Below the pieces are notes generated by a model, which saw only the letters and a list, made by a program, of their open reading frames with translations, did no database searches and was not told the DNA's origin. DNA of 64,000 nucleotides from Panopea generosa (Eukaryota > Mollusca > Bivalvia > Adapedonta > Hiatellidae), in assembly GCA_029582155.1 (NCBI GenBank), contig CM055895.1, forward strand, positions 12,856,770-12,920,769. The letters are read 5' to 3'. Position numbers and translations under genes: made by a program. Shown here piece after piece: positions 1 to 64,000 of this stretch. Position 1 is the stretch's first letter; every line of letters begins with the position of its first letter.

Positions 1-215
1 GTTATACTGGGTAGGTTGACTATTTATAAATGTGGTGTACTGCTAGTCTGTGATAAAGGGCAGGTTGACTATTAATAAATGTGATGTACTGCTAGTCTGT
101 AATACTGAGTAGGTTGACTATTTAAATGTGGTGTACTGCTTGTCTGTAATACTGAGCAGGTAAACTTTTTGTAAATATGGTGTACTGCTTGTCTGCAATA
201 CTGGTACTATATACT
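1..215. repeat. Tandem repeat, about 50-58 bp unit, four copies
   Basis: Four imperfect head-to-tail copies carry the core GGTTGACTATTTA followed by TGGTGTACTGCT and GTCTGTAATACTG. Copies drift by small indels and fade out near 215. The array reaches the left edge, so it may be longer. Nothing coding is seen in it. Confidence 0.75.
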
Positions 216-640
216 TGTTAGTCTGTGATAATTTATTTATTGTACAAGTGCTATACCTCATACTTTGTCATACATAAAAGTGTTTTTGTTATTAAGATCA
301 TTCTTGTTAGTTTGTGATACTTTTTGTATGTGAACATGTTGTACATGTTTTGTAGTCTGTGACATTTAAGTACTTGCCAGGCTTTACTCTTGTTATTTTT
401 AGGCAAAGAGCAATTGGATGCTCTATATTTTGTTATCTTTAAATTTAATATCGTTTTTAATATAATTGAGTAAAAACTACTCTTTGTGTAACCATCCCAT
501 GACAATTGGATTATTGTATGTTAAAACTTTTAAGTATTGATATTTGCTTGTTTTAACAATGTATTAAACAATGTTTTATACCTTATTATGTTAAAAAATT
601 ATGACTTTCCCCCCTGGACAATTGTTTATTACCTTTAATA
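216..640. other. AT-rich unassigned stretch
   Basis: No gene, splice-bounded coding segment or clear repeat is visible. The short open frame at 251-505 has no recognisable domain and sits in low-complexity AT-rich sequence. Confidence 0.5.
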
Positions 641-649
641 TCAATAGCT

Positions 650-1430
650 AGTAATATCAGTAGCTATACATGGTCGCAAGATTTATGTTTGGTTGTTCAT
701 AAATAATTATCTTCATGTGTGTATTATACATTATGAATATGCATCTGAAAAGATAAAAAAAAAATGGAAATCGTTGTGATTTTAATTATCTCCCTTTACG
801 AAATAAATACATGATTTCACTTTATCCTACATGATCCAATAGGTTTCTATGTCTGTCCTTTATATATTGTGTGAGTAGGTATGAGTCTGTAACTGGATCT
901 TACTAGTATAAAGCTAGTGTTCATGTATGTACACTTTCCATCCAGTCCAGATGTGCTGCATATAAAATCATTGTATACAAGTCGTTGTTGATACCAGTTT
1001 TATTGCTATGGTTAATGGAATGGTTTTGTGTCTGTTGTTTGCATTGTAGCTAGGTGCGCTCGACCAGTCTGGTCAGTAGATTTATGTTTGATTGTTCACA
1101 AATAATTTCCTACATTGTGAATGTGCATCTGAAAAGATCCTAAAAATCAGCGATACCATTGTTGTAATTTCAATTATCTCCCTAAATAAATACATAGTTG
1201 ATACCAATTCTATTGAGTTGTTTGACAGTATGATCTTGCGTCTTTGGTTTGAATTGTAGTTAGGCGCACTGTCCATAGTCTGGCCTGTAGAAATATATTT
1301 GATTGTTCACATATATTTATCTCTATATATCGTACATTGAGAACATGCATCTGAAAAGATCCTAACAATCGAAAATACCTTTTTTTGTGAGTTAAATGAT
1401 CTCCCTTTGTGAATAAATACACATATTTTT
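650..1430 (+). repeat. Three diverged copies of a dispersed repeat of about 150-190 bp
   Basis: Copies at about 660-812, 1070-1200 and 1255-1428 share the order: TTGATTGTTCACA-type segment, GAATATGCATCTGAAAAGAT, then ATCTCCCTTT and AATAAATAC. The last two also share an upstream piece (GAATTGTAG.TAGG.GC). They look like serial duplications of one non-coding element. Confidence 0.6.
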
Positions 1431-1431
1431 A

Positions 1432-1725
1432 GCTGGCCAGGACAAGTCCAAGGAGAGCTATTGTCATGACCCCGGCATCGTCGTTGTCTGCAGACACCTG
1501 GGTTAAACTTTTGCGTTTAAGTTTAAGATATCTATGCAACCACTCATTGGATGTGAACGAAACTTTGCATGTGTGTTGACCATCATCAATGGAACACACA
1601 CAGACAAGAACCATAACTCTGGATTGCATTTTGGCACAGTTATGGTCTTTTTGGACTTTGACACCCAGAGGCGAGCTTTGTTGGTCTTCTGACAACTCTT
1701 GTTTAATGGGGTTTAACCACATTTT
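1432..1725 (-). repeat. Dispersed mollusc-type repeat fragment, non-coding
   Basis: The segment contains the motif GCCGGGGTCATGACAATAGC (minus strand) next to GGCCAGCTAAAAAT. That resembles the 3' end of a repeat family common in mollusc genomes, from general recollection rather than a search. A 100-codon open frame on the minus strand covers it, but it has no recognisable domain and no splice context, so a repeat is the better reading. Confidence 0.4.
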
Positions 1726-1791
1726 GAACACGACAGGTTATATATGGCATACTCCAGTTTTATTTTAGTGGGGGGGAGGGGGGGGGGGGGA
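1726..1791 (-). repeat. SINE family A tail fragment joined to a poly-G tract
   Basis: CAGGTTATATATGGCATACT and CCAGTTTTATT match the 3' tail of SINE family A (compare 2330 and 39430). The match stops at a run of about 20 G interrupted by one A (about 1770-1790). Confidence 0.5.
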
Positions 1792-2284
1792 TAAATCCAA
1801 GTAGAACAAACATTTAAAAGGCTGCAACTCGTGCCAGAATAACCATTGTATATTAAAATGAGTTCATGAAATTATCTGAGAGCTTATGATTAATAAGTGA
1901 TTAATAAAGTTTGGTTAAGATGTGATGAATGGAAAATTTTGCTAGTGTGTACACATCATCTGGATGCCATTTGTTGATATACACACAGCAAATACATACG
2001 TACAAATGCTGTTCGAGTGCTAATAATATATAAATAACTTGACTAGAATATGACTTGTTCATTACTGAAGCAAAGATTTGTCTGAACTCGGTAACTGATG
2101 ACCTTACTCAAAAATATAACAAAACAAAATAAATTAAAACCTGTGTAAATATAATTGCCATTTTTATGAATCCACTGATGTTATGCAGCAACATTTTCTA
2201 CAATGAATGCATTTTGAAATAAAATAACTTTGTATCATTCTGATGAGTTGACAAACAAGACCAATACTAATGCCATCATTTCAT

Positions 2285-2525
2285 TGTTTTCCTTTTTTTT
2301 TAAGGCATTTTACACTATTTCAACACATTTCAGGTTATATAAGGCAAATCCAGTTATATTGTTGATGGAAGAGCTCAGAATGAAACTGAATAGAACTTCC
2401 GCAAATAACTGGCTAACTTTCTCACAAAGTTATTGGAGTGAGCGGGACTCGAACCTACAACCTAAGTGGTGAGAGGCAAGTGATCTCGAGACAGCACCTT
2501 AAACCACTTAGCCATGGAAGACCCT
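2285..2525 (-). repeat. tRNA-derived SINE, family A, copy 1
   Basis: Read on the minus strand, the element starts with a tRNA-like head: GGCTAAGTGGTTTAAGGTGC (box A region), then GTAGGTTCGAGTCCCGCTC (box B). The body has AACTTTGTGAGAAAGTTAGC, and the tail has AACTGGATTTGCCTTATA and TGAAATGTGTTGAAA. It is not a functional tRNA, because the 3' half of the fold runs into the SINE body. Other copies lie at 7776, 39385 and 56890. Confidence 0.75.
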
Positions 2526-3138
2526 TGCCATAATTCATGACTACCTTCAAGGGTACAATACTGTACAGTAATGTTAGAACTTATTTCAATGAAATGAAGA
2601 AAAAAGATGTCTGTTTCACATTTGTTTCTTTATTGAATTCCATATATATTTAAGGAAAAATAAACAATATATATAAAAACAAAACATGTCAATGCTTTAT
2701 ATTATTTCATACAATATTATGTTTGATATTTAAGGAATTTAAAATCTACAAAAAAACTAAATACTGTATAATAAACATTGTATGACATGGCTTTGGAACA
2801 TGTCACAACACTTACAAACCATGTAAAAATGGTGCATTCTTGCCAAAACCGCAACAACATAAACGAAGGCGAAAAACATAACTGTAAAAAACACACACAC
2901 CAAATATAACAATGTGCTAGAATAAACTACATTGACATAGCTTGTAAAATGATTTGGTATCTAACTAGCTGTTACATGAACAATTATTTAACTACAGTTC
3001 CAATATATCGTAGATTGTGGGGGAAATAGTATTAAACAGGTGGAAATCACATGACCTTTGTATATATATCTAAGTTGTGTGATTCAAGTCTTGTAAAATG
3101 TTGTTTAACTAAAACTGTGTCTAAATAAATAAACAGAG
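2526..3138. other. AT-rich intergenic sequence, nothing recognised
   Basis: No coding potential, splice-bounded exon or clear repeat is visible. Confidence 0.5.
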
Positions 3139-3139
3139 T

Positions 3140-3366
3140 TTACTTAATACAGTATTCTTAATACTGCCGCACTGGAGTATCATGCCACAGACACATAGTA
3201 TGATACCCCACCAAGTCACATTATACTGACAAGACCTAGAACTCGTCTAAATGCTGAGCACCAAGCAAGGAAGCTTTTAGTACCATTTTTCAAGTATTTG
3301 GTATGAAATTGAACCCATGACCTTTTGCATGCAAGCAGACACTTTACCCCTAGACCACTGCTGCAG
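3140..3366 (-). repeat. tRNA-derived SINE, family C, copy 1
   Basis: On the minus strand the head reads GGTCTAGGGGTAAAGTGTCT then GGTCATGGGTTCAATTTC (boxes A and B). The body carries GTATGATACTCCAGTGCGGC-type sequence. It matches the fuller copy at 53690-54005. Confidence 0.75.
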
Positions 3367-5112
3367 CATATGAATTATGTATTTTCATTAAGCATTACCT
3401 CACAGACTTTTTTGTAAATCAACAGCAGACGTATTGGGCATTCATACTCTTTAGATAGTGTGATGTACATTTTAAAAACTGCGACAGCTAGAGTGTACAT
3501 AACATCAAATAACTGTTTTGATGATTCAAGGACCAACATTAATAACCCAATTTAGCCATTTTAAGAATCTTTTCAAAACTACTGTGTAAGTTTGTAGTAC
3601 ATCAAATAAAAAATGCAAGTGCTATAGTGCGTCCAAGTTCAAATAGTGCATTGAGCTTTACTCAGGTAAGATAAAAAGACTTCAACTATTATCAAGTATT
3701 CTATTTACAATGTACTAAAAACAATTTTAAAACAATTTGGTATAAAAAAAAAAGGATTTCTTTGGCAAGACTATAATTGCTTGTTACCTACAATAAAGAT
3801 GTGTTTATTGTTAAAAAATTAGTAAACAATCACTAACAGAGCACATTAGGCAACATTTTTGGCAAGAACATGTAAATAAATTGTAAAACATTATAAATGC
3901 TATTTTTCCTCCTTAATACTTTGCAGAAAAGGTAACAGTAAGATGACAGTAAAAGCACCGCTTATCAGACATTGCAACAATTATAAACAGAAGTATGATA
4001 AAATTGGTAAAAACAAATTTCTATACAAATTCAGTTTGGATTTAAATACCATTGATTAACCATACTATGATATCGACATTATTAAAACATATTGGAGTAA
4101 AAATATTTTGTTACTTTTCTCTTAAATTTTGCAACACATCAACAATAACAATACAATAAAAACTATTAAAATAATTAATTTCAGGAAATGTTTGAAATAA
4201 GAACATTTCTCTCTTCTATTTATAAAACCAAAATTCAATACAAATGGTCTACGATAGAGACATACATCATGTGTTGAATAGCCGTAAAAGAATATCTGTT
4301 TGTTTGCAGGGGGTTGTTTCAACTGTAATTTAAATAGTGGTCAGTGCATCTAATCATCATCCTTGGTATCCACTAGGTGGTGTATTGCTGCATAAACCTT
4401 ATTTCTGCAAGTCACTGACTTCTTGCCCACTTCAGAACTCGGAGAGTCGTTGCCATAGAACAAAATTCATGACCAAAGATCACAGAGATTGGAAATACAG
4501 TTATTTTAGATTTTGTCGATGAAAAGAACATGAACAGTACTGTTTTACCATGGAACTATATAATTTGATATTTGTCCTCGCAATTTATTAAAAAATAAAA
4601 AGTGATTTCAAAGCTCTATACAGAAATCTTGCATTATGGCATATACTGGAAACAGTTATCAATACTATAAATGGAATGAATCAATATATTAAATGGTTTT
4701 TATAAAAAATATCACTTCTTTACCTGTCAGAGAAATTTAATTCATATTAAAATAGTATTAGTTTGACGGTACATTGATAATGTGTGGGACAACATCTTAA
4801 CTTCTTTCTTTAAAGCCAATATATTAATCATTTTCTATCCACTGCACTACCGTCCTGTTTTATTTGCTTAATGCCAGTGATCAACTTTGAAATAAATGCA
4901 AGACACTATTGCACATAAAGGATGATTTTTTAATTATTTGTCATCCTTTATAAAATGAGATGAAATGAAAGCATCGAGTATAAATTAGCATTCCACATTA
5001 AATATACTCTCAATGTTTAAGAAAACTCCTTTAAAACACAAACTCTTTCTCCTTTATAAAAGATCATTTTCGCCTTGTTAGAAATGTAACTGTTCACCAA
5101 TGTTTTTTTCTT
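3367..5112. other. Intergenic AT-rich region, possible weak terminal exon inside
   Basis: Mostly low-complexity AT-rich sequence. On the minus strand, 4349-4462 reads as an open segment of about 37 codons ending in a stop at 4349, with acidic end DTKDDD. A TGA lies two codons upstream, and no good 3' splice site lies between. It could be the diverged end of the gene at 6690-8310 or chance. No other gene is seen. Confidence 0.25.
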
Positions 5113-5117
5113 TTTAA

Positions 5118-5348
5118 CCCTTTACTTCATATAGACGCTTTTGGACACCTCTAATATTGAAAGCATTAATTCACCACGTATCAGCAATGGGTGAATTATA
5201 TTTATATTAACTGACAGAGTGGAAAACAGTGCAGGAAGTGTTCAGATTGCTCGTTACAAGCAATCTGAACTCTTACTGCACTGTTTTCAATGTTTTCAAT
5301 GACCTTCTTTGATTGGTTCTGGAAAACGCGTATCTATGGAGTAAAGGG
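5118..5348. mobile_element. TTAA-flanked hairpin MITE, family K, copy 1
   Basis: The ends are TTAA-CCCTTTACTTCATA and TATGGAGTAAAGGG-TTAA: terminal inverted repeats beginning CCCTTTAC, flanked by TTAA. The interior has a near-perfect hairpin, GAAAACAGTGCAGGAAGTG / TTACTGCACTGTTTTC, around TTCAGATTGCTCGT. TTAA targets with CCC termini are typical of piggyBac-type elements. That class is inferred, since no transposase is present. A second copy lies at 28671. Confidence 0.8.
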
Positions 5349-5894
5349 TTAATTCTCCTCTTTATCACTTATTACGTTTCTGGTCGATCTTTTAATTTAA
5401 GTGCATTTAATCTGTGGAGTAAACCTGGTTTTGTGTCATTTCTCCCTGAATTAACTTTCTTTTGTTCTGCCTTATATTTATACTTTGAGCCATTATCTGG
5501 AACAAAAACAAACATCAAACGTTACTTTCAACTACCAGATCTACATTCTCTGTAAGACATAATATGGAATTCAATTCATTATATTCACTCTGCACTTTTA
5601 CATATATGTACTGTTTAATGTTGATACTTTTCTTAATTTATATATCTAATTTTATCATTAAGTATATGACTTACAATTGCTGATATTAAAAGTTTTAGAA
5701 TTTTAGAAGCACATCAAGTTCACCAATATTGGGTACTTAAATCTGAATGAAAAAAAAGGATTCACTATTTCTATATGCACAAATTAAGCATTTATCTAAT
5801 CAATCCATTCAATTGCAAATATCACACTGGTATGGCAAAAAATGTCCACTTTAATCCTGGAAAAACTATAATCCATAAGCTTCAGCAGTATGCA

Positions 5895-6597
5895 ATAAAA
5901 TACCATGAACGTAGCATTAAGCTAAAGGTGATTAGAACAACTTGGTTGTGTTCATAAAATACCATGATCTGAACGTAGCACTAAGCTTAAGGTGATTAGA
6001 ACAACTTGGTCGTGTTCATAAAATACCATGATCTGAACACGGCACTAAGCTAAAGGTGATTAGAACAACTTGGCCGTGTTCATAAAATACCATGATCTGA
6101 ACGTAGCACTAAGCTAAAGGTGATTAGAACAACTTGGTCGTGTTCATAAAATACCATGATCTGAACACGGCACTAAGCTAAAGGTGATTAGAACAACTTG
6201 GCCGTGTTCATAAAATACCATGCTCTGAACGTAGCACTAAGCTAAAGGTGATTAGAACAACTTGGTCGTGTTCATAAAATACCATGATCTGAACATGGCA
6301 CTAAGCTAAAGGTGATTAGATTAACTTGGCCGTATTCATAAAATACCATGATCTGAACACGGCACTAAGCTAAAGGTGATTAGAACAACTTGGCCGTGTT
6401 CATAAAATACCATGCTCTGAACGTAGCACTAAGCTAAAGGTGATTAGAACAACTTGGTCGTGTTCATAAAATACCATGATCTGAACATGGCACTAAGCTA
6501 AAGGTGATTAGATTAACTTGGCCGTATTCATAAAATACCATGATCTGAACACGGCACTAAGCTAAAGGTGATTAGAACAACTTGGCCATATTCATTA
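5895..6597. repeat. 64-bp satellite, about 11 units, with a 192-bp higher-order repeat
   Basis: Units begin AAAATACCATGATCTGAAC and continue CACTAAGCTAAAGGTGATTA then AACTTGGYCGTGTTCAT. Starts fall every 64 bp from 5956 to 6532, with a shortened unit before them. Three unit variants (CACGGC; CTCTGAACGTAGC; ATGGC with a TTAACTTGGCCGTATTC junction) recur in the same order at 6148-6339 and 6340-6531, giving a three-unit period. Confidence 0.9.
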
Positions 6598-6689
6598 TGT
6601 TTTTGCAGATACTTGCATACTGGTAAAGTCTTTGGCAATATCAACATTAAAGAGCTCAATAATACCAACTGATGGAGACTAATACTCAC

Positions 6690-6809
6690 TTAGCAAACCC
6701 TTGAAATCTGAATGTTGTTCTGCGGGGTCTATATTTCTCATTTTTACATCTACCACTCTAGGGGGCTTGTCGACATTTGACTTCAAAGCATGTGGACTTG
6801 GCTGCAGCA
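6690..6809 (-). CDS. Internal coding exon of an unidentified membrane or secreted protein
   Basis: A 120-nt exon with both splice sites in place: acceptor TTTCAATAG at its upstream edge and donor GTGAGT at 6689-6684. It enters in phase 1 and leaves in phase 1, and it joins the donor of the 8157-8310 exon without breaking the frame. It encodes about 40 residues rich in charged and polar residues, including KPPRVVDVKMRN and DPAEQHSDFKGLL. This looks like the stem region after a membrane anchor. I do not recognise the family. Further exons, expected at lower coordinates, were not identified. Confidence 0.65.
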
Positions 6810-7770
6810 CTATTGAAACAAAGTATCTTTAGTGTCAGTAACTGAATGGTTCATCAATGTCACATACAACAGTGTCATAGTAACATTACAAGATTAATAT
6901 TTGTGATTTTGAACCTTATTGAAGCCGTTTAACTCAAACGAACATAGAGATAATGTTATTGGACACTCTGTCCCCGGCATTTTTAATTTCTCTGCCATGC
7001 TCATTTATGACACTTTTTTCTGTAACTTCTGCATCACTGCTGGATTGTACATTACAAAATAAATGATTACAATTTAAAATCTTAAATTACCGATATCTAG
7101 TGATTTTTAGATTTGGAATGTTATATTTCAAACATATAATTTATACCAAAAATAATGTGCCAATCCATAAGTAACAACTATGAGGTCCAGGGGCCCTATT
7201 ACAATACCTTTTGTTCAACTAAGGTTTTCATACAGAACGTTACAGAGACATTCCATTAATTAATGCTAAGTTATTGCAAATTTTTTAAGGTATATATGCA
7301 TTACTATTTACATGGCTTATGAAACAAAAAAATTGTTGAAATGATAATTGAGTTTTGTGACTTTTTTCGTAATAAACTTTGACACTTAAACGTTCTTAAA
7401 GTTAAGAACTTAAGCAAACGAACCCAAATGCTGATCTTTTATATGCAGTATTATTTAATTTTAAATCTGTAAATTACAAGTGACTAATTAAAGGTTTATA
7501 AGTTATATCATATTTTCTACACCAGTAGAAAATTGTGGCATTGTCTCTGCAGCTTCAGAAGTTGGTTCAAAATAAATTGTTCTATTTTTCATGAAATGTA
7601 TCAAAAGTATCAATTTAAACGCAAATATTGTACATTTTGTGCTGTGCACATTCATGTAATGATGTGAATAAAATATGTTTAAACCAAAATAAACTACACG
7701 CAAGTTGCTATATATTATAATTGGGCATCACAAAATATCTGTTATTTACCTGTAAAATGATTCATTACAA
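6810..7770. other. Intron of the unidentified minus-strand gene
   Basis: AT-rich sequence between the two supported exons. No repeat is recognised until the SINE at 7776. The short frame at 7503-7703 has no domain. Confidence 0.5.
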
Positions 7771-7775
7771 TGCAG

Positions 7776-8012
7776 ATACTCCGTGGCTGAGTGGTCTAAG
7801 GAACTGTCTCAAGATCACTTACTTCTCACCGCTAAGACTGTAGGTTTGAGTCCCGCTCGCTCCTGAAACTTTATTTGAAAAAGTTTGCCAGTTACTTGTG
7901 GAAAGACGGTGGTTCTACTCAGATTCATTCTGAGGTCTTCTTCCACCAATAATACTGGAAATGCCATATACAACCTGAAATGTGTTGAAAATGGTGTTAA
8001 AACTCCATTCAT
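7776..8012 (+). repeat. tRNA-derived SINE, family A, copy 2
   Basis: The head reads CTCCGTGGCTGAGTGGTCTA (box A) and GTAGGTTTGAGTCCCGCTCG (box B). The body has AAAGTTTGCCAGTTACTTGT and GGTGGTTCTACTCAGATTC, and the tail has CATATACAACCTGAAATGTG. It lies within an intron on the strand opposite the host gene. Confidence 0.8.
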
Positions 8013-8024
8013 TGCATTGCTCTG

Positions 8025-8101
8025 ATGGGGATTGAATCTTGGACTGCATTTGAGAGAAGCCAACTGAATTCACCAACTTTATACCCTTAATCACTAAACC
8101 A
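8025..8101 (-). repeat. tRNA-like SINE head, separate family
   Basis: The minus strand reads TGGTTTAGTGATTAAGGGTA (box A-like), then about 40 bases on CAAGATTCAATCCCC (box B-like). It directly follows the family A copy and ends about 55 bp from a splice donor at 8156-8151. No matching body was identified, so it may be a truncated copy. Confidence 0.5.
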
Positions 8102-8156
8102 GTATGACTAACTATATTATATACAAGTCTGTGTCCAAGCGGCGAAGTTGTCTTAC

Positions 8157-8310
8157 CAGAGTAAATCATGGCTGCGACGTGTACCAGGAGAAAAATCAGG
8201 GCCAGTTTAGGGAACAGTCTCATAAAACGTGCAATGGGCTGCGGCGAACAACACAGGGAAAGGTTCCATCGAGCCATATTTAGGTAGACTGAAGATTGGT
8301 GAATTCTAAA
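8157..8310 (-). CDS. First coding exon of an unidentified membrane or secreted protein
   Basis: On the minus strand an acceptor (ATTTTTCCAG) precedes 33 nt of 5' UTR and the start codon at 8277-8275. The coding part runs to 8157, followed by donor GTAAGA. The 40 residues begin MARWNLSLCC, then a basic stretch (ARFMRLFPK), then a hydrophobic segment (LALIFLLVHVAAMIY). That is the layout of a signal anchor or signal peptide. With the charged stem in the next exon it resembles a type II Golgi enzyme, but no catalytic domain is visible, so no function is assigned. An acceptor upstream of the start implies at least one non-coding 5' exon. Confidence 0.65.
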
Positions 8311-8337
8311 CTGGAAAAATAAACAGAATCTATTCAA

Positions 8338-8762
8338 AAATATTATTTTTTTTAAAAATAAATAAAAAATCAATTTGTTTTATACGATTGTATACCGGTA
8401 ATGAATAATATGAATATATGGGATTATTGATTAAAATATATAGACAAATCTATAACCCTAAATATTACTTTTTTAAAAATTAATAAAAAAATAAATCTAT
8501 TCACATGATTATATAATGAATAATATGAATATATATGTTTTTTGTGTTTTTTTAAAATGACGGTAGGAGTTATTGATTAAGATATATAGACAAATCTATT
8601 ACCCTAAATACTATTTTTTTAAAAATTAACAAAAAAATAAATCTATTTACACGATTATAATGAATAATACGAAAATATATGTTTTTTGTGTGTGTTTTTT
8701 TTTAAAATGACGGTAGGAGTCATTGATTTAGATATATAGAGACAATTATAACCCTATGACCC
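8338..8762. repeat. Tandem repeat, about 150-bp unit, about 2.7 copies
   Basis: The segment TTGATTAAGATATATAGACA recurs near 8424, 8571 and 8721, with shared TGACGGTAGGAGT, AATGAATAATA and TTTTTAAAAATTAA pieces in order. It lies immediately upstream of the exon at 8157-8310. Confidence 0.8.
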
Positions 8763-8964
8763 CTACCATCATTAATCTTCATATATCAATTTTTTATGTG
8801 ATGATGTGAAGTGCATAAAACAAAGTTCACTTCTGATTTAATACCTCCAGAAAACATAGGCCATACAAGAATAATACATTTATTAAAATACTGACATCTT
8901 CTAAATATATATTGAATGTGGTTTATGTTAACAACATTTAATATGTTATAGAATACTGTATATA
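8763..8964. other. AT-rich intergenic sequence
   Basis: No gene or repeat is recognised. Confidence 0.4.
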
Positions 8965-9000
8965 TACATTGTATGTGTAAGTATGTCAACCTATACATAG
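8965..9000. repeat. Left remnant of a minisatellite interrupted by SINEs
   Basis: GTATGTCAACCTATACATAG matches the short tandem repeat at 9600-9768, on the far side of two SINE insertions. Confidence 0.6.
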
Positions 9001-9293
9001 CCGGGCCGGATTAGCAGTCGGTAACGCGTCTGACTATCAATCCAGGGGTCGTGAGTTTGAATCCCAGCCCGGCAACAGTCTCCATGATGATTGATATACA
9101 ACATTGTGTCTCATCATCTTTTGTCTCTCACAGCTGATTCAAGTGGGAAAGTTATCAATTACTTACGGAGATGGGGTGTGCTGGAATACTGGTTAACCTT
9201 TCAGGATCCCAGGAAACGGTGGTTATGTTAACTAATCATCTGTAAGCCTTCGATGGCATAAAAATTATGCTTAATATTCAATCAATCAATATA
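9001..9293 (+). repeat. tRNA-derived SINE, family B, copy 1
   Basis: The head reads GGATTAGCAGTCGGTAACGC (box A region) and GGTCGTGAGTTTGAATCCC (box B). The body carries GATTCAAGTGGGAAAGTTAT, GGAGATGGGGTGTGCTGG and GGATCCCAGGAAAC. The tail is a (TCAA)n run. This is the most numerous SINE family in the window, with 13 full or partial copies. Confidence 0.85.
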
Positions 9294-9297
9294 CATG

Positions 9298-9566
9298 ACA
9301 GAGCAGGGTAGCTCCGTCAGTATAGCCCAACAGACTATCAATTCATGAGTTCAACTCCCTGTCCAACCACTGACTGTCATGACTGATAGACAAGATTCCA
9401 TCTTATTGTCATATGTCTCTCTCCACCACTGATTCAAGTGGGAAAGTTATCAGTTACTTGCTGAGAGGGTTGAGCTAAATACTGGTCATAAATATAATCT
9501 TCCAGGAAAGAGTTACCATCTGTTAGTTCTTAATTGCATAAAATTTACACTAAATTTTCAATCGAA
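9298..9566 (+). repeat. tRNA-derived SINE, family B, copy 2 (diverged)
   Basis: It follows copy 1 in the same orientation. Head GCAGGGTAGCTCCGTCAGTA, body CTGATTCAAGTGGGAAAGT and tail TTTTCAATCGAAC are recognisable but more diverged than copy 1. Confidence 0.75.
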
Positions 9567-9599
9567 CAGATCTATATATATAATATGTTACAACATTAT

Positions 9600-9768
9600 A
9601 ATGTCAACCTGTAAAAAAATGTTTGACAACCCAAACAAGTATGTATGTCAACCTATATTTGCATGTATGTCAACCTACACATGTATGTATGTCAACCTAT
9701 ACATGTATATATGTCAACCTTTATACATATATGTATGTCATGTATGTATGTCAACCTATATACATAGC
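9600..9768. repeat. Minisatellite, TATGTCAACCTATACATG unit
   Basis: About seven copies of a 19-24 bp unit, ATGTATGTCAACCTATACAT with length variation. The unit lacks stops in two frames, which explains the small open frames over it. Confidence 0.8.
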
Positions 9769-9969
9769 AGGGTTTCCCCCACGAATTTTTGAAGGCATGT
9801 TGCTAAAAATGGGAGGGGTGGGTATGGGAGGGGTGTCCCCTCCTGTGTTGATTTTTTTTTAAGTTTGACACTCATGAATGGTGCATTTTTAAGTATGTGG
9901 TTCCTTTTAGAATATTGCTGCAATAAAATGAATACAAAGAAATTTAAAGTTTTTTTGATGGACAACTAG
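9769..9969. other. Unassigned sequence with a G-rich patch
   Basis: GGGAGGGGTGGGTATGGGAG precedes an A/T-rich run. No coding or repeat assignment is made. Confidence 0.4.
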
Positions 9970-9971
9970 CA

Positions 9972-10062
9972 AGGAATTTTATAGAGAAGGAAAGGCAACT
10001 GATTGAGATTTTGTGAACGTTTGTGTGTTTACACAAAATCTCGCAATATCTCGTTTTTAATT
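9972..10062 (+). repeat. Dispersed repeat L, copy 1
   Basis: GGAAAGGCAACTGATTGAGA and CTCGTTTTTAATTATC flank a short hairpin-like centre. The reverse complement at 32637-32733 has the same outer blocks and a different centre. Confidence 0.55.
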
Positions 10063-10852
10063 ATCAAAACTTCCATTCAAAATTTTAATTCAAAAATTCA
10101 AAATTCTTGCATTGCAGAGATATTCTCATCAAAACAATACCATTCCCAGAAATTTGTGTTTAAAATTGCTGAAACACTTTTGATTACAAAATAGCTATAC
10201 CGCAGCTAAAATAACAAGTTAATTATGATACATTTTCCTTCAAGCTTCAATAACTAGCCAAATTATTAATCCTTTGTGTGCTATTTCGTCATCATTTAAT
10301 GTTGAGATGCAAGTTTCCTATCCAATACAAGTTTTCTATCCCGTTCTATGCAAGTCCTTGATGATTAATCATATTTGAATGTTACAATTTATGTTTTAAT
10401 GTTTGATTCAATATATAGAAGCAAATTATATTTTTCATATAGAATTTGTGTATTTCCAAATGAATAACAATTTTATAAATGTAAACACAAATAGATTATC
10501 CCTAAAAATTCTTTTTTTCCCTATCCCCTAAATATCCTGCATAAACGGGACCACAGTAACCAAATTTTGACCGTCACCACATCCGGGTATTTCCAATGAA
10601 CGAAGATGCTTTAATCTATGCTAAAAATTTAAACCGTTTTAAGAGGGGATTTTATTTGTTGAAATAAGATGCTGAGAAACCGGGGGTATCCAACTATCCA
10701 TTAATGTGCATTTCAAACATATGTTTCTTGCCAATATTAGAATATTACTGACATAAAAATATAGTAAAGGAGTGTTTATAAATGGACAACTTGTCATATT
10801 TCAAAGTTAATACAATTGAGAAGTTTGCATTTTTTATGTTCAATTCTGTAAT

Positions 10853-11095
10853 TCTCACTCACTCACTCACTCACTCACTCACTCACTCACTCACTCACTC
10901 ACTCACTCACTCACTCACTCACTCACTCACTCACTCACTCACTCACTCACTCACTCACTCACTCACTCACTCACTCACTCACTCACTCACTCACTCACTC
11001 ACTCACTCACTCACTCACTCACTCACTCACTCACTCACTCACTCACTCACTCACTCACTCACTCACTCACTCACTCACTCACTCACTCACTCACT
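10853..11095. repeat. (CTCA)n microsatellite, about 60 units, uninterrupted
   Basis: An essentially pure tetranucleotide tract of about 243 bp. It is open in all frames because the four-base unit contains no stop, so the His/Ser/Leu/Thr frame over it is not a gene. Confidence 0.97.
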
Positions 11096-11099
11096 GTGC

Positions 11100-11900
11100 A
11101 TTTCCAAATAAATATAAATTTTATAGAAGGAAACATTAATAGTTAAGTCTTAAACATCCCTAATAAATGGGACTGCTATTTTTTAGGATCAAACTTTTTT
11201 CTCAAATTTGTTAACATCAGGTAGGCAACATCCAGGTGTTTTTTCATATTTTTTCTTAAAGTTATGTACAAAGTGGGGATTTTATTCTAGCTTTGTTGAA
11301 ATAAGATGCTGATAAAACCCTTAACGATTTCATTGTTTTGCTTACTTGCATAAAGCCCTTACTATACACTGCGATCTATTTCTAGTTGTCTTGATCTGAG
11401 AAATGGTCATGACACTTTATTAAGTGTTTCGTTCCGATTGATTGCATACATACTACATAGACTTCACGGGCAGAAACTAGTATTTCTCCCAGATCTCTAA
11501 AATAAGGACTTTGATCCCTGGATCCAAAGAAGTAATGGCCAAATGTTCCCAGAATCCCTAAAAATAATAGGCCATGTTCCCCTGGATCTGCAACCTCTTG
11601 GGAGAGCCTCATCCTTGCCACATAATGGGCAGAAATCAGACACCAGATTAATGATTTCGCATAAAATTTTATGATTCAGCGCAACTCTGCTCTATTTTGA
11701 ATTTGTTTATATGTATGCAACAGTGTTGTGCTGAACCTTCAATATGTCAATAGATCGACATATACAACGCTGGTCTATATATATATAACTAACTTGCATC
11801 AGTGATCAGCTGTGATTAGAAAGATATAGAGGACAAAGAGGAAACCGTAATTGATTTCAGGATATCCCGTCTTAAATATTATAAATATAAAACAACAGAA
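11100..11900. other. Unassigned intergenic sequence
   Basis: A patch at 11465-11600 repeats CCCTGGATC and CCCAGAATCCCTAAA-like phrases, suggesting an old short duplication. The 79-codon minus-strand frame over it has no recognisable domain. Confidence 0.4.
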
Positions 11901-11904
11901 TTAA

Positions 11905-12230
11905 TGAATGAGGTTTTACGGCGTACCAACACATTATAGGTTATTCGACGCCAACAGGAAGGAAGAAAAAATACACCAACAAATGAATATTCAGAATGAA
12001 ACTAGAACCTTGATACCTGCAGAACTGCAGAGTTTCAGCAAATTCTATTGTATTACTCAAATTGTCGCTTCCTACGACAGACATGCATGAGCCACCGCGA
12101 CCCTATTCTTGCCATCACACATATGGCTCCCTGGAACAACACAGGGTTGATAATTTAACCACAATAGTGAACATGACACCCATTCGCAGTTAAAACAACA
12201 GAAAACATTGGAAGTGATGTCACTGAACAT
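11905..12230. repeat. Dispersed repeat Q, copy 1
   Basis: It shares AGGTTTTACGGCGTACCAAC, CAGAACTGCAGAGTTTCAGC, TATTACTCAAATTGTCGCTT and TTGATAATTTAACCACAATA in the same order with 46005-46395. No coding content is seen. Confidence 0.8.
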
Positions 12231-12503
12231 GTCCGAGTCAATACAACATTGAGATAAAGATCTATGCAGATGTTCTCAATCACTTCCGCCAAAAATGCAG
12301 ATCTAGAACGGTTGTGTCTATTTGTGATATTAAGTTGAACATTGCACTGACACTGTTACACATAAACACACGTATGGTCCATCATTGATGGAGAATTTCA
12401 ACACAAACCTTAAATGTAATATGTCCTATTTCGAATCATTTCCGTGTTGTGTTCACACCACACACCCTGTCTGCTGCTGTTTGCATCCCGCTACCCCACT
12501 AAC

Positions 12504-12575
12504 CTGCTATTGAATATGTACAGTTAGTTCACAATGTTTGTTCCACGGAAATAACGGCGCGTGGCGGTCCGATGT
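12504..12575 (-). promoter_or_regulatory. Possible CpG-bearing promoter or 5' exon (weak)
   Basis: In an AT-rich setting, ACGGCGCGTGGCGGTCCGAT stands out as CpG-rich. On the minus strand it is followed by CAATAGCAG and a GTTAGT donor-like site at 12503-12498. It could be the non-coding first exon and promoter of the gene whose coding starts at 8277. There is no direct evidence beyond position and composition. Confidence 0.2.
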
Positions 12576-13300
12576 AATATTGAAAACAAAGCAGTCAAAT
12601 GTCGAAATCTGAATAGTATTAAATTTAATGAATGATAAGCAATTTGGATAAACTGGCAATGTTTAGAAAACAGCGCACAAGGATATTAAACGGGATGGAA
12701 AACAACATAGGAGTCGAAGGGGGTCACCCCGCCAATATTCAGGTTCAGCATATACGGGTTATACCCATTACCGTGAAACTTCATCAACCATATAAATGAC
12801 ATCAATAATAAACGGTAATACACTTGAAATGGTGTCATCAGGAAAAATGATTGTACTGGATTAAACTTTCGTGTAATGTTAAGCAAGTTCTATATGAAAA
12901 GTATAATTAAAGGTTCAAAACAACACAAACAGTGAGTTTGTACACTTAAGAATTCTTGCACTAATTCTAGTTTTGCTAGAAAGAGGGCACACAGAGGTTG
13001 ACCCCCTCCCAAGAAATCTTAGTTGTACAGTATTTTAAATGTACCAAATCATTTTCAATTGTCTTACTGTCCCCATGTAAGGAATTCTAAGTGCACATGT
13101 GTGAGTTAATGTTATTATACATATTTAGCGGTATTATAGGTATACAAGGTATACTTTGTGGCCTGGAAGTATACATCCTCACAGGTTGCCCCACCCCTCA
13201 CACACCCAATAATTGAAACGCCCTTATGGCCATGAACAATTAAAATTGGAGAGTAAGCATTAATTATAGCACAGTAATTTAATAACAGATAAATCGCTGA
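12576..13300. other. Unassigned intergenic sequence
   Basis: No splice-bounded coding segment or clear repeat is recognised. The minus-strand open frame at 12686-12886 has no domain. Confidence 0.4.
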
Positions 13301-13870
13301 TTAAAGGAAATTTATCAGGATTTTTCAAAAATTTATAACATGCTAAAAATGTCTCCCCCTCACCTTCCCCCCCCCCCCCCCCCCCCCCCCCCCCAAATAT
13401 GTCATGCTTGTATACATATATACAGGTCTATATATAATCACAGACCCCATAGTGCCAAAAGGATATCTATTAAACGCCCCAAAATAATATATTGAAAAAG
13501 GATTTCCAAACATTGGTTGGACTTAAATAGATTTCCCACTTAAAAATGCAACATATTTTGTGATGTACTAAATGTGTCACATGATTTCATTTTGATTTCA
13601 ATTTTATTCGTTATTGAGGTTTGCAGGTAGTAAAAATTATTTCATCTTAGAAAGTGTTGGAATGACAATGCGAAGGTTGTAAATCAGTATTTAAGTGATG
13701 TCTATTTTAAGAACCAGGATTTCGTTTCAAGTTTACCACTATGATTTAAATATTAATTTTGTCACGTTTTGACATACTAAAACCAGTTAGATTTTATTTA
13801 TTAATGATAATGAGATGCTTTATAACCATTTTCATAATTATTTTATTTTTTAAGACATTTTACAGCATTA
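13301..13870 (+). mobile_element. TTAA-flanked element, family G, old copy carrying a C28 tract
   Basis: It begins TTAA-AGGAAATTTATCAGGA, like the ends of the intact copy at 55677-56158 read in reverse. It keeps GCCCCAAAATAATATATTGA, AATAGATTTCCCACTTAAAA and TTTCAAGTTTACCACTATG in order. The right end is degraded. An uninterrupted run of 28 C occupies 13367-13394. It is non-coding. Confidence 0.65.
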
Positions 13871-14302
13871 TTCTTCCTTTATCATATCTGGCATTATTAG
13901 CCCGATTAAATAAGTTGTGAATGTACAGCTTTTTGCCATTTGTGCTCTCCCTCTTAGGCTAGTCTTTAGTAGGCTTATTGAAATCTCAGGAGGAGTGGGG
14001 GTATATTTTTCAATATTTTCACTGAAATAAAACCTTTTTAAGTATTTAATACACACTAGTAAGCAAAACAGATAAGGTGTGTGCTACTGATTCTCGGATG
14101 GTCATGTAGGTGATTTTATTAACAATTATGAAGGGGAAATATGTGAAAATATGGACAAGCAGTTTCAAAGAAGAAAAGTCATGGAGTGATCAGAATAGTG
14201 AATCCTGAGTATTACATAGGTGAGTTAAAAAGAAAGGGAAAAACACCACCAAAGTTGAAATGACAACATTGATAGCTTCCATAAATAACAGAATTTTAGA
14301 AA

Positions 14303-14920
14303 CAAGAGGCCCAAGAGTGCCTGAATCGCTCTACTGGGAACAAATTGACAGATAAACACTTCAGCCGTAATGTTTTTTGTAAGTTCCCCTTAAATTGTGT
14401 TAATAAGCCCTTAGCATTGGCCTGCATAATAGCTTCAAATTTAATCCAGGGACCTGGCTTCCACAAACATTTTAGGGGACCACCATGCAATGTTACATGT
14501 ATACTATTTAAGGTCTAGGCCTTGAACTTTCAGAAAAAGTGTCTTTTAAAACTTTACCTATAAGTCCTGTGGCGGGGACATTTGTGGTCTATTTGAGAAT
14601 TTGTGGTTATATAACTGTGTGCAAGTTTGGTTAAGATTTGATAAAAAATTGGTGGGTACTATCGCGTCAGGGTTAGGCCTTGAACCTTCAGTTTCATTTA
14701 AAATGTGCTTTTAAGCCCTGTGGCTGAATCCGACTGATTCAAAAACTTCAGATTCAATGAAATATGGGGGTGCTATCGCATGATAACATTTTCTCTTTAT
14801 AACTCTATGTAAAACAGTGACACCTGTGGTGGTCCTTAATTTGACTACAGGGACCTGACTTGAACTACCTATGTGGGGACCTCCATGCAATGCTACATGT
14901 AAAATATCTAAGGTCTAGAA
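14303..14920. repeat. AACAAGAGGCCC-type dispersed repeat, family N
   Basis: It opens AACAAGAGGCCCAAGAGTGC and continues with CCATGCAATGTTACATG, GGTCTAGGCCTTGAACTTTC and GTGCAAGTTTGGTTAAGATT, partly duplicated inside the copy. A shorter copy is at 31643. From general knowledge, this class is frequent in mollusc genomes. Confidence 0.65.
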
Positions 14921-15181
14921 GTCAAGGGTTCTCCTGCAAAAATGTTGTATGGTTTTCAGTAGCAGTACTCAATGCACAGTTCTCATCCAAACTTGGTGAC
15001 TCTAGGTCAAACAGTGCTCAATGCAAAAATTTTGCATTGAATAATGACACTACTGTAACACTACTACTAGTAATGCCTTTCCCTTTTTTTCAAAAAGGTT
15101 TGACAAAAATTAAATGACATATACAGCCTGTAATGTATTGAAAATGGCAAGAAATCACATTCAAAAAAATTGATTGTTTAT

Positions 15182-15412
15182 CATCATTTTTATGCCATCG
15201 AGGGCTAACAGATGATCAGTTAACCTAACCACTCTTTCCTGGTATTTTGGAAGGTAAACCAGTACTCAAGCACAACCGCCTCCGTAAATAATTCCCAACT
15301 TGAATCAGAAGTAAGAGACGAATTATAATGAGACACAATGCCGTCTCAGTGGGGATTCGAATTCTCAACCCATGAATTAATAGTCAGACGTGCTAACTTA
15401 TCTGACACGGCT
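15182..15412 (-). repeat. tRNA-derived SINE, family B, copy 3
   Basis: The tail is at the left (TTTTTATGCCATCGAGGGCT) and the tRNA-like head at the right (GGGGATTCGAATTCTCAACC, reverse complement of box B). It is diverged. Confidence 0.75.
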
Positions 15413-16059
15413 TATTAAAAAAAATTTGCAAAGTCATAATGTACGTGTAAATGTAGTTGTACTGGGGTCACATGGTTGTAATAAAAGAAGAAGAATCAAT
15501 AGTTGCTTTTTAAGCATAAGTATGTATTTATTAGATATAAAAATTCAGATTATTCATTATGGCACAATGAAATAGACACTTATTTACAATATACTCTAGC
15601 AGTTGTGAAAACATGTATATGTTATTGATGCTGCTGGAATACATAGTGATCTAATTACAAAATACAAATATTCTGTATAAAAATAAAATATGTTATAAAA
15701 TTAACAACTTCCATATACAATATACCTTATTATCTTCAACCCAAGTGCAACATATATAAAACGTTACAAATCAATAACAAAACGTTTTCTCGCGAACTGG
15801 ATAATGATTCTGTTATTTTACCAGTCCGAAATATTTCTATATCACGTATCTAGGGCTGAGATAAAATTCTTGCATTGTGACATTGAAATTAGCTACATGA
15901 CGCGACATACCAGTATGCAAAAATATATGACGTAAATTATATGATTTAAAGTCTTAAAAACAATTGAGGTGAAGAAAAATGTTGAGTTAAATTAAATTGA
16001 TTATTCAAGAAGTTGTTTTGCAAGAAAAAGAATTTCTTTTTTTGGTTTGAATAGAAAAA

Positions 16060-17790
16060 CTCCATATCTTGATACTCTGCAGAGCTTTGTTCCCACCAAA
16101 ACAGTTATTACCCGGGAACCAGGGATGGAATTTTCTGTCTGAACTTTCAAACTCATGAAAGATTCTTATAATCACATACAAGTATATATTAAATTTTAAT
16201 TTTATTGTTCAAATTTGTGACATGGATTTTAAAAGAAATACCTGCATTCTAAAGGATGATCATAATAATAAGCAATTTTTGTTTAAAAAGTTTATTGAAT
16301 ATCTTCATAATTATTATGCACACAACCTGCAGCCTGACAACTAACTGGACAACATGTAAATTTAGATGTTGTCCTAATTTCTCAGCCAATAAAATCGCTC
16401 AGATTTTACAAAATAGAACATTTCACTTTACATAGAATGTCATAACTGTCACTAGATGTTGATCTTCTTCCTCCGGAATCTCTCCAGGAACGAGAAAGTT
16501 GGTCAAGATCTAAGCCGGTTACAAATTACCTGGAATTTTCTCCCAGCATATAACTTCTAACTTATACCAGTAGTGACATACATTTATGATTTCTATCTGA
16601 TGTTTTTCTTTATAAAATGGCATGATTGTTTTAATATCTATGCTAATTTTTATATAAAATAGAGTGAATCTATCAAAAAAATTAAACAATAAAAAGCATA
16701 TAGGAATATCTGCCATTTTAAGATATTTGTCAGATATTTTCTATCTCTCCCTAGGATCATGGTTAAATGTATACCCTTATCAAATGTGTATGCAAGTGTG
16801 ACACCAAGTTATTGTTAGAAGATGGTAAGTCAACATGCGTGTAAACAAATTCTATACAAGCCTTAATGATATGCATGAAAAACAATCAATCACAAGTATT
16901 GGGATTATAAGAATTCTTACATGAGTTTGAATTCTGTCCCGAGGGATAACTGTTTTGACAGGTACAAGGCTCTGTCAAGTTCCCGTGAAAACAGTTATCC
17001 CAAGGAACGGAATTTTGTATCTGAACCAAAAAAGACATGTAGGATTATTTTTCTTGCATTCACAAACACAATATACAATTATTTTAATTAAATTATTGCT
17101 ACATATTAACAATGCTTGCTTTTAAGGTGTGTCAAATTAGATAAGTTGTTTCATATGTTTTAAAATGTAACAGGAGTGTAGGATAAGGGCCTGAAAGGGG
17201 CATAGGATGAAAAATCCATACCCGGTAAAAGTATGCAGAAATCCTTGTCCAGTATGAAAGAATATAAGAATCTTACACAGGTTTGAGGTTTTGACAGAAA
17301 AATCTGTCTTGAGGGATAACTGTTTTTGCAAGAATGAGGCTGAGACTCTATCTTGTTCTCACTAGAGAGTCTCGTTTCCACGGAAACAGTTACCCCAAGG
17401 GAGGGAACTTTCTATCTGAACGGAAAAAAGCCAAGAATGAATCATTTTCTTGCATATCAAACACATTGAATGATAATTTGATTTTATTCATCATTGTATT
17501 TTTAATCATGATCGCTTTTAAGATATTAAATTATATAATTTATGTCATATATTTTATATGTTCCATCATAGATGGTTCTAACATCATAGCACAAGAACTG
17601 ATCTCAGACTCATAGATAGAAATATCTAACCTCTGTAAAAAAAACAGATATCCTTATTCAATATAGAAGAAAATGAAATTCCATTACGCTCGGTAACACA
17701 GTTTTGATAGGACCCTCGATAGAGCCTCAGTTCCAATAAAATCAGCGGAGCGTCAGGTAGAAATATCCATATCCCAGCCTAACACCCGTG
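16060..17790. repeat. Dispersed stem-loop repeat, family M, three or four copies
   Basis: Copies near 16075-16160, 16925-17035, 17270-17425 and a poor one at 17685-17760 share GAGGGATAACTGTTTT, a variable middle of about 35-70 bp, then GAAACAGTTA.CCCAAGG and ATCTGAAC. The two blocks form an inverted repeat (GGATAACTGTTTT / AAAACAGTTATCC), so each copy can fold. Copies are 200-800 bp apart. Confidence 0.6.
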
Positions 17791-18344
17791 GAACATTCTT
17801 ACAATATATAAATTATTCCAGTGAGCAATTAATAATACATGTATAGTTTAGTATGAAAGGGTAATTTATTATTTTATATGACCGATAGAAAATATCTTGA
17901 CTGATATTTTATTAAACTTTGAAAAGAAAACCAGTTTCGAAAAAAAGAAATTGGTTAAAAAAAACGAAAAAAAAGGGGCAATTTTATAAGCCCCTGATGT
18001 ATACAATTATTGGTTACCCATTTTTTTCATTTTTGGTCCCCTTATGGAACCTATTTATTTGTTTTGTTATTCTGATTACAATCACTATGTGGCAAAAACT
18101 GGACACAAGAAAAGAGTCCAATTCTACAGGTATAGAACCAATTCCAAATTTCTATCACAGAATATAACAATCATTTACTTAGCAATTTTATGTAGCTGTT
18201 TTTTGTATAATCAGTGAATATTTGCCATATCAAATAAGTATGGACAGAATAAATAATCACTATAAATATTATATTGTATATCATCTAGCACATACCAATC
18301 TGTCGCATATTACATTTCAACAGAATAATATTGAAATAAGAAGT

Positions 18345-18838
18345 AAAAGGATGGTTTACCGTTATATAGAAATGAATGTAAAGATTGCCAGGAAGTTATA
18401 CAGAAATGAATGTAAATTTAAATTTGCCAGGAAAACTATAATGATGGTTGTACAGAAATTACTGTAAAGATTGCCAGGAAGTTATACGGAAATGAAAATA
18501 GATTTAAATTTGCCAGGAAAACTATAATGATGGTTGTACTGAAATGAATGTAAAGGTTGCCAGGAAGTTATACAGAAATTAATGTAAATTTATACTTGCG
18601 AGGAACACTATAATGATGGTTATACAGAAATGAATATAAAGATTGCCAGGAGGTTATACAGAAATGAATGTGAATTTAAATTTTCCAGGAAAACAAAAAT
18701 GATGGTTATACAGAAATGAATGTAAAGGTTGCCAGGAGAACTATAATGATAATAATACAGAAATGAATGTAAAGATTGCCAGGAAAACTATAAAGATGGT
18801 TATACAGAAATGAATGTTAAGTTTGCCAGAAGAAAAAT
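18345..18838. repeat. Minisatellite built from two alternating units
   Basis: The unit TACAGAAATGAATGTAAAGA-TTGCCAGGA recurs about 12 times. A short form (about 36 bp) alternates irregularly with a longer form that adds AAATTTAAATTTGCCAGG and AACTATAATGATGGTT. No coding role is evident. Confidence 0.8.
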
Positions 18839-19260
18839 GAAATCTAGGATACAGTGTTTTTTATCCTGTATTTACTAAATTATTGTAGTCGGATTTTATT
18901 TTTTAATTAATTAAATAGACATTTTTAGTATATTGTAGTTTACATTGATTTGACCTTGGACGGAAGAACAGTGACACTTTATCCACTTCACCATTCTTCA
19001 GATAGCAGGGACATAAAAATATTTACAGTCAGATGGATTTGAAAGGTTGAGGGTCTTTTAAAAATAAGCATGAACAAAAAAATAGTTTAGTGTTGAATTG
19101 AAGGAGAGACTGTATATAGGTGCATGTCTAGTTAATATGTATATTCCAAGAGAGACCAATATGTAATGATACTATCAGAGAGGACACCTACAGTATGAAA
19201 GATCAAGAAATGATGGTAGTGTTTGCATACAGTATAGAGAGTTGTGTTCCATAATGTTAC
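18839..19260. other. Unassigned AT-rich sequence
   Basis: No gene or repeat is recognised. Confidence 0.4.
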
Positions 19261-19264
19261 ATAT

Positions 19265-19372
19265 ACAGTCAAACCTCTTTTAAGCTGCCAGTCCAGGGAA
19301 AGATCAAGCATGACCTTTTAAGACAGGTGGCTGTTCAATAGAGGTGATCGTCTATACAGGTTTGACTGTACA
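19265..19372. mobile_element. Hairpin MITE, family P, internally deleted copy
   Basis: The ends are ACAGTCAAACCTCTTTTAAG and CTATACAGGTTTGACTGT, terminal inverted repeats on ACAGTCAAACCTGT. The interior has CCTTTTAAGACAGGTGGCTG and CAATAGAGGTGATCG. It is about 108 bp, against about 180 bp for fuller copies at 35553 and 36963. Confidence 0.8.
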
Positions 19373-20504
19373 TGTCTTTTACTAGACTGTAGAAATTCCT
19401 GCTAGGGAATGGAACATAGCAGTGGTATAAGAGCATGCTTATTGGTCAGTTGCTTCAGCGAAAGTTAGTTCAACAACTTGCTTTGACAAAGTCATAATGA
19501 CATTGGGTATGGAGGTAGAGATCGGAAACTCAAAACATCAAGAAACTCATGCATTTTTGATGGTCAGAATTGTCCTTTAGTTATCAAAGTTTCACTGTAC
19601 ATGTAATTAGTTTCTGTATATGTTAAAATGCATTATGTTATACTGATTGTGACATATAAACATAATCAAGCTATCTATATTATATCAACATATTTTCTTA
19701 ACATATTCTCAACATACATGGTAACCACATCTAATCACATCTACAAAGTGTTTGGTTACCTCGCTGAATCGGAACAGATTTAGACTAGCAATGATATTCA
19801 ATAGTTGAGGTTTTACATCTAACAGTATAATAAAAATACAAACAAGAGGCAAAAATGGTCAAAAAACAGTTTGACAGGTCACTTCATTTCAAATTATGAA
19901 AGGACTAAAGCTATGAAGAACTTATAGATGAGAAAAATGAGAATTTTATGTTTTTCCCAAAGTATTCCCATGTAAAAATTGAAATGATAATATGACTGAA
20001 AGCATACAGAATAATGGATTAACAGACATCTTGAATGAATCTAAGCCATTCTTTGCCATGCGATGATTAGAATCATATAAAACTACATGTAACAATTAAG
20101 ACATTTCCAATAAAACTAACTTTTATATTATATGGTAATATAATTAAAATCATTTACAACAATGGATTAACAGACATTTTGAATGTGACTTGTACAAAAC
20201 AGTATGATAAAAACAAAATTGCTGTTGGAAGTTTTGATTGAAATAACATTTTGATTGAAATCACAGATACTACGAGCCATTTCCTTCTGAAGGAAAAAGG
20301 AAAATGGTTTACAAAGTCTACGTAGACAATCACAGCACTAAGCAAATACAAAATTATATAACAAGTACATATAGATATAAATTGAAATACCATATTTACA
20401 TTTTTACTGCAATCAGCCTTAATGAATTAAATAGATTAACTTCATTTCATTTCCAAATGAAAAACATTTGCAGCTGGGCGGAGCTAAAATGGACAAGTTT
20501 GCAT

Positions 20505-20625
20505 TTCATTGGTTGCATGATTTTGCTTTACTAGTGAGATGTCACATTGCCGTAAGGTTTATGTGACGTTTGCCGAAAGTTGCCTTATAAATGGCGGCTC
20601 TTATTTAGTATGTTGACAACATCGT
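20505..20625 (+). promoter_or_regulatory. Possible promoter (CCAAT, CRE-like, TATA-like, YY1-like)
   Basis: ATTGGTTG (inverted CCAAT, near 20509), TGTGACGTTTGCC (CRE-like half-site), TTATAAATGGCGGCTC (TATA-like overlapping a YY1-like ATGGCGGC) occur in order within about 80 bp of unusually GC-rich sequence. A transcript would start near 20615 on the plus strand, but no coding exon was recognised downstream. The elements are short and could be chance. Confidence 0.25.
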
Positions 20626-21394
20626 CGCTACATTCATGACATTGATTTTGTGGTTTAATGCCTATAATTTGCTTTTTAAATATCAAAATGGCAAAAGCAA
20701 CACAATAGTTTATCTAAAATAGTTGAAAAATATAATTTAAATATAAGGAATTATACAACTTACAGTTTATGTACAAGAAATCAGTTGCCTGTAAATTATG
20801 AATGATTGATTTGCAAGTTAGGAATCCTTCATGTGCTGTTTCATCAACATATAGTCAAAAGATGCAAGTTTCCTATTCTTCTATTTTTTTTTAAAATCAA
20901 TTACAATCAAATTTATCATTATTTAATCGAGTTGTACCGGTACACCTTGAACTGCATTTGGAAAACTTGGACTCTTTTGCCTGGTATACTTGGACTGTAT
21001 GTCATTGATGTATTGATATGTTATTATTTGTGATAATAAGTTTTGTAATATGCTGAACTATTCTGTTTTAAAATGTCATTAATTCCATACCCCACCACCT
21101 CCTGGTATACATGTATTTAGATTTGATAACATAATATACATATTTATGACAGGCTTGAAGACACATCAATGACCACAGGTATCAGTGATCCCATTCTGAC
21201 TTCTTTCTGACATGGGCTAATGGAACATTATTAAACAGTTAATTTATACACATCTAATTGCAGTTGATTATCATTTCATTCAAATAGTTAAAATAAAAAA
21301 AACCAAAGCAGTTCGCAAAATAATTAAAAGATAAACTTAAATAGAATATATCATAAAAAACGCAAAAGATGTCTTTAGTATGATGAATAAAATA

Positions 21395-21800
21395 TTTATT
21401 AAAATGGAAATAAAGCCCCTCAATTTCATAAACAAATAAAATCTGAATGGTTTAATTTGTCAAATCTGCTAAAAAAGTGACAAATAAGATATTTAAATTA
21501 TAGTGGTAAACTTGAAACGATTCAAGTCCCCATTCAAAAAATAGACAGCACTTGAATACTACTCAGAAACCTTTGCATCATCATTGGAACTCTTTCTAAG
21601 ATGAAACAATTTTGACTATGTGTAAATCTGTATAACGGATGAAATTGAAATCAAAATGAAATCACATGACTTATTTAATATGTCACAAATATGTTGCAAT
21701 TTTAAGCAGGAAATCTATTTTAGTCTAAGCTAGGAACATAGCCCAAGTTAAGAAATGCCTTTTTGGGATGTTTAAATAGATATTGTTTTTACAATATGGG
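21395..21800 (-). mobile_element. Family G element fragment, copy on minus strand
   Basis: It shares TTTCTAAGATGAAACAATTT, AAATCACATGACTTATTTAA and AGGAAATCTATTTTAGTCTA with the intact copy at 55677-56158. The ends are not clear. Confidence 0.6.
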
Positions 21801-22465
21801 GTTAGTGAGAATATGTAGGCATGATATATTGGGAAAACAATAGTTCTAGCCAATTTTAAATGCCCTTTTAAAGAAACACAACAGGCTTCTGTTTTACTTA
21901 AATACTTCAATTCTTAACTTACTTTTGACTGGTTATTTATTTATTATATAGTCAATATCAATGAATTCATATGCAATTTTGCTGAAACCAGTCTAACATC
22001 ATGATTACCTGGCTCCTTATCTTAGACTTAAGATTTTAAGTATTTTAAGTATATGTTGGTGAAACAGGAGCCAGACTCTTAACACTTTTCAACATTCATT
22101 CCCTGAACTCTCCATAATACAGGCACAGAAAAGCTGGATATTAAAGGTGTAAGGATATTTTATCACTGAACAAGGAAGTCTGTATCACCTGAGTAACAAT
22201 TTGTATACAACTCTAATAAATAACTGTTATTAAAGACAGTTACTTATACATGTTTCTATTAATGGCAGAACACTCATTTTTATTTCTAAAAGAAAATATA
22301 AGAAATACAATTTACTAGAAAAAAATATTTCTAAAACAAGATACTGCAATGTAGAAATACAATTTACCAAAAAAAGAAAAAAATCTAAAAATATGATATA
22401 CCAGAAAAAATATTGAAAAAATGAATTACAAAGCAAATACACTTTTAAATACAAATCTAGAAATT

Positions 22466-22530
22466 TCAAAATGGATTGTTTCAAAATGGAATGTTTTAAA
22501 ATGGAATGTTTTCAAAATGGAATGTTCCAA
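22466..22530. repeat. Short tandem repeat, AAAATGGAATGTTT unit
   Basis: Four copies of a 16-19 bp unit, TTTCAAAATGGAATG. It lies about 120 bp beyond the stop codon of the transporter, within its likely 3' UTR or just after it. Confidence 0.75.
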
Positions 22531-22590
22531 TTGAGTACCAACCTTTTCAAGTAAATTCTTTTAACGTGGTAGAAATCATAAAAGTACTGT

Positions 22591-22596
22591 TTTATT
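22591..22596 (-). terminator. Candidate poly(A) signal for SLC15A4-like gene
   Basis: AATAAA on the minus strand, 56-61 nt past the stop codon at 22652. Another AATAAA lies at about 22278-22283, so the 3' UTR could be longer. The choice cannot be made from sequence alone. Confidence 0.35.
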
Positions 22597-22651
22597 TTGC
22601 AAGGAACACATAAAACATGTACAACCACTTGTACATGCATACATCTTATGC

Positions 22652-22917
22652 CTACATCTTGGTAGACACAGGATCAAACTTATCACCATCCTTGTCCATG
22701 CCAGAATTATGATATACATGAACACCAACAGCTTCAATATCAGCATCCTCCTCATCATTTTCATCAATTTTATTTTCAAAGTCTGGAGTACGGTATTTAT
22801 ACAACTTGGCTACGAAAACGAATACAACAAAGTTGACAGCAGTCAGAGCAGCTAAAAGGAACAGTAAATATTCCAAGTGGCCATTGTTTGGCTCTTCAGG
22901 GTACCAGTCTGAGGCAT
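22652..22917 (-). CDS. SLC15A4-like transporter, last coding exon
   Basis: Acceptor TTTTTCACAG precedes 22917, and the reading frame ends at the stop at 22654-22652. The exon completes residue 502 and adds 87 residues: DASDWYPEEP, then a membrane helix (LLFLLAALTAVNFVVFVFVA, the likely last helix), then a short cytosolic tail with an acidic run (DENDEEDADIE). The first 14 bases of the exon (ATGCCTCAGACTGG) and its acceptor are also the core of the minisatellite that fills the adjacent intron. Confidence 0.93.
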
Positions 22918-25900
22918 CTGTGAAAAAAAACACACAATATGTGTTACATTTCATATAGAGAACCAGTCTGAGGCAACTGTTTAAACAAACACTATTTATT
23001 ACATTTCATATAAAGGGAACCAGTCAGAGGCAATGGCAGAAACAAACATATTTATTACATTTCATATAGGGACCAGTCTGATGCAACTGTATAAACAAAC
23101 ACATATTAATTACATTTAATATAGGGAACCAGTCTGCAATGTTTATTACATGTCATAAAGGTAACCAGTCAGATACAACTGCATAAATAAACAATATTAT
23201 ATTTCATATAGGTAGCCAGTCAGAAACAAGCATATATTAATCAATATTTATTACATTTCATATAAGAAACTATTCAGCAACAACTGTATAAATAAACAAT
23301 ACGTATTACATTCATATAAGCCAGCCATGACAACTGTATAAATAAACAATATCTATTACATTTCATATAGGTAACCAGTCAGCAAAAACTGTTCCAATAA
23401 ACAATATTACACAAGTTCAATTTAATTCACTCAATATTTAATTTTTGGCCACCTGGCCTTTATCAAAAATTAAAAAACAATTTATAGGAAAATGGACGTT
23501 ACCTATCTGCAATATTAAATTTTCAATTTTTGATAAGGCTAGGTGGCCAAAAATTAAATATTGAGTAAATTAAATTGAACTTGTGTAATATGGTTACTTC
23601 CCTGAGGAAGATTTTTGAATGAAAATAACAATAAACAATACTTTTTTCATTTTATGTAGGTAACCAGTCAGCAAAAACTGTATAAATAAATAATACTTAT
23701 TACATTTCATATAGGTAACCAATCTACAACAACTGTATAAATAAACAATACTAATTACATTTTATATAGGAAACCAGTCAGAGACAACTGTATTCATAAA
23801 CATAATTTATTACATTTCATATATGTTACCAATCAGCAAAAACTGTATAAATAAACAATACATATTACATTTCATATAGGAAACCAGTAAAAGGCAAACC
23901 AGTCTTATGTCACCTGTAAAAATAAACAGTACTTATAACATTTCACATAGAGTCTGAACTAGTCAGAGACAACTGTAAAAACAATATGTATTTCATTTCA
24001 TATAGGAAACCAGTCAGAGACAACTATACAAATAAACAATACTTATTACATTTCATATAGGAAACCAGTAAGAGGCAAACCAGTCAAATGTCACCTGTAA
24101 AAATAAACAATACTTATTACATTTCACATAAAGTCTGAACCAGTCAGAGACAACTGTAAAATCAATGTTTATTTCATTTCATATAGGAAACCAGTCTGAG
24201 ACTGGCAGAAGCCAAGTACGTAGTACTTTAAAGTAACTAGCACCATACCAAGTATTAAGACCAAAACAAATACCTATTACTTAAACAAATACCTAGCATC
24301 AAAACAAGTATTTTGTCCAGAACAATAAGCTAGTACTAAAATAAGAACCTAGCATCAAAACAAGCATTAAGACCAGAACAAGACTTTGTAGTTAGCACTA
24401 AAATAAGTACCTAGCATCAAAACAAGCATTTAGACAAGAACAAGACTTTTTAGTTAGCACTTAAATAAGAACCTAGCATCAAAACAAGCATTTAGACCAG
24501 AACAAGACTTTGTAGATAGCACTAAAATATGAACCTAGCATCAAAACAAGCATTTAGACCAAAACAAGACTTTGTAGTTAGTATTAAAATAAGAACCTAA
24601 CATCAAAACAAGCATTTAGACCAGAACAAGAATTTGTAGTTAGCACTAAAATAGTACCTAGCATCAAAACAAGCATTTAGACCAGAACAAGACTTTCTAG
24701 TTAGCACTAAAATAGTACCTAGCGTCAAAACAAGCATTTAGACCAGAACAAGACTTTGTAGTTAGCACTAAAATAGTACCTAGCATCAAAACAAACATTT
24801 AGACAAGAACAAGACTTTGTAGTTAACACTAAAATAAGAACCTAGCATCAAAACAAGCATTTAGACCAGAACAAGACTTTTTAGTTAGCACTTAAATAAG
24901 AACCTAGCATCTAAACAAGCATTTAGACCAGAACAAGACTTTGTAGTTAGCACTAAAATAAGAACCTAACATCAAAACAAGCATTTAGACCAAAACAAGA
25001 CTTGTAGTTAGTATTAAAATAAGAACCTAACATTAAAACAAGCATTTAGACCAGAACAAGAATTTGTAGTTAGCACTAAAATAGTACCTAGCATCAAAAC
25101 AAGCATTTAGACCAGAACAAGACTTTGTAGTTAGCACTAAAATAGTACCTAGCATCAAAACAAGCATTTAGACCAGAACAAGACTTTGTTGTTAGCACTA
25201 AAATAGTACCTAGTATCAAAACAAGCATTTAGACAAGAACAAGACTTTGTAATTAGCACTAAAATAAGAACCTAGCATCAAAACAAGCATTTAGACAAGA
25301 ACAAGACTTAGTAGTTAGCACTAAAATAAGAACCTAGCACCAAAACAAGCATTTAGACCAAAACAAGACTTTGTAGTTAGCACTAACATAGGAACCTAGC
25401 ATCAAAACAAGCATTAAGACCAGAACAAGACTTTGTAGTAAGCACTAAAATAAGTACCTAGCATCAAAACAAGCATTTAGACAAGAACAAGACTTTTTAG
25501 TTAGCACTTAAATAAGAACCTAGCATCAAAACAAGCATTTAGACCAGAACAAGACTTTGTAGTTAGCACTAAAATAAGAACCTAACATCAAAACAAGCAT
25601 TTAGACCAAAACAAGACTTTGTAGTTAGTATTAAAATAAGAACCTAACATCAAAACAAGCATTTAGACCAGAACAAGAATTTGTAGTTAGCACTAAAATA
25701 GTACCTAGCATCAAAACAAACATTTAAACCAGAACAAGACTTTGTAGTTAGCACTAAAATAGTACCTAGCATCAAAACAAGCATTTAGACCAGAACAAGA
25801 CTTTGTAGTTAGCACTAAAATAGTACCTAGCATCAAAACAAGCATTTAGACAAGAACAAGACTTTGTAGTTAGCACTAAAATAAGAACCTAGCATCAAAA

Positions 25901-28900
25901 CAAGCATTTAGACCAGAACAAGACTTTTTAGTTAGCACTTAAATAAGAACCTAGCATCAAAACAAGCATTTAGACCAGAACAAGACTTTGTAGTTAGCAC
26001 TAAAATAAGAACCTAGCATCAAAACAAGCATTTAGACCAAAACAAGACTTTGTAGTTAGTATTAAAATAAGAACCTAACATCAAAACAAGCATTTAGACC
26101 AGAACAAGAATTTGTAGTTAGCACTAAAATAGTACCTAGCATCAAAACAAGCATTTAGACCAGAACAAGACTTTGTAGTTAGCACTAAAATAGTACCTAG
26201 CATCAAAACAAGCATTTAGACCAGAACAAGACTTTGTAGTTAGCACTAAAATAGTACCTAGCATCAAAACAAGCATTTAGACCAGAACAAGACTTTTTAG
26301 TTAGCACTTAAATAAGAACCTAGCATCAAAACAAGCATTTAGACCAGAACAAGACTTTGTAGTTAGCACTAAAATAAGAACCTAGCATCAAAACAAGCAT
26401 TTAGACCAAAACAAGACTTTGTAGTTAGTATTAAAATAAGAACCTAGCATCAAAACAAGCATTTAGACCAGAACAAGAATTTGTAGTTAGCACTAAAATA
26501 GTACATAGCATCAAAACAAGCATTTAGACCAAAACAAGACTTTGTAGTTAGCACTAAAATAGTACCTAGCATCAAAACAAGCATTTAGACCAGAACAAGA
26601 CTTTGTAGTTAGCACTAAAATAGTACCTAGCATCAAAACAAGCATTTAGACCAGAACAAGACTTTGTAGTTAGCACTAAAATAAGAACCTAGCATCAAAA
26701 CAAGCATTTAGACCAGAACAAGACTTTTTAGTTAGCACTAAAATAAGAACCTAGCATCAAAACAAGCATTTAGACCAGAACAAGAATTTGTAGTTAGCAC
26801 TAAAATAGTACCTAGCATCAAAACAAGCATTTAGACCAGAACAAAACTTTGTAGTTAGTACCTAGCATCAAAACAAGAACTAACGCTAAAAATTAGCATG
26901 GATATTTTAGCCTATCACTTTTTAAACATGCTGCACCATACCCTGCTCACTGGCAGACTAAAGGGGGGAGGTTTGGACCACCATTGATTGACAATGCACT
27001 TACTGTTCTATGGTTAACTTACCATCTTGTCTCCATGCCTTCACTATGACAACGATCAGAGAGGCTACGTAACTTCCCAAACCAGACGTCATGAGAAATA
27101 GACCCATGATCAGCCCTTGCATGAAAGAAGGAGCCTGGGTGTACGCAAACTCCAACCCTGTAAATGTAATTTGAAACTTTAATTTGAAATTATTTATTTT
27201 ACATCAATTCATTTTGCAGTTCTACAAGGAGGTAAATTCAGAGCCGTTGTTAGTGGGTAGAACCAGACCTGGGTGTGGTTTTTGATACTGATAGACCAGA
27301 AAGTCAAGTATTAATAGGTGATAGCTAAGTAGTAAATCTCAAACCCACATTGGACTACAGGCGACTGTTTCTCACGCATCATAAAACAGCCATAACATAA
27401 TAAGATGTACAGTCCAACCTGTGTAAGCGGTCAACTCTATTAGGCAGCCACTTGTCTTAAGCACTCACATTTTCTATTATCCATTTCTACATGTTCAAAG
27501 CAAATTAACCTGTATTAAGCAACAACCTGTCTTAAAAGGCCACTTTTACTAATTCCATTGACTTGCTGCTTAAGACAGGTTGACTATACATGTATACAAA
27601 AACAGTCGAGAATGGCCATGACATTTCCTTTTTTCTTCTTTTTAAATTACTGTTTCAAAAGTAATGAAATCACTATAGATAAAAATTTTCTATTGTAATT
27701 ATTTTTTAATTTATTTGGTAAAAATTAATAAATGCATCATGAAATCAGATACTTATCAAATTTCGAAGAAAAAAAACCCACATACATAACATGTGTTGAA
27801 ACGGTACTATTATACAATATGACATACAGGCATAAAACTGTTTCTTTTAAATTGCAATAAAATTGTATAGCTATAAATTTTGATTTTTTTTTTTTAGAAA
27901 TAAGTTAGCTTTCATCATGCAATTTTGAATAATGTTAAATTATACCATTCAAATATATTATGGATGATTTTGCAGTGTTTCAATATCAAATAAGTATGTT
28001 ACAGACATTCTGATATTATACAAACTGTTAGAGCTATATCATCCTTAAACACAATTATTATCACTACTTGAACAAAGAGTTCCAGGGTAATGTTGTGGTC
28101 CTAATTAAAGTAAAGTATATGAATGACTGCAGCATTACGAATGTTTACTCTATGGTCATTCTGTATTGCAGCAGATTTGTTCCTGCCAAAACTATATGTT
28201 CAACAGGAAGCATTCCAAGCACACAGCTGCCGTCTTTGCACGTACACATCCAATACACATAATGATTACAATAGTAACAGGAACAATACATTGATTGATT
28301 GAATATTTAGCGTCATTTTTATACCAGCGAGGGCTAACAGACAATCAGTTAACCTAATCGCTGTTTCCTCGGATCCTGAAAAGTTAACCGGTACTTGAGC
28401 ACACCTTATCTTCGCAAATAACTGATAACTTTCTCACTTGAATCAGTGGTGAGAGACGAATGATAATTAGACACAATGTTGTATTTCAATCATCATGGAG
28501 ACTGTTGCCGGGAGGGGATTGGGAACAATACAAACATACAGAACAAACTACAGGATGGGTCACTGCCTCCTTAGAAAGATCTGCTACTGTAATCTGCATC
28601 TTGGGAGGTTAAACCCAATTATCAGGTGCACCCAAGCTCACTCTCCTCTTTATAACCACTACATGATTAACCCTTTACTCCATAGATATGCTTTTTTCCG
28701 CACCAATAACAGAAGGCCTTTGAAAACAGTGCAGGAAGAGTTCAGATTGCTCGTGACGAGCAATCTGAACACTTCCTGCACTGTTTTCCACTCTGTCAGT
28801 TAATATAAACATAATTCACCCAATAATTCAAAAGTCTTCTATACTAGGTGTCCAAAGGCGTCTCCATTAGAGGTGTCCAAAGGCTTCTATATGAAGTAAA

Positions 28901-31900
28901 GGGTTAAATGAGATGGTGTGTATCAATGTAACAAATACTATACCTGAGATACTGGCGAAAACCTCACTCGATCCAATAAAAGCAAATTCTGGAATCTGAG
29001 CAAACATGGATAACTGCGAGGCGTTGAAAGTTTTACCGGCAAGCTCCTGCGTGATTGGTCCATATTCATCTATATTGTTCTTCCGTACAATCTCCATTAT
29101 TGCTGCGTACAACATAGCACAGGCTGCCAGGATCATGCCAATCCCTATACAGTGTGATCAAAGCATTTTATTATACAATTTCTATAATTATCTAATTACT
29201 AATACCCAGGTGATATCCTTAATAATAAAAAATTTGCTGAAGTTTTTAAGATGTATTTTGAACACCCGGAGTTTAATTTCACCTGTATTTAAAGAGACTA
29301 AACCTTTATCCCAGGTTTTTTTTTTTATCTTAGCAGTAAAACTGCACATTAATATCAAAGATTATATATTATGGATATTCTGTTCAACAACTTAAATTGT
29401 ATATTTTCTCTGTAGTGTAAAATTATTTATATTTGTTGACCAAATACTAAATCGCAGCCCATGATAAAGTAATTATTTGACCAGTGTCAGGTTATGCTAA
29501 GACTTTGACAAACAGAACAAAATTGTCAACTTTTGTATTAATGCCTTTCTCAAAAATATGATAAACTACAAGGCCGGAATCAACCATTATCTTTGAATGT
29601 GACCTTCATCTTTGTAATTCAATAAACTTTCCGCAGTAAGTCACAGTCCCCCATTTGATGCCAAATTACAGGATGAGAAAGATATGCACCATTCTAGTAC
29701 CAGTACTCGGACCTGGGAACTTTTGCTTACAGGACAAATGCTCTACTAACTGAGCTATAAGCCGGAATGCTGACATATATCTCTCCTTACAGGTAACATA
29801 AATATTGTGAAATATACAAAGTAACAATGCTCACCAATTCGTTGGAGATGTGTTGGACTCATGTTTCGTCGGGCCAACAAAGGGTAGACGATTATGTCCA
29901 TTATAGGTATCAATATAAGGATAATTAGGGTGTTGAAAATATTCAACATGGCCGCAGGAAGTTTTGCACTCCCGACAGAAATGTTCATCCTTTCACTCTG
30001 CAGGAAAAGGGAGGTGCTCATCTGAAATGCAGATATTTTTGACATGTTATTTTTTTTTTTTAAAAATCATCTGTGGATACAAAGCTCAAGCATTTGTATA
30101 AAACACTGGTTATTCGATGAAGAATAATATATAGTTTCTATTCAATTACAGGTAAACCTGTCTTAAGCAGCCAGTCATGGGAGAGAGCAAAAATGGCCTT
30201 TTAAGACAAGTTGTTGCTTAATACAGGTTAATTTGCGGTGAATGCATAAACATGATAAGTCACTGTTTAACAGTGGTGATTGTTTACGTATTGTCAAAAG
30301 GATAATTATCTATCTAAACATGCCAAAATAATATATTGAAAAGGGATTTCCTAACTTGACCTACGCCAAAGGTTAGACTAAAATAGATTTTCTGTTTAAC
30401 AATAAGTCTTATATCTTAGACAAGTCACACTCGTAAACTTACAGGGTAGTACCAAGCACATGTGGATAAAGTGTCTTGCTAAAGGACATCGTGTCATAGT
30501 GTATTATATACATGTACAGAGTAGGTAGCTTTAAGTAAAACCAGTAGCTTAGTTAGTTTGGTACCTTCGTTACTTCCCTTTAGGCCTGTGATCTAAATAT
30601 AACTAATACAGTGCATGGATTTCACACTCATTATTGTGACTTTTACATTGTTGAACTACGCCATATTCATTTTTGTGCGTTGATAACCATAAATGTTGGA
30701 AATATTGATCATACCTGCAGGTAATTATATATGTTATATTTTCCAATAAACAGCAGCATACTGTTTTGTATAATTGGAATCATTGAAATTATTTAATATA
30801 ATAAGTAAATAAGATATTTGTAAATGTTATATTGAACTGTCATTGTGTAAGCCACCATCACCGAACATGTTGTATATTGACTGTTTTATTGTATGTATCA
30901 TAGTATTTATTGTTTCTAACGTTTGTTTCAGAATGCATGATAGATCACTGAATATATATATGGAATGATTGGATATAGATAAAAATATTGAAAACTCTAC
31001 ATGTGTTCAATGTATCTAAATACCCTATTATTTGTTCTACCGGATCCAGCCCATCTAGGGCTTGGGGAGAAGGCGGTGACAATCCCACATAGATGAGGTA
31101 TATGTAATCAGATGGGAATTCAAAATAAAGCAATAGACAACTTGTATGGAATAATGACTTTAGGTTATTATCCATTGTTCTGTACAATATGAATATATAA
31201 ATTATATTTGGATGAGTATCCAGCTAAACATCCAATATAGTCTTCAGTTGGGAACAAGTTCAAATATATCTGTATAAACATCCCATTAATAGCACCCATA
31301 AACTAACAATGGCAAAAGTTCATGTTACTTACCTGAGAGTAGACAGCCCAGTAAACGATGATTAGAACAAAGATAGGAATCACTCTCATCACGGACCTGA
31401 CACCATCAACCATCTCATTATCATATCCACCCCCATGGCCTTTGCGGGCGTGGTTCCAGGATGGGTTGTTACAGCTGTTACATGATTGTCCGCACACTTT
31501 GAATGATGTAGTGAGGATACTACCTAGCAGAATTGATAGTAAAATTTGTTAATTCAGTTTTCTAACAATGTAAAAGAAATTGGTAACCTGCAAACAGATG
31601 GAGGTGACTGCTTAATACAGGTCGATTAAAACTAAAATTATAAACAAGAGGCCCAAGAGGGACCTGAATGCTCTACTGGCAACAGATGCTTTACAGGACC
31701 TCCATGCAATGCTACATGTAAAATATCTAAGTTCTAGGCCATGAACTTTCAGAGAAAATGTTTTTTAAAATTTCACTTAAAATGTGCTTATAAGCCCTGT
31801 GGCAGGGGCATTTGTGGTCAAATAATGCTGGTTCAAGAACTCATGTGAGATCTTACGGTTATAGAACTGCTGTGCAAGTTTGGTTAAGATTCAATGTGTC

Positions 31901-34900
31901 TACAAAGAAAATGTTAATGGACAGACGATGGATTTTGCCGAGTAAAGATAAAAATGGTCAATAGAAAATGTGGCTGTATGAGACAAGTAGTTGACATGTT
32001 AATTTTTATGCTCATCTGATTAATAAAGAAAACCTTTTGATAAAGTGACAATGGTCAAGTACATCCAGCAGTGTATCACGCAAGGTACATTGTAACAAAA
32101 TTTTATTACAAGAATTCCGCGGAATGATATGTCTCGCCGTGTCAGCTTTGACCGTTAATACAGACACGGGAGAGACAAAATCGAAAAACTTGACGTTGGA
32201 GTTAAATATAAATGTTTGACACCGCCGCTGGCTTTCGCTCCTTCGTCGTGGCGAGACAAAAATAGATTCAGTGCTTTTAGAATCATTGTCATTTTTATGC
32301 ATTTCCCAAAGGACTTATATAGAAAGATAGGAAACTTGCTTATCTCTGCTAAATGTTGATAAAAATAACACTCATAGAACTAATAATTTGGCAAAGTAAT
32401 CATTCAGATTTCACTGGCAACTGAACTCTTATTTATATAGGTATGCTGCATATAGTATTAGATGGCTTATAATGCTTTAAACATGCAACACGAAGTTGAA
32501 TAAAAAACTTTGCAGTTTGAAATAAACTTAAAATGCTTTTGTTATTTTTTAAGTTGCAGTATACAAATTTTAATGGTCTCATTTTATAGAGAATTTCATT
32601 GTACAAAAATAGAATTTTGATTTGTATTCCTTCGATGTTCGGATAATTAAAAACGAGATTTCATGAGATTTTGCATGAATATGTGAGCATGCATGCATAT
32701 AATCTCAATCAGTTGCTTTTCCTTGATTCACCCATACCAACTCAATGCAATCTTTGCAGTAATATGGAAGTCATCTTAAATATTTTACAGAGACATAAAA
32801 CATACCGGTAATGTTGAGAAAAAAAGTTGACCGAATAACCACTCATGAAATTTTATCAGCATTGAATAAGGGGCTCAAGATGTGTCAAATGATCTCCATT
32901 TTAGTATATTTTAAGGTACAGCAGCCATCTTGAATTTGGGAAGGAGACAAACAAAAGATTCAAGAGTCTTGTCTGTAAACGCTGCTAACTGACAGCGACA
33001 AATGACAGATGACACACAATTCTCACTAAAAAACATAAATCTGAACGTGCATTGCCGCAAACATCATTGTGGCCAATTTTTATGAAAACTGATTCAATAG
33101 TTCAAAAGAAAAATCAATTTGAACAAATGATGGTGAGCGGTGAATCAGCATGACGATGACAACCCAGCTAAGAAATATTTCAGCTTTACTACGCTAATAT
33201 GAAATGAATTGATTTAATAAAATTTAATGTTTATAAATGTCACTTATTGAGATCTCCTGAAAGATGATGTTAAAGTTTAATGATTTAGCTTTTGATCCTT
33301 TATAACATTGTAAGTTATCAACAATACAAACACAATGTCCTAATAAATCATACTATCAATAATATATTCATCAGCTATAGCCGGGCCCGATTAGCTCAGT
33401 TGGTTATGCATCTAACTATCAATCCAGGGGGTCATGAGTTTGAATCCCCTTCTGGCAACAGTCTCCATGATGATTGATATACAACATTGTGTCTCATTAT
33501 CATTCATCTCTCGCTGCTGATTCAAGTGGGAAAGTTATCAGTCACTTGCGGAGATGGGGTGTGATCAAGTTCTGGTTAACCTTTCAAGATCCCAGGAAAC
33601 AGTGGTTAGGTTAACTGATCATCTGTTAGCCCTCGATGGCATAGAAATGAGACTAAATATTCAATCAAACAATCAATTCAATCTTCAGCTATCACAAAAT
33701 TAGTGTAATCTGGTTCCCTGACCCACCAATAAATCAGTAATAGGTCAGAAAACCACATTATACATTACGTCACTCCTGTGACTACTTCCAAAATCTGTAG
33801 CCTGGCTGACTAATAACTTTATGATTACCTCCTGGACTTGTATGCTTGTACCTCCCCTTTGCCAGCATAAATATGATCAGTGCAATTATCATACTGATCA
33901 ACGGGATGAGGAATCCGTAGTCAAAACCGACCTCTTGTTGAACATAGGCAACACCAGAATATGCCACAACAGCACCCGCGTTGATGAACCAATAAAACCT
34001 GCAATCAAAAAGGGGCTTTTTCAATGTGGAATATACAGTGAATTTTATACCTGTCTTAAGCAGTCAGTCAAGGGAAGTAAAAAAAGTGACCTTTTAAGAC
34101 AGGTTGTTGCTAAATACAGGTTAATTTGCTCTGAAAGCATAGAAATGAGAAATAGCAAATGTGGCTGCTTAAGACAAGTGGCTGCTTAATAGAGGTGACT
34201 GCTTGCACAGGTCTGACTGTATGCTAAATTTGTTGATAAATTTGCTTTGATACAATGAATAAGTTTATAAAGGAAAATTACCTCACTGGGTTTATAGAAA
34301 TGTACACCAGAAATCTGTTCTAAAATCAACTTTGGTTCTGCCATGATATGTGTTCTCGTTTATTGCCAAGCTATTCCAACAACTTTATTTTTAACTTAAC
34401 ATAAAAAAAAATTTATAATACAGTATTACTAATTTTCCTTATACATGTACATATTCATTTTTTGCATGATTGAGAAGAAAGCTCAGAATTTAAATGAATC
34501 ATTCTCATGTCTGCTTCCTGGGTAGAACCAGTACTGAGAGCTGTTTTTTGGGATACATGGGATCGAGCTGGGGATCTAAGCTGCATCCTCTGCTGTGGGC
34601 GGCCAATGCTCTATCCACTACACTACCACCCCGCTTTGTATTATTAGCTACTAGTACACAGTTTGCAGGTGAGCCAGGTATTTCTGCAATCCATGTACAA
34701 AGTAGGAAAGTCATACATAAAATATAATTATGTGACACAAGTGGTCCATGTCAATATAATGGCCATACTGATACAAAATATGCAAGCACAGTTAAATTTC
34801 TTATTACAAATTTCATTTCTAAAACAACATTTCATTGCAAATTTTATCAATCACCATCAAATAAGGTTAGTCGGATTTAATTGTGTTATCTCAATGGTAA

Positions 34901-37900
34901 TATATAACTAAACATACATTACCAGTTAAAGAATGATTGTACTGCATCTGCCCCAAGATCGTCCACCTGCTGGGCACCAAATGGGCCAACATTTGCTTTA
35001 ATGCCGCCTGTTCCTATGGCAACAAACGTAAGACCAAGAAAGAAGTATGTTTTCCTTGTACCCTGGAAAAGTAATCAAATAACAATGAGTTAGACTGCAA
35101 AGAGGAACAAGACAATATACAGACTTTAAAGGGTTTATAACAAAAATGAAATGAGTTATAGGTTGTATGTATGAGATTTGATAATGTTATTTCAATGTTA
35201 GTTAAAGTGTTTTCGTATTGATCCAGTTATTGGTCGAAGGATTGTCATATTGGCCGAATTTGACGTTAACCTCAGTTCAATAAGGCTACTAATTTTTTCA
35301 AGCTCAACAGCGGAGTAAGCTCAGAGCTTATCGCTGTCAACTCCATTTTGAGTGTAGAATCAATACCATGTGTTGATTTTTGAGAGAGAATCAGGACAAG
35401 CTTGGAATCGAACCCACAACCTCTGGCATGAGCAGCCAACATTCATTCCAATACATCACTGCCCAGTTCTATAAAACTGTCTCATGACTGGACCAATAAG
35501 CGTAATTTATTAAACAATAATGTTAACAATAAGATGTACCCCTTCTTATACTGTCAAACCTGTGTAAGCGGCCACCTCTATTAAGCAGCCACTTGTCTTA
35601 AGCAGCAACATTTGCTGTTTCCCATAACTATGCTTTCGCAGCAAATTGTCCTGTATCAAACAACAACATGTCTTAAAAAGCCACTGTTTCTCCTTCCCTT
35701 GACTGGCTGCTTAAGACAGGTTTGATTGTTTGTTTATGTATTGGACCATTTCAGTGTATACTGGCTCAGTTCACGTTATATAAAATTAGCCTTATCCATG
35801 ATGACAAGGCTAATACAATAGAATGATGTAATGAATACTTACTTAAGGGGGCGGGGAATGTGGGGATAAAGTAAAGGGGATTAAAGCATGTTTCCTCTTT
35901 GTTTTTGTTTTATCAATATTTAGCATCATTTTTATGCCATCGAGAGCTAACAGTACCAGTACTTATTTCTAAGAGCAAATCCATCTCAGCAATTAATTAA
36001 TAACTTCCCCACTTGAACCCGTGGTAAGAAATGAATGACAATGAGACACAATGTCATATATCAATCATAACGGACACTGTGGTCGGGCCAAGATTCAAAC
36101 TCACGACTCATGGATTGAAAGTAAGACATGCTACTGACTGAACTAACCAGGCCTGCCTTTGTCTTTCCTAAGGCCATTATAAATTAATTGCTAGATTATC
36201 ATCCAAATTTTTCTTAAAAAACGGGGAGAGTGGGAGTATTTTATTTTTATTTTGAAAATTTTTGATGTTTTTCTAATAAAATTTTTGAAAATTTTTTTTT
36301 CTAAAGGTGGCATGAAAATAAGGGGGCGGGCAAGGATGATAATCTAGCAATTATGTTATTATGGCCTAATAGGACAAACAGATCAAATTTAATCTTGGGG
36401 GTTGCATCATCACTATCAACTGATTTTGCGGGCTCAAAGCTCATGTATCATTTGTGTACCTACATCTGCATGAGGCAATTTGCTGTTTATCCATCTGATT
36501 AAAGTTGTTATTGTTTACTTGTATAGTTATATAATCAACTCAACATAATCATGATCAATGTATCAATATAATTATCAACCATTTCCCCAAACATCTTGTT
36601 TATTTTCGTTGCTTTCATTGCTCATAAGGGAGACGGTGACCAAGCAGGGATTCAAACTCACGACCCCTGAACTGATAGTTGGACTCACTACCAATTATTT
36701 ATCCTTCAAATAAAAATGGATTTTTCTTGGATATTTTTATTTTTCACACCAATAAAAATTAATGAAATAAAATATTTTTATCACTTTGTGTCACATGCGA
36801 TCAGAAATCTGCGAAAATGGATGACTTGAAATTATTTACCAGAGTTATGTCCCTTTGCAATATAGAAACAAAATTATGGGTCTGCATACATATTTGGGTA
36901 TTTTAATTTCACATTTACTTCATACAGACCAAGTAATTTTCTGGAATAATGTTAATTTGCTGTACAGTCAAACCTGTTTAAGCGGTCACCTCTATTAAGC
37001 AGCCACTTGTCTTAAGCAGCCACATTTGCTTTTTCAGATTTCTATGCTTTCACAACAAATTAACCTGTATTAAGCAACAAACTGTCTTTAAAGGCCAATT
37101 TTGCTCCTTCCAATAACTGGCTGCTTTAGGCAGGTTTGACTTTATGTCCTTTTTAGATTAAACTTTTTCATTTTACTTTAACTGTGAAACAAGTTACTAC
37201 AACTTATACAAATCACACTCGAAGTCTTCCAGGGTATAACCTGAGTACTAAGCTATATATGTGAAAAAAAGTGTCTTGCTCAAAGACACCACACATAGCT
37301 TTGGGGTAGGATCGAACCCATGACCCTCCGATTCTGGGTTCGGTGCTCTACCGCTGGACCATGCGCTTCATCCTTTTAATCCTGTAGATGACTTACTATA
37401 CTGAGGTCTTCATCTCCACCAAACCAGTCTGTGTAATTTATAGCAGACGCTGGAAGCAGGAATAAACCTGTAATACAAATGTCCACGTTTTTATTGTTGA
37501 ATGTGCTAGATTATCATCCAAACTTTTCATAAAAACGGGGAGTGCGGGAGGATTTTATTTTCAAAAATTTTTATGTTTTTTTTAATAATAAAAATAAAAA
37601 AAAGAAGATATAAATATATACATGTATATATATATTTTTTATGAAAATAAAAAGGGTTGGGGCAGCATGACAATCATGGGGTGGGTGGGGATGATAATCT
37701 AGCAATTAATTTATTATGACCTTATAATTATGTTATCTAAAGTCTGCAACCAGTCGTATAAGTGCTGCCCAATGCCTGTGCAAAAGCAGAGCCAGGATTC
37801 TGTTCTCAGCTCAATTTTGCATAGGCTTGCATAAGGTCCATGTGCAGACGATTGTTAAAAAGAAAATTTTGAAAATCCTGAATTGTAAACTCTTTTTGGG

Positions 37901-40900
37901 CCAAACCTGACCCATTATGGAAATTCAATCTTCCTTATTGAGTCAAGAAAACTCTGATTGAACTGTGTTTGGTGATCATTAAATTTCTTATCAAATTATC
38001 TTATTAAATTCTGTTGAGTGATTATTGAGAAGAACTTTACTAAAATATTTTTTAGTGATGGCAGCAATCTTGCTGCTGACATACGATGATACGTGACTCA
38101 GACAATTTATAATGTCAGAGATGGAAAGTTTGAGACTGATTATGAGTTTCAAGCTAGGAACATTTCTAATTATAGTTAATTAGTTAATACTAATTTTTAT
38201 TAGCTCGATTGGAAGAAAGCTCAATATGAAAGCTTATTATGAACTGCTCTCGAGTCCGCTTCCTGGGTACAACCAGTACTGAGTGTTGTTTTATGAGAGG
38301 CATCAGGTCGAGCTGGGAATTTAACCCGCAACCTCTGGAGTGAGCGGCCAACACTCTATCCATAAGACTACCACCCTGCTTATAGCTAATTGAGGATTCT
38401 TTTCTCCAACAGTTGATACAAGGAAGACTGAACATAAAGTTACAAAGTTACACAGATCTTACGTTACTCAGTTACTAACCTAGTAGGTATATCAGTCCGG
38501 AGCCGAGAATCGTGTTGTATTTACCAGCCAAGGAGTCCGCCACATATCCACCAAACACTGGGATGATGTACACAGTGCCTGCAAGGCAACAATAATTTCT
38601 ATTAACAATTCATAGTAAAAAGATTTGAACATTTCTCTCTAACAGATTCCAGTAAACTTTGTATGTAAACCCCTGTAAAGGTTTCCTACTATCCCATCTC
38701 AAATATCCAACTAGAAGCAATAGTTGTGTTAGCTCATTTGTGGGCACTCTGCCTTTCAAAGCTACATCTAGAGTTGACTTCCTGACATTAGTAGACATCT
38801 CTCAATGTCCCCATCTCTTACCAAGTTACAGTTAATTACCTTTTCTGTATTGGACTGAGGATATAAAGCACTGTTAGTAACTTAACACTGTAAGTTCACT
38901 TACTGGGAATAACATGTTGTATGCTCTTCAAGGGCATTCCTAGGCATACTCTTTTATGCCTCGGCATATAACTCAGAGTTGAATGTTGAAAATAAAAAAA
39001 GGTTAAAATGTGAAAAATAAAAATGAAGCCAAAGAGGGTAAGGGGTTTGTGCAAATTTCAGGCAATTTGAATGACTTCACAGTCCATGTCAAAGCGGCTG
39101 AAAACTACTCATTTGCAGTTCTATTAAAGAAAAAAATCTCAGCGGGAGGACCCCAAACCCCACTCCCAAGGCATATTCTCAAAATCCATCAAGAAAGCCT
39201 CTGCTTATATAATATGTTGTGTGTATTGTCAATTGTATGTAAAATGATGAGAAACTGTAAAGTATAAGTCATTCAAATATGTCTATACCTACAGCTGTAT
39301 GAGCAAGACACTTTAGTAGTACTGATTCTATCCAGGAAGACTTCAAGTGTGATTTGTCCAAGTTATAAGAACTTGTTTCACACTGGATGTATTTTTTTTG
39401 AATGGGTTTAACACCATTATCAACACATTTCAAGTTAAATATGGCATATCCAGTTTTATTGGTGGAGGAAGACCTCAGTCTGAGTTAGACTGAGTAAAAC
39501 CACCATCCTTCCGCAAGTAACTGGAAACTTTCTCACATAAAGCGGGTCTCGAACCTACGACCTTAGCGGTGAGAGGTAAGTGATCTTGAGATGGCACCTT
39601 AGACCACTCTGCCACAGAGGACCCAGGTTTAAATAAAAATATAAATAAGTGACGTAATATTATACATGAAACCACACCCAAACACCTAAACACAAAAGTC
39701 AGAGCATATTATAATCTCTTATTCTACATTAAGTAAATGAACTAGATATTTATCTTTTATAACAAGGATCTCCTGGGACTGCGAGCTTTCACGTTACCGG
39801 TATTTTACAAACAAACAAGTTGACTTGGTTTACAAATTTTGATAAGTCTGTACTTCAAACTTGACTACTCCGGAATGTCAGGATGCTCATTCAAATCTTA
39901 CCCATGATAGAGAAATAATGTTGGATAAAACTTGATAAAGCTCCAGATAGGGATGTGGAAGTGGCAAATATCACATTAAATCTATATAAGTATACTCATG
40001 TCCAAATGTTCAACTTATTTTCATTGTAAAGTGTGGTGGACAGGGTGTTTAGGCTGCTTATGTCAGAGGTCGAGGGTTTGATCACAGACTACACTGATGA
40101 CCTCTTAAAAGCAGCAACAATGCCCAGTAACCCATGAGATGGGTCTGACAGTAACCCACAACAACTCTCAAATTACTTTACAATCGCGCTTAACTCTCAA
40201 TTCTTCTTCTTGTAATACGTGCTGAATAACCTAACATATTATTACATAATTCACTTCTTGTAAAATTAGGTAAACCATTACAATATCATTTTACATCTTA
40301 CAAGCCCTATCTTTGAATGGTTGCAAAACACAAATTGAAATTCATATGGTATGAAAAATGCATGCGTGCTAAGGTGTACCCAAAATCAAATAAATGGTAG
40401 ATAGGCAGATGAAGAATAGGTGGATAGATGAACAAATGTAAGGGCAAGATAGTTTTAGTTCAAGTGAGCTGAAAATATAAACTTCAATCCAAACAAATAT
40501 AAATTCAGAAGACATACATAAATCTACAATTGATTTCATTAAATATCCTGTAACACAGTTTCTTATCAGTTACCAAGCAGGATCCACTATTTACATAAAC
40601 CTCAAATATGGTTCTAGATGAAAACAGAAAAATGTAAGAGAATATCTGCAAGTAATTGGCAATATGTCAAATATGTATTTAGGGCAACATGTCAAATAAG
40701 TATTTAGAAGTTGTATTTTATCTTGATACAAGAAACATAACAAGGACTGTCACCACGCTTTACTGGAAAACTTAACTGATTTTATATCTTTAATGGAGTA
40801 GCAGATCATACATTACACTTCAAATGCAATACCAGAACTCTCTGCTGTTCAGTTTCTGTGAATATTTATCAACATAACCTACTGGTAATGTAAAAGAATA

Positions 40901-43900
40901 TAATCACTTAAAGTATCATCATTAAACTTCCGAAACGGTCGTTTTTAATTTTAGTTTTAGTCAGTTTTACTCTTCCAGATGATAGAATACATGTTTATTT
41001 GATCACTGAGAGACTTTGCAAACAAAAAATATCATGAAGCACATTATTAGTACATAATTAAGAACGGGTTTTGTTTACAAACTAATGTTCGTCTCTTTCT
41101 GATAAACACATCTGGCAGAAAACGGGGAGTTACGAAGCTTGTTCGGAAACGCATCGTTCGGTAATAAAGGATCAATTCACTTTAGAAAGAAACATAGTAG
41201 GGGAACTGTAGGGGACGCAGTTAAAAATTAAATGAACGCTTGCATTTTAAGAACATCCCCATTATTCCCCTCAGTGTATTAATGAGCTGGAACCCACAAG
41301 CTTATTTACTGCACGTAAGCAACAAATGGTTCATATGAAATTAAAATTAAAATTATTTTTTTAATAACTGTACTAAACAAACCACCCTAGGTAGCTTCTC
41401 AATATTGACAGCAATAAAGTGATTTCTGACTTATAGCGTGTGACAGTATCAAGGTATATGCAAGGGAGGATCCTGAGCAAAAGTTACTAGACCACACAAG
41501 TAGTCCATACTCATTGTTTATCAATGCGTATACATAATATAATGTGTACTACACCCAATACAGTTTTATTGCCCACATATATACATTTTTTTAAAAAAGA
41601 AAACCCAATAACGATACATAATATATGTGAAGCCATAACTTTTCTAATCTTGTTAATGAACCTCTTATCTAACGGTCTTAATCCGCACACTACCACTGTA
41701 GTATTCATTAGTGTACATCCGAATACTGCTGAGTCATTACGGAGTACAAAAATATAAACAAAAGTTAAAAGCTTGGTTTGCTTGTCTAAGAAATACACAT
41801 TTTGATCGAAGTTATCTGTTTTCTCGCTTTTTTAAAAACAGTCACTAAGGGGTTTACAGGAGTGGTTTTAACAATAATATTAACACATTTAATTACAATC
41901 ATTATTGTTATCAAAAAGTGTGCATTTCGGAAGGTTAATGAGGATTTAATTAAAATACAGTTTTGAGAAAAAAATATTAATTGTTAATGGACGTACGATG
42001 CACAATGACAGACAAAAGTTGATCGCAAAAGGTTCCTTGACACAAAGTCTCAGGTGACCTAAAAACAGTGCTGAGAGTGTCAAACTTATCCCTAGGGCAA
42101 CCATTGGCATTCAAAATAGATTACAAGGCACAATAGAAGTTACATAGGTGTTTATAAGAGTATGTGAAAATGATTTAAAATGCATCTTTGCATAGAAAAT
42201 CTAACAAGTTTGCATGGCTCCTTCTATTACTTGTATTGTATTGTATTGTATTGTATTGTATTGTATTGTATTGTATTGTATTGTATTGCGTTGTATTGCA
42301 TTGTATTGCATTGTATTGCATTGTATTGTATTGTATTGTATTGTATTGTATTGTATTGTATTGCATTGCAATGCACCGTACCACTCCGCACCATCCAGTA
42401 CTGTATTTACGGCAGGGCAGGGCAGGGCAGGGCAGGGCAGGGCAGGGCAGGGCAGGGCAGGGCAGGGCAGGGCAGGGCAGGGCAGGGTACCGTTCTGTAC
42501 TGTATGATTTTGAACTTTGCCATTCTGTAATGCACTGCACTGCACTGCATTGCATTGCATTATATTGTATTGCTTTGTATGTGTTTAGCATCACTTTCAA
42601 TAATTTTTCATTCACATCTCGATGATGTCTTCAGACAGTATTCTAACTGCTACCTCATTTGAGTACATTGGAGTACAATGCTACAGATACCTCACCCAGT
42701 CACATTATACCCAGGTTCCGGGTCAAGCAGACCTACAACTAACTTGTAACTTTTAGTATGACCCTGCTGAGGATCAATGTACCATAAGTATACGAGGCGG
42801 ACACTTTTTGTGTCACTTTCAAATAAACTAAATAAATCATCTTGTAATTTCATGTAAAATTATTGCGTTTATACGGAAGTAATATTGCAATAATATTGCT
42901 TCTGAGATCTCATTGGGATACATGTAAATGTACCAAATCCCCGGAAAATACTATCAAATGTTGTATGTGTACAACATAATTTTAGAATTATAAAACAAGA
43001 GACCCAGGCCAAAATGAGCCTAAATTGCTTAATTCTCTCTGAATAATTTTGATTAGAAACTCTACTCATAATAATTATATGGATAATATAAGCCATTAAG
43101 TACCAAGTTTGATCAAATGAATTTTTAAAAATAGATTATTAAAATTTCACAATTTTAACCCTTATAGGGAAGCAGTTGACCAGTTATAAATATCAAAGCT
43201 CTTTTGAAGCACCAAAATATGAAATGTTATTGATTATAACAAATTACTTCTGATATCTAGTTGAATAAATCATTACTGATTGACTGATTGAATATTTTTT
43301 AATGTCATTTTTATTGCATCGAGGGCTAACAGATGATCAGTTAACCTAATCACAGTTTCATGGGATCCTTGAAGGTTAACCAGTACTTGAGCACACCCCA
43401 TCTCTGCAAGTAACTGATAACTTTCCCACTTGAATCAGCGGTGAGAAACTAATGATAATGAGATGCAATGTAGTATATTGAGACTGCAGCCGGGTAGGGA
43501 TTCAAACTGACAACCCCTTGATAAATCATTACTGAGATGTTGAAAAAGTGGAGTGCTTGATCTAGTCAGGTACAGCATCAGAGTCAGGATCGGAGGGAAG
43601 TCGATTCGCTCCTCCGCATCAGCTACGTGTGATGTCCTTAAGCAAAACACTTTATCTGCATATGCTTAGTAATGGTTCCACTCAGGAAGACTTCAAACAT
43701 GATTTATTTCACAATCAAAATAAAAAAAAACTAATATTGAACGAAATAGAATGATAAGAAAAGGAAAAATTAATATCCTGTTTTTCTATAACATTCCTAT
43801 GTCATATCCATGTGGAATTCACACTGAATGTTAAAGGCAGTATATTTATAAAAAAATAAAATTATTTTCTAAATGAATTTATTTCATTATCATTCATAAA

Positions 43901-45489
43901 TTTAAAAAATAGGTTTTGAAATTTCAAATCCACCAAAAAAGTGACAAAAACAATATTTTAATTACAGTATTGAAATTCAAAATAAATCCCTCTTCTAAAA
44001 ATGAATATAATATTCATATATTGTTTGGGAACTTTCTTCAATTGGTCAGTCAGACCTTTTCTAAGATGAAACAAATTCAACAATATGTAACCAATAATGA
44101 GACCCGACTTATTTCATAATTTATGTCATGCACAAAATACATTGCAATTTTAAGTGGGATTAACAGTGAAAGGAAAAAGAAAGTATACATACCTATAAAC
44201 TTCGACAGGTCAAGAAACAATAAATATATTGCATATAAACTTTGTATATTTATATTTCATCATATTGTTGAATAAAAAAACAAACATTTAATTCATTTCA
44301 AAGCAAAACAATAAGAAAAAATCAGTTCATTTTCCATCACATGACTAAACTTAGCCAATAATGAAATAATTTTAAAAAACAAAATGTATACTTTCTTTTT
44401 CCTTTCAGTGTATTTTAGTCTAACAAAGGCCAAGACAGAAAATCAATTTTCAATATTCACGTATAATATATATATTTTTTTTTTCAGTTCAGCCATTCTT
44501 CACTGTAGTGGCCCATTTATTTTCCAATTAACAACATGGATAATTATATGTTTGAGCGAGAATAAACAAATCTGAGCAATATCAATACAAGTATTCCATA
44601 TTTCCATAAAAACACTCTCTCAATCATACTCTTTCACTCATTTTTCAGCTGTCAATCTTATGTTTTTTAGCATTAAGTTTAAATAATAGACCTCACAATA
44701 GAGAATAAAAAAGAACAACTCTGTGTGCACAGTTACTTACGATAAAGAAATAATAATAAAAATAATATGTTACATTATGGTTGGTGTTATTTTCAGGGTC
44801 TACTTGTTTCATTTGTTTTAATAAAACATTTCTTACTTATTAATATAATAAATTATATAGTATAATATTTACCGGTACATAGAAATCTTTATGATTTATT
44901 AAAGAAAAAAAAAATTAACAATTAAGATATAAATCTACTTCCTAAAAATGAATTTATGTACATTATGTTAAAATTAAAAACGTACCTAATTTTTTTTTTA
45001 AATATGTACCAAGTTTATGGTTGATTTAGTAACAAGTAAAAAAAAAAAAGAAAAACTAATTATAAATAGAGGCAAAACTATGATAAACGAAAAACATATA
45101 TGTATGTATATGTATATATATATGTACAATGATTGCCTTTAAAACTTTTTAAAAAAAAAAAAAGTAAAAAAAAAATTACCTGCAAATACAAGAGTCACCA
45201 CGGAAGCATCGTCACTTGTAAAATCCAGCATGGATGTACAGAATAGCACCATATTGGCAACAACACTGTAGTATGTCAACCTCTCGCATAATTCTGTCAC
45301 TAAAATACTGATCACAACAAATAGTCGATCAGCCGTTATTTTCTTTTTCGGTGCCTCCTCCACAGGCAATGCAACCTTCTCATCTGACATTCTGCGAAAT
45401 TTAACTCCCGTCTCCTCTGGACTGTTGAACAATAATGGCTGTCTCTCCGGATCGGAATGGTGCCCTGACCCAGAGCCATCGCTATCAGT
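22652..45489 (-). CDS. SLC15A4-like proton-coupled peptide/histidine transporter, whole gene span
   Basis: Ten exons (45489-45180, 38578-38480, 37467-37397, 35062-34923, 33998-33829, 31523-31333, 30021-29835, 29144-28944, 27157-27023, 22917-22652) join with consistent phases into 1770 nt, 589 residues plus stop. A short first exon with the start codon is missing or lies at 54165. Human SLC15A4 is about 577 residues. POT/PTR2 family hallmarks are present: ELCER in the first helix, GGYVADSLAGKY, GTGGIKANVGPFGAQQ, FFNWFYWFIN and GLEFAYTQAP. Family members move di/tripeptides and histidine with protons across endolysosomal membranes. ERQPLL near the N-terminus fits a lysosomal sorting signal. Similarity to SLC15A3/A4 is by recognition, and substrate is inferred. 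Confidence 0.9.
22904..24203. repeat. Minisatellite of about 55 bp derived from the SLC15A4 intron-exon junction, about 20 units
   Basis: Units carry ACCAGTCTGAGGCAACTGT, then about 10 A/T-rich bases, then TTATTACATTTCATATAGG. The first unit is the real 3' end of the intron plus the first 14 bases of the last coding exon. The others repeat that junction, with pieces near 22962, 23020, 23073, 23129, 23663, 23718, 23773, 23884, 24010, 24138 and 24190 among others. Read on the gene's strand, most units contain TTTATACAG followed by TTGTCTCTGACTGG or a close variant, a complete 3' splice-site look-alike. A palindromic insertion splits the array at 23402-23592. Confidence 0.88.
23402..23592. mobile_element. 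Palindromic MITE inserted in the minisatellite
   Basis: Left arm starts ATTACACAAGTTCAATTTAA and includes TTTTGGCCACCTGGCCTTTA. The right arm is its reverse complement, ending CTTGTGTAAT. Arms of about 76 bp enclose about 38 bp (TAGGAAAATGGACGTTACCT region). It interrupts the surrounding repeat units, so it arrived after the array formed. Confidence 0.85.
24218..26880. repeat. 61-62 bp satellite with higher-order structure, about 43 units
   Basis: The unit is CCTAGCATCAAAACAAGCAT, TTAGACCAGAACAAGACTTT, GTAGTTAGCACTAAAATAG or ATAAGAA. Two length forms differ by a base. A marked variant (GACTTTTTAGTTAGCAC) recurs at 24444, 24875, 25491, 25922, 26291 and 26722, spaced 431, 616, 431, 369 and 431 bp, i.e. 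7, 10, 7, 6 and 7 units. Another (TAGTTAGTATTAAAAT) follows with similar spacing. With the junction minisatellite next to it, it fills almost the whole last intron. Confidence 0.95.
27023..27157 (-). CDS. SLC15A4-like transporter, exon encoding residues 457-502
   Basis: Acceptor ATTTACAG, donor GTAAGT at 27022-27017, 135 nt, phase 1 in and out. It encodes the conserved GLEFAYTQAPSFMQGLIMGL block of the POT family (late membrane helices) and the following helix ending VKAWRQD. Confidence 0.95.
27409..27588. mobile_element. Hairpin MITE, family P
   Basis: Ends ACAGTCCAACCTGTGTAAGC and CTTAAGACAGGTTGACT. The interior reads AGCCACTTGTCTTAAGCACT and ATTAAGCAACAACCTGTCTT. It lies in an SLC15A4 intron. 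Confidence 0.8.
28293..28512 (-). repeat. tRNA-derived SINE, family B, copy 4 (head truncated)
   Basis: The tail ATTGATTGATTGAATATTTA is at the left, then ACCAGCGAGGGCTAACAGA and CTTTCTCACTTGAATCAGTG. The head stops after TTGCCGGGAGGGGATTGGGA without a good box B. Confidence 0.8.
28671..28903. mobile_element. TTAA-flanked hairpin MITE, family K, copy 2
   Basis: TTAA-CCCTTTACTCCATAGATA at the left and TATGAAGTAAAGGG-TTAA at the right. The internal hairpin has GAAAACAGTGCAGGAAGAG / ACTTCCTGCACTGTTTTC. It sits 40 bp from an SLC15A4 exon, on the exon's downstream side. Confidence 0.85.
28944..29144 (-). CDS. SLC15A4-like transporter, exon encoding residues 390-457
   Basis: Acceptor CACTGTATAG, donor GTATAG at 28943-28938 (non-consensus at +4 to +6 but usable), 201 nt, phase 1 in and out. 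It encodes a helix (GMILAACAMLYAAIMEIV), a lumenal loop with a potential N-glycosylation site (NAS), and the conserved PEFAFIGSSEVFASIS helix. Confidence 0.93.
29640..29766 (-). repeat. tRNA-headed SINE fragment, family F
   Basis: The minus strand gives GGCTTATAGCTCAGTTAGTA (box A) and CAGGTCCGAGTACTGG (box B) 50 bp apart, then diverging sequence. It resembles a tRNA but lacks a paired acceptor stem, so it is called a SINE head. Confidence 0.55.
29835..30021 (-). CDS. SLC15A4-like transporter, exon encoding residues 328-390
   Basis: Acceptor CTGCATTTCAG, donor GTGAGC at 29834-29829, 187 nt, phase 0 in and phase 1 out. It encodes MSTSLFLQSERMN, directly after YWAVYSQ of the previous exon (a family block), then a helix (TLIILILIPIMDIIVYPLLA). 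Confidence 0.95.
30149..30262. mobile_element. Hairpin MITE, family P, truncated
   Basis: AAACCTGTCTTAAGCAGCCA, CCTTTTAAGACAAGTTGTTG and AATACAGGTTAATTTGC are in family order. The distal end is missing. Confidence 0.7.
30290..30405 (+). mobile_element. Family G element fragment
   Basis: AACATGCCAAAATAATATAT, TGAAAAGGGATTTCCTAAC and TAAAATAGATTTTCTG match family G (compare 47040 and 13475). It is short and has no ends. Confidence 0.6.
31333..31523 (-). CDS. SLC15A4-like transporter, exon encoding residues 264-327
   Basis: Acceptor TTCTGCTAG, donor GTAAGT at 31332-31327, 191 nt, phase 1 in and phase 0 out. It encodes the long cytosolic loop between the two six-helix halves, with an unusual cysteine cluster (CGQSCNSC) and a Gly/His-rich stretch, then a helix ending VLIIVYWAVYSQ. 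Confidence 0.95.
31600..31945. repeat. Family N repeat (AACAAGAGGCCC type) with a short P fragment before it
   Basis: TGACTGCTTAATACAGGTCG (family P end piece, near 31607) is followed by AACAAGAGGCCCAAGAGGGA, CCATGCAATGCTACATG, GTGCAAGTTTGGTTAAGATT and AATGTTAATGGACAGACGAT. It has the same order as 14303-14920 but is shorter. Confidence 0.65.
31950..32636. other. Intronic sequence, one GC-richer patch
   Basis: 32100-32260 is GC-richer, with CGTGTCAGCTTTGACCGTTA and CCGCCGCTGGCTTTCGCTCC and several GTCTC words. The 96-codon minus-strand frame across it has no recognisable domain and no splice sites that fit the transporter frame. It may be an old transposon. Confidence 0.35.
32637..32733 (-). 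repeat. Dispersed repeat L, copy 2
   Basis: Reverse complement of the 9972-10062 element: AGGAAAAGCAACTGATTGAG and CTCGTTTTTAATTATCCG flank a different centre. Confidence 0.5.
33378..33682 (+). repeat. tRNA-derived SINE, family B, copy 5 (nearly full length)
   Basis: Head CGATTAGCTCAGTTGGTTAT and GGTCATGAGTTTGAATCCC, full body (CTGATTCAAGTGGGAAAGT; GATCCCAGGAAACAGTGG), tail AATATTCAATCAAACAATCA. It sits about 150 bp downstream (in gene sense) of the 33829-33998 exon. Confidence 0.88.
33829..33998 (-). CDS. SLC15A4-like transporter, exon encoding residues 207-264
   Basis: Acceptor TTTTGATTGCAG, donor GTAATC at 33828-33823, 170 nt, phase 2 in and phase 1 out. It completes FFNWFYWFINAGA, the most diagnostic POT/PTR2 signature, and adds a helix (FLIPLISMIIALIIFMLA) ending in a basic KGRYKH loop. 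Confidence 0.96.
34048..34221. mobile_element. Hairpin MITE, family P
   Basis: ACCTGTCTTAAGCAGTCAGT at the left and TGCACAGGTCTGACTGT at the right, with AAGACAAGTGGCTGCTTAAT inside. The left terminus is degraded. Confidence 0.75.
34495..34640 (-). repeat. tRNA-derived SINE, family D, copy 1
   Basis: On the minus strand: GTAGTGTAGTGGATAGAGCA (box A), then GCAGCTTAGATCCCCAGCTC (box B, degraded), then body AGAAGCAGACATGAG on the opposite side. A closer copy is at 38225-38385. Confidence 0.65.
34923..35062 (-). CDS. SLC15A4-like transporter, exon encoding residues 161-207
   Basis: Acceptor CTTTTCCAG, donor GTAATG at 34922-34917, 140 nt, phase 0 in and phase 2 out. It encodes a helix (YFFLGLTFVAIGTGGIKANV) with the conserved GTGGIK block and GPFGAQQ, then VQSFFN leading into the signature in the next exon. 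Confidence 0.96.
35380..35468 (-). repeat. tRNA-like SINE head related to family D
   Basis: GGAATCGAACCCACAACCTC (reverse complement of a box B) and GAGCAGCCAACATTCATTCC resemble the family D head at 38300-38385, with a degraded box A. Confidence 0.5.
35553..35731. mobile_element. Hairpin MITE, family P (good copy)
   Basis: CTGTCAAACCTGTGTAAGCG at the left, GCTTAAGACAGGTTTGA at the right. Between them: CTATTAAGCAGCCACTTGTC and CAACAACATGTCTTAAAAAG. Confidence 0.85.
35912..36155 (-). repeat. tRNA-derived SINE, family B, copy 6 (internal deletion)
   Basis: Tail TATTTAGCATCATTTTTATG at the left, then a jump across the central body, then CTTCCCCACTTGAACCCGTG and head AGATTCAAACTCACGACTCA at the right. 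Confidence 0.75.
36172..36366. mobile_element. MITE family J, copy 1
   Basis: Terminal inverted repeats GGCCATTATAAATTAATTGC-TAGATTATCATCC and its complement at 36335-36366 (GGATGATAATCTAGCAATTA). The A/T-rich centre contains GGGGAG and GGGGGCGGG words. The neighbour copy is at 37504. Confidence 0.85.
36642..36705 (-). repeat. SINE family B head fragment, copy 7
   Basis: AGCAGGGATTCAAACTCACG and ACCCCTGAACTGATAGTTGG are the reverse complement of the family B tRNA-like head. The body is absent. Confidence 0.6.
36963..37145. mobile_element. Hairpin MITE, family P
   Basis: ACAGTCAAACCTGTTTAAGC at the left and TTTAGGCAGGTTTGACTTT at the right, interior as in the 35553 copy. Confidence 0.85.
37215..37375 (-). 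repeat. tRNA-headed SINE, family E
   Basis: The minus strand reads GGTCCAGCGGTAGAGCACCG (box A), then GGGTCATGGGTTCGATCC (box B), followed by GTGTCTTTGAGCAAGACACT. A piece with related body sequence lies near 43620. It abuts the upstream intron of the 37397-37467 exon within about 20 bp. Confidence 0.65.
37397..37467 (-). CDS. SLC15A4-like transporter, exon encoding residues 137-160
   Basis: The shortest exon (71 nt): acceptor TTGTATTACAG, donor GTAAGT at 37396-37391, phase 1 in and phase 0 out. It encodes LFLLPASAINYTDWFGGDED, a helix end and lumenal loop with a potential N-glycosylation site (NYT). Confidence 0.93.
37504..37726. mobile_element. MITE family J, copy 2
   Basis: GCTAGATTATCATCC at the left and GGATGATAATCTAGCAATTA at the right around an A/T-rich core. 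The left terminus lacks the outer GGCCATTAT. Confidence 0.8.
38225..38385 (-). repeat. tRNA-derived SINE, family D, copy 2
   Basis: The minus strand gives GGTAGTCTTATGGATAGAGT (box A), GGTTGCGGGTTAAATTCCC (box B) and body CTCAGTACTGGTTGTACCCA, GGAAGCGGACTCGAGAGC. It matches 34495-34640. Confidence 0.7.
38480..38578 (-). CDS. SLC15A4-like transporter, exon encoding residues 104-137
   Basis: Acceptor TTGCCTTGCAG, donor GTTAGT at 38479-38474, 99 nt, phase 1 in and out. It encodes TVYIIPVFGGYVADSLAGKY, the helix 2-3 loop signature of the family, then a helix (NTILGSGLIYLL). Confidence 0.95.
39385..39625 (-). repeat. tRNA-derived SINE, family A, copy 3
   Basis: Tail at the left (TTCAAGTTAAATATGGCATA; TCCAGTTTTATTGGTGGAGG), body TTCCGCAAGTAACTGGAAAC, head at the right (GGGTCTCGAACCTACGACCT; TAGACCACTCTGCCACAGAG, both reverse complement). 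Confidence 0.85.
39630..40915. other. Large intron sequence, nothing assigned
   Basis: AT-rich. One possible tRNA-like head lies at 40045-40085 (GGTCGAGGGTTTGATCAC), too weak to call. No coding exon fits the transporter here. Confidence 0.4.
40917..41943. mobile_element. Non-coding DNA element, family H, uninterrupted copy (about 1 kb)
   Basis: Ends: ATTAAACTTCCGAAACGG at the left and TTTCGGAAGGTTAAT at the right. Its length matches the two parts of the second copy (47219-47410 plus 49696-50504). Shared blocks include TCTTCCAGATGATAGAATA, GGCAGAAAACGGGGAGTTA and AAAAAAGAAAACCCAATAAC. No transposase is visible. Confidence 0.75.
41960..42070. repeat. 3' end of an AACAAGAGGCCC/GTGAGCTAAAA-type repeat
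   Basis: AATTGTTAATGGACGTACGA, ACAGACAAAAGTTGATCGCA and CTCAGGTGACCTAAAAACA follow the usual order of this mollusc repeat's 3' end. It starts just after family H. Confidence 0.55.
42226..42575. repeat. Compound pentanucleotide microsatellite
   Basis: (TATTG)n at 42226-42370 with TGCAT-type interruptions, a 45-bp non-repetitive spacer, (GGCAG)n at 42412-42487 (15 units), then TGCAC/TGCAT units at about 42530-42575. All blocks keep a five-base period, so all frames are long and open on both strands. No gene is implied. Confidence 0.95.
42576..42808 (-). repeat. tRNA-derived SINE, family C, copy 2 (head truncated)
   Basis: TTTAGCATCACTTTCAATAA, CAGACAGTATTCTAACTGC and CCCAGTCACATTATACCCAG match the family C body. 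The head keeps only ACGAGGCGGACAC at the right. Confidence 0.7.
42985..43200. repeat. Fragment of an AACAAGAGRCCC-type repeat
   Basis: AAACAAGAGACCCAGGCC and ACTCTACTCATAATAATTA resemble another branch of the family N style repeats. The 3' end is unclear. Confidence 0.4.
43275..43530 (-). repeat. tRNA-derived SINE, family B, copy 8
   Basis: Tail ATTGACTGATTGAATATTTT at the left, GCATCGAGGGCTAACAGATG, TTTCCCACTTGAATCAGCG, and head AGGGATTCAAACTGACAACC at the right. Confidence 0.8.
43850..44155 (-). mobile_element. Family G element fragment
   Basis: CAAATCCACCAAAAAAGTGA, TTTTCTAAGATGAAACAAAT and TTGCAATTTTAAGTGGGATT are in the order of the minus-strand copy at 55677-56158. The ends are lost. 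Confidence 0.55.
44160..45179. other. AT-rich intron sequence next to the N-terminal exon
   Basis: Low-complexity A/T sequence with a (TATG/TATA)n patch at about 45098-45125 and A-runs. No gene feature is seen. Confidence 0.5.
45180..45489 (-). CDS. SLC15A4-like transporter, N-terminal exon (residues 1-103 as numbered here)
   Basis: Acceptor TTTTGCAATCAG, donor GTAATT at 45179-45174, 310 nt, phase 0 in and phase 1 out. It encodes a Ser/Gly/Asp-rich cytosolic N-terminus with ERQPLL (residues 15-20), a basic stretch (APKKKITADR) and the first helix with ELCER at residues 66-70. ELCER is the ExxER motif that POT transporters use for proton coupling. There is no in-frame ATG before the acceptor, so a short upstream exon must supply the start. 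Confidence 0.93.
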
Positions 45490-45990
45490 CTGATTGCAAA
45501 AGATAAACAAACATTAAGCAGATCTACCTAGCAAACAAGGAATGCATAATACATACGCAAATAATCAAAATGATGTGAAAGGTATTGAAACTCAAGCTTT
45601 TGCCGATACTGACCACCAGGGTAATAGCCAATGATTATTAAAGTAAATAAATACTGACCTTTGACTTTTTAAATTTTTATTGAAACATTTCATTCTGAGT
45701 TGTGCAAATTACTTAAGCGGTTTGTTCAGAAATTAATTTTGAATAAAGAAAAGAGAATAATAATGTTTAAATATTGTTTTTCCATTCTGGACTATTTCTG
45801 ACATTTTACAAGATTTAAATTACCATATAATGATGATTGACTTTTTCAACAAATTTCTATACTATATTAATTTTATGATCATTTTGAAAGACTTGTTTAA
45901 AATAGATGATTTCTACCTAGTAGATGTAATAAAAGTAAATTATCTTATTAAGTAATATTAGGACAATATCAATATAGTAAGCACCAACTG
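45490..45990. other. Intronic AT-rich sequence
   Basis: No repeat or exon is recognised apart from A/T-rich tracts. Confidence 0.4.
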
Positions 45991-45995
45991 AAATA

Positions 45996-46022
45996 ATGAA
46001 TGAATGAATGAATGAATGAATA
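45996..46022. repeat. (GAAT)n microsatellite
   Basis: Six units of TGAA/GAAT, directly before dispersed repeat Q. Confidence 0.85.
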
Positions 46023-46395
46023 AACAGGGTTTTACAGTGTACCAACACACTATAGGTTATTTGACACCAACAGGAAGAAAGATTCCAGGTTCACTCCACA
46101 TGTACAGAAACAACAAATTAATATACAGATAAAAAAAAGACTTCAACAAATTAATATGCAGAATGAACCTAGAACCAGACTGACAGCTGCAGAACTGCAG
46201 AGTTTCAGCAAATTCTATCGTATTACTCAAATTGTCGCTTCTTACGACATGCATGAGCCACAGTTGTCCTATTCTTGCCATCACTCATATGGCTCCATGA
46301 AACCACATAGGGGTTGATAATTTAATCACAATAGTGAACATGACAAAAAATAATAAAATGAACATGACACCCATTCAGAGGATTCCTACCCCTCT
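46023..46395. repeat. Dispersed repeat Q, copy 2
   Basis: CAGGGTTTTACAGTGTACCA, AGCTGCAGAACTGCAGAGTT, ATTGTCGCTTCTTACGACAT and GGGTTGATAATTTAATCAC match 11905-12230, with an extra direct duplication (AACAAATTAATATACAGA / CAACAAATTAATATGCAGA). Confidence 0.8.
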
Positions 46396-47218
46396 GCAGA
46401 GATCGGCAGTGATTCTATTCTTAGCCGGAGCCACATGGGATTCACAACGGAAATAACTTGCAGCTTTGATCTTTGCAATATAATACAGTGATTGCAATAA
46501 ATCTTAGATCCAGGGCTTGAAATTTCTTATTAAAGCTACTCATCCTCCCTTTCCAACATTTTTTTATTGAATATTTAAAATAAAAAAAATATTCATGTTG
46601 TCCCTTAAATCTTACTCAATCATCCTGTCTGATTTGTTCACTCTTTGTGGCAAGTGGACAAGTAGAAATTTTCATCCCTGAGATCTTATGTCTATTTATT
46701 TGTGAAAAGATGACAGTAAAATTACTATAATATAAAAAAAACTACAAAATTACAGACTAATTTTAAAATATATATATTGATCTGGGTCCCTGTGTATAAC
46801 AAATGAATTGAAACAGTAGCAGGGTGCTATTTCTGAGCTTGTGATTGAGAAATATTGTAAGGATATATTTTGGTTGTTTATTACAAGACTGTATGCATCC
46901 ATTGTTTCAAATAATGACTGTTGAAGGGAGTATATCGGGATTTTTCAAAATTTTAAAACTGGCTAAAACATTTTTTTCCAATAAATCATACCTATATATT
47001 CTCACTGACCCCATATTGCCAAAGAGATATATATTTAAACATGCCAAAATTATGTATTGAAAAGGGTTTCCTTACTTTGGCTATGCGCCTAAAACAGCTT
47101 TCCCACTTAAAATGGTATATTTAACATATTTTGTGACATATTAATTGAGTCAAATGATTTTATTTTTATTTCAATTTGATCCGTTATACAGGTTTAAATG
47201 TAGTAAAAATTGTTTAAA

Positions 47219-50200
47219 GGCTCATTAAACTTCAGGAATGGTCGTTTTTAGTTTTAGGTTAAGTCAGTTTTATTCTTCCAGATGATAGAATATATGTTTA
47301 CTAGATCAATGAGAGATTTTGCAAACGAAAAAATATATATAAAGCACATTATTATTACATAATTAAGAATGTGTTTTGTTTACAAATTAATGTTCGTCTC
47401 TTTCTGATAACGTCTCACACCACTATTACATTTCCCATAGGGCTCCATTGTAACATTTATGTCCAAAACAGAGAGAAAAATTAAATTCTGCAGCATGTGT
47501 CTGGGCTCAAATTCTTCACTGGTTCAAGATATGCAATTATAAAGAAAAAAAAGTATACCTTGACCAGGTTGTTTTTTTTTAAATTCAATGCCTTTGTGAT
47601 ACCTATCAATTTCCAGATGCGGTTCGAACCGACAATTCTGAAATGACAAAGAACTGTCCAGAAAGCTGGTATCAGCATCAAATTTTCAGTGGTGATTTCT
47701 AAAATACTGACCATTTAACTCATGCTAGCAAAAAACAAAACATTGCAGTACAAAGCCCTGAAAAAAGAATGAAAAGAGAACTAAAGTTTTATTTCTACCT
47801 CCTTCATCTGTAGGTCCGGAGTACTCAAGGGAGATAATAGTGGTGTGAGTCCTGAACAGGACTTTTTTTTTAAATTTTAGATTCTAAATTTACATATTAT
47901 GTAACAATACTCAATACAAGTTCAATAAAGCTAAATGCATCCCCATATCTGAACTAGTTCTGCAATAAAATAAGTTTTAGTGACACATGGTTTCAGTCAA
48001 AATGCTGCTATTTCTTGTAAAAAAGCAAGAATTGACAACCCTAAAGTCTAAATTTCATGATAACTTGACCAGTTGTGTCTAAAAAGGTCTGAAACTTTCT
48101 CAACTACATGGTAAAATGAAAAGGTGTCTGAAAATGGAAAAAAAACAGACATTTTGATTACAAAAAAATATTGTGGAACAAAACTTATTAAACATAACAT
48201 ATTTTAGATAAAATTTCAATATCAGAATGATATGGCAGCAACACAAGCAAACAATTCAAGCTATTTTCATGCTAAAGTACTCCATTACCCTGTCTACACA
48301 TCAATTCCAATATAAGAAGGGCAACACAGGCCCAATAGATAATGCATACATGACATTCAATGTAAAATTCTGCACATCTACAGCATTTTCTATAAAAATG
48401 GAGTACAAGCAAAAACTTCGCCAAATTCAATGATTCGACGCAGAATTTAATGCGACGACAACCGAAAACAACTGAGGTAAACCGTTAACTGGCCGCTTGG
48501 CAAGATTGCAACTACTGCCTTTTCATAATTAAACAATAAAAATTAGTACAAACACCCAGTTCACTGTAAATATGTAATTTATTTCATTTTGCAAACAATT
48601 CTATTTTTGCATGCAGAAATAAGTGGGTGGGGTAATAAATTAATGTAAAAATCAGCTTAAAATTCACAATCTGAGCAATAAGCATGCCCATTGGAATTCA
48701 GTGTGATCTTGCAGATACTTCAACCTGAATTAAGGGTTGGTAGCTCTACAGAAATATGGCAAAACCACACATGATGGAAAGAGTGTCACAAATAGGATCT
48801 GTCTATGAGGACAGGTGTTCATGAAATATGAGACTGGACACTGCTCATAAACCTAAACTTTGGGCAAGGAAACACCAAAATGACCATCTACAGAGTAAAC
48901 CAGCATTCTGCCATGCATTAGACATGATGTATCTCTCTTTTTGTTTCCACCTTTAACAGAATACTAAATCATACATGGATAATATGAATATCAATAAATT
49001 GACATATACAAAGTTTGGTCAATGTGTGTAATTTCTATCATAAATGCATGAAAAAAAAAATGCAAATCTCCACCATCAGTTATATTGAAATGTTTAAAAA
49101 CTCAGATTATGTTCAACTATACATAACATGTCCAAATTATAGTTTAATACATTCTATTTAAAGAAATCAGCATCCTTCAACACTGCAACATGCAGATCTG
49201 TCAGTTTCTGTTAACGTCTCACACCACTATTACATTTCCCATAGGGCTCCATTGTAACATTTATGTCCAAAACAGAGAGAAAAATTAAATTCTGCAGCAT
49301 GTGTCTGGGCTCAAATTCTTCACTGGTTCAAGATATTTAATTATAAAGAAAAAAAAGTATACCTTGACCAGGTTGTTTTTTTTTAAATTCAATGCTTTTG
49401 TGAGACCTATCAATTTCCAGAGTAATAATATGTCAACTATTCGCCCTTGATGCGGTTCGAACCGACAATTCTGAAATGACACAGAACTGTCCAGAAAGCT
49501 GGTATCAGCATCAAATTTTCAGTGGTGATTTCTTGGAAAATACTGACCATTTAAATGAGTTAGCTAGCAAAAAATAAAAAATTGCAGTACAAAGCCCTGA
49601 AAAAAGAATAAAAAGAGAACTAAAGTTTTATTTCTACCTCCTTCATCTGCAGGTCCGGAGTACTCAAGGGAGATAATAGTGGTGTGAATCCATAAACACC
49701 TTCGGCAGAAAACGGGGAGTTAAGAAGCTTGTTCGGAAATGCGTTGGTCGATAATATATGATCAATTCACTTCAGAGAGAAACATAGTATGGGGAACTGT
49801 AAGGGATGAGGTTAAAAATTAGATAACTGCTTGTGGTAAGATAGTTTTTAAGAACATCACCTTTATTCCCTTCAGTGTATTAATAAACTGAAACCCACAA
49901 GATAATTTATTGCACGTAGGCGATGAATCGTTCATATAAAATTAAAAATAAAGATACTTTTTAAGAACTGTACTAAACAAACCACCCTTGGTAGCCTCTC
50001 AGTATTGACTGTGACGCAATAGCGCGTGCGATAGTATCACGCGTATATGCAAGGGAGGATCCTGAGCATGAGTTACTAGACAAAACTAGTTTTCCCTACT
50101 CATTGTTTTTCAGTGCGTATAAATGATATAATGCGTACTAAGTTCAAAACAGTTTATATATTTCTTTTTAAAAAAGAAAACCCAATAACGATACATAATA

Positions 50201-50504
50201 TCAGTGAAGCCGTAACTTTTCTGGTCTTATTAATGAACCATTATTTAACAGTCTTAATCCACACACTGCCACTGCAGTATTCATTTGTGTACTTCAGATC
50301 ACTGGTGAAGTCTGAAAGCAACCGAGTCAATACGGAGTTCGTCTAAGAAAAACACATTTCAATCGACGTTATTTATTTTCTCGCTTTTTTAAAAACAGTC
50401 ACTAAGGGGTCTACAGGAATGGTTTTAGCAATACTATAAACACATTTAATTATAATCATTTTTGTTATTATCCAAAAGTGTGCATTTTGGAAGTTTAATG
50501 AGGC
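47219..50504. mobile_element. Family H element, nested copy, itself split
   Basis: Termini GGCTCATTAAACTTCAGGAA and TTTTGGAAGTTTAATGAGGC are inverted repeats. TTTAAA flanks both sides (47213-47218 and 50505-50510), a likely target duplication. Its two parts (47219-47410, 49696-50504) add up to about the 1 kb of the intact copy at 40917. Confidence 0.8.
47411..49691. mobile_element. Non-coding element with long terminal direct repeats, TSD ATAA
   Basis: Direct repeats of 442 bp (47411-47852) and 477 bp (49215-49691) flank 1.36 kb with no gag, pol or transposase. The target is duplicated as ATAA (47407-47410 and 49692-49695), where the empty site in the other family H copy reads CTGATAAACACATC. 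Each terminal repeat has its own inverted ends, CTCACACCACTATTA and TAATAGTGGTGTGA. A TRIM-like LTR relic is the simplest reading. Two inverted-end MITEs around captured DNA is the alternative, because the repeats lack the usual TG...CA ends. Confidence 0.75.
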
Positions 50505-50727
50505 TTTAAACTTAAAAAGAATCAGAATGAAGATGCAAAGGCTGTCAAACAGTATTTAAGTACTGTCTATTTACAGAATGGAGGTTTTGTTTCAAGTTTA
50601 CCACTCTGATTTACATATTGATTTTGTCACATTTTGGTGAATTTGACATACTAAATTATTATATATATTAGTAATTTATAATTTTATATAAATGAACTTA
50701 GATTTATATTTATAAATGATAAAGAGA

Positions 50728-50802
50728 TGTAGATTTAGCTCAGATGGTTACGCGCCTGGCTATCCTGGGGTCGTGAGTTTGAATCACTGCCCTACATGTG
50801 AT
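50728..50802 (+). repeat. SINE family B head fragment, copy 9
   Basis: TTTAGCTCAGATGGTTACGC (box A) and GGTCGTGAGTTTGAATCAC (box B), with a few bases lost between them. There is no SINE body after it. Confidence 0.65.
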
Positions 50803-51121
50803 GATAGATTACTTTTTTTTATTTACAAATTGTTATCATTATCATGTGCAGATATACTGATCCTTGCAATCATCAAAACAATATAAAACAATATGGTAGG
50901 AGATAATCATTGTACAAATCAGTAGTTTCGATAACATGGTCTAGTTTAAATACCACTCTGATTGAAAAAGTGCCAGTAGCGACCTTGAGAATTACAGTAA
51001 ACAAAAACATTAATTTTTTATTATCTGTCTAGATAAAATAAACTACTCCACAAAAATGACAAATTTTAATTTCATGATCATAACAACTTAAGAACTAGCT
51101 GTCAGATAATATTTAAAAGTC

Positions 51122-51235
51122 ACAGCCTGGTTTAGCTCAGTACTGTAGGTAGTGCATCAAATCTCCGCCTTGACACAGTCTCTGTGATGACTGATATATC
51201 ACATTGCATCTCATTGTCATGCTTTAGATATCAAA
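51122..51235 (+). repeat. SINE family B 5' half, copy 10
   Basis: CCTGGTTTAGCTCAGTACTG, then a head with a large deletion, then GTCTCTGTGATGACTGATAT and ATTGCATCTCATTGTCAT. The rest of the body is absent. Confidence 0.65.
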
Positions 51236-51315
51236 TTGAGTAGGTTTTTTTTTGTACAAATGGATGCGAAAATGAAAAATGTCCAATTTCACCATAATAC
51301 ATTCCTATGTTATTT

Positions 51316-51598
51316 GCCGGGTCTGATTAGCTCAGTTGGTTATGCGTCTGACTATCAATCCAGGGGTCGTGAATTCGAATCCCCGCCCAGCAACAGTCTC
51401 CGTAATGATTGATATATGACATTGTGTCTCATTATCATTTGTCTCTCACCGCTGATTCAAGTGGGAAAGTTATCAGTTACTTGTGGAGATGGGTTGTGCT
51501 CGAGTACTGGTTAATCCCAGGAAACAGTGGTTAGGTTAACTGATCGTCTGTTAGCCCTTGATGGCATAAAAATGATGCTAAATATTCAATCAATCAAT
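51316..51598 (+). repeat. tRNA-derived SINE, family B, copy 11 (well preserved)
   Basis: CTGATTAGCTCAGTTGGTTA, GGTCGTGAATTCGAATCCCC, full body with GTGGGAAAGTTATCAGTTAC, TCGAGTACTGGTTAATCCCA, and tail AATATTCAATCAATCAATC. It is among the cleanest copies and can serve as a family reference. Confidence 0.9.
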
Positions 51599-51599
51599 C

Positions 51600-52280
51600 T
51601 TATGTAAAAGTAGAAGTCTGTCATCTTACAAAGGCCCTCTATACATCTGAGTCCCTTGATTTGTACAAGTTTCAATCCCATGCTGATGTATGGATACATT
51701 TTATCATATATGAACAAATGATCAGTTCTTGAGAAGAAAAATTTTGAAATTTCATAATTTCAATCCTTTAAGGGTCCTTTTTGGCCCTGTATGGAAATTC
51801 TTACTTGCTATTACTGGAATAATTGCTTCAATTATGAACAAATTTGAATGAATGGTTGTTAAGGATAATATTTTTGAACAAGAAATACCACAAGTGGTCT
51901 AAGCAAGAAATAATGATTTGTATTTTATTATAAGTATTTTTGAATATCAAGTGTTATGGACTAAAGTTACAGACTAGACACCAACTCTTCATATTTTTAC
52001 CTTAAACTTCTGAAATGCACAATTTTTGGTAATGACAAAAATGATTGTAATTTTATGTGTTTATAGTCTATTCTAAAATCATTCCTATAGACCTCTTAGT
52101 GACCGTAAATTTATTTATTAATAATGGTGGTCAATTTGAATTTTAGATAAAAAAAATCTAATGTAAATAGTCTCACAAACATGACAAGCCCAGGGGCGGA
52201 TCCAGAGTTTCAGTTTAGAGAGGGGTAACTTAGGCAGTGCAACATGAAATCTGAACAGGCATACATGTTTTTCAATAGAA
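51600..52280. other. Intergenic or intronic sequence, possible repeat fragment
   Basis: GTTCTTGAGAAGAAAAATTT and TTTTTGGCCCTGTATGGAAA resemble phrases in the family N style repeats. No clear ends are seen. Confidence 0.35.
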
Positions 52281-52287
52281 ATATAGT

Positions 52288-52518
52288 ATGATTGATTGAA
52301 TATTTAAAGCCATTTTAATGCCATTGAGGACTAATAACTCTATCAGTAAACCTAACCACTATTTCCTGAAATCCTGAAAGGTTAACCAGTACTCAAGCAC
52401 ACCTCATTTCCGCAAGTAACTGATAACTTTCCCACTTGAATCAGCAGTGAGAGTTGAAAGCTAATGAGACACAATGTTGTATATCAATCATCATGGAGGC
52501 TGTTGCCAGGCTGCACCA
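52288..52518 (-). repeat. tRNA-derived SINE, family B, copy 12 (head truncated)
   Basis: ATGATTGATTGAATATTTAA at the left, GCCATTGAGGACTAATAACT, TTTCCCACTTGAATCAGCAG, ending GAGGCTGTTGCCAGGC. Confidence 0.8.
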
Positions 52519-52802
52519 ATTTTTTTAAAGAATAGATCCGCTGCTAACAGATACAATAGAATGACTGATGACAGACAACAGATGGTGAATAACGGATGAC
52601 AAACAATCCACCATGCCATAAGCACTTCATTGAACAATAATGCAAAAATGATATGAACATTAAACCTCACACTGAATCTTCCTAGCAAGTTTCAGGTAAA
52701 CCCAACCACATGTTTGAGGAGTTCTTTGGACAATATCTAGTGACAAACAGAAAGCACAAACACAATATGTCTCACAGTGAGGAGTGGGAGTGTGTGTGGG
52801 AT

Positions 52803-52821
52803 GGGGGGGGGGGGGGGGGGG
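52803..52821. repeat. Poly-G tract, 19 bases
   Basis: Uninterrupted G run at 52803-52821 beside a G/T-rich AGTGGGAGTGTGTGTGGG. The length may be unreliable in the assembly. Confidence 0.9.
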
Positions 52822-52884
52822 TCATTTAATAGCTTTAAGCTTTACAGGTCGAGGAAGTCTTGACAGAATGAATAAGAGTCACTT

Positions 52885-53625
52885 TCATCAATTGTTCAGT
52901 TATATCATGACAGTGTCTACTTGAGACAGTATTCTGAGCTCTGCCACACTTGAGTATCATGCTGCAGATGATAATATGATATCCCACCCAGTCTCATTAT
53001 ACAGACACTAGGCCGACCAGACCTATATAAAGTCTCACTACACAGTTGAATTTTGTTCCTTGTTCTATATAAAATAAGGTCTAGGATTTCAACATAGAAT
53101 TTTTTTTAAAGTGTTTTTTTTTTTTTCATAGCAGGAATGTATACCCACATAAAAATGAACAATAACTGGTAGGTTGTCCACGTTGGTTTTTTTTAAACAG
53201 GGTGCAGTGACACCCTGAGCTTTTTTTGAATAAAGAAGTCCTCAAATGCTCATAAATACATGCATATGTTGAAATCCTATAAAAGTCACTTTTTTAACAT
53301 CAGTGAGGTCTTATTGCAGTATATGCTTTGCCAACTTTTGCCTTACTCATCTGCAGCAAGAAATCCCAACTGCTAAGAACCATCTTGATAACATTGCATA
53401 ACCAAAGTACATAGGCCTTTTTATTTAAGTGTAAGAATCTTGCTACTGTGGCAAAAAAGGGGCGTAACTGTGTAGTGAGATGTACAACTATCCAGTAAAT
53501 GCCAATCTCCAAGTGAGAAAGCTTTTAGTATCATTATTGATATTTTTGGTATGACCCGAAGGAAGAATGTACCCATGACTTTCCATATGCAAGGCAGATG
53601 CTTTACCACCTGACCACACTGTGGT
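52885..53625 (-). repeat. tRNA-derived SINE, family C, copy 3, split by an insertion
   Basis: Body at 52885-53030 (TGACAGTGTCTACTTGAGAC; CTTGAGTATCATGCTGCAGA) resumes at about 53490 with AATGCC.ATCTCCAAGTGAG, AAGCTTTTAGTATCATT and the head (GGCAGATGCTTTACCACCTG at 53583). The intact copy at 53690 is continuous across this point. Confidence 0.8.
53033..53480. mobile_element. MITE family R inside SINE C
   Basis: A 448-bp insert with 15-bp terminal inverted repeats, TCTCACTACACAGTT at 53033-53047 and AACTGTGTAGTGAGA at 53466-53480. No coding sequence for a transposase is seen inside, and no other copy is in the window. Confidence 0.75.
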
Positions 53626-53688
53626 CCCTTCCACAAGTAACTGGCAAACTTTCTCACATAAAGTTTTTGAGCCAAGTGGGACTAATGT
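53626..53688 (-). repeat. SINE family A central fragment
   Basis: CCTTCCACAAGTAACTGGCA, AACTTTCTCACATAAAG and AGCCAAGTGGGACT match family A without head or tail. It is squeezed between two SINE C copies. Confidence 0.7.
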
Positions 53689-53689
53689 T

Positions 53690-54008
53690 ACAATGATGTT
53701 GTTGTATGGTGTTTAGTGTTGCTTTCAACAATTTTTCAGTCATATCCCGACGGTGTCTACTTGAGACAGTATTCTAAGCGCTGTCACACTGGAGTATCAT
53801 GCCGCAGACACATGGTATGATACCCCACCCAGTCACATTATACTGACACCGGGTCGTCCAGACCTAGAACTCTCCTCTTAATGCTGAGCGTCAAGCGTCG
53901 AGCTTCTAGTACCATTTTTAAAGTCTTTTGTATGACCCGGCTGGGGATTGAACCCACGACCTTCCGCAGATGAGGCGGACGCTCTAACACTAGACCACGC
54001 CCCGGTCT
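53690..54008 (-). repeat. tRNA-derived SINE, family C, copy 4 (full)
   Basis: The minus strand reads head GGTCTAGTGTTAGAGCGTCC (box A) and AGGTCGTGGGTTCAATCCCC (box B), then CGGGTCATACAAAAGAC, ACTAGAAGCTCGACGC, GGTCTGGACGACCCGGTGTC, CATACCATGTGTCTGCGGCA and tail GTCTCAAGTAGACACCGTCG. It is the reference copy for the family here. Confidence 0.88.
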
Positions 54009-54164
54009 ATGTTACAATGAACCTCAGCAGTTGTTGGTTACTTAAGTGATCTTGAAACTAACAGTTACTAAAGGTACGCTAATCTAAGACCACTCAAAAC
54101 TTTTAAAAATATATTGTAAAGTTGTGATACTTCAAAGTAATTAATTACAAGTTAAAGCAATTAC

Positions 54165-54176
54165 CTGCACTGACAT
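54165..54176 (-). CDS. Candidate first coding exon of the SLC15A4-like gene (M-S-V-Q)
   Basis: On the minus strand ATGTCAGTGCAG is followed at once by a GTAATT donor (54164-54159). It ends at a codon boundary, which is exactly the phase needed by the acceptor at 45489. The product would start MSVQ-TDSDGSG. An ATG plus donor in the right phase within 10 kb can occur by chance, and no 5' UTR or promoter evidence supports it. Confidence 0.25.
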
Positions 54177-54779
54177 TACGTATCCTAATGTTTTAATTAA
54201 TTCAAAATAACAACACAAATAAATGTGACACCCTACAAGTTAACAGGCCACTCTGAGTCACTGCAGTAATGTTCCAATAAAACAACACCATTAAATACCA
54301 CCTGATGCCAATAAAACTTTTTACATATATATGTATAAATCACCTTTGGGCCATATTGTTCATATTGTTTCACATTGTTGTTAGATAGTTCATATTTACG
54401 TAGTGATATTATTCTACTATCTGTATCTAAATATCACATGCATGGAAGTGCAAGTCACCTCGTGATACAGGGACTTGTGTCACTGTTTTAAATATATGTA
54501 AAAAAAAAAACACCTCAAAACATTGTTATTTTATTTGTACAACATTACCGTACACCAAAAATTCTACCAGTAATTTCACATTTGCAGCATGCAGACATAT
54601 GATTTCAGAAACAGAGTTTCGCGAATAATTATCAAAACTGTCCTTTATCCCTTGGCGACAGCATTAATAGGAGGGGCATTCAATATATTCTGTCACTGGT
54701 CTTCAGATATTTAAGAATTTCACAGGAACGGGATTTTTTTCAGGCCAACCTTTTAAAGTATTCCCCCTGCACAGATACA

Positions 54780-56270
54780 CACTTATGAAGTCTTGCTGAC
54801 CACGACCTAAATGCTGCGAAGTAGTCTCCCTTGGAATACTGTTCAGACACTGAAAAATTGCAGACCCACAGATCCTGTGAGCATTTTTTTAGCATGGGAA
54901 ACAGGAAAAAGTCACATGGGCTTATGTCAGGGGAATAAGTGGGGTACGGGATTTCAACCTGAAGAACCTTTTATTGTTCTTAGAAAGATTGTACACTTTT
55001 ACTTTTGTGGGCAGAAACATTGCCAATTAAATAAACTGTATGTCTCCCAAACCTTTACTTGGGTGTTTATTTTGATAAAACCTTTTGACAGATTTAAGTA
55101 CTATATCTTTGTAAAACTTGCCTGTAGTTGTTCTATCCTCTTTGCAAGGATTTTGTACAACAAGACCACTAGAATTGAAGGAAATGGCATATAAAACCTT
55201 CTTGGTGCTTCTTGTCTTTGCTATGACCCACCTAGCCTGATTTTTACCAAGCCATTGTTTGTTATGTTGCACCACTCAGGCTCAAAATAATAAAAAAAAC
55301 AAGTTTCATCCCCAGTAAGTCCTAAGATTACAATTTTTATATTTTTTCAGAAGTGTTTTTAGCACAATCTAAATGCTTGCTGGTCTTTTGGTCAGGACAG
55401 GTGTCAGCAAGTTGGGGGATCCATCTAGCACAAAGCTTCTTTAATTTCAAACAGTTAGTCAGAATATGATGTACGGTGCCTTCTGAAATGCCTTGACTAG
55501 GAGCTATCTGGGAAACAGTATACCGTCCATCTTCTTCTGCCATAGCTCTAACAGCACCAATGTTTTCCTTTGTTGCTGCAACAACAGGCCTACCTGAGCA
55601 GTTATCTTCTTGCAGGCTATGCTGACTCTCCTTTCATTTCTTAACCCAATAAAAAACTGTTCTTAAAGGGAGTATATCAGGAAAAAATGCTATAAATGTC
55701 TTGAAAAATAAGATTATTTTTAAAATAGATAAAAAACATCTCATTATCATTTAGACATAGAATCCAAACGGTATCCAACAAAATGTGAAATAATCGATAT
55801 TCAAACTAGAGTACAAAACTTGAAATGAAATCCCTATTCTAAATATAGGCAACATACCTTCACATTGACATTTGGTCTCTTTCTAAGATGAAATAAGTTT
55901 TACTACATGTAAACATGTATAACGGATCATACTGAATCAAAATGTAATCATGTGACTCATTTATTACGTCACAAACTATATTATGATTTTAAGTGGGAAA
56001 TCTATTTTAATCTAACCTAGGCATGTAGCCCAATTTAGGAAATCCCTTTTCAATATATTATTTTTGCATATTTAAATAGATATCCTTTTGGCATGATATA
56101 TTAGAAAACAAATATTTTAGCCAATTTTAAAATATTGAAAAATCCTGATAAATTCCCTTTAATGTTACAGTAGAACTAGCATGTATACACCACAATTCAG
56201 AATAAATCTCTTTTGGTGATAACTGCAAAGAAACTCGGGCTTTAATGTAAGCCCTTATTACTATTTTTCT
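54780..56270 (-). pseudogene. Mariner-like transposase pseudogene
   Basis: The minus strand shows an N-terminal helix-turn-helix (SLQLSPKEIYSEL, near 56190-56230), interrupted by the family G insert, then FYWVKK and SGRPVVAATKENIGAVRAMA, then a second HTH (TVSQIAPSQGISEGTVHHIL). The catalytic part keeps LTGDET with YYFEPEW (first Asp, near 55315) and YSPDISPCDFFLFP (third Asp, near 54930). The second Asp, expected in HDNAxxH, reads GNVSAH, so it is lost. Several in-frame stops and at least one frameshift add to this. It cannot be active. Confidence 0.9.
55677..56158 (-). mobile_element. Family G element, intact copy inserted in the mariner transposase
   Basis: Exactly flanked by TTAA (55673-55676 and 56159-56162), with termini AGGGAGTATATCAGGA and TCCTGATAAATTCCCT. 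It is 482 bp and non-coding. It splits the transposase frame within the first helix-turn-helix. This is the reference copy for family G in the window. Confidence 0.88.
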
Positions 56271-56636
56271 TCAGGTTTCATAATGACATTGAAATGTAGT
56301 CACTGTACACGAGTGTGCATAATTTAACAATAAATATCTTGATCAATTATAATCGTATTTAAACTCGGTTAATTCGCAGGTGTATAACATAAACTACACC
56401 AAACAATTGCACAAGTTTTTCATATTCTTACACAACATTGTTTCAATGGAAGACCATTAGTGACAGAATTTATTGAAATGCCCCTCGTATCATTTCATCC
56501 ACTGTAATAAATCATCAGGAGTTGCATAATACCAGAATAACTCATTTATAGTGTATCATGCCTCTAGGATAAAGTGACAAATGTAAGCATTATAACATTA
56601 GAACCCATACTCCTTTTTTCAAATGGCCCTCGGTTT

Positions 56637-56884
56637 AGGCAATTATAAATTAATTGAATGATTATCATCCAAATTTTTCTTAAAAACAGGGATGGAGGAT
56701 TTTATTTTATATTTCTTTTTTTTGTTCCTTTTTTTTTTATTTTTGATGGTTTTTTTAATATTTTTTTTTTTTTAATTTTTTTTTTAATCTTTTTTTTTAT
56801 ATGAAAATTAAAAGGTTCAGGGCAGCATGAAAATAAGGTGGCAGGCAGAGATGAAAATCTAGCTATCAGTTTATTATGGCCTTA
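56637..56884. mobile_element. MITE family J, copy 3, with expanded T-rich core
   Basis: AATTATAAATTAATTG.ATGATTATCATCC at the left and GATGAAAATCTAGCTATCAG..TTATTATGGCC at the right. The centre has expanded into long T runs (56707-56805). Confidence 0.75.
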
Positions 56885-56889
56885 GCAAC

Positions 56890-57118
56890 ATTTTCATCAC
56901 ATTTCAGATTATGTATGAAATATTCAGGTTTCATGATAAGGAGGAAAACCTCAGAATGGATCTGTGTAGAACCACTGTCATTCCACAAGTTACTGGCAGA
57001 CTTTCTCACATAAAGATTTTGAACCAAGCGGGACTCAAACCAACAACCTCAGCAGTAAGAGGTAAGTGATCCTGAGAAAGTGCCAGAGACTAGCTACTTG
57101 GCCACGGAGGACCCTTCA
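56890..57118 (-). repeat. tRNA-derived SINE, family A, copy 4
   Basis: Tail TTTCATCACATTTCAGATTA and ATATTCAGGTTTCATGATAA at the left, CCACAAGTTACTGGCAGACT in the body, head at the right (GGGACTCAAACCAACAACCT; TACTTGGCCACGGAGGACCC). Confidence 0.82.
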
Positions 57119-57177
57119 GGGAATCTGTTTTCATAATCTGTATTCAGTCAAACTTACCTATTTTTTCATGTCAGTTT

Positions 57178-57690
57178 CCACCGTGTCCAAATGTTTCCAG
57201 AGGAGGCGGTGGAGGTAACGTTAGATGACGGTGGGGTAATGTTGAATGGCGGTGGGAATCGCGATCAGCGGTAAGAAAACTATCTTTTTTAACTATTGTT
57301 GAAAATTTTTTAAAAATCTGAGTCAAGCAAGATGATGTTGTATCATTTTTGATCACTCAGCAGCAACTGAATCTGTGCAGACTGCAGACGTTTTCTTGAT
57401 CATTCGGGAAATACAAGGAATTTTCTGTGTAAACATTGGCACGAGTGTTTTAAAAGTGCAAAAACTGTCTTGTTACCGAACATAATTTGATATATCATAT
57501 TCTTTTATAAGCAACACCCTCCACAACATTATATTTTTACCTCATTCGGTCTTTTACTGGTGTAAAATTGATTTAGTGACGGCTTTATGGTGAAAAATTA
57601 GTGTAACGATGGAGGAGCTGGTGGAGCTGTTTGAAAGTTGCATAACGCTGGAGAATGGTGGACTTACTAAAAAGCACTTTTTCTAAGGTT
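57178..57690. repeat. Outer left arm of the foldback element
   Basis: It contains GATCAGCGGTAAGAAAACTA, TTTCTTGATCATTCGGGAAA and ACATTGGCACGAGTGTTTTA, each present in reverse complement in the right arm. A minus-strand frame (57356-57171) reads outward and has a counterpart on the other arm. Confidence 0.88.
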
Positions 57691-58240
57691 TCCCATGCAA
57701 GCGGTCAATGTTTCGTTGTTACTATGTTGTAAATGTATTTCAAAAATGTTACTATGGTGTATGTATGTGTATGTATGTACTGTAAAGAAAATCAAACTGA
57801 TAATTGCCATTATGAGCTGTATAAAAGACGTACAGATTTTAATAAGTATGAAATAATGCACAACTAACACTCTAAGCATAGTTAACTGTAATCAGTTACC
57901 CACGAGGATTTTGACGTGAGTTAGTGCCAGTCATTACCCTTTATAAGTTTGTCTTCTTTATATTGGACTCGCCATGAACTGTCCTACAAAAAAGTATTGT
58001 ATATAAGACATTCGCCGTGTGAACATTTGCGGTATCGCACTCTTTAACCAGATTTATAAGCTTATTCCAATTTTAATGAAACTGATTGATAATGTCAATG
58101 TATATAATTTCCTATACAGATAGCACCATTAGCACTCGAGTTTCATTCCTCAATTAATCAAAAGTGTCAAAACTGGCGACGTACACTCAGTAATAAAGAC
58201 ATTTTTGATCCAGTCGTGGTTACATATCGCTGCATTTCAA

Positions 58241-58480
58241 TAACTGGCAATGTTTTTGAGTATTTAACTGCCAAATGTATAAATAACTGTCAGTGTATTA
58301 GTGCATTTAACTGCAAAATTTATAAATAACTGGCGATGTTTTTGTGTGTTTTACTGTCAAATGTATAAATAACTGGCGATGTTTTTGTGTATTTAACTGC
58401 CAAATGTACAAATTACTGGCAATGTTTTTGTGAATTGAACTGCCAAATGTATAAGAAACTGTCAATGTATTGATTTTAAA
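58241..58480. repeat. 43-bp tandem repeat inside the foldback element
   Basis: Unit TAACTGGCGATGTTTTTGTG, TATTTAACTGCCAAATGTAT. Starts at 58241, 58284, 58327, 58370, 58413 and 58456, all 43 bp apart. It has no counterpart on the right half, so it arose or was lost after the arms formed. Confidence 0.9.
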
Positions 58481-58848
58481 TGCATAATATATAGTTCAAC
58501 CATTATAGCATATTGTGGAACAATATATTATCAACACAGAACATTTTTTTTTAATATATTAGAATTTGAAATATACCGCGACAGTTGAACATGTGACGTA
58601 CATAATTATCAATGTAGTCAATTGGTTAATACGGTTAGGCTAAATTGTATCCGAAGAAAAGATACAGGATTGTACCATGGTACAAGTAAGTGCGTAACGG
58701 AATGCTTGGACCTTTATCACACTTCGCCTTAAAGTATACATGTACATGTATATTATATTTTCAGATGAGGCCAAAATTTCCATGTCTACACATAAATCAA
58801 TTTGTACTCCTATGAAAATAGTAACCTCCTATCATTGAGATACTAAGG

Positions 58849-59060
58849 TGGCTTAGTTCTGCCACCAGTTATCCACTTACCTAATGCGATATGTTTCTAG
58901 TTAACCACTTAATTTTCGTGAAAATTATCTAGTTATCTAGTTAACTAACACGATAAGTTTCTAATTACGATAAATAACATAATTAAAATAAATCACTGTT
59001 AGTGCCACTTACTGCCACCACTTATCTAGTTAATTATTACGAAAACTATCTAGTTAATGC
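58849..59060. repeat. Inner left arm of the foldback element
   Basis: GGCTTAGTTCTGCCACCAGT, TATCCACTTACCTAAT, AACACGATAAGTTTCTA and TTACTGCCACCACTTATCTA are found in reverse complement at 60770-61033. Shorter sub-repeats (CACGATAAGTTTCT, TATCTAGTTA) occur within the arm. Confidence 0.8.
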
Positions 59061-60769
59061 TGAGACCATATAGTTGATGTGTTGTCTAGTATATTTCTAA
59101 TGTTTTTAGTAAAATTAGCTTGTTTTACATTTCCATTAGCCGGCCTCTGTTGTTTTGGGATATAGCTTTTTATTGTTTTTCATTTCTTGTGGATTTTGTA
59201 ACATCTATGAAATGTTTTGTCCTACCAGAAACGGTTGAAGGCGGTAGTGACTGAAGATAAACACTTGTTGTAAAGTTCAGTCATTGTATTTCAATTTGTA
59301 TATTCAATAAACGTAATGATACAACATAAACATCCGTTTAGTAAATAACAGTATATACACTTTCATAAAATTACATAAGTGTAACAGGAAAAACACTTGT
59401 ACATCGTATGTCCACAGATATACACTATAGTAATATAGTACAGAGTTGTATAGTCACTGCTATTTAAATATTTGTCTGAAGTTGTTATTGTTCCTGTTTA
59501 AAGTTAAAATGATAAAAATGTTAGTTAGAAGTCCTGATTAAACATTAAGCACGTTCGCAGAATCCACGCGTCGCGCCTATCGGCCAAAACAGCTGCATTA
59601 CTTAAATACTACATTGTGAATGTTGAAATCCAAAAACTAAAGAATGCAACTAAGTTAATAAAGTTGTCATCACAGGTACGATAAGCGGATAGATTTTGCT
59701 AAACGAATTAACGTGTATAAATGTACCTGGCTGATAAAACAAGTACATTAAAACATGAATCTACATCAATAATAATTATTTTAAAATTTGAATAAAACGC
59801 TTTCCATATAAGTTCATTGTAAGATACACTTACAGATGTAACAATATTTGGGGATTTATACAGAATATTTTCGGTGCAGATTTTTCTACTTCTTTTGGTA
59901 ATGTAACACTTTTATTTTCGATGAATCAGGACTACCTTGGTAGTCTTCTGGTTATCCAATTACAGTGTAATATTCGTGAGAACGCAAGTTCGTATGTCAG
60001 GCTTTCCTTGTCCGGACTACTCCAACTTAGGTACTGTTCAGATTTTCATGAAACTTATTAAGGTATTGCCCTTTAAATTCGTTTAATGAACGAATATAAT
60101 TATTGTCAAGACTACTCCATAACATAATTTGAGACCTCTTAGTTGAAAATATCAGTTTAACGTCTAGTTGCACATACACAGAGAGGGCATCCTTGTCAAT
60201 AACCACATTTCTACCATAGTTTATAGTATATTTATTGTTAAACAATATATAGTTTATTGTGTAGTCTTTATTTATCAACCAGACTTTCTTATAGTGCTTT
60301 TGATTAAAAAAGCCTTGTCAGGCAGATAGTTTTAAATTGGCATTGGTCATTTACAGGACATGTGTCTGGTAGTTTGGTAAATAACAAATTACTAAATGGA
60401 GATTTTTTTCTTCAAAACTAATCAAACTTTCACAAGACATGTTTAACAATAAACAATTATATAAAATATATCCCAAAAACAACAGGTTCCGACTAATGGC
60501 AATGTAAACCAAGCTACTTTGGCTAAGAAAATTAAAAGATATACTAGACAACACATGTATATACATGTACTATAGTTGAACTTCCCTCATCCATGCCTAT
60601 TACTTTACAAACCAATCGTAACCACTCGAATAGAGACTGTTTAGCGATTTAATGAGTAAAAACCAAGTATTCCGAATATTAAATAACTGGTAACATGAAC
60701 ATTATCTAATTATTCAGTTAGCTAAGTAGATTTGTGGTGGCAATTGCAGAGCAGTAAATAGGCAACTTT
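59061..60769. other. Centre of the foldback element, no gene recognised
   Basis: AT-rich, with short open frames only (60027-60278, 60351-60566, neither with a known domain). No transposase, integrase or reverse transcriptase motif is seen. Confidence 0.45.
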
Positions 60770-61033
60770 TCGCGTTAATATATTTATCTTAACTGGAAAC
60801 TTATTGCGTTTATCTAGATAACAATTTTTTTCGCGATAGTTAACTAGATAAGACTAAAGTGGTGGCAGTAATGGGCACTTACATACATTTATTCTAGTAA
60901 AGATATTTATCTCAACGAGAAACTTATCGTGTTAATTTACTAGATAACTAGATATTTTTCGCAAAAATTATGTGGTTTACTAGGAACTTATCGTGTTAGG
61001 TAAGTGGATAACTGATGGCAGAACTATACCACC
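60770..61033. repeat. Inner right arm of the foldback element
   Basis: AACTTATCGTGTTAGGTAAG, TGGATAACTGATGGCAGAAC and GTGGTGGCAGTAATGGGCAC mirror the left inner arm. This arm is slightly longer because of an internal duplication of the AACTTATCGTGTTAA block. Confidence 0.8.
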
Positions 61034-61455
61034 ATACGATACACACCTTAATCATTTAATAAAATTAGTTATCATCGTTTTATAAAGCTAATGCTGGCTT
61101 GCAAGTTTTGAAACAATGAGTAAAACATCTTTAAAAATACAAAGTGGTCGTTACTATTATTTTATCACACAGATCCAAACGTTTTGTCATTGATGATATT
61201 AAGTCTTTCAACCATTTACTAAAATATTGCCCTTTTCCAAAACCACGAGTGATATTAAGTACTGTGGTATTTTAATGTCATGTACATACATTTCAGAAAA
61301 AAAGTTTAAGTGAAAATTAATGAAATTGTCAAGAGTGAAATAAAGTAATTTCAACGGTCAGTCTTGATTGTTCGATCTTAATGTCTAACTTATTTACTAC
61401 TAAAAATGGCTTTTATGGTTATATACCCAATATTGGATAGAAGAAAAACATAATA

Positions 61456-61606
61456 CAGTCAAAGCCAGTCATGGGAAGGAGCAAAAGTGACCTTTTCAGA
61501 CAGGTTAATTTGCTTTGAAAGCATAGAAATAGAAAAAAGCAAATGTGACTGCTTAAGACAAGTGGCTGCTTAATAGAGGTGACCCATTACACATGTTTGA
61601 CTGTTC
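61456..61606. mobile_element. Hairpin MITE, family P, inside the foldback element
   Basis: ACAGTCAAAGCCAGTCATGG at the left and CACATGTTTGACTGT at the right. The interior has CAGACAGGTTAATTTGCTTT and AAGACAAGTGGCTGCTTAAT. It has no mirror in the left half, so it inserted later. Confidence 0.8.
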
Positions 61607-62054
61607 TCGTTTGCTATTTTGAACATTAACGACACATTTTCTTAAATTATTCCTTAATTTTAAAAATATTATATATATGGCATTAAGTCCTACATTACGG
61701 CACCGGAAGGATAGTCAGTAACGATCATGGCACCTATTCCTGACCTGTGCATGGGAAAATGTATATTGCTTTTAATTCGACGTTTAAATAAAACATTTAC
61801 TTCATTTCCTCTCTATTTTCACTAAAGTATTAAAGACAAAGCACTGTGATATTCCTAAAACGATCTCAATATATACATAACATATTGAGAATTTTCCGTG
61901 TGGATGTTTTGATAAAATCGATGTCTCGTGTGATATAAGCATTTAAGGCATTTTTTAACTTGATTTGTCTTATGTGAGCCTATTTCATCGTCATAACATA
62001 TTGTAATAGTTATACATTATATTGGCAATCGAACAGACACGTGTTTGTATTGAA

Positions 62055-62565
62055 AACAACAAAAAATGGCTTTAAGTAAATCAACCATCCTCCAGCGTTA
62101 CGCAACTTTCAAACAGTCCCACCAGCTCCTCCATTGTTACGCTGATTTTTAACCATAAAGCCGTCATTAAATTAATTTGACACCAGTACAAGACTGAATG
62201 GGGTAAAAATATAGTGTTGAGGAGGGTGTTGCTTATAAAAGAATATGATATATCAAATTATGTTCGGTAACAAGACAGTTTTCGCACTTTTAAAACACTC
62301 GTGCCAATGTTTACACAGAAAATTCCTTGTATTTCCCGAATGATCAAGAAAACGTCTGCAGTCTGCACAGATTCGGTGGCTGTCGAGTGATCAGAAATGA
62401 TACGACATTATCTTGCTTGACTCAGATTTTTAAAAAATTATCAACAATAGTTAAAAAAGATAGTTTTCTTACCGCTGATCGCGAATCCCACTGCCATTCA
62501 ACGTTACCCCACCGTCATCCAACGTTACCTCCACTGCCTCCTCAGGAAACGTTTGGACACGGTGG
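62055..62565. repeat. Outer right arm of the foldback element
   Basis: Reverse complement of 57178-57690. A plus-strand frame (62327-62575) mirrors the minus-strand frame of the left arm, with CLTQIFKK, STIVKKDSFLTADR and STLPHRH shared. Confidence 0.88.
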
Positions 62566-62579
62566 TTTCTACTAAACAA

Positions 62580-63625
62580 CTACATTATACACTGTACATT
62601 GATGAGGAGCAGGGTTAGAACTCTCATCTTACTATTTAATGAAAATGAAAGCTTAATTAAAATCCATTAGAATGTTCATAGGTGTAGGAGGGTTTCAAAT
62701 ATTGGGGGAGGAGGGGCAACCTGAGGAGAGAGTTATAAAGTGATAAATGATAAAAAATGATAAAGTCATTATTTAAAGAGGAAACACAGTTGGAACAATC
62801 TCCAATCTTACCTGTGGTCCTCTATTATATACATGATAACAAAGTGAGTAACAACACAATTATAGACATTTTTTGACTGGACCTGGTTGTAAGCAAATAT
62901 TCAAACCACACATGACAGTATTCAAATTTTATCTGCAGTCACAACACAATTAGGTCTATCCCAAAATGGTTCCACAAGATTTCACATATGAAAATTAGAC
63001 AAATTCAACCCATTATCTAACACTGTTATAATTTCCTAGTCTTATGTTCAAATCTGGATAACTATCAAAGGCAGATTCAGGGATAGGGAAGTGGGGTTGC
63101 ATCCTCCCCTGTCTATCACTCTTAAAATTAAAAAGATTTTTTTCCCCACATATTTTAACCTTAATTTCTGTGGCTTTCTCTACACCAAATATGCATCCCC
63201 TCTAATGAAAATTCTTGGATCTGCCCATGACTATGGTGACGAGTATGGATAACTATGGTGAAACACAATAATGAAAGTTAACCATACTGACCATAATTGC
63301 TGTAAACTATGTCCTCCTTATCAACAGATATATACAGATGTATAAACTTTCATAATTATAATATTTTATTTAATGATTATTTCTATGTATAAACACTGAA
63401 ATCTCTCATTTCATCACTGCTTAACAAAAATAAAACTTCCTTCAAAGATAAGATTTCAGTCACATGAAGTCATATGAAGGTGAAATAGTTCTATTTATAA
63501 TGGAAAAAACTATTTCCTGTATTATATCATTAATTTTCCTTCTCATTTTAATGTCCATGGTATGAGACATTCACCATTTAAGACAAGAATGACACTGCTT
63601 TATGTTACAGTCTTTAATAATACAT
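62580..63625. other. Intergenic sequence, nothing assigned
   Basis: AT-rich, with no splice-bounded coding segment, repeat or RNA gene recognised. Confidence 0.45.
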
Positions 63626-63627
63626 AA

Positions 63628-63918
63628 GCCTGGCCAGATTAGCTCAGTCAGTTACGCATCTGGCTATCAATCCAGGGGTCGTGAGTTTGAATCCCCTGCC
63701 CGGCAACAATCTCCATGATGATTGATATACAACATTGTGTCTCATTATCATTCGTCTCTCACCACTGATTCAAGTGGGAAAGTTATCAGTTACTTGCGGA
63801 GATGGGGTGTGCCCAAGAACTGGTTAATCCCAGGAATAAGTGGTTAGGTTAACTGATCGTCTGTTAGCCCTCGATGGCATAAAAATGACGCTAAATATTG
63901 AATCAATCAATCAATAGT
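63628..63918 (+). repeat. tRNA-derived SINE, family B, copy 13 (well preserved)
   Basis: CAGATTAGCTCAGTCAGTTA (box A), GGTCGTGAGTTTGAATCCCC (box B), GATTCAAGTGGGAAAGTTAT, GAGATGGGGTGTGCCCAAGA, TCTGTTAGCCCTCGATGGCA, tail TATTGAATCAATCAATCAAT. Confidence 0.9.
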
Positions 63919-64000
63919 AATACATAAAGATTGATACTATGAGATTTACTCTACAGACTGACCAAGAACAAGTAACTGCATGCTAATTTATTGTAACATA

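Follow-up and report, generated by a model that had tools for sequence, protein, structure and literature searches.

In human ABCA7, the first bases of the intron 18 VNTR are the donor GT of exon 18, and its units copy this 5' splice site. When a copied donor is used, one repeat unit is retained, and the two frameshift isoforms (14 and 2%) are read as use of a cryptic exon-18 acceptor and as unit retention, respectively. Moreover, the length of this array correlates with exon 19 skipping (PMC5954066). In a potato RdRp gene, an intron arose when a segment spanning an intron-exon boundary was duplicated in tandem, as indicated by 106 RNA-seq reads (PMC4974935). For internal tandem repeats in human paralogs, it is reported that minisatellite expansion within genes can activate cryptic splice sites (PMC2812944).

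Here, we describe a minisatellite, array A, at the end of the last intron of a transporter gene, within a 64-kb stretch of DNA (hereafter the window). It resembles the ABCA7 VNTR in that the terminal unit contains a coding exon's functional splice site, which the other units copy. The ABCA7 repeat is built on a 5' site and has a 25-bp, length-variable unit, whereas array A carries a 3' site together with coding bases in a diverged unit of ~55 bp, abuts a terminal exon and is known from one sequence. Low-level use of the copied site and a correlation of array length with host splicing are described for ABCA7 only. The likeness to potato RdRp lies in the content of the duplicated segment, which there includes the branch site together with the pyrimidine tract, the 3' splice site and the exon start (PMC4974935); most units of array A carry a branch-like motif, a tract, an AG and an exon start (AG in 16 of 19 units, GTAAY in 11 of 16 decoys, short tracts, an exon part of 20 nt). 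The potato case is a single duplication that produced a new intron, whereas array A has about twenty copies and no new intron is claimed for it. Unlike array A, the repeats of human paralogs are not described in the accessible text of PMC2812944 as copies of an acceptor junction.

Array A combines ABCA7-type and potato-type features: it is a minisatellite, probably founded on an acceptor, that includes coding bases. The first-pass annotation had called such an expansion out of a functional splice site into a coding exon unusual, and this is true in part. We found no published minisatellite that copies an acceptor plus coding bases among the titles and abstract starts returned by searches of open-licence papers on splice sites in tandem repeats and on intron gain, which is weak evidence of absence; against the claim, a donor VNTR (ABCA7) and an acceptor-crossing duplication (potato) are both in print.

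The host gene and its terminal acceptor

The gene lies on the minus strand and encodes a POT-family transporter, as indicated by PF00854 matches in five of seven stretches (E up to 1), three of these matches being above Pfam's cutoff. Among PDB chains, a 200-aa C-terminal model joined from three exons matched human SLC15A4 (E 3.7e-25) and SLC15A3 (E 6.2e-25) alike, whereas an 88-aa middle segment matched SLC15A4 (1.2e-15) far better than SLC15A3 (1.1e-7). We therefore judge the name SLC15A4, under which the gene was first annotated, to be a fair one for what appears to be an SLC15A4-like transporter gene. Six exons joined by script keep one frame open through to the stop. The donor GATG/GTAAGT after 27023 is of phase 1 (slashes mark splice junctions), as is the last intron, which spans 4105 nt; an AATAAA is present at 22596, downstream of the TAG of the last exon. 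The coordinates of the main features are given in Table 1.

Table 1. Features of the last intron and its flanking exons (positions in the window).
Feature	Position	Strand	Basis
Penultimate coding exon	27023..27157	-	sequence; POT match just under Pfam's cutoff; open spliced frame
Minisatellite B, 62-bp unit, ~42 copies	24291..26858	-	TRF; fills most of remaining intron
Minisatellite A, diverged ~55-bp units, 19 upstream units plus true junction unit	22898..24203	-	TRF rows, anchors, alignment
Junction of the most distal unit, TTCTGCCAG/TCTCAGACTGG, PWM 7.5	24201	-
Junction decoy TTTATTTTTACAG/GTGACA, PWM 8.0	24094	-
Junction decoy TTTATTTTTACAG/GTGACA, PWM 8.3, highest of 16 on AT-rich background	23913	-
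Foldback (inverted-repeat) insertion splitting array A	23400..23595	.	two 76-nt arms, 88% complementary, separated by 44 nt
Intron end of true unit, with CACAG preceded by a T8 tract and by a GTAAC branch-like motif at -27	22918..22956	-
About 20 exonic bases (ATGCCTCAGACTGGTACCCT) belonging to the repeat unit	22898..22917	-	per-position counts vs 19 units; TRF array start
Last exon, coding part (DASDWYPEEPNNGHLEYLLF... to TAG at 22652)	22652..22917	-	sequence, translation; C-terminal protein matches SLC15A4/A3 chains

Acceptors were scored with an approximate PWM, applied on AT-rich and uniform backgrounds. As references we took five of the gene's acceptors, each in phase with the donor before it, 30021 and the true site included. 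The last exon starts at the junction CACAG/ATGCCTCAGACTGG (22917, gene sense), which we read as the acceptor in use from the open spliced frame. With a PWM score of 10.9 it ranks among the best 0.5% of the 6759 AGs of both strands, and no AG lies between its GTAAC motif and the junction. The pyrimidine runs extend to 9 at the true site and to 3–5 in the junction decoys; the AATAAA lies 321 nt from the true site, whereas the distal decoy is up to 1605 nt away from it. A second AG occurs nine bases into the last exon, at 22908 on the minus strand (GCCTCAG/ACTGG, PWM 5.8); its use would yield an in-frame product three residues shorter.

The likely acceptor of the exon near 30.0 kb, at 30021, is weak (PWM 0.9), and the start of this exon is matched in SLC15A4. 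An in-frame AG 24 nt downstream, at 29997, scores 13.7, and its use would drop the residues MSTSLFLQ. Because these residues align with SLC15A4, 30021 is the better reading and 29997 was set aside as the acceptor of this exon; the two sites (minus strand) form a possible tandem-acceptor pair. Within an intron of the same gene lies the only Rfam match, to a tRNA (33.1 bits, 29698–29759, minus strand), which at a guess is possibly the head of a SINE.

The minisatellite and the coding bases it shares

Tandem Repeats Finder returned overlapping rows from 22898 to 24202, with periods of 51–55 and 91–181. The copies lie head to tail and their unit length is within 10–100 bp, as defines a minisatellite. 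The final unit in gene sense is the one with the functional site, and 22917 is in register with the other units. The initial proposal of a minisatellite that copies the 3' splice site before the last exon is thus well founded, since the true junction unit is accompanied by 19 related units upstream. Its count of about 20 decoy acceptors agrees with the number of related units, but the AG is kept at the junction in only 16 of the 19, being absent at 23222, 23135 and 23026. The wording given for most units, TTTATACAG and then TTGTCTCTGACTGG, proved to be a consensus: TTTATACAG occurs 6 times, TTGTCTCTGACTGG 3 times, and both together 0 times.

The two arms of the foldback that splits the array occupy 23400–23475 and 23520–23595, and short pieces similar to it are present near 15977–16000. 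No further copy of the array A unit was detected elsewhere in the 64-kb window at E 0.01, and no ungapped match of at least 12/14 to the exon 14-mer was found on the sense strand of the window outside 22400–26900. A 24-base unit pattern gave 0 matches in viral contigs, a comparison that is uninformative for an animal.

How far the repeat extends into the exon was counted position by position, ungapped from the GACTGG anchor, in the 19 upstream units. Agreement is seen at exon bases 9–15 in 16–19 of the 19 units and at bases 18–20 in 13, whereas no unit agrees at base 21 and the majority deviate at bases 1, 4, 8 and 16. By these counts the exonic share is ~20 nt, and the 14 bases given at first fall short of it. 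When the exon part was aligned to the units, the mean score was 17.1, compared with 8.7 when the exon start was shuffled 500 times (sd 1.0, max 12.4); this does not amount to 19 independent tests, because the units are related. The exon 14-mer agrees at 13/14 positions with the nearest unit, at 12/14 with two further near units and at no more than 11 with the others. Although the exon is matched best by these three near units, the idea that similarity falls steadily with distance was rejected, as the correlation over all 19 units lacks significance (Spearman -0.24 to -0.30, permutation P 0.11–0.16).

The shared exon part encodes SDWYP. Its Trp aligns with a Trp in the plant NRT1/PTR chains 9ui1, 5a2n and 4oh3, and the exon is therefore probably the source of the repeat; the Phe that human SLC15A4 has at the aligned position counts against this. 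An old coding junction probably founded the repeat, and the array would be its copy. Moreover, the earlier view that the array reaches into the coding exon is upheld by a working acceptor that is in register with the units, by a match well above that of shuffles and by a residue aligned with plant relatives.

Strength and reading frames of the decoy acceptors

None of the 16 junction decoys scores at or above the true site on either background. The weakest gene acceptor (30021, 0.9) is reached by 12/16 decoys on the AT-rich background and by 15/16 on the uniform one, and the median of the five phase-checked acceptors by 3/16 and 8/16, respectively. If 29997 is taken instead of 30021, among seven acceptors, the weakest is reached by 3/16 (AT-rich) and 12/16 (uniform). 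The decoys at 24094 and 23913 outscore four of the five phase-checked acceptors on both backgrounds, the true site being the exception. The most distal unit retains an exon-like CTCAGACTGG, and its AG at 24195, which is not at the junction, has the highest score in the array after the true site (PWM 9.1).

Most upstream copies have kept the AG, while their pyrimidine runs are short and interrupted by A. A GTAAY motif is present in 11 of the 16 decoys, the nearest at -19 to -24, and in six of these 11 an AG intervenes before the junction. AGs scoring at least 4 are hardly denser in array A (7.7/kb) than in the window on average (6.8/kb per strand), and those scoring at least 8 reach 2.3/kb as against 1.1/kb per strand. 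Since 30021, with a score of 0.9, is apparently used, weak acceptors seem to suffice, which favours the usability of the decoys. Thus, the decoys seem usable as acceptors, yet the true site stands well above them.

We then read the frame that each junction decoy would open after the 27023 donor. A stop is met within 11 codons in 13 of the 16 cases, and such early stops are, in our judgement, ordinary in AT-rich DNA. Use of a decoy had been predicted to run into a particular TGA. This describes six decoys; two others stop at a TAA in the same place, and three of the 16 stay open over the 20 codons read. The sequence thus allows truncated products. Junction-dependent nonsense-mediated decay is not expected to clear transcripts whose terminal exon is merely lengthened. 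Because use of a decoy would only lengthen the terminal exon, decay is not expected to remove the decoy transcripts.

Probable origin of the array and possible effects on splicing

The sequence itself shows the junction that the units share, how far it reaches into the exon, the aligned coding residue, and the set of decoys with their reading frames; from these we infer a duplication history, a competition favouring the true site and some low-level leakage. A segment of ~55–60 bp, from roughly 39 nt within the intron to about 20 nt into the last coding exon, would have been duplicated head to tail, after which the array would have expanded in minisatellite fashion via slippage or unequal exchange. 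The exon-side copy, under coding selection, would have remained the acceptor in use, and the upstream copies would have turned intronic and drifted. The true site would be expected to win through terminal-exon definition and tract strength, because it has the longest pyrimidine run, no AG intervening after its branch-like motif and the shortest distance to the poly(A) signal. Low-level leakage to the decoys may nevertheless give a protein without the last helix and tail. We consider it reasonably probable that array A is such a passenger, born of tandem duplication across the 3' splice site, mostly outcompeted by its parent and yielding at most some truncated transcript. The likeliest view of the array is that of an elegant but passive by-product of tandem duplication, with modest decoy use possible.

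A larger role for the decoys is doubtful, though it is the likeliest of the alternatives. Decoys that are transcribed before the true site (24201/24195, 24094 and 23913) could capture the 27023 donor and give truncated isoforms, with array length setting the dose. That 24094 (8.0), 23913 (8.3) and 24195 (9.1) exceed four of the five phase-checked acceptors, that an acceptor with a PWM score of 0.9 is apparently used upstream in the gene and that the AG is kept in 16/19 units all speak for such isoforms, as does the correlation between VNTR length and host splicing in ABCA7 (PMC5954066). However, 0/16 junction decoys attain the score of the true site, their pyrimidine runs are of 3–5, and AGs scoring at least 4 are barely denser than in the whole window. 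The poly(A) signals can be read both ways. Array A contains six AATAAA on the sense strand, compared with a shuffle mean of 1.5 (max 6, 300 shuffles), and these could end decoy transcripts early; but AATAAA occurs more often on the antisense strand (11), for which reason selected poly(A) signals were rejected, and the units of a repeat do not count as independent. A stronger form of the same idea, which we hold to be improbable, is that the array works as a length-tunable splicing rheostat, the number and quality of its units setting the share of transcripts that lose the last transporter helix. Most units would then act as weak acceptors, each opening onto a brief in-frame stretch that ends in a stop, and natural array-length alleles would alter transporter dose.

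Two other accounts appear very unlikely. According to one, the intron was selected as a splicing buffer, in which weak acceptor modules (array A together with a branch-point-like array B) hold splicing factors and slow the last splice or retain the intron, tuning the amount of transporter. About 94% of the 4105-nt intron does lie within arrays A and B, foldback included. Moreover, array B carries 31 TGCTAAC motifs in gene sense, 29 of them with TAG/GT (CTAG/GT) 42 nt downstream, and AGs scoring at least 4 across 24216–26900 number 40 in sense and 0 in antisense. Against this, the motifs of array B count as one event, because the array is one unit repeated, and in sequence of this composition, finding one such module in 62 bp is judged not rare; we attribute no function to array B. 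The other account, given as little credence, has the unit arriving at the exon as a dispersed satellite or transposon-borne repeat, from which the exon start would have evolved. The foldback element within array A would suit this origin, but the window holds no other copy in its 64 kb, the match spans the intron end and exon start in register, and the motif encoded by the exon part can be aligned, Trp included, with plant NRT1 chains.

The locus offers a graded set of about twenty natural acceptor copies, which lie in a fixed context and would compete with their own parent for one donor. It could serve as a test of how the spliceosome chooses one 3' splice site among near copies, of how functional sites can give birth to minisatellites, and of whether tolerance of such arrays requires that their copies have decayed.

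Homology between the two arrays of this intron was considered and rejected: the local score was 15.0, compared with a shuffle mean of 15.1, indicating that the arrays are unrelated. The region is rich in tandem repeats, as other arrays are present in the window at 5906–6595 (64-bp units), 18361–18829 (86-bp), 58239–58468 (43-bp) and 10854–11095 (4-bp).
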